Shown here: piece after piece, positions 1 to 64,000 of the stretch
Position numbering within the stretch: the first letter of the stretch is position 1
Layout: every line of letters starts with the position of its first letter
Source of the DNA: Firmicutes bacterium HGW-Firmicutes-1
GTDB lineage: Bacteria; Bacillota; Clostridia; Lachnospirales; Vallitaleaceae
Length of the DNA stretch: 64,000 nt
NCBI GenBank assembly: GCA_002841625.1
Contig: PHAG01000001.1
Location: 62,001-126,000, forward strand
Reading direction: 5' to 3'
Program-made: the position numbers and the translations under genes
Notes under the pieces: model-generated
Told to the model about the DNA's origin: nothing
Database searches by the model: none
The model's input: only the letters and a program-made list of their open reading frames with translations

Positions 1-1093
<1,093 letters not shown>

Positions 1094-1141
1094 TTATAAT
1101 TCCTCCTATAATATGTTAAAACTATCAATTTTTTTGTGATA

Positions 1142-1726
1142 TTAATTTACTACCTTAACCATACTAAATCTAAGTACACGATCCTTGAACATATATCCTT
1201 TTTGAAGCACTTCTATAACTTCGTTTTCACCATAATTTTCATCTTCTTCATGTGAAACTGCATGATGCAAATTAGGATCAAATTCCTGATAGAGGGCGTC
1301 CATTTCTTCTACACCTAGATCTTTCATTGCCCCTAATAGTTGTTTGTAAATCATTTCAATGCCTTGCACAAAGGAATTTTCTTTTTCTTCTTCTGATGCG
1401 ATTCCTAATGCTCTCTCGAAATTGTCTATAATTGGCAAGAATTTTTCAAATACTTCCTTGGATCCATTTTCATACATTTGAGATTTTTCTTTTATTGTTC
1501 TTTTTCTAAAATTATCATATTCAGCCATAGTACGTTGGAGCTTATCAAGATAGCTCTTAGCAATGTTTCTCTCTGCTTGAAGCTTTGATTCAAAATCCAT
1601 TTCTGTCTCATCTAATTCTACATCAAGAGCAGTGTCTATCACTTCTTCCATGATTTCATCCTTTACTTCTGTGTCTTCTGTAGTCGTATCATTTGCTGTT
1701 TCTTGTTTTAATTCGTCTTCTATCAC
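1142..1726 (-). CDS. grpE: Nucleotide exchange factor GrpE
   Basis: GrpE releases ADP from DnaK. The 194-residue protein has an acidic, low-complexity N-terminus (about residues 1-50), then a long helical region (ERNIAKSYLDKLQRTMAEYD), then the family signature FRKRT and FLPIIDNFERAL near residues 78-108. It ends in the typical beta-rich head (HHAVSHEEDE, GYMFKDRVLRFSMVKV). The start codon is GTG at 1724-1726, with AAGGTGG seven bases upstream. It lies 18 bp after hrcA and 48 bp before dnaK, so the three form one operon. Length and motifs are normal for the family. Confidence 0.97.
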   Translation of the reverse strand: MIEDELKQETANDTTTEDTEVKDEIMEEVIDTALDVELDETEMDFESKLQAERNIAKSYLDKLQRTMAEYDNFRKRTIKEKSQMYENGSKEVFEKFLPIIDNFERALGIASEEEKENSFVQGIEMIYKQLLGAMKDLGVEEMDALYQEFDPNLHHAVSHEEDENYGENEVIEVLQKGYMFKDRVLRFSMVKVVN

Positions 1727-1744
1727 TGTTTTTCCACCTTTCCT

Positions 1745-2788
1745 TTAGCTTCCTTTGTCGCCTTTTATAAGTTTTTTCTCCATACTATTGATTAAATATT
1801 TTAAAGAAGAAATAGTATTCATATAATCCATCCTTTTAGGTCCGATGATTCCAATTGCACCAACCATCTCTCCACCTATACTATAAGATGTCGTAATAAT
1901 ACTACATTCTTTCATTTCAGCAACTTCAATTTCTTCACCAATCTTAATCTTAATCTTGCCATCTTCATTGCCTGTCATGCTATATAACAGCGTTTTTAAA
2001 GCGCCCTTTTCTTCAAAGGTATCAATTAACTCCATTGCTTTCGTAACATCACTAAATTCAGGGAATTTAAGAATATTGGTCGTGCCTGATGTATAAATAT
2101 CTGTATCGTCTATAGACGCAATTGTTTGACCTACTACATCAAGAACCTTGGTAATAATTTCAAAATTAGTATCTGCATATTTTTGAATACTTTGGATCAA
2201 AGGTAGATTAATTTGTTCAAGAGTTAACCCGTATAAATGTTCATTAAGGATAAAGGTTAGCCTGTTGAGAACATTTTGTTCAATGCCTTCTTTAATATCG
2301 ATCATATAGTTTTTGATGGTATTTCCATCTGTTACTACAACTGCAAGAAGTTTCGTTGGTTCAAGACAAATGAGTTGAATGTTTTTGATTTTACTCTTCT
2401 TGTATTGTGGTGTGGAGATCATTGTTGCATAACGGGTTTCCTTCGCAAGCATTTTAACAATATCTTGCAAAAGATTTTCTATACGATCTGCTTTTTGTAC
2501 TAAATCCTCAAGTAGCGCAATTTTTTTCATCTGTGATTTTTGATTATCCAACAAAATATCTACATATAGTCTATATCCTTTGTCAGAAGGGATTCTTCCA
2601 GATGATGTATGAGGTTGCACAATAAAACCAAGCTCTTCTAGGTCAGACATCTCGTTTCGAATCGTCGCTGGGCTAATGCCTAAATCATAATTCTTTGATA
2701 TCGTCCTAGAACCTACTGGCTCTGCTGTATCAAAATAGCTTGATATAATAGCTTGAAGAATTTTCATTTTTCTATCATTTAATTCCAT
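1745..2788 (-). CDS. hrcA: Heat-inducible transcription repressor HrcA
   Basis: HrcA is the repressor that binds CIRCE operators and is kept active by GroEL. The 347-residue protein begins with a winged-helix region (MELNDRKMKILQAIISSYF; TISKNYDLGISPATIRNEMS), followed by the highly conserved SSGRIPSDKGYRLYVD near residues 62-77. The C-terminal GAF-like part contains IGEEIEVAEMKECSII and GAIGIIGPKRMDY. It is the first gene of the operon and its own promoter region holds a perfect CIRCE, so it is autoregulated. Start ATG at 2786-2788, preceded by a GGTGG-type ribosome site. Confidence 0.98.
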   Translation of the reverse strand: MELNDRKMKILQAIISSYFDTAEPVGSRTISKNYDLGISPATIRNEMSDLEELGFIVQPHTSSGRIPSDKGYRLYVDILLDNQKSQMKKIALLEDLVQKADRIENLLQDIVKMLAKETRYATMISTPQYKKSKIKNIQLICLEPTKLLAVVVTDGNTIKNYMIDIKEGIEQNVLNRLTFILNEHLYGLTLEQINLPLIQSIQKYADTNFEIITKVLDVVGQTIASIDDTDIYTSGTTNILKFPEFSDVTKAMELIDTFEEKGALKTLLYSMTGNEDGKIKIKIGEEIEVAEMKECSIITTSYSIGGEMVGAIGIIGPKRMDYMNTISSLKYLINSMEKKLIKGDKGS

Positions 2789-2827
2789 TTGATCACCACC
2801 TTAATCTCAGGAAATCTTTTGTTGTTG

Positions 2828-2854
2828 TTAGCACTCTCATCGAACGAGTGCTAA
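2828..2854 (-). promoter_or_regulatory. CIRCE operator (HrcA binding site)
   Basis: TTAGCACTC, nine bases, then GAGTGCTAA: an exact match to the classical CIRCE inverted repeat. It lies between the predicted promoter (2866-2894) and the hrcA start, in the leader, where bound HrcA would block transcription of hrcA-grpE-dnaK. Confidence 0.98.
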
Positions 2855-2865
2855 CGCTTGACAAT

Positions 2866-2894
2866 AAAATATCACTTTGAGGCGACTTTGTCAA
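2866..2894 (-). promoter_or_regulatory. Vegetative (SigA-type) promoter of hrcA-grpE-dnaK
   Basis: On the minus strand TTGACA (2889-2894) is followed after exactly 17 bases by TATTTT (2866-2871). The CIRCE starts about 12 bases downstream of the -10, the usual geometry for this operon. Confidence 0.8.
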
Positions 2895-2925
2895 TAGAAT
2901 TTCTAAAAATATTTTATTTTTTTGT

Positions 2926-4125
2926 CTATAAAATGAACTTAGCAAGTACATAATTACTTATGTCTATCCCTTTATTGGTTAGGCTTAGGCGATCCCCCTC
3001 CTCAATCAACAAGTCTTGCTTTATTAAGTCAAATACTACTTCACCATATTGTTCTTCAATTTTTTGATTGAATTTATTTAAATAATCTTTTTTACTGATT
3101 CCCTCCATTAACCTAAGTCCAAGGAACATAAATTCTTCTTTTTGAGCAATTATTGTTGATGGGGCTTTATTTGATATGATTTCATTCAAGTCCCCTTGAG
3201 CATTCATATATTGATCTATATTCCTTGTGTTATCCATTCGTATTTGGTCATAATAGGAAGCTGCACCTAGTCCAATACCAATATACTTCCCTAAAGTCCA
3301 ATATACTTTATTGTGCTTGCAAGAAAAGCCCTTTTTACTATAGTTTGATATTTCATAATGCTCGTAGCCTTTTTGAGCTAAGCATTCATTCGCATACCAA
3401 TACATAGTTCTTTCTATTTCTTCATCTGGCAGTTCCCATTTCTTTTGCTGATATTGACTGTAATATGGCGTATCTTCTTCAACTAGCAAACCATACACGG
3501 AAATATGTTCAGGATTTAGGATCAGGACTTGCTTCAAAGTTTCTTTCCATTCTCCCAACGTCTGATTTGGCAACCCAAACATTAAGTCAACATTGATATT
3601 ATCATACCCTATTTCACGAAGCATATTAAAATTCTGGGCAAATTCTTCAAAGGTATGAATCCGCCCTAAGTGTTTGAGTCGTTCATTATCAACTGCTTGT
3701 AGACCTAGACTAATTCTATTAATACCAAGTATTTTATAGATTGTACCCTTTTCCCTTGAAATTGTTCCTGGATTACATTCAATCGTTATTTCTGCTGTTG
3801 GTTCTAAGTTGAAATTTTCTTTTATTTCCTTCATTATTGATTCAATATATTTTGCTTCAATTACTGATGGTGTACCTCCACCAATGAATATACTCTTGAC
3901 AATATTGTTTCGTAATAATGAATGATAGCTTCTGATTTCTGCTACCAATGCAGTGATATATTCATCTATTTTATCGTCTTCATGGGCAAATGAAAGAAAG
4001 TCACAATAATTACATTTGCTTTTACAGAAAGGGATGTGAATATACAAGCTTACTGGTTCTGTTGTTGGTTCTATTGTTTGTTCTATTGTTTGTTCTATTG
4101 TTGGTTCTATTGTTGGTTCTATCAA
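2926..4125 (-). CDS. hemW: Radical SAM heme chaperone HemW (oxygen-independent coproporphyrinogen oxidase-like)
   Basis: HemW is a radical-SAM protein now regarded as a heme chaperone rather than a true HemN. The motif PFCKSKCNYCDF (Cys 34, 38, 41) is the CxxxCxxC cluster site in the HemW form ending in CDF. GGGTPS, ECNPGT and LGLQAVDNERL follow in the radical-SAM core, and the C-terminal HemN domain is present (EEFMFLGLRLMEGI). Residues 2-24 are an odd repeat of IEPT/IEQT units encoded by 12-bp tandem repeats just ahead of the SAM domain. The start is TTG (4123-4125) with GGGGTG seven bases upstream. It follows lepA, separated by a palindromic repeat element. Length (399) is slightly above the usual because of the repeat. 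Confidence 0.95.
   Translation of the reverse strand: MIEPTIEPTIEQTIEQTIEPTTEPVSLYIHIPFCKSKCNYCDFLSFAHEDDKIDEYITALVAEIRSYHSLLRNNIVKSIFIGGGTPSVIEAKYIESIMKEIKENFNLEPTAEITIECNPGTISREKGTIYKILGINRISLGLQAVDNERLKHLGRIHTFEEFAQNFNMLREIGYDNINVDLMFGLPNQTLGEWKETLKQVLILNPEHISVYGLLVEEDTPYYSQYQQKKWELPDEEIERTMYWYANECLAQKGYEHYEISNYSKKGFSCKHNKVYWTLGKYIGIGLGAASYYDQIRMDNTRNIDQYMNAQGDLNEIISNKAPSTIIAQKEEFMFLGLRLMEGISKKDYLNKFNQKIEEQYGEVVFDLIKQDLLIEEGDRLSLTNKGIDISNYVLAKFIL
4053..4122 (-). repeat. 12-bp tandem repeat inside the 5' end of hemW
   Basis: About six units of a 12-bp sequence (minus strand ATAGAACCAACA, variants with CAA for CCA and one ACA for ATA) encode IEPT-IEPT-IEQT-IEQT-IEPT-TEP. Changes in copy number would keep the reading frame. 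The plus-strand shadow is a meaningless leucine/valine-rich ORF. Confidence 0.85.
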
Positions 4126-4150
4126 TTGTTTTCACCCCTTCAAAATTCTC

Positions 4151-4315
4151 AATTAACGATACAGAGATAAAAGCATTTTTTCTTCATGATTAATACGAAA
4201 GGCAGTAAGTGTTCATTTTTCGCCCGACCGGCCCAAGGGAAAGGCCAGAAAAATGAACACTTACTGCCAATAAAACGATACACCTATCAGAAAAAATGCT
4301 TTTGTCGACAGTCCG
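4151..4315. repeat. Nested-palindrome intergenic element, copy 1
   Basis: One of three near-identical ~160-bp elements. The outer arms of 17 bp are 4166-4182 and 4290-4306. The inner perfect 21-bp arms are 4201-4221 (starting GGCAGTAAGTGTTCA) and 4248-4268. The apical loop is GC-rich, with GGCC on both sides of an AAGG-containing turn. It lies between the lepA stop and the hemW start, both on the minus strand. It resembles no family I can name; it could be a MITE-like repeat or a 3'-end RNA structure. Confidence 0.85.
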
Positions 4316-4398
4316 AGCTATCTAATCACATGTATTAAATGGCTTAATTAAATTGTCAACAATCTAAGCTATCTGGCACATGTAATTAGATAGCTTAG
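4316..4398 (-). terminator. Inverted repeats 3' of lepA (possible terminator)
   Basis: Two overlapping inverted repeats lie directly after the lepA stop codon. A hairpin has 11-bp arms 4364-4374 and 4388-4398 (CTAAGCTATCT/AGATAGCTTAG). A longer pairing joins 4316-4333 with 4378-4395 (17 of 18 bases). No clear T run follows on the minus strand, so termination is only a guess; the two pairings are mutually exclusive. Confidence 0.4.
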
Positions 4399-4402
4399 TC
4401 AA

Positions 4403-6214
4403 TTATTCATCCAATTTCAAAACACTCATAAAAGCACTTTGTGGCACATCTACATTACCAACCTGTCTCATTCGCTTCTTTCCTTCTTTTTGTTTCTCAA
4501 GAAGTTTTCTCTTTCTCGAAATATCACCACCGTAACATTTTGCAAGTACATCTTTTCTCATCGCTTTCACCGTTTCCCTAGCAATAATCTTATTACCAAT
4601 TGCTGCTTGAATCGGTATTTCAAATTGATGCCTTGATATTTCTTTTTTGAGCTTTTCAACAATCTTCTTTCCTCTTTCAAAGGACGTATCTCTATGAACA
4701 ATAAAAGATAAAGCATCCACCAACTCTTTATTAATTAATATATCTAATTTGACAAGGTCAGATTCTTTATAACCAATTAATTCATAATCAAAAGAAGCAT
4801 ATCCTCTTGTTCTTGATTTTAATGCATCAAAAAAATCATAAATGATTTCATTTAAAGGCAGCTCATAACTCAGCTGCGCTCTAGTGGATTCAATATAGTG
4901 CATACCTAAGTATTCACCACGTCTTTCCTGACACAAATCCATAATTTGTCCAATGTATTCAGAAGGAACCATAATTTCAGCTTTAACAATTGGTTCTTCC
5001 ATAGATCTAACTTCTGATAAATCTGGTAAATCTAATGGATTTGATAAATTAATGACTTGTCCATCTGTTTTATTTATTTTATAGATAACACTAGGTGCAG
5101 TTGTTACCATATCTAAGTTGTATTCTCTCTCAAGTCTTTCTTGAATTATTTCTAAATGTAATAACCCTAAGAATCCACATCTAAAACCAAACCCTAAGGC
5201 AACAGAGGTTTCCGCCTCAAATATAAGTGCTGCATCGTTAAGCTGAAGCTTTTCTAAGCCATCTCTTAAGTCTTGATATTTTGCACCGTCAGCAGGATAC
5301 ATTCCGCAGTATACCATTGGATTCACTTTTTTATAGCCTGGTAATGCTTCACTTGCAGGGTTCTCTAAGTCTGTTATCGTATCTCCAACTTGCGTATCGC
5401 GTAGATTTTTAATGCTTGCAGTAATGTAGCCTACCGTTCCTGCAACAAGTTCTTCAGTAGGGATAAACTGTCCAGGACCGAAGTATCCAACCTCCACAAC
5501 TTCAAAAACCTTTTTTGTTTCCATCATCTTTATCTTTGTACCTTTTCTTACAGTACCTTCTTTTATCCTACAAAAAACGATTACACCTTTATAGGAGTCA
5601 TATTTAGAATCAAATATAAGCGCTTTCAGAGGGGCGTTACGGTCTTCAACTGGTGCTGGAATATCTGTAACGATTCTTTCTAATACTTCCTCAATATTCA
5701 AGCCTTCCTTCGCTGAAATCTGAGGTGCATTCGCGGCTTCAATTCCGATAATATCCTCAATTTCCGCTATAACTCTAACAGGATCTGCACTTGGCAAATC
5801 AATTTTATTGATAACTGTCAAAATTTCGAGGTCATGTTCTAGCGCTAAATAAACATTTGCAAGTGTTTGCGCTTCTATTCCTTGTGCCGCATCGACAACT
5901 AAAATAGCACCTTCACATGCTGCTAAGGATCTTGAAACCTCATAGTTAAAATCCACATGTCCAGGCGTATCTATTAAATTAAATATATATTCTTCTGAGT
6001 TTTTTGCAGTATAAATCAATCGGACTGCTTGCGCTTTGATTGTAATACCTCTTTCTCTTTCGAGATCCATATTATCAAGCACTTGCGCTTGCATTTCTCT
6101 TTCAGTTAATAGACCAGTCATTTGAATGATTCGATCTGCTAATGTAGATTTACCGTGATCAATATGGGCAATAATACAGAAATTTCTTATGTGATTTTGG
6201 TTGATTTCTGGCAC
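4403..6214 (-). CDS. lepA: Elongation factor 4 (LepA), ribosome back-translocase GTPase
   Basis: Translational GTPase that acts on stalled or post-translocation ribosomes. The 603-residue protein shows G1 AHIDHGKST (about residue 15), the switch region [13 protein letters not shown]3 DTPGHVDF and G4 NKIDLP. EF-G-like domains II/III/V follow ([20 protein letters not shown]), then the LepA-specific C-terminal domain ([20 protein letters not shown]). The start is GTG at 6212-6214 with AGGAGG eight bases upstream. In related Clostridia it is usually close to spoIIP and gpr; here about 20 kb of other genes intervene. Identification is secure. Confidence 0.98.
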
Positions 6215-6272
6215 TTAGACTGCCTCCTGTTCTCTTCAATTTCTGTTGCATATTATAGCATAGCCTTGTTAT

Positions 6273-7688
6273 TTAGGCAAGTGAAAAGAATTCTGTTAGA
6301 ACTTGATATATCCTAGTAATTCCTTCTACAATCTCCTCATCAGATAAATTTCCATAACCAATCATTATCTGCTGACGATATAAGCCTTTTATAATAGCAT
6401 GTTCTTCTACTGAAGGAACCGCTATACCCTTATTTTTTAATTGCTTAAATAAATTATTATCAAATATTACATCTTTAAAATGAATTACTAGATGAATTCC
6501 TGATGTATGTCCAATGATCTTAATTTGATCACCAAAAACCTCCTGTAAGGTTTTTATTACCAACTGGCTCTTATGTTGATACAGTTTGATAGATTTTCTA
6601 ACATGTTTATCTAAATATCCTTCTCGAATAAATCTTGCCAAAGTCAATTGTTCTAGCACCGGTGAATGAAGGTCTTCTGCATATTTAATAGCTTTTGCAC
6701 CCTCAATTAAATGCTCAGGCAAAATCATATATCCAATTCTAAGTGCTGGACATAGAATTTTACTAAAGGTACCCACATAGATAACTCTATTCGGGTCAAG
6801 ACTTTGCATAGATTCAATTGGGTCACCCTCATATCTAAACTCACTATCGTAATCATCCTCAACAATATAAGATGATTTATCACGAGCATAACGAATTAAA
6901 TCAATCCTTCTTTTGATGGGTAAGACGCTACCCATAGGATACTGATGAGAAGGTGTAGTAAAGATTAAACTTGGTTGCAAATCTGAAGGTAATAAATCTG
7001 TTATCATCCCTTTTTCATCTGTTGGTATAGAATGAATCCTCATATTCGTTTTTTCCAAACTTGCGATAATACCATGGCTTAGTGGATCCTCAACAAAAAC
7101 AAGATTGTTTATCGGATGAAACAATCGCCCTAGCATAGTAAACACTTGAGCTGCTCCAGTAGTAATTAGAACTTGTTCGGGTTGGCATTTCACCCCTCTA
7201 ACTCTTCTAAGATAATGGGTTAGTTCAAAGCGCAAATCATAACAACCTCTAGGTTCGTGATAGTCTAATTGAATGGAGGGCAAATCTTGACAGATTTTTT
7301 TATAAATATCTGCCCATATCTCTTTTGGAAACAAATCAAGATTAGGGACACCTGTTCTAAAATCTATTAGACCTTCCATCGGTTCATGCCTTAAGCCAAG
7401 AATGTTTTCTCTTTTAATTTCTGTGGATGCTTTGTAATGTTCAAGAATGATTCCATCAGCCACAAATGTACCTGCACTTTCTCTCGCTTCTACATAACCT
7501 TCGGCAATCAATTGATCATAAGCTTCTATAATAACATTTCTAGACAGACCCAGCTCTTTTGATAATTGCCTTGTGGAGGGCAATTTCTCATAAGGCTTAA
7601 GAAGCCCTGTAAGGATTTGATTTTTGATTGCTTGGTAAATTTGTCTTATAAGTGTGATTTGACTATTTCTATCTATGGTAAGATACAT
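6273..7688 (-). CDS. MocR-type transcriptional regulator (GntR winged helix fused to class-I aminotransferase)
   Basis: MocR/PdxR-family regulators bind PLP or a PLP-amino-acid adduct. The N-terminal ~75 residues form a GntR winged helix (LPSTRQLSKELGLSRNVIIEAYDQL). The rest is a fold-type-I aminotransferase with TTGAAQ, EDDYDSEF and the PLP lysine in GTFSKILCPALRIGY. I start it at the ATG 7686-7688, because TTGGAGG at 7694-7700 is its ribosome site rather than coding sequence; this gives 471 residues. It is divergent from the EamA exporter gene, which it probably regulates. Direct repeats at 7700-7737 look like its operator. The ligand cannot be told from sequence. Confidence 0.9.
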   Translation of the reverse strand: MYLTIDRNSQITLIRQIYQAIKNQILTGLLKPYEKLPSTRQLSKELGLSRNVIIEAYDQLIAEGYVEARESAGTFVADGIILEHYKASTEIKRENILGLRHEPMEGLIDFRTGVPNLDLFPKEIWADIYKKICQDLPSIQLDYHEPRGCYDLRFELTHYLRRVRGVKCQPEQVLITTGAAQVFTMLGRLFHPINNLVFVEDPLSHGIIASLEKTNMRIHSIPTDEKGMITDLLPSDLQPSLIFTTPSHQYPMGSVLPIKRRIDLIRYARDKSSYIVEDDYDSEFRYEGDPIESMQSLDPNRVIYVGTFSKILCPALRIGYMILPEHLIEGAKAIKYAEDLHSPVLEQLTLARFIREGYLDKHVRKSIKLYQHKSQLVIKTLQEVFGDQIKIIGHTSGIHLVIHFKDVIFDNNLFKQLKNKGIAVPSVEEHAIIKGLYRQQIMIGYGNLSDEEIVEGITRIYQVLTEFFSLA

Positions 7689-7699
7689 GATAACCTCCA

Positions 7700-7737
7700 A
7701 AATGTGGTTCTAAATAATTCGCCTAAATGTGGTTCTA
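7700..7737. promoter_or_regulatory. Direct-repeat operator for the MocR regulator
   Basis: AAATGTGGTTCTA occurs exactly twice, at 7700-7712 and 7725-7737, in the divergent promoter region. Its 25-bp period (just over two helix turns) fits known MocR regulators, which bind tandem direct repeats. It would control both the regulator gene and the exporter gene starting at 7793. Confidence 0.7.
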
Positions 7738-7792
7738 CACTATACCACTTTCATTTGTTATCATTATACCATAAAAAAAAGGAGCCCACTGT

Positions 7793-8734
7793 ATGAAAAA
7801 AACACATTCTGCTTATATCCAACTCTCGTTGGCCATGTTTTTTGCTGGAAGCACTGTTGTCGCTGGTAAATATATGGTAGACATACCCATTTTCATCTCA
7901 CAAACCATTAGCCTAATGTTTGCCCTAGTGTTCATATTTCCATTAGCAATTATAAAAGAAGGCAAAATAAGTCAATTTAAAATCAAGAAAAAAGATTGGT
8001 TCTTATTGTTTTTACAAGGTTTAACGGGAATTTTTATGTTTCGAATTTTTATTTTACTAGGTCTTAGATTAACCAGCGCTATTGAGGGTGGTATTATTAT
8101 GAGTACAACACCTGCAATTTTAGCACTATGCTCATTCCTATTTTTAAAGGAGAAAATCACAAGAAGAATCCTGCTTGGAATTATGATTAGTGTTTCCGGT
8201 ATACTACTCCTTAATACGAATGGGATTGTTTCTGGAGTTACCGGCTCATGGTCCGGTATACTTGGCAATTTTTTTGTTTTATTAGCTGTTGTTGGAGAAG
8301 TATTGTTTACTATTTTCAGAAAAAAACAATCCTTTGAATCACACCCTTTGACTACAACTGCCTTTGTTATTTTATTTGCTTTTCTATTATTTTTGCCTGT
8401 TGGAGCCTATCATAGCCTTGGATTTAACTGGGATTTAATAACACCATCTCAACTAATACCAATGTTTTATTATGGCGCCATCTGTTCTGCACTTGGCTAT
8501 ACGTGTTGGTTCAGTGGTATATCTAAAGTTAAAGTTAATGTTGCTGCAGGCTTTTCAGGAGTAATGCCAATTAGCTCTGTCATTTTATCCGTTATAATCC
8601 TTGGCGAAAAAATAACTTGGCAGCATATCATTGGTATGTTGTTAGCACTCCTAGGTATTTATACGATATCCAGTATAAGAAAATCAAAATTGCCTCAGTC
8701 GTCGTATTTAAGCAGTCAGCCCACGAGCTCATAA
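7793..8734 (+). CDS. EamA/DMT-family transporter (probable metabolite exporter)
   Basis: A 313-residue inner-membrane protein with about ten hydrophobic segments and the internal duplication of the drug/metabolite transporter superfamily. The first half ends near LGIMISVSGILLLNT (about residue 145) and the second ends near IGMLLALLGIYTI. The motif VMPISSVILSVIILGEKITW is typical of EamA repeats (AALEPVFAALLG-like). AAAGGAG lies upstream of the ATG. The divergent MocR regulator shares its control region, so export of an amino acid, vitamin B6 compound or similar metabolite is a reasonable guess; the substrate is unknown. Confidence 0.85.
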   Translation: MKKTHSAYIQLSLAMFFAGSTVVAGKYMVDIPIFISQTISLMFALVFIFPLAIIKEGKISQFKIKKKDWFLLFLQGLTGIFMFRIFILLGLRLTSAIEGGIIMSTTPAILALCSFLFLKEKITRRILLGIMISVSGILLLNTNGIVSGVTGSWSGILGNFFVLLAVVGEVLFTIFRKKQSFESHPLTTTAFVILFAFLLFLPVGAYHSLGFNWDLITPSQLIPMFYYGAICSALGYTCWFSGISKVKVNVAAGFSGVMPISSVILSVIILGEKITWQHIIGMLLALLGIYTISSIRKSKLPQSSYLSSQPTSS

Positions 8735-8764
8735 TTTAATGTCAAATTTGCTTATATAGAACAA

Positions 8765-9586
8765 TTATCTTAAAAACGGTAATTCTAATTGATCTAATAA
8801 GATAGAAGGATTTCTAAGTTTTCGATTTAACAATAAATCACCATGACAATCTGAACCCCCAGAAATGTAAAGTGAGTTAGCTTTACAAAAATCCACATAA
8901 TAGCCACTGTCTATTGGATTTATATAATAGGGTGAATAACATTCAAAGCCCTGTATTCCAAAGGATACCCATTCTCTTAATTGTTCTAAAGGCATAAAGT
9001 CTTGTTTAACATATGCAGGTGGATGAGCTAATATAGCAACAGCACCTGCTTGTCTAATATCTTCTATCACCTGCTCTGGTGAGTCGAATACAAGCTGTAG
9101 TTTATAGTTTATCATCAATTGAAAGAAGCTTTGCATATTATTCACTACTTTCTTATCAAGTAAGAAATTCAGAGATGGCCAGCCTCCTCTCGTTAAATCA
9201 TAACTATATTGTTCAAATTCCTCAAGTGATAATTGAGGATAGTCTTTTTTGACTGTTTCTATTACTGTGTTGTGATAATCTAGTCTTTGCTTATGATTTT
9301 TATTAACCCTTGCAACAAGAATTGGATTATTAAGATTAAAATCATAAGTGAGAATATGATATTCCATATTTTGAAAGGATGTAGAAATTTCAACTCCCGA
9401 AACACATGTGAGTCCATTGTTTTCAGCTATTATTTGAGCTTCAGCCACATTATCTATTGAATCATGATCTGTAATAGCAAAAGTACTTATGTTAGCTGTT
9501 TTAATATGCTCTATCGCCTTTTCTGGGGTCCAAGTGCCATCTGATGCTTGTGTATGAATGTGTAAATCAACGTATTTCTTCATCAT
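8765..9586 (-). CDS. PHP-domain metal-dependent phosphoesterase
   Basis: The 273-residue protein is a single PHP domain of the YciV/TrpH type. Metal ligands are seen in DLHIHTQASDGTWTP (residues 7-21), ITDHDSIDNV (about residues 39-48), GVEIS, LAHPPAY and the C-terminal GGSDCHGD. Characterised relatives hydrolyse nucleotide 3'-phosphates (RNase AM, 3',5'-bisphosphate nucleotidase). Start ATG-ATG; the first, at 9584-9586, has GAGGAAG upstream. It stands alone between the exporter gene (convergent) and the glycan cluster. The exact substrate cannot be inferred. Confidence 0.88.
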   Translation of the reverse strand: MMKKYVDLHIHTQASDGTWTPEKAIEHIKTANISTFAITDHDSIDNVAEAQIIAENNGLTCVSGVEISTSFQNMEYHILTYDFNLNNPILVARVNKNHKQRLDYHNTVIETVKKDYPQLSLEEFEQYSYDLTRGGWPSLNFLLDKKVVNNMQSFFQLMINYKLQLVFDSPEQVIEDIRQAGAVAILAHPPAYVKQDFMPLEQLREWVSFGIQGFECYSPYYINPIDSGYYVDFCKANSLYISGGSDCHGDLLLNRKLRNPSILLDQLELPFLR

Positions 9587-9737
9587 GAATTACTACTTCC
9601 TCTCTAGTTTATAAATGCTTTTTTTATACCAATCATATCATATCGATAATCTAATTTAGTAAATTATACGTATCATGAATCCTTATATCTTAAAACTATA
9701 ACCTTCGTTAAAAACAAAGTCAATATATTGTAATCAT

Positions 9738-10868
9738 TTACCCTTTAATATTATCCACAAATAAATTAATAATTTCAGCTATTGTTTCGTTCTCAAGATA
9801 TGGATGCATTGGCAAACTTAAAATTCTGTTGCTGATATCTTCGGATATTGGAAAATCACCTTTTTTATAGCCTAATTTCCTATTTGCAGCTTGTAAATGA
9901 AGTGGCTTACGATAATATATTGCAGTCTGGATACCTTTATCATTTATTTCTCTCATTAATGATTCTCTTACTTCATAGTCCTTTGTAAGCACTGAGTACT
10001 GAGCCCAAGCGGAACTATACTCTTCTGGTACTTGAGGCGTCTTAATAAGCTCCTTTAAGCCAGCAGTGTACTTATTTGCCACTTCATTTCTTAGATCGAT
10101 TTCCGAGTCAAATATAGACAGTTTTGCAAGTAGAATTGCTGCTTGAATCGTATCAAGTCTACCATTTATTCCAATCCTAATATTGTCGTACTTATCTATT
10201 CCTTGACCATGAACCCGAATAGACTTTATGGCTTCGTAAAGTAAAGAATCTCTTGTAAATATTGCACCTCCATCTCCGTAACAGCCCAAAGGCTTAGCAG
10301 GAAAAAATGATGTTGACGCTGCATCGCCAAAGCTTCCAGCTTTTCTGCCTTTATACCTGCCTCCAAAACCTTGCGCCGCATCTTCAAGAACCCTTATATT
10401 ATATTTTGCAGCAATAGCCTCAATTTTCTCATAGTCAGCAGGTAATCCGAATAAATCAACTGGAATGACCACTCTTGGTTTCAAGCCGTCTTCTTCAATT
10501 ATCCTTATGATGGCTTGTTCAAGTAATTCAGGGTCAATATTGTAAGTTTCAGGATTTATATCAACGAAAACTGGTGTAGCCCCTAATAGACTAACAACCT
10601 CTGAGGTTGCTATAAATGTAAAAGGTGTTGTGAAAACTGCATCTCCTTTTCCTATTTCCCAAGCTAATAAAGGTAGTAGCAAAGCATCCGTACCACTTGA
10701 GCAGGTCACCGCGTAATCTACTCCAACATATTCTGCCAGTTTTCTTTCAAGCTCTAATACCTCGGGTCCCATTATATATTTGCCATGTTCTAAAACCCTG
10801 TCAATACTATTGTTAATCTCTGATTTTAGCTTTCGATATTGTATAGACAAATCATTCATCGGTATCAT
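9738..10868 (-). CDS. DegT/DnrJ/EryC1 sugar aminotransferase (WbpE-like)
   Basis: A PLP-dependent aminotransferase acting on a nucleotide keto-sugar. Motifs are TCSSGTDALLLPL, DLFGLPADYE, LEDAAQGFGG and the PLP lysine in SFFPAKPLGCYGDGGA. FDSEIDLRN and LPMHPYL fit the sub-family that aminates the C3 position (WbpE/WlbC-like). I prefer ATG 10866-10868 (376 residues), with GTGAGG nine bases upstream; a GTG five codons earlier is possible. It overlaps the end of the acyltransferase gene, so the two are translationally coupled. Together with the oxidoreductase and acyltransferase upstream it would make a 3-acetamido sugar, for example a UDP-diacetamido-uronic acid. Confidence 0.9.
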   Translation of the reverse strand: MIPMNDLSIQYRKLKSEINNSIDRVLEHGKYIMGPEVLELERKLAEYVGVDYAVTCSSGTDALLLPLLAWEIGKGDAVFTTPFTFIATSEVVSLLGATPVFVDINPETYNIDPELLEQAIIRIIEEDGLKPRVVIPVDLFGLPADYEKIEAIAAKYNIRVLEDAAQGFGGRYKGRKAGSFGDAASTSFFPAKPLGCYGDGGAIFTRDSLLYEAIKSIRVHGQGIDKYDNIRIGINGRLDTIQAAILLAKLSIFDSEIDLRNEVANKYTAGLKELIKTPQVPEEYSSAWAQYSVLTKDYEVRESLMREINDKGIQTAIYYRKPLHLQAANRKLGYKKGDFPISEDISNRILSLPMHPYLENETIAEIINLFVDNIKG

Positions 10869-11448
10869 AATTTTCAACCTCACTTAAGCAACCATTCTTT
10901 TCGATATAATTTCTACTGCAAATCTTACAGCTCAGTCCATCCTTAAGCTGTTCTCCACACTCACACACCCAACCCTTTCTTTTTGCAGGCACCCCAACCA
11001 TGAGTGTATAATCAGGCACATCGGAAGCAACGACTGCTCCAGCAGCAATAAGTGCGTGGCGACCTATCGTGTGCCCACATACAATTGTTGCATTTGCTCC
11101 AATTGATGCACCTTCCTTTACCAGCGTCTTAAGATATTCCTCTCTGCCCTTTTTAGGATATTTACTCCTAGGAGTTAAATCATTTGTAAACACCATAGAT
11201 GGACCACAAAATACATAATCTTCTAATTCCACTCCCTCATATACTGAAACATTGTTTTGGATTTTTACATTATTTCCAAGGTGTACATTATTTGAAATAT
11301 TAACGTTTTGTCCGATCACACAATTTTGTCCGATTTTTACACCTTTTTGAATATGAGAAAAATGCCATATTTTTGTGCCACTTCCAATTTTTACTTCCTC
11401 ATCTATATAAGCGCTTTCATGAACATAATAATCTTTATTTTGCATCAT
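10852..11448 (-). CDS. Hexapeptide-repeat sugar N-acyltransferase (WbpD-like) with zinc-ribbon tail
   Basis: The 198-residue left-handed beta-helix protein has many hexapeptide turns (VKIGSGTKIWHFSHIQKG, IGQNCVIGQNVNIS, IGANATIVCGHTIGRHALI) and ends its helix in GVPAKRKGW. That is the hallmark of enzymes acetylating the 3-amino group of UDP-sugars (WbpD/WlbB). The C-terminal tail CECGEQLKDGLSCKIC has four cysteines in a zinc-ribbon spacing, seen in many Clostridial members. AAGGAG precedes the ATG-ATG start. It is the middle gene of the oxidoreductase-acyltransferase-aminotransferase set. Confidence 0.9.
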   Translation of the reverse strand: MMQNKDYYVHESAYIDEEVKIGSGTKIWHFSHIQKGVKIGQNCVIGQNVNISNNVHLGNNVKIQNNVSVYEGVELEDYVFCGPSMVFTNDLTPRSKYPKKGREEYLKTLVKEGASIGANATIVCGHTIGRHALIAAGAVVASDVPDYTLMVGVPAKRKGWVCECGEQLKDGLSCKICSRNYIEKNGCLSEVENYDTDE

Positions 11449-11517
11449 TTATATGATCTCCTTGATATTTACGGTAGTGATAGGAACTCGCCAGCCACTT
11501 CGATATGAGCCCCTAAC

Positions 11518-12495
11518 CTAACACTTTAGGTTAAGTTGTTTTGATACCTCTTCAAGTATTTTTACAACCTCATAACCACTCTGCCCATCCGCAACTGTTA
11601 TATCTGCGTCAAGGTTTTTAACAAAATACTCTAGCTCATTTTTAAGTGGAGCGGATTTTTCATAATCAATGTGCTCTGTATCAGCTACTCTTACGATAGG
11701 AGAAGCGTTTTCCCAATCAATACTTTTATTATAAAAAACAATATTTTGTTCTGCGTTCGAATCCTCAAATACAAGTGTACCTTTATCGCCTACTACAATT
11801 AATCTACGCTCCAAAAAAGGATATAGCCAAGAAACAAATATATGTGCTTTCACATTATTAGGGTATGTGAGACTTGCCATAACAACATCATGTATATTCT
11901 GTTGTAGAAAACAGCCACCCTCAGCACTCATGCTAATAGGTGTCGTTCCTATTAAATAATTAATAACAGATATATCATGAGGTGCAAATGAATAAAATAC
12001 ATTTTCTTCTGTCCGAACTGTACCCATATTCAAACGTGTTGAGTAAAGATATAAAAGCTTACCAATTTTCCCCTGATCAATTAACTCCTTGATTTTTTTA
12101 ATTGCTGGATGAAACAAAAGCAAATGCCCTACCATTAGCTTACATTCAAAAACTTGAGATAACCAAATTAATCTATTTGCATCAATCGTTGAAAGAGCAA
12201 TTGGCTTTTCAATTAAGACATTCTTTTTTTGTTTTAATAATTGACTTCCTATTTCATAATGTGTCTGAGCTGGTGTTGCAATTACATAACCATCATAATT
12301 ATCCCTTAAAGAGTCTTTTACATTTTGATAACCTTTGACAACGTTATATTGTAATAAACTCTCTGATAAGCGGTTGGGATCATTTTCTACAATTCCAGCT
12401 AAATTTCCCATTTCATGTAGTGTTCTTATATGGTTTTGACCCCATCGACCTGCTCCGATAACACAGATTTTTTTATTTTTTAATACATTACACAC
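11518..12495 (-). CDS. Gfo/Idh/MocA-family NAD-dependent sugar oxidoreductase (WbpB-like)
   Basis: An N-terminal Rossmann fold (ICVIGAGRWGQNHIRTLHEMG) is followed by YDGYVIATPAQTHYEI and the conserved LIEKPIAL, the catalytic EKP-lysine motif of the family. It probably oxidises a nucleotide sugar at C3 to give the keto-sugar used by the aminotransferase two genes downstream. I chose the GTG start at 12493-12495 because GGGGAG lies seven bases before it (325 residues). A longer frame to 12576 exists, but its extra codons are an AT-rich run of KSYK-like repeats and overlap the upstream gene. Confidence 0.87.
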   Translation of the reverse strand: MCNVLKNKKICVIGAGRWGQNHIRTLHEMGNLAGIVENDPNRLSESLLQYNVVKGYQNVKDSLRDNYDGYVIATPAQTHYEIGSQLLKQKKNVLIEKPIALSTIDANRLIWLSQVFECKLMVGHLLLFHPAIKKIKELIDQGKIGKLLYLYSTRLNMGTVRTEENVFYSFAPHDISVINYLIGTTPISMSAEGGCFLQQNIHDVVMASLTYPNNVKAHIFVSWLYPFLERRLIVVGDKGTLVFEDSNAEQNIVFYNKSIDWENASPIVRVADTEHIDYEKSAPLKNELEYFVKNLDADITVADGQSGYEVVKILEEVSKQLNLKC

Positions 12496-12553
12496 TATGA
12501 ATCTCCCCATCACATATTTTATAGTTTTTATAGGTTTTACATTTTTATAGCTT

Positions 12554-15500
12554 TTATAGCTTTTTATATATTTCAATAAGTTTTAAAATTTCTTTGTCCC
12601 TGTCATGATATTTTTCTGCATAACTTCTACCTTGAATACCTAAATTTTTTAGCATATCCCTATTTTCCAGAACGAAGGTTATTTTTTCTTTTATATTATC
12701 CGGATTGGCTATAATAATGGGAAGCTCCTTTGGATATTTTTCTCTCATAAAGTCACTTATCCAGCAAATAACTGGTTTTTCTAAAGCCATTGCCTCAACA
12801 GATGTTGGTCCATATCTACCTATCAGAAGTTGGTCAATAACCAAGTCCGCTTCTGTGATAACATTTTCCGGTGATATTTCCTGTATAAGCTTAAAGTTTA
12901 TATCATAAAATATTTTTAATTCATTGATTGCTTCCAGAACGTACTTCGTTCCATATAATTCCGGAGTACTGGAAACATGTACAATGGTAAATAGCTTATT
13001 ATGATCAACTTCATCTTTAGGTTTGTATTTCTTTAAATCAATGATTAAATTCAGTTGTCTTACATCTTCAAAGTAATCTTTTACGTATTCACGAAGTTCG
13101 TAATCGCTAACCAAACAGCACTCAACATATTTAGAGAAGTATTTCATTCTATTTATAATATCAAGTTCCTCTTGAATTGAGGTCATTTTTACATAAGGAT
13201 TTAATTGTGAAGCCTTTGAATATAACCTTACATCTTGCCCCCAAAAGTGCATCAGTACCTTTTTATTCAATTCCTTTAGAACACTTAAATCCGAATGATC
13301 AAGGGTAAGCGATGTAAAGGAATGAAAATGGAAAACATCAAATAATGGAATGAGCTTTAACGCTGCATCTATTGTATGATTTAATTTGTTTTTATCTTTT
13401 TCAAAAAAAGTAATATCTATTTCAAAGTCAGATGCTCGATTCGTATAATTAGGTAAGTAATTGAATACCTTTGTGTAAATACCCTTTGCATTTAGGGCTT
13501 CTGATAATTTTATTGATCTGCTGGTTAGATCCATAGTGCCATGTAGCACTTTGATTCCCTTATCAACTTTTGTCTCTGGTATTGTTTTATTGATTTCATC
13601 TATTAATGATTTCTGTTCATTTTTTCTAGACTCTAAATTCTTTTTCGTACCTGTAGAAAACTCTTTTTTATTAATATCACTATATGAAAAAGCGTTAGCA
13701 ATTTGACTTACTATTCCACCCATTTCACAATAACTCATTACCGCTTCACTTAAATATTGAATTGCATACTTATGTGCTATTTTCCCTGACATAACAGGCA
13801 TGATTTTAATGATAAACAATCTTTCTTTCATTTCAAGAAATTGTATTTCATGTAAGTTGATTAGCTTTAAGGAAATGTTAAGATATTTCATAAAAATATG
13901 AATTAGCTCTTCGTTGGTTAATAAAGAAGCACCAATAAAGCTATCTGTACGATGCAAAATATGCTGTAAGACTATTTTCATTCTTTTTAATTCAAAAGTA
14001 TTAGACAGAGTTACAACCTTTATATTTTTTAATTTAGGTATTATTCTTAAGTATATTTTATAAGCACTTTTAAATTCCATTCCATCCATATAATACTTGC
14101 TTATCAAATCCAAGCTATCCTCTTCATCCTGCTGCTCTTTATTGTTCATTTTTACTTTCAAAGCTTCAATTAACTCTTGCTTGACTTTTTCTGACACAAG
14201 TACTTCCAAGCATTTATCAACTTCTACAATTGAACAATCAAGAAGTTGATCTAATAAAAAATATTTAAATATAAACTCCATTTTCTCATTACCAGTTATT
14301 TTAGCATTATAAAACTGTGCAAGTTCTGTATATCTACCTGTATAGAAATATGCGTTAATAATTTCAAAAAGGCAGTTTGTTAAAACTATAATGTCCTCTA
14401 TCTCATATACCTTTTTCAAACACTCTTCATATCTGCCTAAATAATAATGTGAAATAATCATCATTCTTAAAATGTTATCCTGATTCCCAACTGTATAAAA
14501 AGTATACATAACATTGTTAGAAACTTCTAAATTCAAGAAATTTTTATTCATTTCAAGGAATTTATTCATATGTAATAATGCGGTTTCGTACTCCTTCTTA
14601 ACAAAAGAAATAAACGCTTTATAGTAAATAAAATCAATATAGTCCGGTTGAATTGAAAGTGCCATATGAATGATTGTTTCTGCATCATCATATCGTAAAC
14701 TTCTTAGGTAAATGATTGCAGCGTTATTATAATACATCAGCATGACGCCTTTGATTAACTTATTTTCTTTAATGAGCCGTATATAGATATCTACTTGCTT
14801 TAATGCCTCAGCTAAATTCCCATACATAAAATAACTAGAACTCAATTGACATCTGTAGTAGATGTTTCTTGGAACTTTCTCGAGCATCTTAATGAGCATT
14901 GATGCTGTTCTGTTAAATTTTTTCTCTCTAACCTCCTCTGTCATAATATAGCCATAATGAAGTATTACAATATCCATGTTTTTAGTCGGAGAATTGCAAA
15001 TAGGTTGATTGTGTATAGAACTTGCATAATGAAATTGGCCACTATTTCTGAATATACGTTGTTGTGTGATAACCCCATATTGTGTGCACTCTACATTGGT
15101 AAAGCTTTTTACTCTTAACGTAAAGGTATTGTGTTTTTTATGATTCTCTTGTGAAAATTCAGCAATTAGCTTATCGATTTCAGCTTTTTCAAATTCTTCA
15201 TCTGCATCTACTACAAATAAGTATTCTCCTTCCGCAAAAAGAGTGCTACGATTCCTAGCCTCAGAAAAATTATTGTTCCACGAAAATAAATAGATATTGT
15301 TAGTATACTTTCTGGCAATTTCCAAGGTATTGTCATCAGAACCTGTATCAACAATTACGATTTCCGCTAAACCCGAATCCATAAGTGGTTTTAGACTTGA
15401 TAAGCATCTATCTAAATTCTTTTCTTCATTTTTTGTAATCATGCAAATACTTAAAGTATAGGGATATCTACTATTTTCACATCTTAACTTCTGAATATAA

Positions 15501-16759
15501 AAATATATGACATTCATTCTTTCTGGATAATAGGTACTGATACTCTTTAAAAGATCAATCGCCATTTCAATCTGTTGATTATTTAACAACTCATTTACTT
15601 CATTCATTTTATTTATAAATAAGCTGTCACTTGTATAGTATTCCAAATATTTTTCTGTGTCACAATTGCAATAAAAATTATTGTAACAATCTATATATAT
15701 ATTTAATACCTTTAAAATCTTTTCTTTTTTCAAAGGTTCATCGGATTTATCACTCATATAATCTAGGTATGTCTTTAGAATATAGAGGTATTCTACAAAT
15801 ACTTCTTGGCTAGTAAAGTCATTCATTTTTTCATAATAGCTAATAATGAACTGATAAATATATTCCGCTGCATTCAAGTCATTGTCTAAAAGATGATTCA
15901 TCAGGGCTTTTTGGATGTTTATATTAAGATAAATCATAAAATCAGGTATAACTTTTTCCATTACAAAGTCTTTTAATAACCAGCAATAGTACACTTCCTT
16001 TTCACTCAAGCCTATCTTTGTAATGTGTTTTAATAATGTTTTATGACATATATTTTTATCTTCTCTAAAAATCTTCCCAAATTTCAAATATGTTAAATAA
16101 TGATTTTTTATGTTTAAATGTAAAAATTGATTATTAAGTTTAACTTGATTTACTGTTTCAATCATGAGCATATTCTTTTCTAATAAAATACAGAATTCAA
16201 GTTGAAGGCTGGGTGGAAGCGTTAGAATATAAGCTTCGTACCACAGGGAAATTTCATTATAATAGTTACCTTGCAGAAGCTTTATTAAATTTGTTTCTAT
16301 ATTGAAGTGATTATTAATTAAACTAAAATCCTCCATCGTAATGCCCATGTTTTTATTGAAGCCTCTTATACATCTATTGTAAATTATCACTTCTTCTCTA
16401 ATAAAAAACAGCGACTCATCTTTACACAGATAGCTTTTTATATTTAAGGTCATATTGTAGAGATCTTCCTTCTCAAGTAATTCAATTATTTCTTGAATCA
16501 GTTCTTCATTGAGTTGTAGCCCTTCTTCAATAATCATTATTTTCTGTCCAAGTGATGATGCAAAACAAAAATCTTTAAAATTGCAATCATTTTCAGAATA
16601 CTTATATATACAATGTCTATATGGAATATCAAGGGAATCTATTTCATTGCTTATGATAATGAGTTCTGGATTTTCATTAAGAAGGAGTTGTTCTAACACT
16701 TCAATATAATTCTTAAGCTCCTCCTCATTAGTTCGTATTATGATACTTAGTTCATTCAT
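12554..16759 (-). CDS. Giant multi-domain glycosyltransferase (GT2 + TPR + GT-B)
   Basis: At 1401 residues this is by far the largest gene here. The start is ATG 16757-16759 with GGGAGG six bases upstream. Residues 1-100 (LSIIIRTNEEELKNYIEVLE) look like a degenerate GT-A domain. Near residue 434 a complete GT2 domain begins (LSICMITKNEEKNLDRCLSS; VIVDTGSDDNTLEIA; FVVDADEEFE with the DxD-like metal site). Residues about 640-1000 are helical TPR-like repeats. The last ~330 residues (from IKVLHGTMDLTSRSI, about residue 1071) form a GT-B domain with EAMALEKPVICWISDFM. That C-terminal domain is paralogous to the separate protein at 20863-21870. GT2-TPR proteins decorate surface and spore proteins in Firmicutes. 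Acceptor unknown; the adjacent appendage-like proteins are candidates. Confidence 0.88.
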   Translation of the reverse strand: MNELSIIIRTNEEELKNYIEVLEQLLLNENPELIIISNEIDSLDIPYRHCIYKYSENDCNFKDFCFASSLGQKIMIIEEGLQLNEELIQEIIELLEKEDLYNMTLNIKSYLCKDESLFFIREEVIIYNRCIRGFNKNMGITMEDFSLINNHFNIETNLIKLLQGNYYNEISLWYEAYILTLPPSLQLEFCILLEKNMLMIETVNQVKLNNQFLHLNIKNHYLTYLKFGKIFREDKNICHKTLLKHITKIGLSEKEVYYCWLLKDFVMEKVIPDFMIYLNINIQKALMNHLLDNDLNAAEYIYQFIISYYEKMNDFTSQEVFVEYLYILKTYLDYMSDKSDEPLKKEKILKVLNIYIDCYNNFYCNCDTEKYLEYYTSDSLFINKMNEVNELLNNQQIEMAIDLLKSISTYYPERMNVIYFYIQKLRCENSRYPYTLSICMITKNEEKNLDRCLSSLKPLMDSGLAEIVIVDTGSDDNTLEIARKYTNNIYLFSWNNNFSEARNRSTLFAEGEYLFVVDADEEFEKAEIDKLIAEFSQENHKKHNTFTLRVKSFTNVECTQYGVITQQRIFRNSGQFHYASSIHNQPICNSPTKNMDIVILHYGYIMTEEVREKKFNRTASMLIKMLEKVPRNIYYRCQLSSSYFMYGNLAEALKQVDIYIRLIKENKLIKGVMLMYYNNAAIIYLRSLRYDDAETIIHMALSIQPDYIDFIYYKAFISFVKKEYETALLHMNKFLEMNKNFLNLEVSNNVMYTFYTVGNQDNILRMMIISHYYLGRYEECLKKVYEIEDIIVLTNCLFEIINAYFYTGRYTELAQFYNAKITGNEKMEFIFKYFLLDQLLDCSIVEVDKCLEVLVSEKVKQELIEALKVKMNNKEQQDEEDSLDLISKYYMDGMEFKSAYKIYLRIIPKLKNIKVVTLSNTFELKRMKIVLQHILHRTDSFIGASLLTNEELIHIFMKYLNISLKLINLHEIQFLEMKERLFIIKIMPVMSGKIAHKYAIQYLSEAVMSYCEMGGIVSQIANAFSYSDINKKEFSTGTKKNLESRKNEQKSLIDEINKTIPETKVDKGIKVLHGTMDLTSRSIKLSEALNAKGIYTKVFNYLPNYTNRASDFEIDITFFEKDKNKLNHTIDAALKLIPLFDVFHFHSFTSLTLDHSDLSVLKELNKKVLMHFWGQDVRLYSKASQLNPYVKMTSIQEELDIINRMKYFSKYVECCLVSDYELREYVKDYFEDVRQLNLIIDLKKYKPKDEVDHNKLFTIVHVSSTPELYGTKYVLEAINELKIFYDINFKLIQEISPENVITEADLVIDQLLIGRYGPTSVEAMALEKPVICWISDFMREKYPKELPIIIANPDNIKEKITFVLENRDMLKNLGIQGRSYAEKYHDRDKEILKLIEIYKKL

Positions 16760-16880
16760 TACTACCCTCCCAGCATAAAACAACTTATATAGTACTAGTT
16801 TATTATCTGACTAATTGCTTTGTTACACACTTCTAATTCAACCATAACCGTACTCCAATAATAACCAATTAATATAAGTC

Positions 16881-16908
16881 ACAAGCTTAACCCAAAAACC
16901 ATATTATG
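16881..16908 (+). promoter_or_regulatory. Possible late-sporulation (SigK-like) promoter
   Basis: AC (16881-16882), 17 bases, then CATATTATG (16900-16908): one mismatch to the SigK -10 form CATANNNTA. It would give a long leader of about 120 bases before the gene at 17032, which makes it uncertain. The same AC-17-CATA arrangement occurs before the coat-like gene at 53521. Confidence 0.3.
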
Positions 16909-17031
16909 TATTGAGATATCTTAACTCAATAAGAGATATTTTTGTACAACCCTCATGTCGGTAAAGCGATTTTTATAAAGAATTAGGATATTTTAGCTCA
17001 AACATTATTATTTTAAAAAGGAGGTGACATT

Positions 17032-17394
17032 ATGGGACAAATTCAAACTGGTATTGGTATTGCTGATGCAACATTAAATCGTACTGGTAGGGAAACAGGA
17101 TTTCAAAGTGTACCTTTCCAATTCTCTACAACCACTAATACTACAATATGGGAAACAATAGATTTGACTAACGAGTTAATGGGAACTGTCGTCATTATAG
17201 GAACTGATATAGGTACTGGTGCAACAATGGGCGTTTTAATTAATGGTCTTAATACCATTGCAGTAACTGATAATGCAACATTCACAAGATCTGTTGATCA
17301 ACTCAACAGCATAACTGTTACATATGACTCTGGTGCAGCTGGTGTAGCGTCAACGTTAACGCTTTCTCTTGCAGCAAACAAACTTGAACTTTAG
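17032..17394 (+). CDS. Putative endospore-appendage-like structural protein (Ena/DUF3992-like), first of three
   Basis: A small, Thr/Gly/Asn-rich, all-beta protein of 120 residues without cysteine and without signal peptide. The pattern TTIWETIDLTNELMGTVVIIG, then VLINGLNTIAV, ATFTRSVDQLNSITVTYD and a final LTLSLAANKLEL suggests a single jelly-roll domain, as in the Bacillus S-Ena pilins. It is clearly paralogous to the protein ending at 18236 (FxSxPFQ, TIWE, GTVVIIG, INGL, TDN.TF). The ribosome site AAGGAGG is seven bases before the ATG. It sits on the plus strand amid minus-strand sugar genes. The Ena assignment rests on fold-level resemblance only; it could be another spore-surface or S-layer-like protein. 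Confidence 0.6.
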   Translation: MGQIQTGIGIADATLNRTGRETGFQSVPFQFSTTTNTTIWETIDLTNELMGTVVIIGTDIGTGATMGVLINGLNTIAVTDNATFTRSVDQLNSITVTYDSGAAGVASTLTLSLAANKLEL

Positions 17395-17479
17395 TTGATT
17401 AAGTTCTACCAATGATGAATAATCGCTTTACCCTCACAATGGGATTTACCTAATAAAAGTTAAGGGAGGATAGATAATC

Positions 17480-17866
17480 ATGTTTACGACTGACTGTATT
17501 ATTACTGAAAATCTTGCTGGCAATATCGAGTTAAAGGATAGTCATTATCATATTATTTGGCAAGCAATTAATATAAGTGCTGCGGTTACAATTAAAATAC
17601 AAAATATATCAGATAACTTTATGAAAATAAGAATGGAAATAGAAAAAGAAAAGTGCACCTTAATAGAAATAGCCCCTCATGAAGAAAGAACTATAACAGT
17701 ATCAAATGTTCTCCTTATTGAGATACAATTGAGTAATAGATCTGATAATACTATCTGCCCTTATGCTAGTTATCAAATCATTATTCATTACCAGTTAGAA
17801 CCAACACCCCATAAGAAACATGCCACAAAATTTTCTTGTGGAGATTCTTGTTGGTATTCACTTTAA
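17480..17866 (+). CDS. Small beta-rich protein of the appendage-like cluster, second of three
   Basis: A 128-residue protein of unknown function with alternating beta pattern (HYHIIWQAINISAAVTIKIQNIS; IAPHEERTITVSNVLLIEIQLS) ending in SYQIIIHYQL plus a basic, Cys-containing tail (FSCGDSCWYSL). Its domain size and the W-A-I / final Y-x-I pattern match its two neighbours, so it is likely a divergent member of the same fold, perhaps a cap, base or anchoring subunit. GGGAGG lies about ten bases before the ATG. The reading frame of the next gene's open frame overlaps its 3' end, but that gene's ribosome site starts only after this stop codon. Confidence 0.6.
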   Translation: MFTTDCIITENLAGNIELKDSHYHIIWQAINISAAVTIKIQNISDNFMKIRMEIEKEKCTLIEIAPHEERTITVSNVLLIEIQLSNRSDNTICPYASYQIIIHYQLEPTPHKKHATKFSCGDSCWYSL

Positions 17867-17880
17867 AAGGAGGTTAATTT

Positions 17881-18236
17881 ATGGGATAAATAAATGTTGT
17901 GGTGGAACTGCTAATGCGTCAGCATGTTTTATCGTAAATAGTAAAACATATGGCTTTACAAGCATACCCTTTCAACTAAATAAAACCAGTACCAATACAA
18001 TATGGGAGGCCATTGGCTTACCAGGCTTGTCAGGAACAGTTGTCATAATTGGTAACATCATAGCAGGAACAACGAGAGTGGCTATTAACGGTCTTCATAC
18101 AACTCAAATAACAGATAATGAAACCTTTGCAATAAGTTCGAATCCACTATGCTCGGTCGTACTCACTTATACCTCAGCAGAAGGAGAATGCAGTTCATTT
18201 ACCGCTTCAATAAGTGCCGCAAGATTTGAATATTAA
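17881..18236 (+). CDS. Endospore-appendage-like structural protein, third of three; start region frameshifted
   Basis: About 118 residues beginning GINKCCGGTANASACFIVNS and then paralogous to the protein at 17032 (GFTSIPFQ, NTIWEAI, GTVVIIGN, INGLHTTQITDNETF). It has a vicinal Cys pair near the N-terminus and three more cysteines, like the cross-linking cysteines of Bacillus Ena subunits. A perfect ribosome site AGGAGG (17868-17873) lies seven bases before ATG 17881, but that ATG reads ATG-GGA-TAA. The protein frame is -1 relative to it: re-reading the last A of GGA gives M-G-I-N-K-C-C. A lost base, a sequencing error or real -1 slippage would all explain it. The upstream ATG at 17820 is in frame but has no ribosome site and overlaps the previous gene. 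Confidence 0.6.
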
Positions 18237-18255
18237 TATTCAAATCTTACTTTTT
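18221..18255. terminator. Perfect 28-bp palindrome over two convergent stop codons (bidirectional terminator)
   Basis: AAGATTTGAATATT (18221-18234) is followed at once by its exact reverse complement (18235-18248), then T5 on the plus strand. It contains both stop codons (overlapping as TTAA) and encodes the C-terminal RFEY of both the appendage-like protein (plus) and the acyltransferase (minus). Confidence 0.7.
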
Positions 18256-18778
18256 CTTCATCGACGATTACCTTTCCTACAATTCTTATTGGTGTTCCAT
18301 GTGCAATTGTAAAATCCGGTATATTCATATTTACAAGGCTATTTGCCCCAATTACACAATGATTACCAATAGATACACCTTTTGTTATAATACTCATACC
18401 TCCAATATAGCTGTTATTAGCGATGTGTATATCACCTTTTTTAAATTCAGCTTTACCTCCTGTTAATACATATTCAACAGAATCATGTGTAACAATTTGA
18501 ACACCGCTTGATATATGGCAAAAGTCTCCTATCGTTACAATTCCATTTATACCTTCAATTACAGTAAAAGGTCCAATCCATACGTTAGCACCTACTTTTA
18601 TATTTCCCATAATGACACTACTATCATAAATTGTTGTATTTTCACCACATTTTAATAATTTAGCCTTTTCCCATCGATCAAATAGTAGTTCATTAGAAGG
18701 TAATACACGACTGAATTCCTTAAGCATTTTATTTCTTTTTTCACACAAATATTCTTCTATAGATTGATCAAATTCCAT
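18233..18778 (-). CDS. Hexapeptide-repeat acyltransferase (LbetaH), sugar-modifying
   Basis: A 181-residue left-handed beta-helix acyltransferase. The first ~45 residues are helical, followed by hexapeptide turns (TTIYDSSVIMGNIKVGANVWI; VTIGDFCHISSGVQIVTHDS; IHIANNSYIGGMSIITKGVS; IGNHCVIGANSLVNMNIPDF) and the typical end AHGTPIRIVGKV. THDS supplies the likely catalytic histidine. Such proteins acetylate amino or hydroxyl groups of sugars. It lies four bases after the DegT aminotransferase gene, implying that it acylates the amino group made there. GAGGGA precedes the ATG. Its last codons lie in a palindrome shared with the convergent gene. Confidence 0.85.
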   Translation of the reverse strand: MEFDQSIEEYLCEKRNKMLKEFSRVLPSNELLFDRWEKAKLLKCGENTTIYDSSVIMGNIKVGANVWIGPFTVIEGINGIVTIGDFCHISSGVQIVTHDSVEYVLTGGKAEFKKGDIHIANNSYIGGMSIITKGVSIGNHCVIGANSLVNMNIPDFTIAHGTPIRIVGKVIVDEEKVRFEY

Positions 18779-18782
18779 ATGA

Positions 18783-19886
18783 TTATTCCCTCATAACTTC
18801 AATTAAATTCGAAACAACATATTCGATATCTTCTACCGAAAGGTATGTATGCATTGGTAACGCAAGCCCTTGTTTATATGCATTTATTGAATTTCCAAAT
18901 GCGCTATAGTTGTAACTATACTTTTCCAAATAATATTGTTGTAAATGAACCGCGTATGCTCCGATATTTGTTTCGATTCCTTTCATTTTTAATGCTTTCA
19001 TAACTTTATCTCTATTGATACCATTACTAAGAAGAATATGATAAGTTTGATAAACATGCTTGCAATACTCCTTGCAAATCGGTATTTTAACTTCTTCTAA
19101 ATCACTTAACATTTGAAAATACTTTTCTGCAAGCAATCTTCTTTTAGAAATAATATTCTGTAGTTTTGGAATCTGAGCCTTCCCAATAGCTCCTTGTATA
19201 TTTGTCATACGATAATTGTAGCCTGGCATAACAAGTACTTTACCCGCTTCAGTATTTAACATTCCGTGATCTCTGAGAAGCCTAAGCTTAATTGCAAGCT
19301 TAGTATTATTGGTTACAACCACGCCACCCTCTCCTGTTGTTATGACTTTTCGAGGATGAAAGCTAAAACAACCAACATCCCCTAAAGTACCCGCTTTAAC
19401 GCCCTTATACTCAGCCCCAAGCGCACATGCAGCATCTTCTATAATCGATAAATGGTATTTTTTTGATAACTCAATAATCTGATCCATATCCGCTACATGA
19501 CCGAATTCATGAACTGGCATGATTGCTCTCGTTTTTCCAGTAATTAGCTTTTCAATTTTAGAAGTATCAATACAAAATGTATCCTCACATATATCACATA
19601 AAACCGTTTTTGCGCCAACTAACTCAACTACGTTTGCAGATGCAGGAAAAGTAAAATCAGGAACAATAACCTCATCCTTAGGACCTATATCTAAGGCATG
19701 TAATGCAAGATGTAAAGCTGCTGTTCCGCTACTTAACGCAATTACATGACTTACTTCTAAATATTTTGAAATCAAACTTTCAAATGCCTCTACCCATTCT
19801 CCATGGGCAAGCCATTTTGAAGCTAATACAGCCTTTATTTCTTCAAGCTCCTCTTGACCAATTTCTGGATCAGCTAATTTTATCAC
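18783..19886 (-). CDS. DegT/DnrJ/EryC1 sugar aminotransferase, second copy
   Basis: A 367-residue fold-type-I PLP enzyme with ALSSGTAALHLALHAL, PDFTFPASANVV, IEDAACALGAEY and the PLP lysine in CFSFHPRKVITTGEGG. The SFHPRK form is that of the PseC/ArnB/PglE-like 4-aminotransferases rather than the WbpE form seen at 9738, so the two copies probably make different amino sugars. The start is GTG (19884-19886), overlapping the stop of the epimerase/dehydratase gene by four bases (GTGA), with AGGAG upstream. The pathway would be: dehydratase, this aminotransferase, then the acyltransferase downstream. Confidence 0.9.
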   Translation of the reverse strand: MIKLADPEIGQEELEEIKAVLASKWLAHGEWVEAFESLISKYLEVSHVIALSSGTAALHLALHALDIGPKDEVIVPDFTFPASANVVELVGAKTVLCDICEDTFCIDTSKIEKLITGKTRAIMPVHEFGHVADMDQIIELSKKYHLSIIEDAACALGAEYKGVKAGTLGDVGCFSFHPRKVITTGEGGVVVTNNTKLAIKLRLLRDHGMLNTEAGKVLVMPGYNYRMTNIQGAIGKAQIPKLQNIISKRRLLAEKYFQMLSDLEEVKIPICKEYCKHVYQTYHILLSNGINRDKVMKALKMKGIETNIGAYAVHLQQYYLEKYSYNYSAFGNSINAYKQGLALPMHTYLSVEDIEYVVSNLIEVMRE

Positions 19887-20848
19887 GACGAAATACTCCT
19901 ATACCAAGCAATTGTTTTTTCTAATCCTTTTGTTAAGTCAATCTTTGGTTCAAAATCTAATACCTTTCTAGCCCTCTCAATACTTGGTATTCTGAGTTCA
20001 ACATCCACATAACTTTTAGGTACATATTTTATATTAGATTTAGAATATGCAATACTTTTCACTAGCTGTGCAAGCATCGAAATCGTAATTGTTCCTCGTG
20101 GATTTCCTATATTAAAAGAACTCCCAATGGCTTCTTTTTTTTCTAAACAAAGCATTAGTCCACATATAAAATCATCTATATAACACCAAGAGCGTATTTG
20201 ATCACCATCTCCATGTATTAAGATTTCTTCGTTTTTTATAGCTCTTAAAATGAATTGATGAATTGCTCCTTCTCCTACCTGTCCTGGTCCATAAACATTA
20301 AAAGGCCTAATGGATACAACGGGAAAACCGTACTCCTTGTAATAACTATGAGCTAAATGCTCACCTGCTAATTTACTAACTGAATACGTCCATCTAGCTT
20401 CTCCAACTGGTTGTAAATTCGTCGTATCTTCTTCGTCTACTCTGAATGCATAGGAACCAAATACTTCAGAGGTTGAAATTTCAATTATCCTGTCTATGTT
20501 CTTTGCATTTTCTTTTAGTGCTTCTAGTAAATTATAAGTTCCAATCATATTTACCTTCATCGTTTCTACTGGATTCTTTATAACAGTATCTATTCCTGCG
20601 ATCGCAGCTAAGTGAACTATAATATTAGGTTTAAACTTGCATAGCACTTCACTTACATGCTCGTAATCGAGTATATCACCTTGAATGAGATTTATATTTG
20701 CTTTACTTAGTAAATCTGTATCTTTTATAGAGTTTCTTCTCAAATTATCATATATCACAATATCATTATTTTCACACAACACTGCACATAGTTTAGTTCC
20801 GATAAAACCGGCTCCGCCTGTTAAGAAAATTCTTTTACCTCTTATCAT
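19883..20848 (-). CDS. NAD-dependent nucleotide-sugar epimerase/dehydratase (extended SDR)
   Basis: A Rossmann protein with GKRIFLTGGAGFIGTKL at the N-terminus, HLAAIAGIDTV, ISTSEVFGSY, the catalytic YSVSK (Tyr-x-x-x-Lys) and SIRPFNVYGPGQ. The last matches the GDP/UDP/dTDP-sugar 4,6-dehydratase and 4-epimerase branch. I use ATG 20846-20848 (321 residues), because the TTG-GGG-GTA stretch upstream is its ribosome site. It is coupled to the aminotransferase gene by a 4-base overlap and lies 14 bp after the GT-B gene. The nucleotide sugar is not identifiable by eye. Confidence 0.88.
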   Translation of the reverse strand: MIRGKRIFLTGGAGFIGTKLCAVLCENNDIVIYDNLRRNSIKDTDLLSKANINLIQGDILDYEHVSEVLCKFKPNIIVHLAAIAGIDTVIKNPVETMKVNMIGTYNLLEALKENAKNIDRIIEISTSEVFGSYAFRVDEEDTTNLQPVGEARWTYSVSKLAGEHLAHSYYKEYGFPVVSIRPFNVYGPGQVGEGAIHQFILRAIKNEEILIHGDGDQIRSWCYIDDFICGLMLCLEKKEAIGSSFNIGNPRGTITISMLAQLVKSIAYSKSNIKYVPKSYVDVELRIPSIERARKVLDFEPKIDLTKGLEKTIAWYRSISS

Positions 20849-20862
20849 ACTTACCCCCAAAA

Positions 20863-21870
20863 TTAATCTACTTGATATAACTCTATGAATCTTCTACTTA
20901 GTTTATTAATGTCATGATGCTTTTTTGCGTATTTTCTTGACTTCATTCCTATATCACTTAAGCAATCTCTATTATTCAATAAAAATTCTATTTTCTCCTT
21001 AATGTTAGTTGGATTAGCCGAAATAATTGGCAATTCTCTTGGGTATTTTTCTTGCATAAAATCACTAATATAGCATACAACAGGTTTGCCAAACGACATA
21101 TTTTCGATGGAACATAATCCATAAGAGCCTATTAGTATTTGATCAATAATAATATCAGCATTTACATATGTTTTTTTGGCTTCTTCATATGATATTCCTT
21201 GAATAAGTTTGAAATCGAAATCATATTTGCTTTGTAACATTTCAATTGCTTGAAGTATATGGATTGTACCTTTTATTTCTGGACTTGTCGGAGCATGAAC
21301 AATTGTTATTTTTTTATTTTTACTAGGTTCTTCTATTTGGTTAAACTCATTTAGATCTATTGCTTGAGGTATAATGACTAAATTCGAATAATAGTCCTTA
21401 ACATATTCATATAGTTCATAATCACTCACAATACAAGTATCAATATATTTAGCAAGTTGTTCTAATCGACGCTTAATTGCATCTTCCTTTAAGCATTTTA
21501 CATTTACAAATGGACTTAACTTAACAGCCTGAGAATATATCCTAACGTCAGATCCCCAATGATGCATGACTACTTTCTTATTAAGTTCTTTAAGCAAGGG
21601 TAAGTCCGAACCATCTAATGTTAAACTAGTGCCAAAATGATAATGAAACACGTCAACATCTGCAATTATTCTAGAAGCAAGTAATTTTGTTGCTTCATTT
21701 GCTTCAAGAATACTACTGAATGATTTAATATTCATGACCATATCGGATTTATATCCTAAATAATTAGGATAATAATTAATTGCTTTCGCATCCTCACCAA
21801 CTTTCTTGAGACCTTCAACTATAATATGCATTTGATTGGCAATTTCCATAGTTCCATGAAGAATTCTCAA
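20863..21870 (-). CDS. GT-B glycosyltransferase, stand-alone paralogue of the giant enzyme's C-terminus
   Basis: A 335-residue glycosyltransferase with GT-B features: YHFGTSLTLDGSDLPLLKEL, VMHHWGSDVRIYSQA, IVHAPTSPEIKGT and, in the donor-binding half, SIENMSFGKPVVCYISDFMQ. It aligns along its whole length with residues ~1071-1401 of the protein at 12554 (LHGTM start, LT LD.SDL, HHWGSDVR/HFWGQDVR, VSDYEL.EYVKDY). The start is TTG (21868-21870), with AAGGGA five bases upstream and agreement with the paralogue's domain boundary. It is the first gene of the second sugar set and may add the sugar that this set makes. Confidence 0.86.
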   Translation of the reverse strand: MRILHGTMEIANQMHIIVEGLKKVGEDAKAINYYPNYLGYKSDMVMNIKSFSSILEANEATKLLASRIIADVDVFHYHFGTSLTLDGSDLPLLKELNKKVVMHHWGSDVRIYSQAVKLSPFVNVKCLKEDAIKRRLEQLAKYIDTCIVSDYELYEYVKDYYSNLVIIPQAIDLNEFNQIEEPSKNKKITIVHAPTSPEIKGTIHILQAIEMLQSKYDFDFKLIQGISYEEAKKTYVNADIIIDQILIGSYGLCSIENMSFGKPVVCYISDFMQEKYPRELPIISANPTNIKEKIEFLLNNRDCLSDIGMKSRKYAKKHHDINKLSRRFIELYQVD

Positions 21871-22264
21871 ATAATCCCTTCTTTCCTATTCAGCTATATT
21901 CACGTTTTGTTTTAATAATGGCTTTATGTACATCCAGTTATTTAATTGTTGTATGTATCATAAGAACCTGACCTTACTAATATATGCCACCAAATGTAGA
22001 ACGTGTTTATCACTCATACTACCTATCTACACAACAAAAAAACACCTGAAATTGAATCAGATATTTTAACCGATAATATAAGAAATCCCCCACTTCTTAT
22101 ATTATCGGTGGGGGTTCAAGCCCCACCGATGTCCATGCAAAGCTTACATTCAGTTACGAAACCGTAGCGAATGCGGAGGTATTGTAACTTTGCTAATTTT
22201 ATTTTACTTATAGTATATGTAACCTCATAAAAACCATCGAACTCTATAATGATTACTCCTGTAT
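21871..22264. other. Intergenic region between the GT-B and flavoprotein genes
   Basis: About 390 bp without a credible gene. The right half carries a strongly structured stretch (22070-22193, described separately), and an A-run at 22034-22040 that reads as a T-run on the minus strand after a short hairpin (CTGA...TCAG). It could end the flavoprotein transcript. The left ~150 bp shows nothing I recognise. Confidence 0.5.
22070..22193. repeat. Structured intergenic sequence with competing hairpins
   Basis: A perfect 15-bp inverted repeat (22070-22084 / 22094-22108, CCGATAATATAAGAA) has the 9-base loop ATCCCCCAC. The loop's CCCCCAC is complementary to GTGGGGG at 22108-22114. A second perfect 10-bp hairpin (22104-22113 / 22121-22130, ATCGGTGGGG) overlaps the first, so only one can form fully. 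A third pairing joins 22137-22147 with 22184-22193. It lies 3' of the flavoprotein gene. The family is unknown. Confidence 0.65.
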
Positions 22265-23110
22265 TTATAGTTTATTTCTAAATCCTTTTTCTACGGTCAA
22301 TAACTTTTCGTAATCTACCATTTTACTAATTGTGTTCCTCATTTTCTTTTCTAAAAAATTTGCCATATGATGTTTAAAAGAAGATACTTGAGCTGGAACA
22401 TACCATTTTGTATCTTTATTAAAAGCATCTTTTTCTTCGTAATATCTTAAATCTGCCTGTAAAATTTGGGGTGCTATTTTACATATCACTCTAAAGACAT
22501 GAAAAACAAATATTTCTCCAAACTTAGGTTTTAATGTACTAGGTCTAATCATTGCTTTATAAAAGCTATGCGCCGCTTTTTCAAGCTTGGTTCTTCTTTT
22601 ATCTAGTTCTACTTTGCTCATAGGGAAAGGTAAAATATCCACGTAAACTTTATCTACTACATTGAAACCAGCTGCACTTGCCCAAGTTTCCATTGGAATA
22701 AAGACACCCTTTGTTTGCCACTTGGTACAACTAGAAATGAGGAAAGCTCTTTTTCCGAAATACTTAGGTCTATGACAATTATAGGCGACATGATCAAGGA
22801 AATTTTTCATAATACCCGTTACACTGAACATGTACCCTGGCGATGCTAAAACTATGGCATCTGCTAGCAATATTTTTTCTTCTATTTCCTTCACTTTTAG
22901 GGCATGAGGACATTTGTCTTCACCATAAAAAATACATTGGTGACAACCAATGCAAAAATCTATATGATGATCACTAAGATAAAGATGCTCAAAATCAAAT
23001 GTTAATTTACCATCCTTCTCAGACTCTTTTTTAAACATCTGTTCGAAATACCTAACTACTTCTACTGTATTTCCAGCCTTTCTTGCCCCGTTAATAACTA
23101 ATATCTTCAT
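22265..23110 (-). CDS. Flavodoxin-fold NAD(P)H-dependent FMN reductase family protein
   Basis: A 281-residue protein with a flavodoxin-like N-terminal domain: MKILVINGARKAGNTVEVVR (FMN phosphate loop), then CIGCHQCIFYGEDKCPHALK (four cysteines, iron-sulphur flavoprotein-like), ASPGYMFSVTGIMKNFLDH and GKRAFLISSC. The C-terminal ~100 residues are less conserved and basic. Such proteins reduce quinones, flavins or act as iron-sulphur flavoproteins. It is monocistronic between the sugar cluster and the ABC operon, with palindromic copy 2 upstream. The partner and substrate are unknown. Confidence 0.82.
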   Translation of the reverse strand: MKILVINGARKAGNTVEVVRYFEQMFKKESEKDGKLTFDFEHLYLSDHHIDFCIGCHQCIFYGEDKCPHALKVKEIEEKILLADAIVLASPGYMFSVTGIMKNFLDHVAYNCHRPKYFGKRAFLISSCTKWQTKGVFIPMETWASAAGFNVVDKVYVDILPFPMSKVELDKRRTKLEKAAHSFYKAMIRPSTLKPKFGEIFVFHVFRVICKIAPQILQADLRYYEEKDAFNKDTKWYVPAQVSSFKHHMANFLEKKMRNTISKMVDYEKLLTVEKGFRNKL

Positions 23111-23364
23111 CTATAAATCCTCCCTCGAAATCACGTAAATTATTTACCACCCGCAACTATTTCACTAGTAATCTAATCCTTACTGTGAATCATTCAATAC
23201 TTAATATAATCTTATCTGAATTGTCATAATCTTTCAATGTTTTTCTGGTTTAATCCGAATTGAACAATACAGAAATTCTCTATACCACCTTTAGAGGACT
23301 AGCTTTCAACTTTTGTCTTTACCAAGAAAATCGGCTGTCAGGTTGTTGACTTAATTAATTATCA
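23111..23364. other. Intergenic region upstream of the flavoprotein gene
   Basis: About 250 bp of AT-rich DNA between the flavoprotein start and the palindromic element at 23365. It presumably contains the flavoprotein promoter. No clear -35/-10 pair, terminator or coding sequence could be supported. Confidence 0.4.
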
Positions 23365-23525
23365 CTTGCGAAACAGAGATAAAAGCATTTTTTCTTCCAG
23401 ATTAATACAAAGGCAGTAAGTGTTCATTTTTCGCCTGACCGGCCGAAGGGTAAGGCCAGAAAAATGAACACTTACTGCCTTTAATAAGTACACCTATCTG
23501 AAAAAATGCTTTTATCGACAGTCCG
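23365..23525. repeat. Nested-palindrome intergenic element, copy 2
   Basis: Same architecture as the copies at 4151 and 26001. Outer 17-bp arms are 23378-23394 and 23500-23516, perfectly complementary here where the other two copies have one T/G difference. Inner perfect 21-bp arms are 23412-23432 and 23459-23479. It lies about 45 bp 3' of the stop codon of the last ABC-operon gene. Confidence 0.85.
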
Positions 23526-23567
23526 AATCATACCCATCCTGTTTTTCGTACAATAATCATTGTTTCA

Positions 23568-24287
23568 TTATATTGTTGACTTACGATAATCTCTCCTCAG
23601 AATACTCCCTATCCAAAGTAAATGTACAAATAATGCTATTCCAAATACTTGAAGGGATTTTGGATTTTGTATAATCTCAGTTATCCAATAAGTTGGAAAA
23701 AGCATAGAAAAATTAGTCAACCATCTTTCATTTAATAGATCTGTCAGGCAAAAAAACAACATAATGTTAAGACCTTTTGCATAAGTTAGTCCCTTTACCT
23801 TATCTGTAGCTATTGTAAATATAATCATACCTAATATCATTGAAAATATCCCTAGTAAAACTGACAGCAGAAAAACAACTAATAAGGGAAGCTTGTAAAT
23901 ATCTACAATAAAATAGCCCATAAATGTATAAATTACCGTTGCTACAAAGGCAAAGGATAACCTATTATAAAGATATCCACTTCTTCCAAGTGGCGTTACT
24001 GACATCAGCTCTGCTATTTTACCATCTCGCTCATCTAGCATCATAAACCCTGTAACAATACCCAGCATACCTGGTGTCAGTATTAACACCAACGACAATA
24101 TATACAAATAATAATCCGATAAATCAAAGTCAATATATTCATATAAAAAAGGAATCAAAAAAACGATCATTGCTTTGAAAACCGCAAATATAACTAACGG
24201 TAAGCAAAATAATAGTAACATCATAGGTTCTCTTACAAGCTGCTTGAAATCATTTTTTATGTGCTCTATATTCATAATTAGCTTCAC
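23568..24287 (-). CDS. ABC-2 type transporter permease (operon gene 3)
   Basis: A 239-residue integral membrane protein with about six hydrophobic segments (LLLFCLPLVIFAVFKAMIVF; YILSLVLILTPGMLGIVTGF; LLVVFLLSVLLGIFSMILGM). It contains the MLDERDGKIAELMSVTPLG cytoplasmic loop typical of ABC-2 exporters. It overlaps the preceding permease gene by four bases. With that permease and the ATPase it forms a complete exporter of unknown substrate; relatives are annotated as antibiotic or fluoroquinolone exporters. Confidence 0.85.
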   Translation of the reverse strand: MKLIMNIEHIKNDFKQLVREPMMLLLFCLPLVIFAVFKAMIVFLIPFLYEYIDFDLSDYYLYILSLVLILTPGMLGIVTGFMMLDERDGKIAELMSVTPLGRSGYLYNRLSFAFVATVIYTFMGYFIVDIYKLPLLVVFLLSVLLGIFSMILGMIIFTIATDKVKGLTYAKGLNIMLFFCLTDLLNERWLTNFSMLFPTYWITEIIQNPKSLQVFGIALFVHLLWIGSILRRDYRKSTI

Positions 24288-24976
24288 CCCCCAAATACAA
24301 CATACTTATCAAAAACTTTTTCCGTGTACAGCAAAACACAATAATTAATGAAAATCAAATAACTGATTAGAAAAAGCAGTTCCAATCCACCCATTCCTAG
24401 GTATGCACCTAACATAAGTCTTAGTGCTGCGACGCTTGGAATAAATGTCAAAAAATAAGTATATTTGAAACCAATAATCGAAAAACAAGGTATAATCAAT
24501 ACCAGCATTATAGGTACCGTCTTCATCAAGTACTGATTAACTGTTTTGCATTTTGCTCCAATCACTATACCACACAACGTAAATAAGGAAGACGTTAGCA
24601 GTAAAGCAATTATTAAAATTACCCATTGCACAGAATCAATATAAGTAAGTCGTGTAATCACAACACCAGCAAGAACAGATATGATTGAAAGTGAAATTAC
24701 TTTTGATAGAACAAATTCACGGGTAGTAAGTGGAGTTACAACTATGGATTGAATGACACCTTGAAGCTTTTCAAGCATAATGATACCACCAACAAAAAAC
24801 AAACCCAATACTGAAGGATCAGAAAAAACAACAATTGGAACAACAAACTTTAGCCCTGATGGTGGTATCCAAGATAGTGCCACCATATATAAGATGCTTA
24901 TAACAACATAAATAATATAGAAGCCCTGCTTAAACTGAAAGAGTATATCACTTTTTAATGCATTCAATAGTCTCAT
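24284..24976 (-). CDS. ABC-2 type transporter permease (operon gene 2)
   Basis: A 230-residue membrane protein with about six predicted transmembrane segments. The loop MLEKLQGVIQSIVVTPLTTREFVLSK (core GVIQSIVVTPLTTREF) is the ABC-2 signature also seen in its partner. It overlaps the ATPase gene by four bases and the next permease gene by four bases, so the three are translationally coupled. The two permeases would form a heterodimer. Confidence 0.85.
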   Translation of the reverse strand: MRLLNALKSDILFQFKQGFYIIYVVISILYMVALSWIPPSGLKFVVPIVVFSDPSVLGLFFVGGIIMLEKLQGVIQSIVVTPLTTREFVLSKVISLSIISVLAGVVITRLTYIDSVQWVILIIALLLTSSLFTLCGIVIGAKCKTVNQYLMKTVPIMLVLIIPCFSIIGFKYTYFLTFIPSVAALRLMLGAYLGMGGLELLFLISYLIFINYCVLLYTEKVFDKYVVFGG

Positions 24977-25827
24977 AGCAGCTCCCTCCCCGTAAGTTTA
25001 ATAAATACATCCTCTAAGGTAGCTTCTTGGCTATGAATGGTTTTAATTTCTTTATTCTTCATAATTTCAAAAAAGTCATTATTTTGCCCAATGTTTTGAA
25101 GTTCAAAGTGAGACTCTATCAGTTTCCCCGCATCTGCATATTCTAGCTTAAGATTATGTTTTCCATGCTTGAGCATTAACTTTTTGGGCTCATCAATAAC
25201 AGAGATTTTACCATCCACTATAAAGGCAACTCTATCACATAATTGTTCTGCAACTGTCATATTGTGGGTTGTTAAAAATATCGTCTTTCCACTGGCTTTA
25301 AGGCTAACAATCATGTCTTTTATAATCTTCGCATTGACAGGATCAAGTCCTGAGGTTGGCTCATCAAAAAACATCAACTCAGGTTCATGCATGATGGCAC
25401 GAATAAAATTCAACCGCATCTTCATACCCTTCGAATAGCCTTCAACCTTTTTATCTTTATCAGATAATAGACCCACTTTATCTAAAAGTTGTTGGACATT
25501 ATCTGTTTTGTTTTTATAATAAGAACGAATTAGTTTCAAATTTTCTTCTGCAGTTAATTTGATGTAGAGATTTGGAAAATCAAATGCAACTCCAATATTT
25601 TCATAGAAATCTTTTCCCCAACATCTTCTTTCTTTACCTAACACCTCAACATTACCTTCATACCCTCTTAAAAGTCCAATGATTAATCTCTGAGTCGTTG
25701 TTTTACCTGCCCCACTTGGACCTAAAAATCCAAATATTTCGCCTTTTTTTATATCAAAATCAATTTTTTTAATGGCTTCCTTATTTGATTTTGGATAAGT
25801 AAAATCAAGCCCTTGAACTGTTATCAT
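24973..25827 (-). CDS. ABC transporter ATP-binding protein (operon gene 1)
   Basis: The cytoplasmic ATPase of the exporter: Walker A GPSGAGKTT, signature YSKGMKMRL (a CcmA/drug-exporter variant of LSGGQ), Walker B LMFFDEPTSGLDP and the H-loop TTHNM. I start at ATG 25825-25827 (284 residues) because AAGGAGG lies six bases before it; an in-frame codon 24 bases earlier overlaps that site. The whole three-gene operon is flanked by palindromic copies 2 and 3. Confidence 0.92.
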   Translation of the reverse strand: MITVQGLDFTYPKSNKEAIKKIDFDIKKGEIFGFLGPSGAGKTTTQRLIIGLLRGYEGNVEVLGKERRCWGKDFYENIGVAFDFPNLYIKLTAEENLKLIRSYYKNKTDNVQQLLDKVGLLSDKDKKVEGYSKGMKMRLNFIRAIMHEPELMFFDEPTSGLDPVNAKIIKDMIVSLKASGKTIFLTTHNMTVAEQLCDRVAFIVDGKISVIDEPKKLMLKHGKHNLKLEYADAGKLIESHFELQNIGQNNDFFEIMKNKEIKTIHSQEATLEDVFIKLTGRELL

Positions 25828-26000
25828 GATTTTCCTCCTTAAGAAACGCACCTATTGGTTCTTATTAATTTCATAAAATTACACTTGTTCTTTATTAACA
25901 ATACCATGGTTACATATTTATATCAATGGTGGTTTAATTCAATTCATAATCTTTTCTAAATTTAATCTATGTAATTTAATGTAATTTAATTTAATTAATT
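25828..26000. other. Promoter region of the ABC operon
   Basis: About 170 bp, extremely AT-rich, with short direct repeats of GTAATTTAAT near 25972-25990 merging into the left flank of palindromic copy 3. It must hold the ABC operon promoter, but no convincing -35/-10 pair stands out. Confidence 0.35.
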
Positions 26001-26166
26001 ATCAATTAACGAAACAGAGATAAAAGCATTTTTTCTTCTAGATTAATAACAAAGGCAGTAAGTGTTCATTTTTCGCCAGACCGACCGAAGGGTAAGGCCA
26101 GAAAAATGAACACTTACTGCCAATAATGAGTACACACCTATCAGAAAAAATGCTTTTGTCGACAGT
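26001..26166. repeat. Nested-palindrome intergenic element, copy 3
   Basis: Outer 17-bp arms are 26019-26035 and 26144-26160; inner perfect 21-bp arms are 26054-26074 and 26101-26121. It is nearly identical to copies 1 and 2; the differences fall mainly in the loop (GACC instead of GGCC) and the spacers. It ends about 25 bp from the spoIIP stop codon. Confidence 0.85.
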
Positions 26167-26189
26167 ATGAGCACCAACTTCAACTATAA

Positions 26190-27398
26190 CTATTGCACTA
26201 CCTGATACAATATCTCTGCTAACGGCTCCATGGCATTTTTAGCTTCCGCAACCGTATTTGTCTGTGCTCCGATCTCTACAAGTAGACTCTTAGGCATAAG
26301 ATGAAGATTGTATCTATAACCTTTCAAATATATCTTGCGCGTTAATCCAGGATAAATAGCGTTTGCTTGCAAATGCATTTGGAAGCTAAAAGCCATGTTT
26401 TCCTTTACATATTTATTTGGCATTGAAGCTAAGCCAGTCATTTTTCCGTCCTTCATAATTCTACTTAGCCCATTAAAAAACATTATTTTAGCAGTTGGCT
26501 TACCATTTACTTCAGTTACTAGCTTAACATTATCAGGTATACCATCTCTATGAACATCGATTAAAACTTCAATAGAAGGGTTTTTTTTGATGGCATCTTT
26601 TAGTGCTGGTTCTATTTTTTCATATGCTTGACTTCTGTCTAGTTTCCCATCAATAACATCATATTCGCCGTTTAAATGTATAACTTTAATTCCATATTCT
26701 TCCTCAAGTATTCTAGTCAACTCATCGCCTACACCAACAATCGTGTCGCTCTTAACTCCAGGCTTACTATCTATAAACGCCTCTTGAGAGTGAGTATGGT
26801 ATATTAACACTTTAGGGCCGTCCTCTTTCAAATTAATGGATTGATCCGACTGCATAAAATATTTTACATCAAAAAGATTTTTCTCAGCGCTTATATTTGC
26901 ATCAACGGTATACATTTTGTTCAACATAAAATTAAAATCAGCTAACTGTTCTAATGTATAAGACATTGCTTGTACAGATTCCGTATCATGTAAATCATCT
27001 AATGTAAATTTTTCATCTTCAGCATATTCACCTTTGTGTTCGTCCAGATAGGGGTATATTTCGACCATGGAATCACTCGAAATTATTTGAGTGTTGACCA
27101 TATACGATAGTATGGGAAGATAATGATTCGTAAAAAGTGTAAATTTATTCATTTCTTTTGTAGTCTCATCAATATAGGTCCCACATAAATATTCTAAATT
27201 TGGACTAATTGAAAAGGTGGACTTTACAAATAACTCAATGGGTATCTTTTTGAAGGTATCTTCAAAAACATAAGCTATATTCTTGCCCTCGAAACTAATT
27301 ACTAACTGCCTAGCCAGCAATACTGTGACAACAATTACAATGGTTAAATAAAAATTCAAGACCTTTTTTCCATTTCTGTAAATATGCGATTTTTCCAT
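26190..27398 (-). CDS. spoIIP: Stage II sporulation protein P (cell wall hydrolase)
   Basis: SpoIIP is the amidase/endopeptidase that works with SpoIID and SpoIIM to thin septal peptidoglycan during engulfment. The 402-residue protein has an N-terminal membrane anchor (about residues 14-31, NFYLTIVIVVTVLLARQLVI). The catalytic domain starts at VLIYHTHSQEAFI (zinc histidines) and includes VIHLNGEYDVIDGKLDRSQA and the conserved VLIDVHRDGIPD; SLLVEIGAQTNTVAEA closes it. It lies 63 bp after gpr, as in many Clostridia, where lepA normally follows; here a palindromic element and the ABC operon follow instead. Confidence 0.95.
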   Translation of the reverse strand: MEKSHIYRNGKKVLNFYLTIVIVVTVLLARQLVISFEGKNIAYVFEDTFKKIPIELFVKSTFSISPNLEYLCGTYIDETTKEMNKFTLFTNHYLPILSYMVNTQIISSDSMVEIYPYLDEHKGEYAEDEKFTLDDLHDTESVQAMSYTLEQLADFNFMLNKMYTVDANISAEKNLFDVKYFMQSDQSINLKEDGPKVLIYHTHSQEAFIDSKPGVKSDTIVGVGDELTRILEEEYGIKVIHLNGEYDVIDGKLDRSQAYEKIEPALKDAIKKNPSIEVLIDVHRDGIPDNVKLVTEVNGKPTAKIMFFNGLSRIMKDGKMTGLASMPNKYVKENMAFSFQMHLQANAIYPGLTRKIYLKGYRYNLHLMPKSLLVEIGAQTNTVAEAKNAMEPLAEILYQVVQ

Positions 27399-27461
27399 AT
27401 AAATTCCTTGCCTTTGTCTAGAGTATTATTACTCTTATTAATATATTAGGCAAACAATTTT

Positions 27462-28445
27462 TTATGATAACCAACTTCTTATTTCTTCATATTCCATATC
27501 AGGATGTAAGGTTCTATTGAGCGCCATAGCAACAATATCACTTATTCTTTCTATAACTTCATCTATTTCTTTTGGTGTTACAAACAGATTACCCACGTAG
27601 GGATACAAAATCTCCTTAATTAACTTGTACTTTTCAACATCCGTCATTTGAAACATCGCATCTATGATCTGACCTGAGCCATTTGAACTCTTAACTTGAT
27701 TGATAAGTTCCTCCATCGTATCATTTACAATGGTAGCTGCATCAACTACAGTGGGAACACCTATCGCAATAACTGGTACCCCTAAGGTCTTCTGTGTTAA
27801 ACCTTTTCTTCTATTTCCGACACCTGAACCTGGGTGGACTCCTGTATCTGCAATCTGTATAGTTGTATTCACACGATTTGTCCGCCTAGATGCAAGGGCA
27901 TCAACAGCAATAACAATGTCAGGTTTAATTGTATCTACTACGCCCTTTACGATTTCAACAGTTTCCATACCCGTTTGTCCCATAACTCCTGGTGCAATTG
28001 CACTTACTGACTGAATCACATCGTCATTCATACCTTCAAATTCTTGAAATAGATGTCTAGTTACAATTAAGTTAGCAACAACCTTAGGTCCTAACGAGTC
28101 AGGAGTGACTCTTTGGTTCCCTAAACCAATTACTAGAATTGTCTTATTTCTCAAATCAACTATCTTCTTCAACTCATTTGCAACTGCTTCAACAATATCT
28201 TTCTTTTCATCTGTTGAATTTCTTTTAATACCTTCACATTCTATTGTAATATAATTACCAATAGGCTTATGGATTTGTTTCTCGCCATCCTCATCTAACA
28301 CTTGAACCTTGGTAATATGCATATTCAATTCATCAAGCTTTTCAGTAATGACCTTAATACCTTTCAACTCTGTTTTAATATCTCCAGCAATCTCTCTTGC
28401 CTCAAGCGCCAAGTCGGTTCTGATACTCATTTTCTCTTCTTCCAT
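27462..28445 (-). CDS. gpr: Spore protease GPR (germination protease)
   Basis: Aspartic-type protease made in the forespore as a zymogen; it degrades small acid-soluble spore proteins at germination. The 327-residue protein shows the cleavage-region motif SIRTDLALEAREIAG, then VIGLGNQRVTPDSLGPKV, SAIAPGVMGQTGMETVEIV, AVDALASRRTNRVNTTIQI and DTGVHPGSGVGNRRKG, all diagnostic of GPR. GAGGTG precedes the ATG at 28443-28445. It is divergent from rpsT and upstream of spoIIP. Confidence 0.97.
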   Translation of the reverse strand: MEEEKMSIRTDLALEAREIAGDIKTELKGIKVITEKLDELNMHITKVQVLDEDGEKQIHKPIGNYITIECEGIKRNSTDEKKDIVEAVANELKKIVDLRNKTILVIGLGNQRVTPDSLGPKVVANLIVTRHLFQEFEGMNDDVIQSVSAIAPGVMGQTGMETVEIVKGVVDTIKPDIVIAVDALASRRTNRVNTTIQIADTGVHPGSGVGNRRKGLTQKTLGVPVIAIGVPTVVDAATIVNDTMEELINQVKSSNGSGQIIDAMFQMTDVEKYKLIKEILYPYVGNLFVTPKEIDEVIERISDIVAMALNRTLHPDMEYEEIRSWLS

Positions 28446-28520
28446 ATAAGTTCACCTCACTTTATAATCTATAAAATAGTATTCTCATTTACGGTTGAAA
28501 TATTATATTTAAAAAACTTA

Positions 28521-28549
28521 TTGACTTATTAATACATTTCATTTAAAAT
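28521..28549 (+). promoter_or_regulatory. SigA-type promoter of rpsT
   Basis: TTGACT (28521-28526), 17 bases, TAAAAT (28544-28549), on the plus strand. Transcription would start near 28556 and give a leader of about 75 bases containing a 7-bp hairpin (28592-28598 / 28604-28610). Confidence 0.75.
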
Positions 28550-28633
28550 AAGAGGGTGCGTTTGATAGTTCGAAATAATTAACAGGAATATATTTTCGTT
28601 CTACGAAAATAGTAAAGTACGGAGGTGAATCGA

Positions 28634-28897
28634 TTGGCTAATATTAAGTCAGCAAAGAAAAGAATACTAGTAACAGAGACTAAAACTCTTAGAAACAAAG
28701 TAATTAAATCAAAAGTTAAGACTGAAACTAAGAAAGTTATTGGTGCTGTTAACACAAGTGATAAAGTTGCAGCTGCAGCTCAATTACTCGTTGCAATTTC
28801 TGAAATAGATAAAGCAAAAGCTAAAGGCATTTTTCACAAGAACACAGCTTCTAGAAAAGTAGCTCGTTTAACAAAATTAGTAAATAGCATGGAATAA
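28634..28897 (+). CDS. rpsT: 30S ribosomal protein S20
   Basis: Primary 16S-rRNA-binding protein of the small subunit. The 87 residues begin (M)ANIKSAKKRI, the universal S20 start, and end KNTASRKVARLTKLVNSME; the composition is Lys/Ala-rich and helical. The start is TTG at 28634-28636, with GGAGG (28621-28625) eight bases upstream. A GTG nine bases earlier is part of that ribosome site. A non-ATG start is also known for S20 of E. coli, where it takes part in autogenous control. It is the only plus-strand gene between 18.2 and 36.8 kb. Confidence 0.97.
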   Translation: MANIKSAKKRILVTETKTLRNKVIKSKVKTETKKVIGAVNTSDKVAAAAQLLVAISEIDKAKAKGIFHKNTASRKVARLTKLVNSME

Positions 28898-28903
28898 TCA
28901 ATA

Positions 28904-28925
28904 AGCCATACCTTAGGGTGTGGCT
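28904..28925 (+). terminator. rpsT terminator hairpin
   Basis: AGCCATACC pairs with GGTGTGGCT (9 bp, one G-T) over a TTAG loop, six bases after the rpsT stop. It is followed by ATTTAATT, a weak U-rich tail. Confidence 0.6.
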
Positions 28926-28929
28926 ATTT

Positions 28930-28980
28930 AATTACAAAAGCCACGATTGCAGATAACCTACAATAGTGGCTTTTGTAATT
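28930..28980. terminator. Bidirectional terminator between rpsT and holA
   Basis: Perfect 15-bp inverted repeat (AATTACAAAAGCCAC at 28930-28944 and its complement at 28966-28980). On either strand the second arm reads GGCTTTTGTAATT, so it can end rpsT transcripts and also the holA transcripts coming from the right. Confidence 0.65.
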
Positions 28981-29044
28981 ATGATCTTATTCTATTGTCT
29001 TCAAATAGGCTATCAAATTTACATTAGTACCAATTCCACTCGTT

Positions 29045-30037
29045 TTATGCACTATATTTTATAATCAGCAACTCAATACCAAGAGTAATGTCCATTTTTC
29101 CTGTCTTCATCTGAACTTCTGCATCCAAACATTGTTTTAGCGCCTCTTTTAGTTGAACAATCGAAAAGTTTTTTGCTTGCTTCATATTTTTATCAAGTAC
29201 AAAGGGTGGTAATTTTAGTTTAGAAGCCATTTCTTGACGTTGTGCTCCCTTCTCTAACATGAGCTTTGTCTGCAAAATCAATCTAAATTGTCTAGTTAAC
29301 ATAAATAAAACTCTAGTTGGAGGTTCTCTTAGTACGACTAAATCGTTATAGAGCTTGAGAGCGTGTTGTCTTCTACTTCCTCCCATACAATCTACAAGAT
29401 CAAATATTCTATTTTCAACGCTCTTTGTACATATTTCATCAATTGTTTGTTTTGAGACAATATCGGACTCTTTATTGTAGGCAACTAATTTATCTAATTC
29501 GTTATGAATTGTGGCTAGATCAAATCCAACCGTATGGATAAAATGTTTAGCAACAACTTTTTCTATTTTTTTATTGTGTTTGTTTAGTTGGTCAGCAATA
29601 TACTGAACCAAATCATCTTCAGATAATCTGTTGAATTCTATCGTTCGACCTAGACTATTTATTTTTTTAAATAATTTCGTTCTTTTGTCTACTTCATTTT
29701 CAACAATAAAGAGTACTGTTGTACTTGGCAATGTGCTAAGTGCTTCAATTAACTTTTCTGTTTTTGAAGCATTTTTGGCTTGAAAGAGTTCAAGACTTTT
29801 CATAACAACTACTCTTTTTTCACCTAAAAATGGTAACGTATCCATTGCATCAATCATTTTATCAATTTGATTGCCTTGCGCTTCAAAAACATCCAAATTC
29901 ATAACCCTGTCTGAATCTATCATAACTGAATCAACAGCCTTATCTAAATAAGCATTCAAAATATAATGTTCTTCACCATAAAATAAATAGATACCTTGAA
30001 TTTGTTTTTCCTTAATTTGTTTTTTCAATTGTTGCAT
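29045..30037 (-). CDS. holA: DNA polymerase III delta subunit (clamp loader)
   Basis: A 330-residue clamp-loader subunit that opens the beta clamp. The N-terminus IYLFYGEEHYILNAYLDKAV is the typical HolA start, followed by DTLPFLGEKRVVVMKSLELF and LLTRQFRLILQTKLMLEKG in domain III. LPPFVLDKNMKQAKNFSIVQ and DAEVQMKTGKMDITLGIELLI form the C-terminal collar. The ATG overlaps the 3' end of comEC by 13 bp, a common comEC-holA arrangement in Firmicutes. Function is secure. Confidence 0.95.
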   Translation of the reverse strand: MQQLKKQIKEKQIQGIYLFYGEEHYILNAYLDKAVDSVMIDSDRVMNLDVFEAQGNQIDKMIDAMDTLPFLGEKRVVVMKSLELFQAKNASKTEKLIEALSTLPSTTVLFIVENEVDKRTKLFKKINSLGRTIEFNRLSEDDLVQYIADQLNKHNKKIEKVVAKHFIHTVGFDLATIHNELDKLVAYNKESDIVSKQTIDEICTKSVENRIFDLVDCMGGSRRQHALKLYNDLVVLREPPTRVLFMLTRQFRLILQTKLMLEKGAQRQEMASKLKLPPFVLDKNMKQAKNFSIVQLKEALKQCLDAEVQMKTGKMDITLGIELLIIKYSA

Positions 30038-32346
30038 ATATACTTAACCTTCCTTTTAGTAAAATATGTTTCCACTAAGTAGGTTTCTCCCTTTGTTGTA
30101 ATAATGACTGCACCTTCATTTGAGATATGATACTCATCAATACCTAGTAGTTTATAGCGCTTAACGACCTCAACTGCAGGGTGTCCATAGATATTATGCT
30201 TTCCATAGCTAAATATTGCAACAGTAGGGTCTACACGCTCAAGAAAGCCATGCGTTGAGGAGGTTTCCGATCCATGATGTGGTACCTTTATGATATCTGC
30301 TTCAACTCCCTCATGAGATTGTATTATGTCTTCTTGAGGTTCTTCAATATCACCCGTAAATAAGACGTTAAAATCCTTATATCTAACGTTCAATACAAGT
30401 GATTTTTCATTGTTATTCTTGTAATTTGCTTCCGAAATCTTTGGATAAATACATTCAATATGAAAACCTTTATGTTTATATTTATAACCTTCACTAAAGT
30501 AATAAACCTCTATTCCCTTGTCATTAGCACAAGTAAGCAATGTCTTAGTTAAATCATCTTGTTCTTGTTCATAGGGCTTTGGTAAAACGATAAAATCTGT
30601 TTTAATCTCTTTAATAACCTCAATTATACCATAAATATGATCAAAATCGCTATGGCTAATAAAAATTCCATCAATATGGTTTATCCCTTCTGATTCCAAA
30701 TATGGTATAAGGACATAAATACCCGTATTATTAGTAGTAGAATTTTTTGATATGCTTAATTTCCCTCCTCCATCAACAATAAATACCTTACTACTATACT
30801 GAATAACAGCTGAATCTCCTTGTCCAACATCTAAAAAAGTTGCTTTTAGTCGACCAATTTGGTTTAAGCTCGTCGTTCCAATAAAAATAGTGCATAGGAG
30901 AACAATAACTACCATGACTTTTTTCTGCCTTACACAAACAAATACATAGTAGTAAAAAATCATTAAAATACTTGGTTTTCCAATTGTTAATGTATTTAGT
31001 GGTAGTTTCATAACCCCTTCACAGCACATTTCAATATATTTAAGGGCAAAATAAACAATCCCTCCAACGATTTCTCCAGCAGGCAACCATATAAACGATA
31101 CTAATATTGCCAAAATTCCAAAGGCAATTAGAATCGTAGAAACAGGAACTATGAATAGATTCACAATAATTGAATAAATAGATAGTTTATAAAAAAACCA
31201 TGCTAATATTGGATAAGTAAATAAACTTGCCCCTAGTGTAACAAAGAGCATATTTATAAGCATATTATTGTTTGAATTATATCGGGTATTTAATATCGGA
31301 GTTAAAGACAAGATTCCATAAACAGCAGCGAAAGATAGCAAAAAACCAACATCCAACAATTGGTACGGATTAACAACTACAATCATTGTACCTGCAATAA
31401 ATAATGCCGAAACAGCTTCATAACTTTCGTTAAAAAAAATAGTTAATAACATTAACGTAAGCATAATAGTAGCTCTTAAAGTAGAAGTACTTCCTCCAGT
31501 TAAGACGCAATATAACCAAAGTATGACAATACAAATAATCCCACATGTTCTTTGACTCTTTATAAAATTTTTTAATAATTGGAATAATCCCATGCCAATG
31601 ATTGATACATGGAGCCCTGAAATGGCTAAAAGATGTGAAATGCCTGCTACCTGGTATAGCTCTTTAGTTGAATCATTTAGTATACCCTTTGAACCTAGAA
31701 GCATCGTATTCATAATACTCGCTTCGTTACTAGGAAACAATTTATTTACTTGGCTTTCAAGTCTAACTCTAAAGTTATTCAATATCCTGTCTGCATCATA
31801 CTTACCACGATTTAATAACTTAATGTTTGAAGCGTAAACAGTAAAATATATCTTATCTGCATAATAATACTGCCTTGCATCAAACGCTCCTGGATTGGTT
31901 TTCTGTAAAAAGGATTGCATATTACCCATTACTTGAATCCTGTCTCCAACTTTATAAGGTTCAATATTTTTACCGTATATTATTACTTTAATCCCCGTGT
32001 TAACTTTGTAGTTGCCTTGAGATATTTTGCTAAGCTTACAAATCATTTTATTACTTTCAAACTCAATTTCTTTAATTTCCGCTGTAGCTTCAATAGGTTT
32101 GTTGTAGTCAATGCTCTTATCTATTTTTTGTATCAGGCAATTTACTCTTCCACTGTTAAAATATCCTACTAAACATATCATTGAAAATATAGCTAGGAAT
32201 TTCCACTGCTGTACCTTTGTCATAAGGCATACACAAACAATGATAGCAAATAATAACATCACAACGTAAAACCAATCAAAATAAATTCGCATTAAGCTAC
32301 CAGCAGCAAAACATATAAATATTACGATTGCTGGTCTTTTCATCAA
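30025..32346 (-). CDS. comEC: ComEC/Rec2 DNA-uptake channel with metallo-beta-lactamase domain
   Basis: A 773-residue polytopic membrane protein. N-terminal membrane segments and an OB-like DUF4131 region come first (to about residue 200). The competence core follows (AGISHLLAISGLHVSIIGMG, LTGGSTSTLRATIMLTLML). The C-terminal hydrolase domain begins ATFLDVGQGDSAVIQY and has the metal motif SHSDFDHIYG and PHHGSETSS. This is the full-length form with all three parts. ComEC carries single-stranded DNA across the membrane; the nearby comEA-like gene (35478) encodes the DNA receptor. It overlaps holA. Confidence 0.95.
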   Translation of the reverse strand: MMKRPAIVIFICFAAGSLMRIYFDWFYVVMLLFAIIVCVCLMTKVQQWKFLAIFSMICLVGYFNSGRVNCLIQKIDKSIDYNKPIEATAEIKEIEFESNKMICKLSKISQGNYKVNTGIKVIIYGKNIEPYKVGDRIQVMGNMQSFLQKTNPGAFDARQYYYADKIYFTVYASNIKLLNRGKYDADRILNNFRVRLESQVNKLFPSNEASIMNTMLLGSKGILNDSTKELYQVAGISHLLAISGLHVSIIGMGLFQLLKNFIKSQRTCGIICIVILWLYCVLTGGSTSTLRATIMLTLMLLTIFFNESYEAVSALFIAGTMIVVVNPYQLLDVGFLLSFAAVYGILSLTPILNTRYNSNNNMLINMLFVTLGASLFTYPILAWFFYKLSIYSIIVNLFIVPVSTILIAFGILAILVSFIWLPAGEIVGGIVYFALKYIEMCCEGVMKLPLNTLTIGKPSILMIFYYYVFVCVRQKKVMVVIVLLCTIFIGTTSLNQIGRLKATFLDVGQGDSAVIQYSSKVFIVDGGGKLSISKNSTTNNTGIYVLIPYLESEGINHIDGIFISHSDFDHIYGIIEVIKEIKTDFIVLPKPYEQEQDDLTKTLLTCANDKGIEVYYFSEGYKYKHKGFHIECIYPKISEANYKNNNEKSLVLNVRYKDFNVLFTGDIEEPQEDIIQSHEGVEADIIKVPHHGSETSSTHGFLERVDPTVAIFSYGKHNIYGHPAVEVVKRYKLLGIDEYHISNEGAVIITTKGETYLVETYFTKRKVKYICNN

Positions 32347-32377
32347 GTCCTCTCTCCCCCAGTTCAGACTATGAATT

Positions 32378-33298
32378 TTATTTTTTTATTAAATCTAGGT
32401 TGGTTTGAAACAATACGTTAAAGTCAATATGACCTTTGTATTCCTCTCTGACAGTACCTTCTATCAAAAATTGTACCTTTGTTATTTTATTAAGCTCTGT
32501 CAAAGTATTTACAACAGAATAGATCGTCATGGTTTCACCAGTTGAACCACCCGTATGCTTACTTACAAATTCTTCACTAAAATCGACATAACAAACGCCT
32601 TCATTTGTGTATACATTTTTAACTTTCGTACCTTCCGGAATGGTTCTTCTTAGATTGTTATCCGCTGGACCTTTGATTAGCAAGTCAAGAACAACCTTTT
32701 CAATTTGTTCTTCTGCATTCAGTTTGATTTCATATTCAACAGGAACCAAATACATTCCCTCATCATCTGAAAAGTATAATGTAACGGTCTTTACATTTTG
32801 TTCTGAAGCATCCTCTTCAAAGAAGTCAAGCACTACATCACTTTCCTTCATTGCTCCAAGAACCATACCCGAGGAATTTTGATATGGTACACTACCAATA
32901 TAAAATTCGACCGTTTCGATTTCTTCAAGCATTGCTAGAGATTTAACCAATGAAGATCTGCATATAATTTCTTCAATCGAACTCATTGCTGTGTAGCTTT
33001 CATTAAAGCTTAATACCACCTTGTTTTTTTCCATCTTAAAGTTCAGAATTTCTACACTTTTAGGAATTGTGGCGTTCGTACCACTCGTACCCTCTCTGAG
33101 TATTTCGATTACATTTGTTATTTTAGTGTTAACTGTTTTATCCTCAAGTGAAACCTTAACAGGAACAAGACCATTCATATTAGAATTTGCTAAATAAACA
33201 GTATACGAGCTTTCATTATTTTCTTTATTATTTGATTGACTTGCAACAATTCCTATACCAATCAAACATACAAAAATTATAAAAATAATTTTCTTCAT
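32378..33298 (-). CDS. Lipoprotein-like protein with two GerMN domains
   Basis: A 306-residue secreted protein with an N-terminal hydrophobic segment (MKKIIFIIFVCLIGIGIVAS). Two GerMN repeats follow: one at about residues 31-155 (VYLANSNMNGLVPVKVSLED; FYIGSVPY) and one at about 170-300 (TLYFSDDEGMYLVPVEYEIK; DLLIKGPADNNLRRTIPEGT; CYVDFSEEFV). This double arrangement is that of GerM, a sporulation/germination protein of the spore envelope. No lipobox cysteine is obvious. It lies between comEC and the histidine-kinase gene, all on one strand. I leave the symbol open because GerMN proteins vary in role. Confidence 0.85.
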   Translation of the reverse strand: MKKIIFIIFVCLIGIGIVASQSNNKENNESSYTVYLANSNMNGLVPVKVSLEDKTVNTKITNVIEILREGTSGTNATIPKSVEILNFKMEKNKVVLSFNESYTAMSSIEEIICRSSLVKSLAMLEEIETVEFYIGSVPYQNSSGMVLGAMKESDVVLDFFEEDASEQNVKTVTLYFSDDEGMYLVPVEYEIKLNAEEQIEKVVLDLLIKGPADNNLRRTIPEGTKVKNVYTNEGVCYVDFSEEFVSKHTGGSTGETMTIYSVVNTLTELNKITKVQFLIEGTVREEYKGHIDFNVLFQTNLDLIKK

Positions 33299-33369
33299 GC
33301 AAGCACCTCCTTACTATACTTAATATTATATAGAAATAATATTTCAATTTTATGAACATTCATTTAACT

Positions 33370-34776
33370 TTAAATTATGTGCTTTAATGGTATCTTCACT
33401 ATAAACTTAGTTCCCTTTTCTACTTCACTTTCACATCTAATTGTTCCATAATGCATTAATACTGTTTTGCTAACGATTGATAATCCAAGTCCAGTACCAC
33501 CAGTATCTCTTGCCCTATTTTTATCAATCCGATAAAATCTTTCAAAAATTTTCTCAATGCTATCTTCAGGAATTCCTATTCCCGTGTCTTTAACAACAAG
33601 TTCAAATTCTTTATGGTCAGCATTAAGTGAAGTTGTAATTAAACCAAAGTCTTTATTATATTTAATCGCATTTTCTACTAAATTGGTAATTGCTAAAGCC
33701 ATTTTTGTTTCGTCAATTTCTGCTACTATAGAACGATAGCTTTCAAATATCATTTGAATATTCCGCTTACCTGCAATAGGCTTTAATCGCTTTAAGGTAG
33801 CTTCGACTAATTCATTTACATTAACCTTTGAAACGTTAAGCTGGTTATCCTTCTTATCAAGTGTAACTAAAGTTAACAAATCATTGATTATTTTGCTTTC
33901 TCTGTCCACTTCAGAATTGATATCCTCTAAGAATTCACGATAAATTTCCTTAGAAACATCCTCTCTTGAAAGGATTGATTCAGCAAGAACCTTCATAGAA
34001 CTAAGGGGTGTCTTAAGTTCATGTGATACATTTGCAACAAACTGCTGTCTATTTTCTTCAACTTCTAAAAATCTATGGATCATATGATTAAAGGATATAG
34101 ATATCTCTTCAATCTCATTGTTGCCCCTTACTGTTAGCTTTTCATCAATATGTCCTTCGGTAACACCTTTTATGTATTTTATAAATAATTTAAAGGGTTT
34201 GGTTAATAAACCTGAGGTTACATAGCTTAAGATAATAATTAGAATAACAAACCCCAACACAATCAATAATGCAATATTTTTCAAGCTAGAAATTGACGTT
34301 GTCAAATTTTCATAAGAACTGGTCACGACAACAACACCTAGTACGGTTTTTGTTTGAGTATCCATAATAGGTGTAACAACCTTACCTAAGTTTTCTTTTT
34401 TTAAATAAGAATATTTACCTTCACCATTTAAACCCGTTAAAATACCTTTTGTAACATAAAGTTTACCTGTCTCAATATCATTAGAGTCAAATATAACCAT
34501 ACCGGTCGCATCAATGATTAAAGTTCTACCATCTACTAAAGCATTGATAGTACTTAAATATTCCTTATTGCGATTTTCGTTAAAGTAACCAGTTACAACA
34601 AGATTCGTTGCTATCGTATTTGCTTTTCGAAACATACTTGTCTTCATTTCATTTTCATAATCGCTACGAAAAGATGAAATTAGCATATTGCTTAGTACGA
34701 TTAATGGTACAATGCTTACTACAACGAAAATGATAAATGATTTAAAACGTATACTACCAAAAAGCTTTTTATACAT
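33370..34776 (-). CDS. Sensor histidine kinase (WalK/PhoR-like)
   Basis: A 468-residue kinase. First membrane segment at about residues 14-32 (FIIFVVVSIVPLIVLSNMLI), an extracytoplasmic sensor of ~130 residues, second segment near residue 170 (ALLIVLGFVILIIILSYV), then HAMP. The H-box is FVANVSHELKTPLSSMKVLA, then the N-box NLVENAIKYN, G1 DTGIGIP, F-box FERFYRIDKNR and G2 GTGLGLSIV. The ATG (34774-34776) lies inside the last codons of the response-regulator gene (8-bp overlap), so the pair is translationally coupled. The longer frame upstream would overlap the partner by 74 bp and is unlikely. Confidence 0.92.
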   Translation of the reverse strand: MYKKLFGSIRFKSFIIFVVVSIVPLIVLSNMLISSFRSDYENEMKTSMFRKANTIATNLVVTGYFNENRNKEYLSTINALVDGRTLIIDATGMVIFDSNDIETGKLYVTKGILTGLNGEGKYSYLKKENLGKVVTPIMDTQTKTVLGVVVVTSSYENLTTSISSLKNIALLIVLGFVILIIILSYVTSGLLTKPFKLFIKYIKGVTEGHIDEKLTVRGNNEIEEISISFNHMIHRFLEVEENRQQFVANVSHELKTPLSSMKVLAESILSREDVSKEIYREFLEDINSEVDRESKIINDLLTLVTLDKKDNQLNVSKVNVNELVEATLKRLKPIAGKRNIQMIFESYRSIVAEIDETKMALAITNLVENAIKYNKDFGLITTSLNADHKEFELVVKDTGIGIPEDSIEKIFERFYRIDKNRARDTGGTGLGLSIVSKTVLMHYGTIRCESEVEKGTKFIVKIPLKHII

Positions 34777-35464
34777 GTTGATAATAATATCCAACGCCCC
34801 ATTTCGTATGAATATAGGTTGGCTCACTTGGATTTGGTTCAACTTTTTCCCTTAATCTTCTTACATGAACATCAACCGTTCTAACATCACCTGGATAATC
34901 GTAACCCCATACAATGTTTAAAAGGTTTTCTCTACTGTAAACTTTATTGGAATGGTTCACAAATAACTCAAGTAAATCAAATTCCTTTGCTGTTAATGAT
35001 ACTTCCAGCTCCTTAACATAAACTCGTCTGCTTTCGCTATTAATCTTAAGATCCCCAGACATTATGATTGGGTTACCCTCTGCACCTTCAGCTGCACCGT
35101 ATTTTGATCTTCTAAAAATTGCTTTTATTCTTGCCTTAAGCTCGAGTATATTAAAAGGCTTCGTCATATAATCATCTGCGCCGTACTCTAATCCTAATAT
35201 TTTATCCATATCATCACCCTTTGCAGTGAGCATGATAATGGGAACTACTGAAAACTCTCTTATTTGTTGGCAAACGCTTAATCCATCAATCTTTGGTAGC
35301 ATGACATCTAGCACGATTAAATCATACTCTTTACCTCTTGCAAGGTTCAATGCTTCTTCGCCATCAAAGGCGCTGTCTACTTCAAAGCCATCTTGCTCAA
35401 GACTAAATGTAATGCCCTTAATAATTAATTTTTCGTCGTCAACTACAAGTATTTTCTTGCCCAT
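34769..35464 (-). CDS. OmpR/PhoB-family response regulator
   Basis: A 231-residue regulator with receiver domain (MGKKILVVDDEKLIIKGITF; phosphorylated Asp in LIVLDVMLPKIDG, about residue 53; MLTAK; Lys in DYMTKPFN). The winged-helix DNA-binding domain contains LTAKEFDLLELFVNH, VYSRENLLNIVWGYDYPGD and RTVDVHVRRLREKVE, of the WalR/PhoP type. It forms a two-component system with the overlapping kinase. The stimulus is unknown. It lies 13 bp after the comEA-like gene. Confidence 0.93.
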   Translation of the reverse strand: MGKKILVVDDEKLIIKGITFSLEQDGFEVDSAFDGEEALNLARGKEYDLIVLDVMLPKIDGLSVCQQIREFSVVPIIMLTAKGDDMDKILGLEYGADDYMTKPFNILELKARIKAIFRRSKYGAAEGAEGNPIIMSGDLKINSESRRVYVKELEVSLTAKEFDLLELFVNHSNKVYSRENLLNIVWGYDYPGDVRTVDVHVRRLREKVEPNPSEPTYIHTKWGVGYYYQHV

Positions 35465-35477
35465 TCCTTCACCCCTT

Positions 35478-36056
35478 CTAAATCGTAATTAAGTCTTTTA
35501 TATTTTCAAACATTGCTTCCTTAATGCCACTTACCTTCTTAATATCTTCAATACTTGAAAATCCACTTCCAGATTCTCTATACTGAATGATACTCAATGC
35601 TTTTGATTCACCAATACCTGGCAATGTCATAAGCTGCTCTTTTGATGCGTTGTTAATGTTGATTAATTTAGTAGAACCTTCTATAGCAAAATCACCTTTG
35701 ATAACTTCATCTTGCGTAGGAAAATAAATCTGTTCTCCATCTCTTGCTACACGGGCTTGATTTACTGCTTCAATTGCAACATCTGGAGTAAGTCCTCCAG
35801 CCATTTCAATAATTTCAAAAATCCTAGTTCCTAGTGGAACCTTATAAACGCCTTGATTTTTAACTGCACCACACATCTGAATATAAATATCCTTACTTAT
35901 CTGGGTTTCTTCAATCTCTGGCTCACCTTGCGGCACTTCTTCAGCTGTAATATTTACATCTTCCTTGTCATTAAAACCAAACAAAGAATAACAAATCCCA
36001 CATATGATCATTACAGCTATAAAAATAGCATAAACAATTTTTTTGTTACCTCGCAT
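35478..36056 (-). CDS. comEA: ComEA-like DNA-binding protein (membrane anchor, SLBB, helix-hairpin-helix)
   Basis: A membrane anchor near the N-terminus (KIVYAIFIAVMIICGICYSL) is followed by an SLBB domain (IYIQMCGAVKNQGVYKVPLG; MAGGLTPDVAIEAVNQA). A double helix-hairpin-helix then ends the protein (ININNASKEQLMTLPGIGES; SGFSSIEDIKKVSGI). This is the ComEA architecture: a DNA receptor that hands DNA to ComEC. I prefer ATG 36054-36056 (192 residues), which follows AAGGAG closely; an ATG at 36083 is also possible. Its distance from comEC (3 kb, with a GerMN and a two-component system between) is unusual, since the two are often adjacent. Confidence 0.85.
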   Translation of the reverse strand: MRGNKKIVYAIFIAVMIICGICYSLFGFNDKEDVNITAEEVPQGEPEIEETQISKDIYIQMCGAVKNQGVYKVPLGTRIFEIIEMAGGLTPDVAIEAVNQARVARDGEQIYFPTQDEVIKGDFAIEGSTKLININNASKEQLMTLPGIGESKALSIIQYRESGSGFSSIEDIKKVSGIKEAMFENIKDLITI

Positions 36057-36151
36057 CTCTCTCCTTATCCTTTCCTCTCTCATTAGTATAGTAACGCAGT
36101 TTATCTCTATTTTTTTAATTCCCTGCATTTATGAAATGATTCATTTAACTT

Positions 36152-36607
36152 CTATATGTTGATACTTCTTTTGATTCGTTGTGAATAATCAATTATGTAT
36201 CTATCATATTCTTGATCTAATAATGGTGATGTAAACATAAAATCTGCACTAGCTTGGTTTGTTGCAATTGGAATATCATATAATACAGCAATTCTAAGAA
36301 GTGCCTTTACATCTGGATCATGAGGTTGTGCTTCAAGTGGATCCCAAAAAAATATCAAAAAGTTGATATCATTTTCTATAATTCTAGAACTTATTTGTTG
36401 ATCACCACCTAGTGGCCCACTTAAAAATGTTCTAACCGGCAATCCTGTTTCTTTTGCAATTAATGCACCTGTAGTACCTGTTCCATATAAAAAATGTGAA
36501 GAAAGCACGTCCTTATTCTTTTTAACCCATGCGATTAAATCTTTTTTACAATTATCATGTGCAACCAACGCTATTTGTTTTTGCACTCCCATTTTTCTAT
36601 CTAACAT
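36152..36607 (-). CDS. mgsA: Methylglyoxal synthase
   Basis: Converts dihydroxyacetone phosphate to methylglyoxal and phosphate, an overflow bypass of lower glycolysis. The 151-residue protein has IALVAHDNCKKDLIAWVKKN, LYGTGTTGALIAKETGLPVR, SGPLGGDQQISSRIIENDIN and FFWDPLEAQPHDPDVKALLR, which include the catalytic Asp and phosphate-binding residues of the family. AAGGAG is eight bases before the ATG. It is divergent from nadE and apparently has its own transcript. Confidence 0.96.
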   Translation of the reverse strand: MLDRKMGVQKQIALVAHDNCKKDLIAWVKKNKDVLSSHFLYGTGTTGALIAKETGLPVRTFLSGPLGGDQQISSRIIENDINFLIFFWDPLEAQPHDPDVKALLRIAVLYDIPIATNQASADFMFTSPLLDQEYDRYIIDYSQRIKRSINI

Positions 36608-36844
36608 AATTATGCTCCTTCTGTTTATACATCACATCAATTTTCAACATATTTTTAAAATGATATCCGATGTACATTGAACTTAAATATTTGTCTTCAT
36701 TACCCTTCTTATTCTACATAATAATTTTTAGAATTACAACATAAATAGATAGATTTGTGTAAATAGTTCGTGAAATCATTGCTGTGCATGATGGTAATGT
36801 GATAAAATAAATGTAAAATGAATGCTTGTCTAGGGAGTGATCAA

Positions 36845-38785
36845 ATGACAAATTATGGCTTTATACGTGTAGCTGCTGCTTCACCTGAAATAAAAGTTGG
36901 ATATTGTTCCTACAATACGAATGAAATTATCCACTTAACAAAACTCGCATTAACTGATAAGGCCTCTCTAATAGTCTTTCCAGAGTTATGTATAACCGGC
37001 TACACCTGTGGCGATTTATTCTTTCAACAACAATTAATTTCTGAAGCTCTCAAATCTTTAATTGAGCTTAAAAGTTTTTCGATTGATAAAAAAATATGTA
37101 TGATTGTTGGCTTACCTGTTAAAGTATTAAATAGCCTTTATAATTGTGCAGCTTTCATTTGCAATGGTAAGATTATAGGATTAGTGCCAAAAAGCTTCAT
37201 GCCTAATTACAATGAATTCTACGAACATAGATGGTTTGCTTCTGCCAATGATTTATCTGTTCAAGAAATTATAATTGATCGAGAAGTTGTACCAATAGGA
37301 GCAGATTTGATTTTTGCTCATAATGAACTTGTAGATTTCAAGTTAGGTATTGAAATATGCGAAGATTTATGGACACCAATACCGCCTAGTACATTCCTAA
37401 CATTAAATGGTGCTACTCTTATTGCCAATCCTTCAGCAAGCAATGAATTGGTCAGCAAAATCGATTATAGAAAGCAACTTCTCTCAAGTCAATCTGCCAG
37501 AACTGTAAGTGGTTATATCTATGCGTCTGCTGGCTTTGGAGAATCTACAACTGATGTTGTCTATGGTGGTCATTGTCTTATATACGAAAACGGAGCTAAA
37601 CTATTAGAAAACAAGCGTTTTCAACTTAAATCTAATTATATAACCTCTGATATTGATCTTGATAAACTAGCTATGGATCGAATAAGAATGACCACATATA
37701 GGGAAAGTTCAACTTGGATGAATAGTGGATACCGACAACTATCCTTTGATATTCCTATTGATGATTTTGAATTAAGTCGAAAAATTGATCCTCATCCCTT
37801 TGTTCCAAAAAATAAAAACAAAAGAGATGAACGATGCGAAGAAATATTTTCTATTCAAACCTCTGCCTTAGCCAAGCGCATACGCCATATTGGCTGTAAT
37901 AAAGTTGTGATTGGAGTTTCTGGTGGTTTAGACTCTACTTTGGCACTTTTGGTATGTGCTAAGACCTTTGATATGCTGAAGTTAGATAAAAAAAATATGA
38001 TTGGTGTTACAATGCCTGGTTTTGGAACTACAGACAGAACGTATACCAATGCTCTTTTGCTTATTGAAAAACTGGGGGCAACTAAAAAAGAAATACCTAT
38101 TCAGGAAGCATGTATGCAACATTTTGAAGCAATTGGGCATGATCCTTTGGTCCATGACATTACATATGAAAATGTACAAGCAAGAGAACGCACACAAATT
38201 CTTATGGATTTATCCAACAAAGAAGGCGCTATCGTAATCGGTACAGGTGACTTATCTGAATTAGCTCTTGGCTGGGCTACCTATAATGGAGATCATATGT
38301 CTATGTACGGCGTAAACGCATCAATTCCTAAAACATTGGTTCGTTATTTGGTTGAATGGGTAGCATCTAAATCCAATGATGACGGTTTACAAAACACATT
38401 AAGCGATATATTATTAACCCCAGTTAGCCCTGAACTACTACCTCCTGATCATGATGGTAATATTCAACAAAAAACCGAAGAAGTCATTGGACCCTATGAA
38501 TTACATGATTTCTTTCTATACAATATGGTGCGTTATGGATATACTCCGATAAAAATATTATTTCTTGCCGAAAAAGCATTTGAAGATATATATACAAAGA
38601 AAGTTATTTTGTCTTGGTTAAAAACCTTTTATAAACGATTTTTCTCACAGCAGTTTAAACGTTCCTGCTTGCCGGATGGTCCTAAGGTTGGATCAATTTG
38701 CTTATCTCCTAGAGGTGATTGGCGAATGCCAAGTGATGCTGCTGTAGCTTGTTGGCTGAAAGATTTAGATGAAATAAATGCATAA
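36845..38785 (+). CDS. nadE: Glutamine-dependent NAD+ synthetase
   Basis: The last step of NAD synthesis, with its own ammonia-producing glutaminase. The N-terminal nitrilase domain (residues ~8-290) has Glu in VFPELCITGYTCGDLF, Lys in VPKSFMPNYNEFYE and Cys in GIEICEDLWTP. The synthetase domain has the P-loop GVSGGLDSTLALLV (about residue 365), GTGDLSELALGWATYNGDHM and, near the end, KVGSICLSPRGDWRMPSDA. I use ATG 36845, preceded by GGGAGTGA; an in-frame ATG at 36818 lies ahead of that ribosome site. 646 residues is normal for the two-domain form. Confidence 0.97.
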   Translation: MTNYGFIRVAAASPEIKVGYCSYNTNEIIHLTKLALTDKASLIVFPELCITGYTCGDLFFQQQLISEALKSLIELKSFSIDKKICMIVGLPVKVLNSLYNCAAFICNGKIIGLVPKSFMPNYNEFYEHRWFASANDLSVQEIIIDREVVPIGADLIFAHNELVDFKLGIEICEDLWTPIPPSTFLTLNGATLIANPSASNELVSKIDYRKQLLSSQSARTVSGYIYASAGFGESTTDVVYGGHCLIYENGAKLLENKRFQLKSNYITSDIDLDKLAMDRIRMTTYRESSTWMNSGYRQLSFDIPIDDFELSRKIDPHPFVPKNKNKRDERCEEIFSIQTSALAKRIRHIGCNKVVIGVSGGLDSTLALLVCAKTFDMLKLDKKNMIGVTMPGFGTTDRTYTNALLLIEKLGATKKEIPIQEACMQHFEAIGHDPLVHDITYENVQARERTQILMDLSNKEGAIVIGTGDLSELALGWATYNGDHMSMYGVNASIPKTLVRYLVEWVASKSNDDGLQNTLSDILLTPVSPELLPPDHDGNIQQKTEEVIGPYELHDFFLYNMVRYGYTPIKILFLAEKAFEDIYTKKVILSWLKTFYKRFFSQQFKRSCLPDGPKVGSICLSPRGDWRMPSDAAVACWLKDLDEINA

Positions 38786-38792
38786 TGAAAAC

Positions 38793-38844
38793 AAAAGGTA
38801 TCTCCTTGGCGCTACAGCTTGCTGTCTCAAGGATATACCTTTTT
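38793..38844 (+). terminator. Rho-independent terminator after nadE
   Basis: AAAAGGTATCTCCTTG pairs with CAAGGATATACCTTTT (two unpaired positions), with an inner ACAGC-TT-GCTGT hairpin and a terminal T run. It starts eight bases after the nadE stop and can also serve the convergent GGDEF/EAL gene. Confidence 0.8.
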
Positions 38845-38856
38845 CATTACATTACA

Positions 38857-40614
38857 TTATTTTATAGTATGAATACTTTCCTTTTCTCTTTTTATAATAC
38901 ACTTTGTATGCCCATCATACCCAGTGTCAAAGGAAGAAATAAAACCATCAATTTTCTGCTGATCTAACGGTTTAGAATATATATATCCTTGAATAGTATC
39001 ACATTTATTATTGTATAAATAACTCAATTGCTCTTGTGTTTCTACTCCTTCAGCAATAACCTCCAAGCCAAATTGATGTCCTAAGGTAATAATAGCATTT
39101 AAAATATGCTCATTCTTAGATTTTTCAACTAAAATATCATCTATGAAAGTTTTATCGATTTTCAAGGTGGAAATTGGCAATTCCTTTAAATAATTTAAGG
39201 AAGAATATCCTGTCCCAAAGTCATCAAGTGCAACCTTTATTCCCTTTTCTCTCAATTTATGCAGTTTACTTATTGTTTGATCAAAAGAATGTATTAAAAT
39301 TGACTCTGTTATTTCTAATTCGAGATACTCTTCGGAAAACTGATAATCCTTTAAGGCATTTTCAACTACTTCAACGAAATTATCCTGCATCCATTGTACC
39401 ACTGAAATATTAACTGAAATAATATATTTTTTATCACCCATATTTAGTTTCGAACCAAATTCAATGGCTGTTTTCAAAACCCATTCGCCAATTTCAATTA
39501 TGATTTTAGTTTCTTCTGCAATAGGTATAAATCTATTAGGAGGAACAAATCCCAAGTCTTCATTTACCCACCTAATAAGTGCTTCGAATCCTCTAATTTC
39601 GCCTGTATTAAAGTCTACCTGTGGCTGGAAATGCAAAATAAATTCATCGTTAGCCAATGCTAGTTTTAATTTTTCCTCAAACAGAATTTTTTCATCCATA
39701 TATCGTTTTAAGGATGCTTCAAAAATTGAGTAGGTACCTTTTCCCGCATCCTTTGCTTTATATAAAGCAACATCCGCAAACTTGACCAAATCATTTAAAT
39801 CCTTTGTGGTTTCTGGGAACATCGAAATCCCAATGCTCATTGAGACTGTTGTCTTAGTTGATATGTGTAGATTTTTCTTAAAATCATCAATGATACTACT
39901 AGCAAATTGATGTATAAAAGTCAAATCAGCTTTACCTTCAATGTAGATTGCAAATTCATCTCCACCAATTCGATATAATTTCATATGATCGTTGATTAAA
40001 CATTGAATCCGTTGTGATATGTTCAGTAGTGTTTTATCTCCATAATCATGACCGTAAATATCATTTACATACTTGAAATTATCAACATCAATGAGTAACA
40101 AGACAAAACATTCATCTTCCTTAGCCTCATTAATTTTTTTTGATAAGTCATGATAGAATAATCTCCGATTTGGTAACAACGTTAAGTGATCTTGATATGC
40201 CAATTTATAAAGCTTTTCCTTGTATTCTACTAGCACCTTATACTGCACTTGGAGGTCTTGTTTAGATACTTCTAGCTCTTTATATGTTTCGGATAATTCT
40301 TCATAGCTATCTATTAGCTTATTTTCTTGCTTATGAATTCTTATAATTAACCTTGAAATAAGGCTATATACTAAAACAGCTGTTACGGCAACATAAAACC
40401 AGCCCTTTATAATATTGATTTTGCTCAATAATGCTTGATTACTGACTATTTTACTTAACACAACATCAGAAGATAAAACCCAGACTGCACCAAAAAACAG
40501 ATAAATAAGCGTAATTCTCAAAGGAGAATATTTATAATTATTCAATTCTTCGTGAATTTTATCTTTTTTATACGTGAGATTAATAGATGTATTTTCATTT
40601 TTATAATTATCCAT
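38857..40614 (-). CDS. Membrane-bound diguanylate cyclase/phosphodiesterase (GGDEF-EAL)
   Basis: A c-di-GMP turnover protein of 585 residues. Two membrane segments lie at about residues 33-52 (RITLIYLFFGAVWVLSSDVV) and 70-90 (GWFYVAVTAVLVYSLISRLI), then a coiled coil (~90-130). The GGDEF domain has intact YRIGGDEFAIYIE, and the EAL domain has FEALIRWV, ELEITESIL, LDDFGTGYSSLNYLK and VIAEGVET. Both active-site motifs look intact, so either activity is possible. AGGAGA is seven bases before the ATG. It ends at a shared terminator with nadE. No dedicated sensor domain beyond the membrane part is visible. Confidence 0.93.
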   Translation of the reverse strand: MDNYKNENTSINLTYKKDKIHEELNNYKYSPLRITLIYLFFGAVWVLSSDVVLSKIVSNQALLSKINIIKGWFYVAVTAVLVYSLISRLIIRIHKQENKLIDSYEELSETYKELEVSKQDLQVQYKVLVEYKEKLYKLAYQDHLTLLPNRRLFYHDLSKKINEAKEDECFVLLLIDVDNFKYVNDIYGHDYGDKTLLNISQRIQCLINDHMKLYRIGGDEFAIYIEGKADLTFIHQFASSIIDDFKKNLHISTKTTVSMSIGISMFPETTKDLNDLVKFADVALYKAKDAGKGTYSIFEASLKRYMDEKILFEEKLKLALANDEFILHFQPQVDFNTGEIRGFEALIRWVNEDLGFVPPNRFIPIAEETKIIIEIGEWVLKTAIEFGSKLNMGDKKYIISVNISVVQWMQDNFVEVVENALKDYQFSEEYLELEITESILIHSFDQTISKLHKLREKGIKVALDDFGTGYSSLNYLKELPISTLKIDKTFIDDILVEKSKNEHILNAIITLGHQFGLEVIAEGVETQEQLSYLYNNKCDTIQGYIYSKPLDQQKIDGFISSFDTGYDGHTKCIIKREKESIHTIK

Positions 40615-40757
40615 ACTTGTCTCCTACAATCATCCATAAGTACCCATAGTCAATAGTATAATCTATATAAAACAACTATATACTATGTCTATAAAGATGA
40701 TATGTTTAATCTGTGTCTTTATTATGTCTTCACTAAGAACAAGTTAGATGATTTATT

Positions 40758-41597
40758 TTATTTTTTCACATAGAAGACAGCTAGCACTCCTGGTCCAGCA
40801 TGAGTTCCTATAATAGCTCCAATTTCTCCGATAATGATTTCTCCATTATAACCAACATCTCTTTTAAGGGCTTCAACCATCTTATCCGCAAAGGGTCTAT
40901 CTTGGGAGTGACCAACAATAACCAAATCACTTTTTTCATAATCAATCGTATTTTTAATATGATCAACGTAATAAGAGATCACTTTGTTTCGTCCTCTTAC
41001 TTTTCCAAAAGGGACTGTAAGTGCATCTTCAACCACTAAAACCGGCTTAATATTAAGCACTTCCGCAATCACCGCCTTTGAGGCTTTGATTCTCCCACCC
41101 TTTTTTAGATACTTTAGGGTATCTACACAAAAAAGATGTTCAATTCTATTATTTGTATGGAAATTGACCATACCTAAAATTGCTTCTAAGACCTCACCCT
41201 TTTCTAACATTTTTCCAATCTTAATTACAATCATTCCTGTTCCTAAACAGAGGGAATTAGAGTCAATCAGAGTAATATCTTCTGTCTCTAAGGCTTCTTT
41301 CGCGATACCTGCTGATTGAAAAGTTCCACTTGCATTGGATCCAATGGTAACACAAATTATTTTATTCCCTTGGTCTAGCTCTTTTTTAAATGCATTCATG
41401 AAACTTTCAGGTGTTACTTGTGATGTGATCGGTAATGTTTCTGATAATTCAAGCTTATCGTAAAACTCTTTTGGAGTTAGGTCAAAATATTCTTCTTCAC
41501 TAAATCTTACCGATAAGGGTACGACAGTTATTTTATATTTTTCAATTACTTCTAATGGTAAATCTGCTGAAGAATCGGTGAAAAGTTTGTAGGTCAT
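40758..41597 (-). CDS. DegV family fatty-acid-binding protein
   Basis: A 279-residue DegV (FakB-like) protein that binds a fatty acid between its two domains and presents it to a kinase for phosphorylation. Motifs are LFTDSSADLPLEV at the N-terminus, PITSQVTPESFMNAFK, IGSNASGTFQSAGIAKE and SLCLGTGMIVI, then LKYLKKGGRIKASKAVI and GAIIGTHAGPGVLAVF. No fatty-acid kinase (FakA) gene is nearby. It lies 41 bp after the ACT-domain gene and may be the last gene of the aryl-acid operon by read-through. Confidence 0.92.
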   Translation of the reverse strand: MTYKLFTDSSADLPLEVIEKYKITVVPLSVRFSEEEYFDLTPKEFYDKLELSETLPITSQVTPESFMNAFKKELDQGNKIICVTIGSNASGTFQSAGIAKEALETEDITLIDSNSLCLGTGMIVIKIGKMLEKGEVLEAILGMVNFHTNNRIEHLFCVDTLKYLKKGGRIKASKAVIAEVLNIKPVLVVEDALTVPFGKVRGRNKVISYYVDHIKNTIDYEKSDLVIVGHSQDRPFADKMVEALKRDVGYNGEIIIGEIGAIIGTHAGPGVLAVFYVKK

Positions 41598-41638
41598 TTT
41601 TTTCCCCTCGGCCCTATCATTTGGGCTTTCCTTGTTTT

Positions 41639-42061
41639 TTATTTGTATACATCATCTGCTTTTAATAATTCAATATCCTTCTGCGTCAGTACATAGATGG
41701 CTTCTTTTGGATCAGAAACCTTCATAATGACCGCTGCTTTACTTTCTAATGCATAGGCATACATGTACTCAATCCCAATATTCGCCTTGGATAAAATTTC
41801 TATTGCATCGTGGAGAGCCCCAGGCTTATGTGCAACAGATAAACAAATGACATCTGTTAAGTTAACTGAAAACTCCGCTTCTTTTAGCAGTTTCACGGCT
41901 TTCTCACCGTCATTTACGATTAATCTGAGCAAACCATATTCTGATGTATCCGCAACACTTAGGGCTGATATATTAATGTTGTTTTCTCCGAGTACTTTTG
42001 TTACTTCTTCTAATCGTCCAGATTTGTTTTCAATAAATATTGTTAATTGCTTAATAATCAT
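41639..42061 (-). CDS. Tandem ACT-domain protein
   Basis: A 140-residue protein consisting of two ACT domains (KQLTIFIENKSGRLEEVTKV; CLSVAHKPGALHDAIEILSK). ACT domains bind amino acids and related ligands. It has a paralogue at 43410. It lies 11 bp after a PaaK gene, and this paaK-ACT pairing is common in Clostridia that oxidise aromatic amino acids, where the ACT protein may sense the amino acid or regulate the ligase. The effector is unknown. Confidence 0.88.
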   Translation of the reverse strand: MIIKQLTIFIENKSGRLEEVTKVLGENNINISALSVADTSEYGLLRLIVNDGEKAVKLLKEAEFSVNLTDVICLSVAHKPGALHDAIEILSKANIGIEYMYAYALESKAAVIMKVSDPKEAIYVLTQKDIELLKADDVYK

Positions 42062-42072
42062 ATGAATTCTCC

Positions 42073-43371
42073 TTATATTTTTCGTTTATCAATTACTCTT
42101 TTTGCCTTGCCTTCACTTCTTTCAATCGTTTTTGGTTCAACCAAACGAACCTTCACTCCTATACCTAAAGTACTTTGAAGTGCATTCGTTATTTTACTTG
42201 TCAATGCTTCAAGCTGTTTGATTTCATCAGAAAAGAACACATCATCTACTTCAACCCAAACCTCTAAGGTATCTAGATTGTTGATTCTATCAACTATTAA
42301 TAAGTAGTGAGGTTTTGTTTCACTTAAATCAAGCAATACACTTTCTATTTGTGAAGGGAAGATGTTTACGCCACGTATGATTAACATATCATCAGAACGA
42401 CCTGTACATTTCTTCATTCTTACTGTTGTTCTTCCACATCCGCAAGCATCGTATTCAAGGGTTGTTAAATCTCTGGTTCTATACCTTAAAATTGGAAGAG
42501 CTTCTTTAGTAACTGTAGTGAAAACAAGTTCACCCTCTTCTCCTTGCGCAGTATTTAAAAGAGTATCACTGTAAATGGTTTCTGGAATAAAATGATCTTC
42601 AAAAATATGCAAGCCGTTTTGCTCCATACACTCAATTGAAACACCTGGTCCAATGATTTCTGAAAGCCCATAAATATCAATCGCCTTAATACCCAGCTTT
42701 GCTTCAATTTCTTTTCTCATATTTTCTGTCCAGGGCTCAGCGCCAAAGATACCAACCTTGAGTTTCAAAGATTCTGGTTTAACACCCATTTCTTCCATAG
42801 CTTCAGCTAAATAAAGTGCATAGGAAGGTGTTAAAGCAATTGCTGTACTTTCAAAGTCTTGCAATAACTGAATTTGTTTAGCTGTATTTCCTCCTGAAAT
42901 AGGAATAACTGTTGCTCCGATTCTTTCAGCTCCGTAGTGAACACCTAATCCCCCAGTAAACAAGCCATATCCATATGCAATTTGAATACGATCCTTCTTG
43001 CCAACACCAGCAGCACTTAATGATCTAGCCACAACTTCAGACCACATAGAAATATCTCTTCTTGTATACCCAACAACTGTTGGTTTTCCCGTAGTACCAG
43101 AAGAAGCATGTATTCTAACAACATCCTCCATTGGTGTAGCAAAAAGACCAAAGGGGTAATTATCTCTTAAATCTTGCTTCGTAGTAAAGGGCAGCTTTGG
43201 CAAATCTTCAAGTCCTCGAATATCACCAGGTTCCATCCCTAACTCTTGCATTTTTTTTCGGTAAAATGGTACGTTATAATATATCCTCTCTACCATTTGG
43301 CAAAGTCTTTCACTCTGTAACATGGTCATTTGCTCTCTACTCATACATTCAAAATGCTCATTCCAAATCAT
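42073..43371 (-). CDS. paaK: Phenylacetate-CoA ligase family (aryl-acid CoA ligase), copy 1
   Basis: A 432-residue adenylate-forming enzyme with P-loop [16 protein letters not shown] (about residue 90), [24 protein letters not shown] and the hinge/C-terminal [14 protein letters not shown]. In fermenting anaerobes this enzyme is thought to run in reverse, making ATP from an aryl-acetyl-CoA produced by IorAB. It is about half identical by eye to the copy at 46196. It lies between two ACT-domain genes in the ior cluster. Confidence 0.93.
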
Positions 43372-43409
43372 TGTTTTCCTCCCATCAATAACTTTTACGT
43401 ATTTTTATT

Positions 43410-43838
43410 TTACTTGTGTATATCATTTCTATTTGCTACTTTAATTTTGTTATCCCCTAAAATAGAAATTGCTTGATCTAAGTCATTAACCTTCAATATC
43501 ATGAGTGGGCTCGCATGATTTCTAATCACAAAGGAATAGATGTATTCTATTTGAAGATCTTCTTCTTCAAGTACTGTTAGAATTCCATTTAATGCACCTT
43601 TTTCATCCTCTAGCTCCACAGCAATTACATCCGTAAGAACGACTCCATATCCACATTCTTCAAGGGCATCCTTTGCTCTTTCTGGTACGTCTACGATTAA
43701 CCTCAGTATACCATAATCAGGTGTATCAAACGCAGCTATAGCTCTAATATTAATGTCTTTATCCTTTAACATGCTTGTTACTTCTGCTAAGCTACCTTTT
43801 TTATTTTCTATTAAAACAGATAATTGCTTTAAAATCAT
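43410..43838 (-). CDS. Tandem ACT-domain protein, second copy
   Basis: A 142-residue protein with two ACT domains (KQLSVLIENKKGSLAEVTSM; AVELEDEKGALNGILTVLEE), paralogous to the protein at 41639. The start is ATG 43836-43838 with GGGGGAG five bases before it; the longer open frame overlaps the iorB end and has no ribosome site. It sits between iorB and paaK. Presumably it binds the aromatic or branched amino acid handled by the pathway. Confidence 0.88.
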   Translation of the reverse strand: MILKQLSVLIENKKGSLAEVTSMLKDKDINIRAIAAFDTPDYGILRLIVDVPERAKDALEECGYGVVLTDVIAVELEDEKGALNGILTVLEEEDLQIEYIYSFVIRNHASPLMILKVNDLDQAISILGDNKIKVANRNDIHK

Positions 43839-43851
43839 TTTGGCTCCCCCT

Positions 43852-44427
43852 TTATACGATTGCATAACCATTTTCAAAAGCTGCAATATTAATATCAATC
43901 GTTTTTTGTGGTACTGTACTCTTTATTATTTCTATCCATTTATCCTTAGGAATAGACATATTCTTAGCTAATAAACCTAGTAAAATAGTGTTTGCAACCT
44001 TAATATTACCAAGTTCTTTTGCTCTGCTTAAGGCATCAATAGCAATTACATTTTCACATTCTTGTTCCAGCTGTTCTATGATATCTTCTGGATATGTACT
44101 TGTTCCAATAATAACTGGCATTGGATCAATCTCTTGTGTGTTCACCAGCATAATTCCATCCTCTTTTAAGAAGTGCTTCCATCTAAGGGCTTCCAGCTTT
44201 TCAAAGGAAACAATAATATCTGCTTGACCCACTTCAACTAAAGGAGAATGTACCTTTTCACCATATCTAATATGAGTAACGACACTACCACCTCTTTGAG
44301 CCATACCATGTACTTCAGATAATTTAACATCATACCCTAATGACATTGCTAAGTTGCCTAAAATTCTACTTGTTATCAACGTACCTTGACCTCCAACACC
44401 TACTACAAGAATATTATTAGTTGTCAT
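43852..44427 (-). CDS. iorB: Indolepyruvate:ferredoxin oxidoreductase, beta subunit
   Basis: The gamma-like subunit of 2-oxoacid:ferredoxin oxidoreductase. NNILVVGVGGQGTLITSRIL begins the protein, then SEVHGMAQRGGSVVTHIRYG and a domain ending in the IPKDKWIEIIKSTVP region. With IorA it oxidises aryl pyruvates (indolepyruvate, phenylpyruvate) to the aryl-acetyl-CoA, reducing ferredoxin. I use ATG 44425-44427 (191 residues); a GTG three codons earlier is possible. It overlaps iorA by 11 bp, so the two subunits are translationally coupled. Confidence 0.94.
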   Translation of the reverse strand: MTTNNILVVGVGGQGTLITSRILGNLAMSLGYDVKLSEVHGMAQRGGSVVTHIRYGEKVHSPLVEVGQADIIVSFEKLEALRWKHFLKEDGIMLVNTQEIDPMPVIIGTSTYPEDIIEQLEQECENVIAIDALSRAKELGNIKVANTILLGLLAKNMSIPKDKWIEIIKSTVPQKTIDINIAAFENGYAIV

Positions 44428-46174
44428 GATTTTCACCTACCCTTGAGATTGATCCAAAATTACATACGGATGAACATAAAGTACATCCACAGCAAATGGC
44501 ATCGTTTATTTGATATACTCCGTTTTTCTTCTGAATTGCTGGACATCCTAACTTCATACACATACCGCATTTTTTACATACCGCTTCATCAATATGGAAT
44601 GGGATTCTAATTTTTTTCTTATCTAAAAGTTCACAGGCTGAGCTTGCAATAATAACAGAAGGCTCTTCGGCAGCAGTTTCTTCTTTAACAGCCGCTTCAA
44701 CTTCTTTTAAATTAAATGGATTTACTACTCTGATACGTTTAATTCCCACACTTTTTGTAAGCTCAACCAGATTGAGTACACTTGTTTCTTCACCCTTAAG
44801 CGTTAATCCTGTAGAAGGATTATCTTGATGACCCGTCATTCCAGTTGTAGAATTATCTAATATCATAACCGTAGAAATACCTTTATTATATACGATATCT
44901 ATAAGACCCGTAACACCTGAATGAACAAAGGTTGAATCTCCGATTACTGCAACCCAGTCCTTAACAAATTCTTTTCCTCTTGCCTTTTCCATTCCATGAA
45001 GCATACTTATGCTTGCACCCATACACACACATGTATCCATACCTTGTAAAGGTGGCAATGCCCCTAATGTATAACATCCGATATCACCCGATGCATGTTT
45101 TTTAAGTTTATTAAGGATGTAATAGATTCCTCTATGAGGACATCCTGGACACATAACGGGTGGTCGTTGAGGTAAACTCTTTGGAGCTGCTAAATGAAGT
45201 ACTTGATCACCAATTTTTTCACTTATTAAGTTAGCACTATATTCACCTTGAATCGTAAGAATATCCTTACCAATACAAGGAATGCCCCATGATTTCACTT
45301 CATCTTCAATGATTGGCTCTAACTCTTCAATAATATATAAAACTTCTACTTTTTTTGCAAAATCTTGAATTAACTTCATAGGCAAAGGATGAACAATTCC
45401 AAGTTTTAATACTGATGCCTCCGGTAAGCTTTCTTTTACATATTGATAAGGCACACCACTTGTGATCACACCAATCTTAGTGGACTTCATTTCAATTGTA
45501 TTTATATCCATTGTATTTGCTGACTCTGCTATATCCTTCATGCGTTTTTCAACAACAATATGCTTTAGTCTTGCCATTCCTGGCATCATAACATTCTTCA
45601 TAAAGTCCTTTTGATATTCCTTTAATGCAATGTCTTCTCGCTCTTCAAGCGAAACTATACTTTGTGAATGTGAGACTCTCGTTGTCAATCTTACCATTAC
45701 TGGTGTATCGTATTTTTCACTTAGCTCGAAGGCCTTTTTAACATAATCTTTTGTTTCCTGAGAATCAGCTGGCTCTAACATAGGTATATGCGCCGCCTTA
45801 GCATAGTAACGACTATCTTGTTCATTTTGTGAACTATGCATGCCAGGATCATCTGCCACCATAATAACAAGACCGCCGTTAATGCCTGTATATGAAACTG
45901 TAAACAATGGATCTGCTGCTACGTTTAGCCCAACATGCTTCATAGAAACAAGCGTTCTTGCTCCTGCAATTGCTGAACCAATAGCAACCTCCATTGCTAC
46001 TTTTTCGTTTGGACCCCACTGTGCATAAATTTCTTCATAGCCTGCAATGATTTCTGTTATTTCTGTACTTGGTGTACCAGGATAAGCTACTGCAACAGTG
46101 ACTCCAGCTTCATAAGCGCCTCTAGCTACTGCTTCATTTCCTAGCATGAGTTTTTTATTTATCATTGTATTCAT
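44417..46174 (-). CDS. iorA: Indolepyruvate:ferredoxin oxidoreductase, alpha subunit
   Basis: A 585-residue fused alpha/beta/delta subunit. The pyrimidine-binding half contains VAVAYPGTPSTEITEIIAGY. The TPP-binding half has CPGCPHRGIYYILNKLKK, GCYTLGALPPLQGMDTCVCM and GDSTFVHSGVTGLIDIVYN. The C-terminal ferredoxin domain has two 4Fe-4S motifs (CKKCGMCMKLGCPA and CCGCTLCSSVC). It catalyses oxidative decarboxylation of aryl pyruvates derived from Trp, Phe and Tyr. It is the second gene of paaK-iorA-iorB-ACT-paaK-ACT. Confidence 0.96.
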   Translation of the reverse strand: MNTMINKKLMLGNEAVARGAYEAGVTVAVAYPGTPSTEITEIIAGYEEIYAQWGPNEKVAMEVAIGSAIAGARTLVSMKHVGLNVAADPLFTVSYTGINGGLVIMVADDPGMHSSQNEQDSRYYAKAAHIPMLEPADSQETKDYVKKAFELSEKYDTPVMVRLTTRVSHSQSIVSLEEREDIALKEYQKDFMKNVMMPGMARLKHIVVEKRMKDIAESANTMDINTIEMKSTKIGVITSGVPYQYVKESLPEASVLKLGIVHPLPMKLIQDFAKKVEVLYIIEELEPIIEDEVKSWGIPCIGKDILTIQGEYSANLISEKIGDQVLHLAAPKSLPQRPPVMCPGCPHRGIYYILNKLKKHASGDIGCYTLGALPPLQGMDTCVCMGASISMLHGMEKARGKEFVKDWVAVIGDSTFVHSGVTGLIDIVYNKGISTVMILDNSTTGMTGHQDNPSTGLTLKGEETSVLNLVELTKSVGIKRIRVVNPFNLKEVEAAVKEETAAEEPSVIIASSACELLDKKKIRIPFHIDEAVCKKCGMCMKLGCPAIQKKNGVYQINDAICCGCTLCSSVCNFGSISRVGENHDN

Positions 46175-46195
46175 CCCTTCTATATTTTTTTAGTG

Positions 46196-47488
46196 TTATC
46201 TTAAGTCAGTGACCCTTTTTGCTTTTCCTTCATAACGTTTTAGTGTTCTTGGACTTACTAGATTGATTTTTGCATCAAGTCCTAATACTGTTCGTAGCTC
46301 ATGTCTTATTCTACCGTCTAATTCCTGTAGTTTTTGATAGGAGTCAAGAAGCGAACTATTCATTAGTTCAACATCTATTTCTAAGTAATCTAGGTGACCA
46401 CTTTTCTTAATCAAAATTTCATAGTGCGGACCAATTTCTGTAAAGTTTAATAGTACCTCTTCGATTTGTGATGGGAAGACATTTACCCCTCTGATAATCA
46501 ACATATCATCGGTTCTTCCTTCAATCTTCGCCATTCTAACTGTGGTTCTTCCACAGCTGCACGGCTCATACATTAACCTTGTGATATCTTTCGTTCTATA
46601 TCTAATCAATGGAAGAGCTTCTTTTGTAACAGTAGTTATCACTAGTTCTCCAAGTTCACCTTCAGGTAATACCTTCCCAGTGATTGAGTCGATTATTTCT
46701 GGTATAAAGTGATCTTCATTAATATGCATACCCGTTAAGTGTATACATTCACCTGAAACGCCTGGACCAATCAGTTCACTCATACCGTAATTCTCTGTTG
46801 CTAACATCCCCCAGGCTTTTTGAATTTCTGATCTCATGGCTTCTGATGAGCCTTCCCCACCAAAGAGACCTAATCTAATATGTAAATCCTTTTTTGGATC
46901 AAGACCAATTCTTTCAGCAGTCTCAGCCATATGTAGTGCATAGGAGGGTGTACAAACTAGTATTGTTGTTTCAAAATCCTTCATTAACATTAATTGTTTT
47001 TCTGTGTTTCCACTAGACGTTGGCACCACAAGTACTCCTGCTCGTTCTAAACCATAATGCAGACCAAAGGCTCCTGTAAATAAACCATATCCAAAAGCTA
47101 CTTGAGCTACATCCTCTGAGGTTGCTCCTGCCATTGTTACTAATCTTGCAATAAGCTCACTCCAAGTATCGATATCATTTTGAGTATACCCTACTACGGT
47201 TGGTTTACCAGTAGTACCTGATGAAGCATGAATTCTCACCATATCCTTCTTTGGTACAGTGAATAATCCAAAAGGATAGTTTTGTCGCAAATCTTCCTTT
47301 ACAGTAAAGGGAAGCTTGCTTAAATCTGATAAGGATTTTATTTTTTCAGGATTCATATCTACTTGATTCATTTTATCCCGATAATAAGGTACCTTTTTAT
47401 AGATTCTTGTTACTGTTTTTTGTAAACGTTCAAGCTGTAACGCTTCCATTTCAGCTCTGCTTAGCGTTTCTTCCTTAGACCAAATCAT
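46196..47488 (-). CDS. paaK: Phenylacetate-CoA ligase family (aryl-acid CoA ligase), copy 2
   Basis: A 430-residue paralogue of the ligase at 42073: [43 protein letters not shown] and LIIRGVNVFPSQIEEVL are all intact. It is the first gene of the aryl-acid cluster, 21 bp before iorA. Two ligases in one cluster suggest two substrates, for example phenylacetate and indoleacetate or a branched-chain acid; sequence alone does not decide. It lies 45 bp after the ABC-2 permease gene, so read-through from that operon is possible. Confidence 0.93.
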   Translation of the reverse strand: MIWSKEETLSRAEMEALQLERLQKTVTRIYKKVPYYRDKMNQVDMNPEKIKSLSDLSKLPFTVKEDLRQNYPFGLFTVPKKDMVRIHASSGTTGKPTVVGYTQNDIDTWSELIARLVTMAGATSEDVAQVAFGYGLFTGAFGLHYGLERAGVLVVPTSSGNTEKQLMLMKDFETTILVCTPSYALHMAETAERIGLDPKKDLHIRLGLFGGEGSSEAMRSEIQKAWGMLATENYGMSELIGPGVSGECIHLTGMHINEDHFIPEIIDSITGKVLPEGELGELVITTVTKEALPLIRYRTKDITRLMYEPCSCGRTTVRMAKIEGRTDDMLIIRGVNVFPSQIEEVLLNFTEIGPHYEILIKKSGHLDYLEIDVELMNSSLLDSYQKLQELDGRIRHELRTVLGLDAKINLVSPRTLKRYEGKAKRVTDLR

Positions 47489-47533
47489 GCTGATAATCCC
47501 CCTATAAATAATTTGTTATCAAGCTAATGTAAC

Positions 47534-48754
47534 TTAGGTAAAATAATTTCTTTTATTTGACCATATGAAAGCTGATAATAATAAAAATATTACAATAGAA
47601 ATATTAATGTATATTATATATCCACCAATATTAATCAAGCTTTCATTTACGATTACACCCATTAATCGATTCAGTGCTTGATAAGAGGGTGTAAAGAAGG
47701 CAATACTTTTGATTATTGGTAGAGATAAATCAATATTGAAGAAGCAGCCACTAATAATACCAATGATTAATATTAAGGCGGCTCCCATAACTACAAAACT
47801 AGAAACGTTTCTGAACAGTTTTGTTAACATAATAATTAACGCAGAGAATGATCCAATGAAAAGAATCAATATAATACTATTAAAATAAAGTGTTCTAACA
47901 AAACTCTTACTAAAATAGGCGCTAATGGCTGAAAATAACAGCGCAATCGAGGTTGATGAAATAACGATACTTAAATAATCCCCCATAATTATAACACCCT
48001 TAGGAGTTTTAGAAATGACTATTTTTTGGATTAAAGTATTCTCCTCATCCTTAACAATACTTGTAGCTGCAAATAAAACAAAAAAACATAAAAAAGATAA
48101 AATAATTCCTAGAATCATTTGATGATAAATCAATTGGTTGTTTATGTTTTCATTTGCTAGCTTCATGTCTTCTGAAAAAGAAAAAAATTCAATGTTTACA
48201 TAGTAGTCTTTTTTTCTGTCTTTTGCGAGTTCTTGTCCATAATCATATGCTGATTTTAGTATTGCTTCTTTATTCGTTTTATCGCCTATCACTTCTTCTA
48301 AATAATTAATTGCTGTAATAATACTTATTTCTTCAAGCATTTCTCCAACAAATACATCTCCAATAATTGGAGATAAGTAATTATTTGATAGATAATATAA
48401 CTCAATTAATTCATCAAAATCACCTTCATATACCATTTCTTCTGCTTCAGCTTTGATCACAAAAAGCGCTTCAATCTCACCCTTTTTTATCTTTTTCGTT
48501 CCTTTTTCAAAAGTAGTTTCAATTGGGTTTAATAGTTCATTTTTATGAAGATTACGAATCACTTCTTTTGAAAACTCAGTATTGCTATAATCAACATAAC
48601 CAATTTTTATCTTTGTACTGTTTTCTGCATCGGAATAAAGGCTGCCAATTAATGCTGCAAAAAGTATCGCAATTACGATTGTAAGCATCCTAATAGCTGT
48701 ATTTCTATAAATTAGTTTCAGTCTAAGTACAATAATGTTCATTAATCCATTCAT
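47534..48754 (-). CDS. ABC-2 family membrane transporter subunit, copy 1 of a pair
   Basis: A 406-residue protein with the ABC-2 exporter (YhgE/LinY-like) layout: one N-terminal membrane segment (MLTIVIAILFAALIGSLYSD), a ~170-residue extracytoplasmic domain, then five more segments (LGIILSFLCFFVLFAATSIV; SIVISSTSIALLFSAISAYF; SFVVMGAALILIIGIISGCF). The loop VKDEENTLIQKIVISKTPKG is the ABC-2 signature. It is paralogous in design to the next gene upstream. No ATPase gene is found next to it, which is unusual. Substrate unknown. Confidence 0.82.
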   Translation of the reverse strand: MNGLMNIIVLRLKLIYRNTAIRMLTIVIAILFAALIGSLYSDAENSTKIKIGYVDYSNTEFSKEVIRNLHKNELLNPIETTFEKGTKKIKKGEIEALFVIKAEAEEMVYEGDFDELIELYYLSNNYLSPIIGDVFVGEMLEEISIITAINYLEEVIGDKTNKEAILKSAYDYGQELAKDRKKDYYVNIEFFSFSEDMKLANENINNQLIYHQMILGIILSFLCFFVLFAATSIVKDEENTLIQKIVISKTPKGVIIMGDYLSIVISSTSIALLFSAISAYFSKSFVRTLYFNSIILILFIGSFSALIIMLTKLFRNVSSFVVMGAALILIIGIISGCFFNIDLSLPIIKSIAFFTPSYQALNRLMGVIVNESLINIGGYIIYINISIVIFLLLSAFIWSNKRNYFT

Positions 48755-48779
48755 ATGTCACCTTCTAGGGGATTTTTGG

Positions 48780-50006
48780 CTAACTACAAACCTTAAAATA
48801 TCTTTTGCTTGTTATGAATAACATGAACAATGATAAAACGAATAATAGTATTCCAATATAAAATCCTTCTCTTAAATTATAGCCAGATTGAAAATATAAT
48901 AAGCCTCTAATCATCCAGTAATTAGGTGAAATAATTGCAATTTTCTGTAAAGCCTCCGGCATCATTTGAATAGGAATGATACTACCTCCAATAATTGCAT
49001 TGATAAAAATAAATATATTGCTCAGTAAAATGACACCCTCTTCTCTTTCTATAAACGCGGTCATAAACATTGCAATAGAAACATCAAACAAAATTGCAAC
49101 AATTAGAAATACACACATGACAAAAAATGCTTTGCTCATAACCCCACCGGTAAAAGCAGTAAACAGCAATAACCAACCTAGAACTATTGTACTAATAAAT
49201 AAAGTTGTACCAAGCGCTTTACTGATCATATAGTGAAATAATGATATCTTTGATATTTTCAACCTAACAAAGCACATATCTTCTCTTTCTCTAATGAGAT
49301 TAATTGCAGCATACACTGCTATATACATTAAAAACATTACGATAATTGCCATGAAATAATAGATAGTTGATACTACAGAAGGAACGTTCACAATTTCTTC
49401 ATAGCTAAACATACTTGTTCTAGATAATGCGGTAAATATCAAATCATAAGAAATCTGTTCGTTGTAAACAACTAATGTATCCCAATCATAGCCCAAGTCT
49501 TCCATCTGATCAAATAATGTAACGATGCCGATCTCTACAGTAGAGATATATTTCTCATAACTCATAATGACATTTTTTATCAATAATGTTTTTAAAGGTT
49601 CTTTATGGTTTACTTTAACAAGGATTGGATTATAAGAAAAATTCATTACACTTTTTACAAATCCTTTGGGCATAAGAATTACAGCATCTAATTTTCCTTC
49701 CTCAAAGGCTTCATATACTTCCTCAGCCGTACCCTCAGTAACATTTGCAAACTGGGTAAAAGCTTCCGAGCTAGTAAAACCATCCGCAACCATACCTGCG
49801 TAGATACTTTCATCTTCAAGAATCAATCCAACCTCTAATGGCTCAATAAAGGATTCTTCAACATTGTTTAATGTAAAAAATAAATAAACAAATAAAAATA
49901 TACATATTGGTACAACAAAAAGCATGATATTTCTCTTAAATTGACGTATCTGGCCTATATAATTTTTATAAATCATTCTAGCAAATAGACTAGCCGAACT
50001 CATCAT
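48780..50006 (-). CDS. ABC-2 family membrane transporter subunit, copy 2 of a pair
   Basis: A 408-residue protein with the same topology as its neighbour: N-terminal segment (NIMLFVVPICIFLFVYLFFT), a large outer domain (~45-200), then five or six segments (VVSTIYYFMAIIVMFLMYIA; FFVMCVFLIVAILFDVSIAM; MLFITSKR end). The loop INLIREREDMCFVRLKISKI corresponds to the ABC-2 motif. Its ATG overlaps the stop of the upstream anchored-protein gene by four bases. The two permeases probably form a heterodimer that needs an ATPase encoded elsewhere. Confidence 0.82.
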   Translation of the reverse strand: MMSSASLFARMIYKNYIGQIRQFKRNIMLFVVPICIFLFVYLFFTLNNVEESFIEPLEVGLILEDESIYAGMVADGFTSSEAFTQFANVTEGTAEEVYEAFEEGKLDAVILMPKGFVKSVMNFSYNPILVKVNHKEPLKTLLIKNVIMSYEKYISTVEIGIVTLFDQMEDLGYDWDTLVVYNEQISYDLIFTALSRTSMFSYEEIVNVPSVVSTIYYFMAIIVMFLMYIAVYAAINLIREREDMCFVRLKISKISLFHYMISKALGTTLFISTIVLGWLLLFTAFTGGVMSKAFFVMCVFLIVAILFDVSIAMFMTAFIEREEGVILLSNIFIFINAIIGGSIIPIQMMPEALQKIAIISPNYWMIRGLLYFQSGYNLREGFYIGILLFVLSLFMLFITSKRYFKVCS

Positions 50007-51157
50007 GGATTCATCTCCTTATCCATTTGCAGCAAATCATATAGTCGATTTTTGTCAATATTAGTCTGTAATGTGTGTTCAATATCCTTAAAAAGAGTAC
50101 TTAATTCCTCTTTAGTAAGTAACGAAACATTAATTGCATCTGCCATGTCGAACCCTTTTAATTCTACAGCTTCATTAGCCTTTATAACCGTAGTGTTTAC
50201 ATTTAGCTCATACTTAATTGGCATGTCAGTAAAACCCTTTAAGCTACCTCTAAGGATATGTTCCCCTTTCCTAATAACAGATCTTTTATCAATAAACAAA
50301 GATGAATCTAATGTTACATCTAAGTAATCGTTAAGGTTCAATTTTTCCAAACTATTTTCATCAAACAAAAAGACCGAATTCATTGTATTCATTGCATATC
50401 CAAGCTTTTTATCCAGAAGCATGGTATTTAAAATATCATTTAGGAAGTCTACTAACTCCTGCGCATCAGCATTCATCGTATATTTCTTACAGGCAACTTG
50501 GTTTTCATTTATAGTAATTTTTTCTTTGTCTGGTTTCTGACTCAAAGTATTCAAAATAAATGCTTTAGATAAATCTACATATTTTTGTGCTTCAAATGCA
50601 TAAACATTTTCATAGGCTTTTGTATTGATATTTTCTTTAAGGCTTGATAATAAAATTTTTGCCTGTTCATTGTTTGTACCATACTTATCCAAAAAAACTT
50701 CCCAGGTCATGTAAAGAGGTTGAGGATATAAAAGTGGTATATCTAATGCAATTAGCTGATCGTTTGCAAAAACTTGACCTTCAATGGTTGAAATATCTTT
50801 AATTCTAATATCAAAAACGAGTTCTATTTCCCTTGTCTGCGCGTTATATCTATGTATTGTATTTACATTGATATCCTTAATAACGTTTAGCATTAATTTT
50901 GTTTCTGGATCATTTACTGCCTCTTGATCAAGCTTTGAGAACTCTATCTTATTGGTTGTCTCATATGTGTCTAGGAAAACGGTCTTAACGGTACTGTCAA
51001 AAACAATTTCTTCGTTAGATTTACTATCATTCTTCCCAATAGCAACCATAACAGCACATATAACAGCTATAGTTACAATAACAGCAACAACCTTACTTTT
51101 TGACTTATGATTAAGTTGGTTTGTTCCATCATTCATAACCTCTTTTTTCGCTGTCAT
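50003..51157 (-). CDS. Membrane-anchored protein of unknown function, partner of the ABC-2 pair
   Basis: A 384-residue protein not recognised as a known family. A basic N-terminus (MTAKKEVMNDGTNQLNHKSK) is followed by one membrane segment at about residues 25-42 (VVAVIVTIAVICAVMVAIG). The rest is a large hydrophilic extracytoplasmic part with mixed helices and strands. AAGGAGG precedes the ATG. It overlaps the next permease gene by four bases, so it is almost certainly part of the same export or surface complex. It has no lipobox and no cysteine cluster. Confidence 0.75.
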   Translation of the reverse strand: MTAKKEVMNDGTNQLNHKSKSKVVAVIVTIAVICAVMVAIGKNDSKSNEEIVFDSTVKTVFLDTYETTNKIEFSKLDQEAVNDPETKLMLNVIKDINVNTIHRYNAQTREIELVFDIRIKDISTIEGQVFANDQLIALDIPLLYPQPLYMTWEVFLDKYGTNNEQAKILLSSLKENINTKAYENVYAFEAQKYVDLSKAFILNTLSQKPDKEKITINENQVACKKYTMNADAQELVDFLNDILNTMLLDKKLGYAMNTMNSVFLFDENSLEKLNLNDYLDVTLDSSLFIDKRSVIRKGEHILRGSLKGFTDMPIKYELNVNTTVIKANEAVELKGFDMADAINVSLLTKEELSTLFKDIEHTLQTNIDKNRLYDLLQMDKEMNP

Positions 51158-51166
51158 ATAGCCTCC

Positions 51167-52030
51167 TTAGTTATCTAAATAATTTATCAAATCATCATAA
51201 TGTCGGTTCGCATCATCATAACCTAGCTGATAAAGTTGTTCTAATTTTTTGATATCCTTTTCAGCTCTTTTAATATTTAAATCTTCGCTTGGTGCAATAA
51301 CATAAGCTAAGCCTTCTTTGCAATACATATCCAAAGCATCTAGTGCATTATTATAATCCTTATATCTATTTTGAAGAGCATTTACTGCTCCCTTACAATC
51401 TTTACCCAGTAATAATTTATATAAAGCAACTGCATTTGATTGCTTTTTCCTATATCCATTACATCTAGTTAAAACAACAATGTTTTTTTTATTTCCATCC
51501 GAAATGGCTTTTTCAATCGGTATTGAATCAGATAAACCTCCATCTAATAAATCCATACCCCTTAATTTAACAACAGGTGCATAAAGAGGCAAACTGCTTG
51601 AGGCTCTGACCATCATATTTAACTCATCATTACTAATTGAATCATGACAATCCAGATACACAGGTTTGCCTGTCTTGCAGTCTGTTGCGACAGCTAATAG
51701 CTTTTGTTTTGACTTTCTAAAAGTATCATAATCGTATTTTACAAGTTCATTTGGTATTTGATCAAATATGAAGTCCATATTGAATAATCCTGTACCATCA
51801 AATATGCCTTTGTATCTTATATATCTAGGATCTAGTACCATTTCAATCGTTACTTTTTTGTTTCGTCCGTGTTGCTTTGAAACATAAGACATAGCTTGGC
51901 ATGCTCCTGCAGAAACACCAATTACATAAGACAATTCTAATTCTTTTTCTAAAAAATACTGCATTACTCCGGCGGTATATGCTCCTCTCATACCACCGCC
52001 TTCCAGTATTAAACTGCTCTCTTTTCTCAT
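51167..52030 (-). CDS. Patatin-like phospholipase
   Basis: A 287-residue patatin-family lipid acyl hydrolase. The oxyanion motif is LEGGGMRGAYTAGVM (about residues 9-22), the nucleophile Ser is in the G-x-S-x-G motif GVSAG, and the catalytic Asp is in LLDGGLSDSIPIEKA (DGG). No signal peptide, so it is cytoplasmic or membrane-peripheral. It is similar to the YjjU/RssA group. It lies 9 bp before the anchored-protein gene and 21 bp after the S1-domain gene; the functional link is unclear. Confidence 0.92.
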   Translation of the reverse strand: MRKESSLILEGGGMRGAYTAGVMQYFLEKELELSYVIGVSAGACQAMSYVSKQHGRNKKVTIEMVLDPRYIRYKGIFDGTGLFNMDFIFDQIPNELVKYDYDTFRKSKQKLLAVATDCKTGKPVYLDCHDSISNDELNMMVRASSSLPLYAPVVKLRGMDLLDGGLSDSIPIEKAISDGNKKNIVVLTRCNGYRKKQSNAVALYKLLLGKDCKGAVNALQNRYKDYNNALDALDMYCKEGLAYVIAPSEDLNIKRAEKDIKKLEQLYQLGYDDANRHYDDLINYLDN

Positions 52031-52051
52031 TTGAATTAATCCTTTTCTTTA

Positions 52052-53326
52052 TTAATGAATGTCTTTTAAAAACACCTTGAAAATATCCTCTAAGCTTGTA
52101 GTTGCTTCTTCCTTTTGTTGATATTTCTCTAAATCTTCTTGATATTGTTCACCTTCTACTGATTTCATGCTAAGTTGTATTCTCTTTGCTTCTTTATCAA
52201 TATTGATTATTTTAACTTGCACCTTATCTCCTACAGCGACGACTTCTTGAGGTTTACTTATTCGTTTATCACTCATTTCAGAAATATGAACAAGTCCGTC
52301 TATACCATCACCAATTTTTACAAATGCACCGTAGGTAGCTATTCTTTCTACTTCTCCGGTTACTATTTTTCCTACTGTATATTCGATCATTGAATGCTCC
52401 CACGGATCTTCTTTAACATCCTTTAAGCCTAATCCAACTTTCCCTGTTTTGGTATCGATGTCGATGATATAAACCTCAACTACATCCCCTTCCTTAACTA
52501 TCTCTGATGGATGCTTCACTTTCTTCCATGATAAATCTTGAATATGAACCAAACCTTGGACACCACCAATATCAACAAAGGCACCAAAATTAACTACCTT
52601 AACTACGGTACCCATAAATTTATCGCCCTTTTTAATCGTATCCATCATAAGACTCTTTTGTATTTCATTCTCTTTAAGCTCTACCTCTTTTCTAGATAGT
52701 ACAACCTTCTTTTTGTCTTTATCAAAATCTATTACTTTGACTATTAGCTCCTCACCAATGAAACTATTTAAATCCTCTACGTACTTAATTGATAACTGAG
52801 AAGCTGGAATAAATGCTCTTGCACCCTTCACATTACAAACCACTCCTCCTTTAACAACTTCCTTAACCTTAACATTCATTTTATCACCACTAATAAATGC
52901 CTTTTCTAATTCACCCCAAATTAATATCTCTTCTGCTTTTTTTATAGATAGGAGAATATTTCCTTCTCCGTCGTCTGTTTTAATAATTTCAGCTTTGACT
53001 GGATCTCCTTCTTGATACATCTCAGTAATGACTTGTTCTTCAGTTGCCATAGTTTCAGCGACTGGAATGATTCCATCAGAAATATATCCAATATTAACTA
53101 AAAGTTCACTATCTGTAACGGTAATGATCGTCCCTTCGACTATATCACCTAAATATAGTTTTTTAAAACCTTTATAAAGTTCATTCTCAAATTCATCCAT
53201 AGAAGGTATGACCTCTATATCTTCAATTTCCTTTTCACTGTTTTCAATAAGTTCAATTTCATTCTTTTCAATTTGCTCGTTTGGATTTTCATTCATTGTG
53301 TTTTCATTGCTTTCATTTTCATTCAT
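52052..53326 (-). CDS. S1 RNA-binding domain protein (ribosomal protein S1-like)
   Basis: A 424-residue protein with four S1 domains. The first two are degenerate (about residues 57-125, GDIVEGTIITVTDSELLVNI; 143-210, GDKMNVKVKEVVKGGVVCNV). The last two are canonical (about 228-298, GDKFMGTVVKVVNFGAFVDI; 312-385, GKIVTGEVERIATYGAFVKI). An acidic Asn/Glu-rich N-terminal tail of ~50 residues precedes them. This is the short S1 homologue of low-GC Gram-positives (YpfD type), which may help translation or RNA turnover. It is the first gene before the patatin gene. Confidence 0.9.
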   Translation of the reverse strand: MNENESNENTMNENPNEQIEKNEIELIENSEKEIEDIEVIPSMDEFENELYKGFKKLYLGDIVEGTIITVTDSELLVNIGYISDGIIPVAETMATEEQVITEMYQEGDPVKAEIIKTDDGEGNILLSIKKAEEILIWGELEKAFISGDKMNVKVKEVVKGGVVCNVKGARAFIPASQLSIKYVEDLNSFIGEELIVKVIDFDKDKKKVVLSRKEVELKENEIQKSLMMDTIKKGDKFMGTVVKVVNFGAFVDIGGVQGLVHIQDLSWKKVKHPSEIVKEGDVVEVYIIDIDTKTGKVGLGLKDVKEDPWEHSMIEYTVGKIVTGEVERIATYGAFVKIGDGIDGLVHISEMSDKRISKPQEVVAVGDKVQVKIINIDKEAKRIQLSMKSVEGEQYQEDLEKYQQKEEATTSLEDIFKVFLKDIH

Positions 53327-53459
53327 AATAACCGCTCCTTAAATTGCATTTTCATGATTTATTTTTTCATCTTCTATCTTAATTATAAATTGTTATCTTA
53401 TTCTGTTTACTCACGCTTCATTATATCATAACTCTTTTTTCTTTAAAAGTATAGTTGTA

Positions 53460-53487
53460 ACACTTTTGCATGTCTGAACATAAATTA
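53460..53487 (+). promoter_or_regulatory. Probable SigK-type (mother-cell, late sporulation) promoter
   Basis: AC at 53460-53461, 17 bases, CATAAATTA at 53479-53487: a full match to the SigK consensus (AC, CATANNNTA), 33 bases before the ATG of the coat-like gene at 53521. Confidence 0.5.
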
Positions 53488-53520
53488 TACTAGGACAAGA
53501 ATAAAAAAGGAGGTATATAT

Positions 53521-53865
53521 ATGGCTGACGGATTTATAGGTGATTTTGATACAGTATCATTATGCAGGTATATTGGTCAAACAGTAACAATTTTCACTGC
53601 TAGTGGAGGCCTTTCCGGTCATGGTTTTACTGGGATTTTAATCGCTGCAAACGATTGTTTTGTAAAGTTAATATCTAGAATTGGAGCTGCACCTGATTGC
53701 CCAGTAGGTAGTACTTGTGGTGTTCCACCAAGAGCAGGTTATGGATATGGTGGATGTGGTCTTGGTTATGATGCAGTTGGTGCTGGATTAGCTTATGGTG
53801 GTCTTGGTTCAGTAGTAGTTATTCCTACAGATAAGATTGTTTCATTCGTTCATAATGCAATCTAG
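53521..53865 (+). CDS. Small Gly/Tyr-rich spore-coat-like protein
   Basis: A 114-residue protein. The N-terminal half (YIGQTVTIFTASGGLSGHGF; TGILIAANDCFVKLIS) and the C-terminal IPTDKIVSFVHNAI form one small Sm-like beta barrel, reminiscent of DUF2642-type coat proteins. The barrel is interrupted by a loop rich in Gly, Tyr, Cys and Pro (CPVGSTCGVPPRAGYGYGGC and on). It has four to five cysteines and no signal peptide. AAAAGGAGG precedes the ATG, a SigK-like promoter lies upstream, and a strong terminator follows. It is a paralogue of the next small protein. A spore coat or exosporium role is inferred, not shown. Confidence 0.7.
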   Translation: MADGFIGDFDTVSLCRYIGQTVTIFTASGGLSGHGFTGILIAANDCFVKLISRIGAAPDCPVGSTCGVPPRAGYGYGGCGLGYDAVGAGLAYGGLGSVVVIPTDKIVSFVHNAI

Positions 53866-53881
53866 TTACGAATATTCCTTT

Positions 53882-53915
53882 GGGACAAAAGTTTAAAATT
53901 TTGTCCCCTTTTTTT
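53882..53915 (+). terminator. Rho-independent terminator of the coat-like gene
   Basis: GGGACAAAA (53882-53890) and TTTTGTCCC (53899-53907) around an 8-base loop, then CT7. A textbook terminator 17 bases after the stop codon, which makes the gene monocistronic. Confidence 0.95.
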
Positions 53916-54029
53916 GTTGTTCAATTCACACTATTTTCTTGTTTAATACGACTCACCGACTGTCTTTAGAAATCATAAATGACTTGATTACACCATATAC
54001 TTTATAAAATTCAAGTTTAAGGTACATAA

Positions 54030-54308
54030 ATGGATCAATTATTATCCCTTCTTGAAAAATTATTATATCGCAATATAACAGTATATGTTACAAGCTATCA
54101 AAGTATAAAGTTTTCTGGTGTTCTAGTTTTTGTTAACAAATCTAGCATTCGTATTGTATTAAAAAAAAACAACGATCAAGCATCACCCAAAAGACCAATG
54201 ATTAATTTTAACAAAAAACTCTATCATTCTGAAGGGGCCTTATACTTAGGAGCAATTGTAGAAATTCCTATTGATAAAATTGATGCCGTAGTTCATTATT
54301 CTATTTAA
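54030..54308 (+). CDS. Small Sm-like protein, paralogue of the coat-like protein
   Basis: A 92-residue protein with an N-terminal helix (MDQLLSLLEKLLYRNITVYV), then FSGVLVFVNKSSIRIVLKKN and the final AIVEIPIDKIDAVVHYSI. The ending clearly matches IPTDKIVSFVHNAI of the protein at 53521. The Gly/Tyr loop is missing here and replaced by a basic segment. Only a weak AAGGT ribosome site precedes the ATG. Its stop codon overlaps the stop of the convergent rhodanese gene by four bases (TTAA). Spore-related function is inferred from the neighbour. Confidence 0.65.
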   Translation: MDQLLSLLEKLLYRNITVYVTSYQSIKFSGVLVFVNKSSIRIVLKKNNDQASPKRPMINFNKKLYHSEGALYLGAIVEIPIDKIDAVVHYSI

Positions 54309-54619
54309 TTCTTTTCTTCTTCATATTCATCTACAGCCTCCATACCCTTATATAAATTTAAAGTATGAAAACCATATTTCATTAAGGTATTCGCTACGTC
54401 TTTACTATTTTTCCCTCTTTGACAAATAAAAATATACGTTTTATTTATATTTAACCTATTAAAAGAATTTATAAGTTCATACTCTGGTACTGATAATGCA
54501 CCTTGAATATGATTTTTTTCATATTCATATTTAGGTCTGATATCAATGAGTATGTAATTTTTATTACCTTGTAGTTTAAGTAATTCTTTATAGGTTATTT
54601 CATAATATGAACCTTTCAC
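54305..54619 (-). CDS. Single-domain rhodanese-like protein
   Basis: A 104-residue rhodanese domain: ELLKLQGNKNYILIDIRPKYEYEKNHI (core YILIDIRPKYEYEKNHIQGA), then IFICQRGKNSKDVANTLMKYG with the active-site cysteine in a C-x4-S loop, and LYKGMEAVDEY at the end. Such proteins move sulphur from thiosulphate or persulphides. It is monocistronic and convergent with the Sm-like gene. A GGAGTG ribosome site precedes the ATG. Confidence 0.9.
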   Translation of the reverse strand: MKGSYYEITYKELLKLQGNKNYILIDIRPKYEYEKNHIQGALSVPEYELINSFNRLNINKTYIFICQRGKNSKDVANTLMKYGFHTLNLYKGMEAVDEYEEEKN

Positions 54620-54935
54620 CTTACACTCCTCCTTAAAAAATTGGTCCCTTCAATACTTTATACTATTCATGAATGAACTAATAATTTCATTCCTAGTAAC
54701 AATACTTCTTTTTTTTATTTTTTTTTACTAGGAAAGTTCTGCATATGCAATTGGAAAAGCGGCAGATATGAAACGTGGATATTTAACACTACGTATAAAT
54801 AACTTTGTTATTTAACGCTGCGTATAAATAACTTTGTTATTTAACGCTGCGCAGCCGATTTTCTTGTAGCAAATATTATGTTATATTGATATAATATTCA
54901 TAATATGTTGCTTGAAAAGGAGGTGTATTTCATTC
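54620..54935. other. Control region between rhodanese and XRE regulator genes
   Basis: About 315 bp without a gene. It holds an 8-bp inverted repeat CCTAGTAA/TTACTAGG (54692-54699 / 54725-54732) enclosing a T-rich tract, the 29-bp tandem repeats at 54793-54850, a GCTGCGCAGC palindrome (54846-54855), and TATAAT near 54890 with the AAAGGAGGTG ribosome site of the regulator at 54917-54926. Confidence 0.55.
54793..54850. repeat. Two perfect 29-bp tandem repeats, each with a palindrome
   Basis: The unit starting GTATAAATAACTTTGTTATT occurs exactly twice (54793-54821, 54822-54850), with a degenerate partial unit before it (54779-54792). Each unit contains TAAATAAC-TTT-GTTATTTA. The position, 85-140 bp before the XRE gene, suggests a regulator binding site. 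Confidence 0.85.
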
Positions 54936-55361
54936 ATGAAGAATGAAAGAACAGAAGAATTGATCAATGAGATAAAAGATATTTCAAATGTTTATTCCTA
55001 TATTAGTAAATATAATACTGATTTCCCAAACCTTACCTTTTCTAATTTTGTAGATTTGGTCATTCAGAAAAAACGACTTAAAAAAAGCCAGGTAGTAAAA
55101 AATGCTGGCCTACATAGAACCTATGGCTATCAAATCATATCAGGAAAAAAGAAACCCTCTAGAGATAAGGCGCTTACCATTGCTTATGGCTTAGAATTGA
55201 GCTTAGAGGAAACACAAAAGCTATTAAATATTGCAGAATTTAATCCACTCTACCCTAAAAACAAACGAGATTCTATCATCATTTTTACATTATGTAATCA
55301 CTATAACTTAGAAAAAACGAATCTTTTACTTTACGATAACAAAGAAGAGCCTATTTCATAA
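54936..55361 (+). CDS. XRE-family helix-turn-helix regulator
   Basis: A 141-residue protein. A helical N-terminal region (~1-45) leads into an XRE-type helix-turn-helix (KKSQVVKNAGLHRTYGYQII, then SGKKKPSRDKALTIAYGLEL) and a C-terminal helical region (LSLEETQKLLNIAEFNPLYP; RDSIIIFTLCNH). The RTYGYQI...PSRDKAL form recurs in a Clostridial family of regulators. I use ATG 54936, which has AAAGGAGGTG upstream; a TTG at 54912 overlaps that site. The two palindromic repeats upstream may be its operators (autoregulation). Confidence 0.83.
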   Translation: MKNERTEELINEIKDISNVYSYISKYNTDFPNLTFSNFVDLVIQKKRLKKSQVVKNAGLHRTYGYQIISGKKKPSRDKALTIAYGLELSLEETQKLLNIAEFNPLYPKNKRDSIIIFTLCNHYNLEKTNLLLYDNKEEPIS

Positions 55362-55391
55362 CCATGATCTAGACTCTTTATTTATATTCAC

Positions 55392-56180
55392 CTATTTAAT
55401 ATGTTCATGTCCAAATAAATGCTCAAAGCAATACTCGTGTTGCCCTTCACATTTTGAGCAAACTCTAAACTCTAAATCTGTATCGTCCTCATCTGTACGT
55501 CCACAAACCTCGCATTTATGAAGATGATCCTTTTTAATCGTAGAATTTGTTCGATAAGTTTTTTTCCTGACATGTGATTTAGTAGCATTTTTTCTTCCTG
55601 ATATAATATCCTTTCCAAAGAACACAAAATAATTCAATACTGATATACCAATTGCAATTTTTACAGTTAAACTACCCGTTAAAAAGCTAAAAATAAAGAA
55701 TGCCCAACTTAGCCAACCTAAATATTTTACCTTAACAGGTAAGACAAAAAACAACGTAAACTGTTGTTCTGGATATAACTTTGCAAAAGCTAAAAATAAG
55801 GATAAGCTTAAGTAGTAATTATCCATAGACAACCCTGAGGCAAATGCGCCAATAATGATACCAAGAACCCCTAAAAAATAATAACAATTAAACTTGAAAG
55901 TTCCCCATTCATGCTCAAGGGAAGTTCCAATTAAATAATCAATATAAAGTGCAAAAAAAAGAAAAAACGTACTAACTTTAGGTGGAATAAACAAAAAGGT
56001 AACAACACGCCATACTTGTCCATGCAATACCAAATTAGGATCAAATACAAGATTATTGATAAACCCTGGGCTAAAATAGCCTAAAATAAGTACTACTACA
56101 TTTGCAAACACGATATATCCTATCAAATTTCGAATTGCAAATTTACCAAACTTTCTTTCTAGTTTATATAAAAGCTTCAT
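55392..56180 (-). CDS. Rhomboid/derlin-like membrane protein with C-terminal zinc ribbon
   Basis: A 262-residue protein with six or so membrane segments. It has the rhomboid-type layout (GQVWRVVTFLFIPPKVSTFF; LEHEWGTFKFNCYYFLGVLG) but no G-x-S-G catalytic serine, so it looks like an inactive rhomboid. The cytoplasmic tail has HKCEVCGRTDEDD, VCSKCEG and CFEHLFGHEH, a likely zinc-binding module. I use ATG 56178-56180 because GAGGAG (the end of the upstream gene) is eight bases before it; a GTG at 56189 is possible. It follows the TPR-GGDEF gene directly and is probably co-transcribed with it. Confidence 0.8.
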   Translation of the reverse strand: MKLLYKLERKFGKFAIRNLIGYIVFANVVVLILGYFSPGFINNLVFDPNLVLHGQVWRVVTFLFIPPKVSTFFLFFALYIDYLIGTSLEHEWGTFKFNCYYFLGVLGIIIGAFASGLSMDNYYLSLSLFLAFAKLYPEQQFTLFFVLPVKVKYLGWLSWAFFIFSFLTGSLTVKIAIGISVLNYFVFFGKDIISGRKNATKSHVRKKTYRTNSTIKKDHLHKCEVCGRTDEDDTDLEFRVCSKCEGQHEYCFEHLFGHEHIK

Positions 56181-56185
56181 AGCTA

Positions 56186-58279
56186 TCACTCCTCATGAAT
56201 TATATGATTTACATTATTTCTGCCGCTATTCTTAGCAATATATAAGGCATTATCAGCAATGGCAAAAATTTTTATGTAATCATCCATTTTCTTAACCAAA
56301 GTTACTACTCCGATTGTCAAAGTTACTACATCTGCGCATTTAGAAAAATGGTGTTCAATATCCATTTCCACAATACCCTTACGCATTCTTTCCGCAATTT
56401 CTTTAGCCTCTGAAGGCTCTTTGTTCATTATAATTACTAAAAACTCATCTCCACCATACCTATAGATAAAGCTTTTTTCTTTGGCACATATTTTATTTAG
56501 TACATTACTAACAGCTATTAAACATTGATCTCCTGCTAAATGTCCATAGTTATCATTGTATTCTTTAAAGAAGTCCACGTCAATCATAACAACTGAATAG
56601 GGCTTCTTATACTTTTTTGCTCGTTGAATAATCTTACTCGCATTGGTATTTAATGAATATCTATTATAAACCTTTGTTAACCCGTCTTTTTCAGTGAGTT
56701 CTTTTAGCTTTCTGTTGGTATCAATTAACGTTTGAGATTTATTACAATTGTTAAATGCAATTGTAATATAAGCTGATAATATTTTTAATATTTCTAAGTC
56801 ATTTTCTGCATATGTATTTTCATAATAGCTATGAACATCAATTAAGCCTATCGCTTCATTCTCAAATATAAGTGGAGATGACATGACAGAGTTTATTTTT
56901 CCCATTCCAATCACAGAATAATCGAGCACCTGCGTACTTGGACTAATCGTTAAAATATCATTATCTATACTTCCTTCAGTTTTTTGTAAAAGGTTTGCAA
57001 GATGGTTGTCTTTATTGTCAAAATTATAAGTAAGCTTCTTGCTTTCGTTGTTGTTATTGTAAATAGTATAGTCTAGAACATTCCCTTTATTGATAAAACC
57101 TACCCCAAAAGAGTCACATTTAATTAGTTGAAAGATACTTTTATTGATTTTTTCAATGATTTCGTTTTGTTTTAGTGTGGATGTTATTTCTCTTCCAAGC
57201 TTTGATAAAACAACAAGATTCTCATTTATATTTGTCAATTCCTTTACTTTAATATCTGTTCTTAAGTACTCATACTTATTTATAATATTTTTCACCTTAA
57301 TGTTTTTCCAAGTTTCATCATTAACAGTTTTTATATCGTTAAATCTTTTAAAATAACTTAAAGCCCTATCATATTGTTTATTTCTCTCATGAATCTTTGC
57401 AAGATATAAGTAAACCTTAAGCTCTGCTTTTAAACTTCTTTCTTTCAGAAGCAAATTACTCGCTTCAGTCAATATTTGTTCTGCTGCCTCATACTGATCA
57501 CTTTCATAAAGCATAATTCCATATTCTGTCATAGTTTCAAGTAGATTTGGTAGCATTTTCAAGCTAGTGAACTTATATATAGATTTTTCGAAAAAGGCTA
57601 TTGACTCCTTCAATTCACCTGTTAGGAAGTGATATTTTGCATACACCATGTATGCATAACCAAAATCAAAATCATCACTATTCTCAATAGCTGTATTGAT
57701 TGCTTTTTTAATAAACATCCCAGCTTCCTTTACCCCACCTTCATTTATATAGCACTCTGCTAAATAACTATAGGCTTTGCTTAAGCTATAAGATACCTCT
57801 TTGGAAATACTCAAATCAACAACCTCTTCGAAATACTCAATCGCTATATTGTATTGTTCAAGCTCTTTGTATATGAATCCAATTCTTAGAAGAATGATTT
57901 CCTTTTCTTGATTACTAATTTTCAAGCAATTTAAATAGTATTCTAATGCACTTTCAAAATCGTTGACTTCTAATCTTAAATCTCCAAGCTGTTGCAATAC
58001 TTTTGTATGTATATCTAAATAATGATTTTTATTACAAATGGTTAAACAGCTTTCAAAATATTCATTTGCATCAGAGAAATCCTTCGTTTTATACTTTAAC
58101 ATGCCAAAAAGAAGAGAGCATTTTGCAATGCCTTCTTCATAATTAGTATTCATAGATTTTTCATAAGCTTCTTCAGCTAAAATAGTTGCGTTCATTAAAT
58201 CAGTTTCAAGTTTTGATTCAAGATATGCTTCTGCCTTTATGCACAAATCACTTATTTCTAACTTTATTTCATTAGGCAT
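56186..58279 (-). CDS. TPR-GAF-GGDEF diguanylate cyclase
   Basis: A 697-residue cytoplasmic protein. Residues 1-330 are tetratricopeptide repeats (CLKISNQEKEIILLRIGFIY; AYSYLAECYINEGGVKEAGM; LYLAKIHERNKQYDRALSYF). About 350-505 is a GAF-like sensor. Residues ~535-695 form the GGDEF domain with intact YRYGGDEFLVIIM and VVMIDVDFFKEYNDNYGHLA. It would make c-di-GMP in response to a ligand or protein partner of the GAF/TPR part. GGGGGAT lies seven bases before the ATG. The rhomboid-like gene follows within a few bases. Confidence 0.9.
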   Translation of the reverse strand: MPNEIKLEISDLCIKAEAYLESKLETDLMNATILAEEAYEKSMNTNYEEGIAKCSLLFGMLKYKTKDFSDANEYFESCLTICNKNHYLDIHTKVLQQLGDLRLEVNDFESALEYYLNCLKISNQEKEIILLRIGFIYKELEQYNIAIEYFEEVVDLSISKEVSYSLSKAYSYLAECYINEGGVKEAGMFIKKAINTAIENSDDFDFGYAYMVYAKYHFLTGELKESIAFFEKSIYKFTSLKMLPNLLETMTEYGIMLYESDQYEAAEQILTEASNLLLKERSLKAELKVYLYLAKIHERNKQYDRALSYFKRFNDIKTVNDETWKNIKVKNIINKYEYLRTDIKVKELTNINENLVVLSKLGREITSTLKQNEIIEKINKSIFQLIKCDSFGVGFINKGNVLDYTIYNNNNESKKLTYNFDNKDNHLANLLQKTEGSIDNDILTISPSTQVLDYSVIGMGKINSVMSSPLIFENEAIGLIDVHSYYENTYAENDLEILKILSAYITIAFNNCNKSQTLIDTNRKLKELTEKDGLTKVYNRYSLNTNASKIIQRAKKYKKPYSVVMIDVDFFKEYNDNYGHLAGDQCLIAVSNVLNKICAKEKSFIYRYGGDEFLVIIMNKEPSEAKEIAERMRKGIVEMDIEHHFSKCADVVTLTIGVVTLVKKMDDYIKIFAIADNALYIAKNSGRNNVNHIIHEE

Positions 58280-58345
58280 GTAACGATCCCCCGTACATGT
58301 AAAATTGACGACAATGATTCGGTATCGAGTTAATGTTCATCAATT

Positions 58346-58351
58346 ATTATA
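58346..58351 (-). promoter_or_regulatory. Possible -10 element of the TPR-GAF-GGDEF gene
   Basis: TATAAT on the minus strand, 67 bases before the ATG. The matching -35 is poor (TTCATA at about 17 bases), so this is tentative. Confidence 0.35.
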
Positions 58352-58391
58352 TCATTTTTCTACATATTATGAAAGCAATATTTTACCACTA

Positions 58392-59504
58392 TCAATTCGT
58401 GATTACGAGTTCTGTATCCTTATCGAAAATATGAATTTTATTTAAATCTAGAGCTAAATGAATCGTGTCACCCGGTTTTGCTAAGGAACGCGGATCAACT
58501 TTTGCAGTAATCTCGCTGTCTTCCACTGACAAGTATAGAAACACCTCTGCACCTAATAATTCCGTTACATTCACTTTTGTTTCAATTACACTTCCTTTAG
58601 AAGCTTCAATAAATATTTCTGTATCGTGAATGTCTTCTGGACGAATGCCCATCACGACTTCTTTATTTATATATTCTCCATTAATCAACGTTTGTGCTTT
58701 ACCTTCTGGTAATATAATTGATTGAGCTCCAAAAACAAGAGCGATACCTTCAGAAGTTTTTTCCACCTTAGTATTGATAAAATTCATTTGTGGTGATCCA
58801 ATAAAACCTGCCACGAATTTATTGATTGGTTTTGAATATAAGTTAAGGGGTGTATCGACCTGTTGAATTACTCCATCCTTCATAACAACAATTCTCGTAC
58901 CTAAAGTCATAGCTTCTGTTTGATCATGTGTTACATAAATGAAAGTGGTTTGAAGTCTGTGGTGTAATTTAGCAAGCTCAATTCTCATTTGAACCCTAAG
59001 CTTCGCATCTAGGTTAGAAAGTGGCTCGTCAAATAAAAACACCTTAGGATTTCGAACAATTGCTCGACCAATCGCAACACGTTGTCTTTGACCACCTGAT
59101 AATTCTTTAGGCTTGCGATCTAATAAACTTTCTATACTTAAAATTTTTGCTACATCATCTACTTGCTTTTTAATTTCTGCCTTTGGTACCTTTCTTAACT
59201 TTAAACTAAAGGCCATGTTATCAAACACAGACATATGAGGATACAATGCATAATTTTGGAAAACCATTGCGATGTCTCTATCCTTTGGTTCAATATCGTT
59301 TACCATTCTTTCATCAATATATAATTCGCCCTCGGAAATATCTTCAAGTCCAGCTATCATACGTAAGGTAGTTGATTTTCCACAGCCTGATGGTCCAACG
59401 AAAATAATAAATTCCTTATCTAATATTTCAAGGTTAAAACCTTCTACTGCTGAAAATCCATTTGGATATCTTTTACAAATGTTTTGCAATGATAAATTTG
59501 CCAT
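58392..59504 (-). CDS. Sugar ABC transporter ATP-binding protein (MsmK/MalK/UgpC type)
   Basis: A 370-residue ATPase of the carbohydrate CUT1 transporters: Walker A GPSGCGKST, signature LSGGQRQRVAIGRAI, Walker B VFLFDEPLSNLDAKLR, H-loop VTHDQTEAMTLG. A C-terminal MOBE/TOBE regulatory domain follows (about residues 240-370, MGIRPEDIHDTE). It is the last gene of the disaccharide operon. MsmX-type ATPases often serve several importers, but the operon position suggests it energises the two permeases at its upstream end. Confidence 0.94.
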   Translation of the reverse strand: MANLSLQNICKRYPNGFSAVEGFNLEILDKEFIIFVGPSGCGKSTTLRMIAGLEDISEGELYIDERMVNDIEPKDRDIAMVFQNYALYPHMSVFDNMAFSLKLRKVPKAEIKKQVDDVAKILSIESLLDRKPKELSGGQRQRVAIGRAIVRNPKVFLFDEPLSNLDAKLRVQMRIELAKLHHRLQTTFIYVTHDQTEAMTLGTRIVVMKDGVIQQVDTPLNLYSKPINKFVAGFIGSPQMNFINTKVEKTSEGIALVFGAQSIILPEGKAQTLINGEYINKEVVMGIRPEDIHDTEIFIEASKGSVIETKVNVTELLGAEVFLYLSVEDSEITAKVDPRSLAKPGDTIHLALDLNKIHIFDKDTELVITN

Positions 59505-59524
59505 AATAAAGCCCCCTTTGTAGC

Positions 59525-60181
59525 TTAAAGAATAATGAGTTTTTCAAAAACACGAAGTAATAAATCAGTAGATTCAACTACTTGGTCTGCTAAGTAAAGT
59601 ACATCTTTATCTCCGACACCAACAGCATACATGTACCCATCTTTTGCAGCTTGGATGCCGGACGTTGCATCTTCAACTACGATACATCGTTCTGGTTCAA
59701 TATCAAAATGCATTGCTGCCTTTAGGAAAAGATCAGGTGCAGGCTTACCTAACTTAACTGAATCCGGATTCACAATGTAGTCAAACCACTGAGTAACACC
59801 AAGTTTATCAACGATTGTTGGTGCATTTCTTGAAGCACTGCCTAGAGCTATATGAACCCCATTTTCCTTAAGCCATGTTAGTAGATCAATAATACCAGGT
59901 AATATATCTTCTGGTGTCATTTGATTAATTAAGCCTAAATAATATTCATTTTTTTCATCTGCTAAGGCATTTTTCGCCTCATTGTTATATACGTTATTTA
60001 AATTTTGTGTTGCAAGAATTCTTTCTAAGGAATCAATTCTTCCAACACCTTTCAGTTGTTCATTAAACTCTCTATCAATATCTATACCAATCTTATTGGC
60101 TAACTGCTTCCATGCTAGGTAGTGATACTCTGCAGTATCTGTAACCACACCGTCTAAATCAAATATTACAAGCTTATACAC
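59525..60181 (-). CDS. pgmB: Beta-phosphoglucomutase
   Basis: A HAD-superfamily mutase of 218 residues. The nucleophile motif is FDLDGVVTDTAEYHYLAWKQ (the DxDGVxTDTAxxH form is specific for beta-PGM), with LKGVGRIDSLERIL in the cap, then ALGSASRNAP and VVEDATSGIQAAKDG. It converts beta-glucose 1-phosphate, released by the GH65 phosphorylase encoded one base upstream, into glucose 6-phosphate. The pairing GH65-pgmB is a strong functional link: GH65 inverting phosphorylases yield exactly the beta anomer. Confidence 0.96.
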   Translation of the reverse strand: MYKLVIFDLDGVVTDTAEYHYLAWKQLANKIGIDIDREFNEQLKGVGRIDSLERILATQNLNNVYNNEAKNALADEKNEYYLGLINQMTPEDILPGIIDLLTWLKENGVHIALGSASRNAPTIVDKLGVTQWFDYIVNPDSVKLGKPAPDLFLKAAMHFDIEPERCIVVEDATSGIQAAKDGYMYAVGVGDKDVLYLADQVVESTDLLLRVFEKLIIL

Positions 60182-60182
60182 T

Positions 60183-62489
60183 TTAATTATCTCCTCTTAC
60201 TGTATGAGTCAGTTGCTTAAGCTGAAGGGTTAATTCCTTTTCAATGAAATAACCTTGTTCGTAAATTTTCACTTCTAAAGGTTTGCCTTCAATGCAAATA
60301 TGAATATGCTCCATGTTTACCTCAATATGAATTACGCGGCCTAGATATTTGATGTTAAACTGATAACCTTCCCATTCATCTGAAAGTATTGGATTGAAGC
60401 TAATACCTTCTTCTTTTATTCTTAACCCCGCAAAACCATATACAATGCCCATAAAGCTACCACCCATATTTGCCATATGCAAACCGTCTTTTGTATTATT
60501 ATGGGTGTTATCAAGGTCAAGTCTCGCTGTTTCCATAAAATATTGATAAGCTTCTTTTTCATATCCTAATTTACACGCCACCATACTACTTACACAATAA
60601 GACAATGATGAATCATGGGTAGTAATCTTCTCATAATAATCATAACTATTTTTAATAGTACTTTCTTTAGTATAATCCTCTAGCATTAGATGGGCAAGTA
60701 TTGTATCTGCTTGTTTTAATACTTGATGACGATAAATTGTTAGTGGATGAAAATTCATAAGCAATGGATATTGTTCTTTTTTTGTTCCACTGAAGTCCCA
60801 AACCTTCTTATTTAAAAAAGAGTCGTCTTGGGGATTGATGTCTAATTGTTCATCGTATGGTAAATACATGATATCAGAAATTTCCTTAAATCTTTGAATT
60901 TCTAAGACCGCTACATCTAACTTCGTTAACAAATCTGTTGTTGCTACCTCACCAAAGCAATCCATTAATTCTATGTAGATTTTATTTGCCCAATATAAGT
61001 TATACTTAGCAATCGTATTTGTGTAATAATTGTTGTTTACAATTGCAGTATACTCATCCGGTCCAGTTACACTATCAATGTAAAAATGTTCACCTTTTTG
61101 ATGACCCATATCCACCCACAGTCTAGCAGTCTCAAATAAAACCTCGGCACCAAAGTCACGCATAAATTGTATATCGTTTGTAGCTAGATAATAGCTAATA
61201 AATGCATAAGCTATGTCACCACTAATATGGTATTGAGCAGTTCCTGCTGGAAAATACCCAGAGCATTCAGTACCACTAATTGTACGCCAAGGAAACAAAG
61301 CGCCTCTCTTATGCCCCATAATCATTGCTCTTTCTTTTGCTTGCTCTAAGATGTTATAACGATACATTAATAGATTTTTTGCTATTTCTGGATTTGTTAG
61401 AAGAAATACTGGGAAAATCAAAATTTCTGTATCCCAAAAGTAATGTCCTTCATAGCCTTCTCCAGTTAATCCCTTTGCAGAAATATTGCTGTATTTATCT
61501 TTGCCTACTGATTGAAGAAGTTGAAAAATATTAAACTGCAAACCTTCTTGAATGCTTTTTTCACCTTTTACATCAATATAGGTTGACTTCCAAAAATCCG
61601 CTAAATATTTCGTCTGTTCTTCTATCCAATACTCAAAACTAAATTCTTTAACCTTTGTTAATAGTTCGTTACTTTCTTCTAGTGGGTTTTGATGTCTTAA
61701 AGAGTCTGTATAAATTGTATACTTTGTAAAACTTGTTTTTTCATTTAATTTGAACTTATGAACTTCTTCAACTTGCTTTGAGTTTGTAAATTTTACAATT
61801 TGACAATCTTCCTTACCTCTAGATCCAATTAAAGTACTTACACAACTGCAGGATAACCCCGAGTGGCTTGTTTTAACTTGGATTGATAAATGATCCTCGA
61901 TTGATGTACTAACAATGTTTAAAAGCTTCGAATGTCCACTAGCCACTCTTGGATCATCTTTATCCGTGTAATTATACACATCTCCATTTAGATTTGATTT
62001 AATCATTACTTCTCCAAGATAGGAAATAGGTTCAATTTCTAAATGGATAACGAATAATTCTAATTGTTTAAATGATACCATCCTTTTGTAGCTAATCTTA
62101 AGTGCTTCATTTTTTTGATTGAAATAAGTAAAACTTCTAGTAACATATCCCTTTTTCATATCTAGTGTACGCGTATAATTTGTTATCTTACCTGTTAATG
62201 GTGAAACAATTTCTCCATCTTCAAGCTCAATAATCAAACCTTGACTATCAATAATATTTAGTAGCTTTTGCATCGTATCTGGAAATCCATATGCCTTTTC
62301 GGCATAAGTGATGTCCACAACATCATGAAAAGCATTTATATATGTTCCACGTATTGTCGGTAATTCATCTAGGTAGCCTTCTTCAAAATTACCTCTAACG
62401 CCAAGGTAACCATTTCCAATTGCAAAAATGCTTTCATTGATGATTAATTCATCCTTCAATATTTCGTTTTCTTTAATGTCGTGTTTCAT
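60183..62489 (-). CDS. Glycoside hydrolase family 65 disaccharide phosphorylase
   Basis: A 768-residue GH65 enzyme: an N-terminal beta-sandwich, then the (alpha/alpha)6 barrel with GEGYEGHYFWDTEILIFPVF, the catalytic acid Glu in SVTGPDEYTAIVNNNYYTN (about residue 478) and the phosphate-binding GLHMANMGGSFMGIVYGFAG. The substrate loop reads TISGTECSGYFPAGTAQYHI. I recall this PAGTAQYHI form from kojibiose, nigerose and trehalose phosphorylases, and a different loop (HNEWEITFEEIHRNG) from maltose phosphorylases. Thus maltose is less likely, and the exact alpha-glucobiose is open. It would supply beta-glucose 1-phosphate to the next gene's mutase. Confidence 0.93.
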   Translation of the reverse strand: MKHDIKENEILKDELIINESIFAIGNGYLGVRGNFEEGYLDELPTIRGTYINAFHDVVDITYAEKAYGFPDTMQKLLNIIDSQGLIIELEDGEIVSPLTGKITNYTRTLDMKKGYVTRSFTYFNQKNEALKISYKRMVSFKQLELFVIHLEIEPISYLGEVMIKSNLNGDVYNYTDKDDPRVASGHSKLLNIVSTSIEDHLSIQVKTSHSGLSCSCVSTLIGSRGKEDCQIVKFTNSKQVEEVHKFKLNEKTSFTKYTIYTDSLRHQNPLEESNELLTKVKEFSFEYWIEEQTKYLADFWKSTYIDVKGEKSIQEGLQFNIFQLLQSVGKDKYSNISAKGLTGEGYEGHYFWDTEILIFPVFLLTNPEIAKNLLMYRYNILEQAKERAMIMGHKRGALFPWRTISGTECSGYFPAGTAQYHISGDIAYAFISYYLATNDIQFMRDFGAEVLFETARLWVDMGHQKGEHFYIDSVTGPDEYTAIVNNNYYTNTIAKYNLYWANKIYIELMDCFGEVATTDLLTKLDVAVLEIQRFKEISDIMYLPYDEQLDINPQDDSFLNKKVWDFSGTKKEQYPLLMNFHPLTIYRHQVLKQADTILAHLMLEDYTKESTIKNSYDYYEKITTHDSSLSYCVSSMVACKLGYEKEAYQYFMETARLDLDNTHNNTKDGLHMANMGGSFMGIVYGFAGLRIKEEGISFNPILSDEWEGYQFNIKYLGRVIHIEVNMEHIHICIEGKPLEVKIYEQGYFIEKELTLQLKQLTHTVRGDN

Positions 62490-62500
62490 TTAATCACCTA

Positions 62501-63337
62501 CTATTCTTTTAATGCTCCAGAAGTTAAGCCTGAAATAATTTGTCTTTGGAATAGCAATACAATAATTAAGGTTGGAATCGTAACAACTACAGAAGCTGCT
62601 GTAACCTGACCCCAGAAAATTTCAAATTGTCCTCTTAAAAATGATATTGCAACGGGTGCTGTATGATAAGATAGGTCTGTATTTAAGGTTAAGGACAGAA
62701 CATACTCATTCCATACACCAATAAAGGTAATAATTGCTGATGTGAATATACCAGGTAATGCCAACGGTGCAACAATTTTTAATAAAGTCTGAACTGGTGT
62801 GGCACCATCAATTTTGGCAGATTCCTCTAAGGTATAAGGGATCTTTTTAAAATGTGTTACTAAAATATAGATGGCAACCGGTAACGAAATCATCGAATAT
62901 GGAAAGATAATATTATAAGAATTCGTCCATCCTAATGCATTAAACATGTTATAAATTGGTCCCACTACAATCATCTGTGGAAACATCGATACCGCGAGCA
63001 CTAGAGTTAAAATAAAATTCTTACCCCTAAATTGAAGTCTTGCAAGTGCATAAGCAGCAAAGATTGAGATAACAGTTACATAAATCGTTGTAAGAGATGC
63101 TACAATAAAACTATTTCTTATCCCTCTGAGCACATTATTATTAACCAAGGCTCTGTAATGATCTAGTGTAGGATTCTCTGCGATTAGTTTAAGCGCACTT
63201 TTTCCCCATATTTCATTTTCTGGTTTAAAGGAAGTAATCAACACCCAGATAAATGGAAATACAATGATGATGAGATAAAAAATAATGAAGATGCTAAATG
63301 CTCTTGTTAAGTTTTTATTTGTCATTAATTTTTTCAT
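62501..63337 (-). CDS. Sugar ABC transporter permease (MalG type)
   Basis: A 278-residue inner-membrane permease with six membrane segments. The EAA loop YTLEESAKIDGATPVQTLLKI contacts the ATPase (core EESAKIDGATPVQTLLKI), and the family end RQIISGLTSGALKE is present. Characteristic of CUT1 carbohydrate importers. It lies 12 bp after the MalF-type permease and 11 bp before the phosphorylase gene, making one operon for uptake and phosphorolysis of an alpha-glucoside. Confidence 0.94.
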   Translation of the reverse strand: MKKLMTNKNLTRAFSIFIIFYLIIIVFPFIWVLITSFKPENEIWGKSALKLIAENPTLDHYRALVNNNVLRGIRNSFIVASLTTIYVTVISIFAAYALARLQFRGKNFILTLVLAVSMFPQMIVVGPIYNMFNALGWTNSYNIIFPYSMISLPVAIYILVTHFKKIPYTLEESAKIDGATPVQTLLKIVAPLALPGIFTSAIITFIGVWNEYVLSLTLNTDLSYHTAPVAISFLRGQFEIFWGQVTAASVVVTIPTLIIVLLFQRQIISGLTSGALKE

Positions 63338-63349
63338 ATAGTCATCCCC

Positions 63350-64000
63350 CTATTCTCTTGATGAAATATCTACATTTAGCACTTTAATGTAGAAATAACA
63401 AATAACAGCTACACATAGGGCAATGATAATGGTTAATGCTGAACCATACCCAAATTTTGTCTGAGCAAACATTGCTTTATAGGCATATATGGAAATGGTT
63501 TCTGTTTTACCACCTGGTCCACCGCCTGTAAGTACATAAATTAAGTCAAAGACTCTAAAGGCATCCAAGGTTCTAAAAAGCAATGCAACTAGAATTGACG
63601 GTTTTAACATCGGAAGTGTAATTCTAAAAAATTGTTGTAGTTTGTGAGCTCCATCTACTGAAGAAGCTTCGTATACCGAGTTTGGTATTGTTTGTAATCC
63701 AGCAAGAAGTAATAACGCCATATACGGTGTTGTTTTCCATACATCTGCAATAATAACTGCTCCCATTGCTGCCGTACTAGTAAGTAATAAGTCTGTTGGC
63801 TGTGATATAAGACCAATTTTAGAGAAAATCATAGCAACGACACCACTTGTTCCATTGTATAAGTACAACCATATTAGAGCAGAAACAACTGTTGGAATCG
63901 CCCATGGAATTAAGGAAAGACTTCTTATCAGCCCTCTTCCAAACATTGCCTTATTCATTATTAAGGCTAATAAAATACCGCAAACCAGTTCAATACTGAT
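63350..64000 (-). CDS. Sugar ABC transporter permease (MalF type), 5' part beyond window edge
   Basis: The visible ~217 C-terminal residues start in the frame ISIELVCGILLALIMNKAMF, which stays open to the window edge, so the gene begins outside. Motifs include SLIPWAIPTVVSALIWLYLY, the EAA loop YEASSVDGAHKLQQFFRITL and LDAFRVFDLIYVLTGGGPGG, diagnostic of MalF/UgpA permeases. It forms the heterodimer with the MalG-type permease. The substrate-binding lipoprotein gene is expected further upstream, outside the window. Confidence 0.94.
   Translation of the reverse strand: MSIELVCGILLALIMNKAMFGRGLIRSLSLIPWAIPTVVSALIWLYLYNGTSGVVAMIFSKIGLISQPTDLLLTSTAAMGAVIIADVWKTTPYMALLLLAGLQTIPNSVYEASSVDGAHKLQQFFRITLPMLKPSILVALLFRTLDAFRVFDLIYVLTGGGPGGKTETISIYAYKAMFAQTKFGYGSALTIIIALCVAVICYFYIKVLNVDISSRE

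Follow-up and report, generated by a model that had tools for sequence, protein, structure and literature searches.

The endospore appendages (ENAs) of the Bacillus cereus group include the S-ENA (Ena1A/B/C and Ena2) and the L-ENA (Ena3A), which are made of DUF3992 proteins. A 2021 review reported ena1/ena2 clusters without homologues found outside this group (PMC8619143), and a 2026 paper mentions ENAs in general terms for both Bacillus and Clostridium (PMC12921279). In parallel, the F-ENA fibres of Bacillus, Paenibacillus and Clostridia have been described as built from DUF4183 subunits; in a clostridial example, five Ser and three Thr residues bear additional density, which probably represents O-glycans (PMC11952670). 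In Clostridioides difficile, the gene of SgtA, a protein with a GT-A domain and TPRs, lies immediately upstream of bclA3, and SgtA puts O-GlcNAc on Thr residues of BclA3 (PMC7157674), a spore-surface protein that is collagen-like and not an ENA. The ribbon appendages of Clostridium taeniosporum (P29a/b, GP85) are likewise clostridial, contain a glycoprotein and have sigma-K-type promoters, with their proteins containing DUF11 and collagen-like regions and no relation to ENA being reported in the available portion of PMC5749712. The locus presented here shares with the B. cereus S- and L-ENA the protein family (genes A and B), the predicted fold (B and C), several ENA paralogues per locus, an N-terminal Cys-Cys (C) and a probable sigma-K promoter, whereas it differs from them in its clostridial host, its cysteine-free subunit A, its low sequence identity to the ENA structures (7–18% in the model alignments) and the giant glycosyltransferase alongside. 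Its three ENA genes share one orientation, unlike those of Bacillus, where ena1C points against ena1B (PMC12921279). Among the passages of open-licence full texts that our search covered, with most of the subscription literature lying outside it, none described a glycosyltransferase linked to a DUF3992 fibre.

The window, i.e., the whole stretch of 64,000 nucleotides analysed, belongs to a genome of 3.95 Mb (G000), probably of a relative of Vallitalea (Vallitaleaceae, Lachnospirales), which has G001 as a relative in the same genus, and the gpr (PF03418) and spoIIP (PF07454) genes detected in it with Pfam indicate a host equipped to sporulate. The first-pass annotation had described three short plus-strand genes, two of them clear paralogues, amid minus-strand sugar genes extending from 9738 to 21870, and the open reading frames and Pfam matches agree with this layout, A and C being 43% identical and all three frames being found where it had placed them:

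9738 to 10883, minus strand: DegT aminotransferase, WbpE-like (4qgr 403 bits, WbpE 349 bits, also QdtB 272 bits); recurs in G001 and G013
10852 to 11448, minus strand: hexapeptide acyltransferase, WlbB-like (3mqg 198 bits); recurs in G001 and G013
11518 to 12576, minus strand: Gfo/Idh/MocA oxidoreductase, probably the sugar C3 oxidation step (PF01408, PDB matches); beside the giant glycosyltransferase in G013
12554 to 16783, minus strand: giant glycosyltransferase GT2-TPR of 1409 aa, with GT2 domain (PF00535, E 1.4e-21), TPR region and GT4-like end
16881 to 16911, plus strand: promoter-like element ACAAG-N14-CATATTATGTAT upstream of gene A, fitting the sigma-K consensus save for the last base and common to eight other ENA genes of the family
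17032 to 17394, plus strand: gene A, ENA subunit of 120 aa (PF13157, 26.4 bits), paralogue of C, cysteine-free, 25% Ser+Thr
17480 to 17866, plus strand: gene B, ENA protein of 128 aa (PF13157, 29.4 bits), on a separate branch of the tree and possibly anchor-like, its model matching ENA structures
17886 to 18236, plus strand: body of gene C, ENA subunit with N-terminal Cys-Cys, its model matching ENA structures
18233 to 18778, minus strand: second hexapeptide acyltransferase (PF00132; 8vr6 155 bits)
18783 to 19886, minus strand: second DegT aminotransferase, PseC-like (TIGR03588 315.5 bits, under the cut-off of 423.5; 8vr3 323 bits)
19883 to 20860, minus strand: NAD-dependent epimerase/dehydratase, 4,6-dehydratase-like (PF01370; TIGR01181 195.7 bits, under the cut-off of 365.1)
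20863 to 21870, minus strand: GT4-like glycosyltransferase (Glycos_transf_1 21.3, under the cut-off of 26.4), 47% identical to the end of the giant glycosyltransferase

A 15-nt inverted repeat (16960–16974 and 17418–17432, 93% complementary, 443 nt apart) flanks gene A. Rfam gave no match between 9000 and 24000 of the window, PHROGs none for A, B or C in a check for phage origin, and PADLOC none for the giant glycosyltransferase or A.

By family and predicted fold, the trio belongs firmly to the ENA (DUF3992/PF13157) superfamily. In the profile check, A and B both exceed the Pfam cut-off of 22 bits for PF13157 (DUF3992, “Endospore appendages”), and C, which has no Pfam match, is placed in the superfamily through its identity to A. 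No NCBIfam model reached E 1 with any of the three proteins, and PDB searches with A and B as single sequences found no ENA. A profile of 14 A/C-type proteins reached Ena1C (9t3p, E 3.8e-4) and Ena3A (8pdz, E 5.2e-3) in the PDB, with a yeast adhesin scoring between them; the B profile reached no ENA chain, and since the direct comparison of the A/C and B profiles was weak (20.6% probability), the union of A/C with B rests on Pfam and fold. PF13799 (DUF4183) matched none of A, B and C, so F-ENA, a different subunit family, was rejected as the family of the trio; it was also found in none of the 22 family genomes, in a search run without a positive control.

AlphaFold2 models were made for B and C, from alignments of three and five sequences, respectively, and both are eight-stranded jelly-rolls like the solved ENA subunits (pLDDT 69.0 for B and 76.5 for C), with C having a low-confidence or disordered N-terminal stretch that carries the Cys-Cys. 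Foldseek matched each model to four ENA entries of the PDB, at E 1.4e-5 to 7e-5 for B and E 7.2e-6 to 5.6e-4 for C, with Ena3A the best in both cases (1.4e-5 and 7.2e-6), followed by Ena1C and Ena2A, and with 7a02 (Ena1B, S-ENA) ranking fifth for B and sixth for C behind one parechovirus capsid chain. A second structure aligner gave the ENA entries Z 13.1–11.8 for C against 9.3 for the next fold (lowest ENA +2.5), with an rmsd of 5.3–5.9 in three of the four ENA alignments, and Z 11.9–10.6 for B against 9.4 (lowest ENA +1.2). The predicted folds are therefore ENA-like, as the first reading of the locus had supposed, and folds unlike the Ena jelly-roll, the outcome that would have spoken against it, did not appear. 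An ENA fold may, of course, also build a coat or exosporium lattice or rings instead of a free pilus, as does Ena1C, which makes nonameric rings and no fibres (PMC12921279), and A without the cysteines that lock the ENA helix, together with a C of G001 without its C-terminal partner cysteine, would suit such an assembly; nevertheless, the C model resembles not only Ena1C but also Ena3A and Ena2A, which do form fibres, and C retains the disordered N-terminal stretch with Cys-Cys, for which reasons we regard a lattice or ring as quite unlikely.

The N-terminal vicinal cysteines, which the first-pass annotation had invoked for cross-linking, are present in C (in the frame of its body) and absent from A and B of the window, with B of G001 having them, and because A contains no cysteine at all, this argument is limited to C. 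The cysteines of C in the window, among which equivalents of the acceptor residues Cys24 and Cys109 of Ena1B were sought, are at positions 14, 89 and 102, while C of G001 has none after Cys16. The start of C is irregular: as listed from 17820, the gene overlaps B, and the ATG at 17881 has good ribosome-site spacing but meets a stop after two codons; the body lies in a different frame, open from about 17886. The cause may be an assembly error, a recent lesion or a non-canonical start. If it were a lesion, the locus might be decaying in this strain, with C broken and the fibre no longer made, and the intact C of G001 would agree with that; against it, the body of C is open and 71% identical to C of G001, the best conserved of the three, with the lowest dN/dS of the trio (0.10, dS being near saturation), A and B are intact, and an assembly error or a non-canonical start is equally likely, and so we hold decay to be decidedly improbable.

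A tree of 24 ENA proteins from 8 genomes (G057, G097 and phylum-level matches left out) places the 8 B-type proteins in one supported group (100/99) and the ten A/C proteins linked to the giant glycosyltransferase, plus the second ENA of G001, in another (100/99). Within the latter, A of the window pairs with A of G001 (100/97) and C with C (99/98), so the A/C duplication is older than the split of these two species. The distribution of PF13157 is patchy, with matches in 6 of 22 family genomes, 8 of 59 relatives, 4 of 391 genomes of the class sample (the own genome included, and two being weak stretches of very long frames) and 5 of 398 of the phylum sample (also with the own genome). The B profile matched 10 of 392 order genomes, namely seven of the family of the window, G035 and two weak cases, and B as query in the named-genome scan found 2 loci only.

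Several relatives carry ENA genes of other make-up. Locus L034 (8555–11001, G035) has five ENA genes, four A/C-like and one B-type, most of them far richer in cysteine than those of the window and with no glycosyltransferase match nearby. L035 (G057) is a tandem array of proteins of about 224 aa and about 700 aa with repeated weak ENA-domain matches. In L031, L033 and L039, the B-type proteins of three relatives bear cysteine-rich N-terminal extensions that recall the cysteine-bearing N-terminal linker reported for Ena1C (PMC12921279). At L029 (10627–11715), the second ENA gene of G001 is divergent from a gene for a 164-aa BclA_C protein (PF18573, E 6.6e-43) with a Cys-Cys-rich N-terminus, and by analogy with the bclA-ena3A pair of the B. 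cereus L-ENA, this could possibly be a clostridial L-ENA with a tip protein; the ENA protein of L029 had no match in a plasmid collection, and no such BclA_C-type protein was found in the genome of the window, in a search without a positive control.

The pairing of the ENA genes with the giant glycosyltransferase is the new part, beyond the first-pass annotation. This enzyme, whose coding start is probably at 16759 (MNELSIII), has its PF00535 domain at residues 445–548 and TPR matches under the cut-off at about 606–750; a GT2/GT-A domain followed by TPRs, encoded beside a putative spore-surface substrate, recalls SgtA in architecture, although SgtA has 358 aa and the enzyme here 1409 aa, with a long N-terminal part and the GT4-like end. 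It is the sole near-full-length copy in its genome. Some match is present in 12 of 22 family genomes, but in 5 (G000, G001, G009, G013, G020) the match begins at the first residues and extends at least as far as residue 1033, the protein of G009 having 1030 aa and lacking the GT4-like end; in the order, 25 of 392 genomes gave a match with E no higher than 1e-30, and outside the five these matches span no more than a portion of the enzyme. In all five, B and at least one C-type ENA gene lie beside the glycosyltransferase gene, the nearest ENA gene being 248 (G000), 263 (G001), 71 (G009), 115 (G013) and 90 bp (G020) away, and the arrangement is divergent in G000 and G001, of one genus, and convergent in G009, G013 and G020, of another. 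An adjacency kept through rearrangement speaks for a functional link, with only two genera represented.

Looked at from the ENA side, the giant glycosyltransferase adjoins 5 of the 9 A/B/C-type loci examined and is absent from L029, L030, L032 and L034; the divergent PF13157 loci L035 and L036 also gave no match to it. The survey result that would have counted against the first-pass annotation, homologues mainly in non-sporulating species without nearby glycosyltransferases, did not turn up. The four loci without the enzyme nonetheless leave room for an ENA fibre whose neighbouring glycosyltransferase and sugar genes serve another spore-surface glycoprotein or polysaccharide, adjacency reflecting a shared sporulation locus; rhamnose-type and other surface-polysaccharide genes are indeed near in G013 and G020, and the linked C subunits of G020 are not very rich in Ser/Thr. 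The adjacency in five of five genomes and in two arrangements speaks against this, as does G009, where the enzyme has no other sugar gene beside it in the stretches examined, and we consider another substrate unlikely, although to be taken seriously.

Ser and Thr make up 25% of A and C (27% in G001) and 16% of B, against a mean of 11.1% (sd 2.6) for 219 proteins of at least 150 aa from the examined loci, only one of which reaches 25%. The ten linked A/C subunits are richer in them than six unlinked ones (Mann–Whitney p 0.008, kinship ignored), including the three C subunits of G020 with a lower 16–20%. As for the sugars themselves, we take the 9738–12576 set to fit a 2,3-diamino sugar route and the 18233–20860 set to fit a 4-acylamino-4,6-dideoxy sugar, so that the genes, which vary between genomes, fit two acylated amino sugars. 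The first set recurs beside the glycosyltransferase in G013 (60–73% identity) and in G001 (81–84%, the oxidoreductase being absent at that place), while the 18 kb of G001 examined hold no copy of the second, other genes standing in its place; such a pattern agrees with an initiating enzyme that is conserved and outer sugars that vary. The earlier proposal of a spore-surface fibre with acylated amino sugars is thus supported in part, by the ENA family and fold, the sporulation genes and the conserved glycosyltransferase neighbour, but in the stretches examined G001 and G009 do not keep the wider sugar island as a block.

The promoter element was first noticed, as ACAAG-N14-CATA, on comparing the window with G001, where it precedes A of both and B of G001, and six further cases (the second ENA of G001; B of G009; B, C2 and C3 of G020; B of G013) place six of the nine motif-bearing ENA genes outside that first set. 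It occurs within 250 nt upstream of 9 of 24 ENA genes against 0 of 228 other frames of at least 100 aa, and in 601,700 strand-bases it is found 10 times, all but one of them upstream of ENA genes; the remaining ENA genes of these five genomes lie downstream of, and in the same direction as, one with the motif; it is absent before the ENA genes of G005, G021 and G035. Since the window alone holds one match against 0.81 expected by chance, the strength of the motif lies in its position and recurrence. It contains the sigma-K spacing printed in PMC5749712 and, as a sequence motif, agrees with the consensus at 7 of 8 positions in the window and at 8 of 8 in several relatives, and sigma-K probably controls the ena genes, according to PMC12921279. 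Three of the five orthologues of the glycosyltransferase have AACA-N16-NATANNNTA within 120 nt upstream, compared with 8 of 255 frames. The extended promoter was rejected as a mark of a whole sporulation regulon: the genome gave 8 matches and the reversed control 4, with five of the 8 falling inside reading frames and only that of gene A lying close upstream of a gene (133 nt). Elsewhere in the window, at 53521–53865, a 114-aa glycine-rich protein without Pfam match, a candidate spore coat protein, has a perfect ACA-N16-CATAN3TA site upstream.

Taken together, we think it fairly probable that this locus encodes a sporulation-expressed ENA-type spore-surface fibre, O-glycosylated by a dedicated enzyme of the C. 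difficile SgtA kind. The family, the predicted fold, the promoter motif, the conserved adjacency and the Ser/Thr richness are computed observations, whereas we infer from them that a fibre exists, what A, B and C do in it, what the enzyme acts on and which sugars are made. The mother cell would transcribe A-B-C late in sporulation from the sigma-K-like promoter, and C, probably together with A, would build the shaft through beta-sheet augmentation, with the N-terminal tail of C and its Cys-Cys catching on the turn before, while B would be a specialised ENA protein, perhaps a spore anchor like Ena1C in Bacillus. In the manner of SgtA with BclA3, the GT2-TPR enzyme would attach the first O-linked sugar to Ser/Thr residues of A and C, and its GT4-like part and the neighbouring genes would extend this sugar with acylated amino sugars, 9738–12576 supplying a 3-amino sugar and 18233–20860 a 4-amino-4,6-dideoxy sugar. 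SgtA-BclA3 and the density on the clostridial F-ENA serve as precedents for this reading. Against this explanation, we count the missing Pfam match of C, the B profile reaching no ENA, the weak A/C–B profile link, the models from five and three sequences, the rmsd of 5.3–5.9 for C, the cysteine-free A, the missing C-terminal cysteine in C of G001, the out-of-frame ATG of C, the four of nine loci without the enzyme, the 16–20% Ser+Thr in C of G020, the motif-free G005, G021 and G035, and the two genera only.

With this locus, the DUF3992 type extends to Clostridia in the form of several genes side by side, paired with one particular glycosyltransferase, and as it names a putative substrate, the enzyme and the sugar genes, glycosylation of a DUF3992 fibre and its effect on spore adhesion become testable. 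More tentatively, and with less than an even chance in our estimation, this would be a clostridial DUF3992 branch that gained its own O-glycosylation enzyme and in which subunit A gave up disulfide cross-linking. The result would be an ENA pilus covered with glycans and in part free of cysteine, on which the sugars vary between species through exchange of the neighbouring sugar genes. If the glycosylated fibre is real, the spores may carry sugar-coated fibres, made of proteins like the spore-surface fibre proteins of B. cereus.
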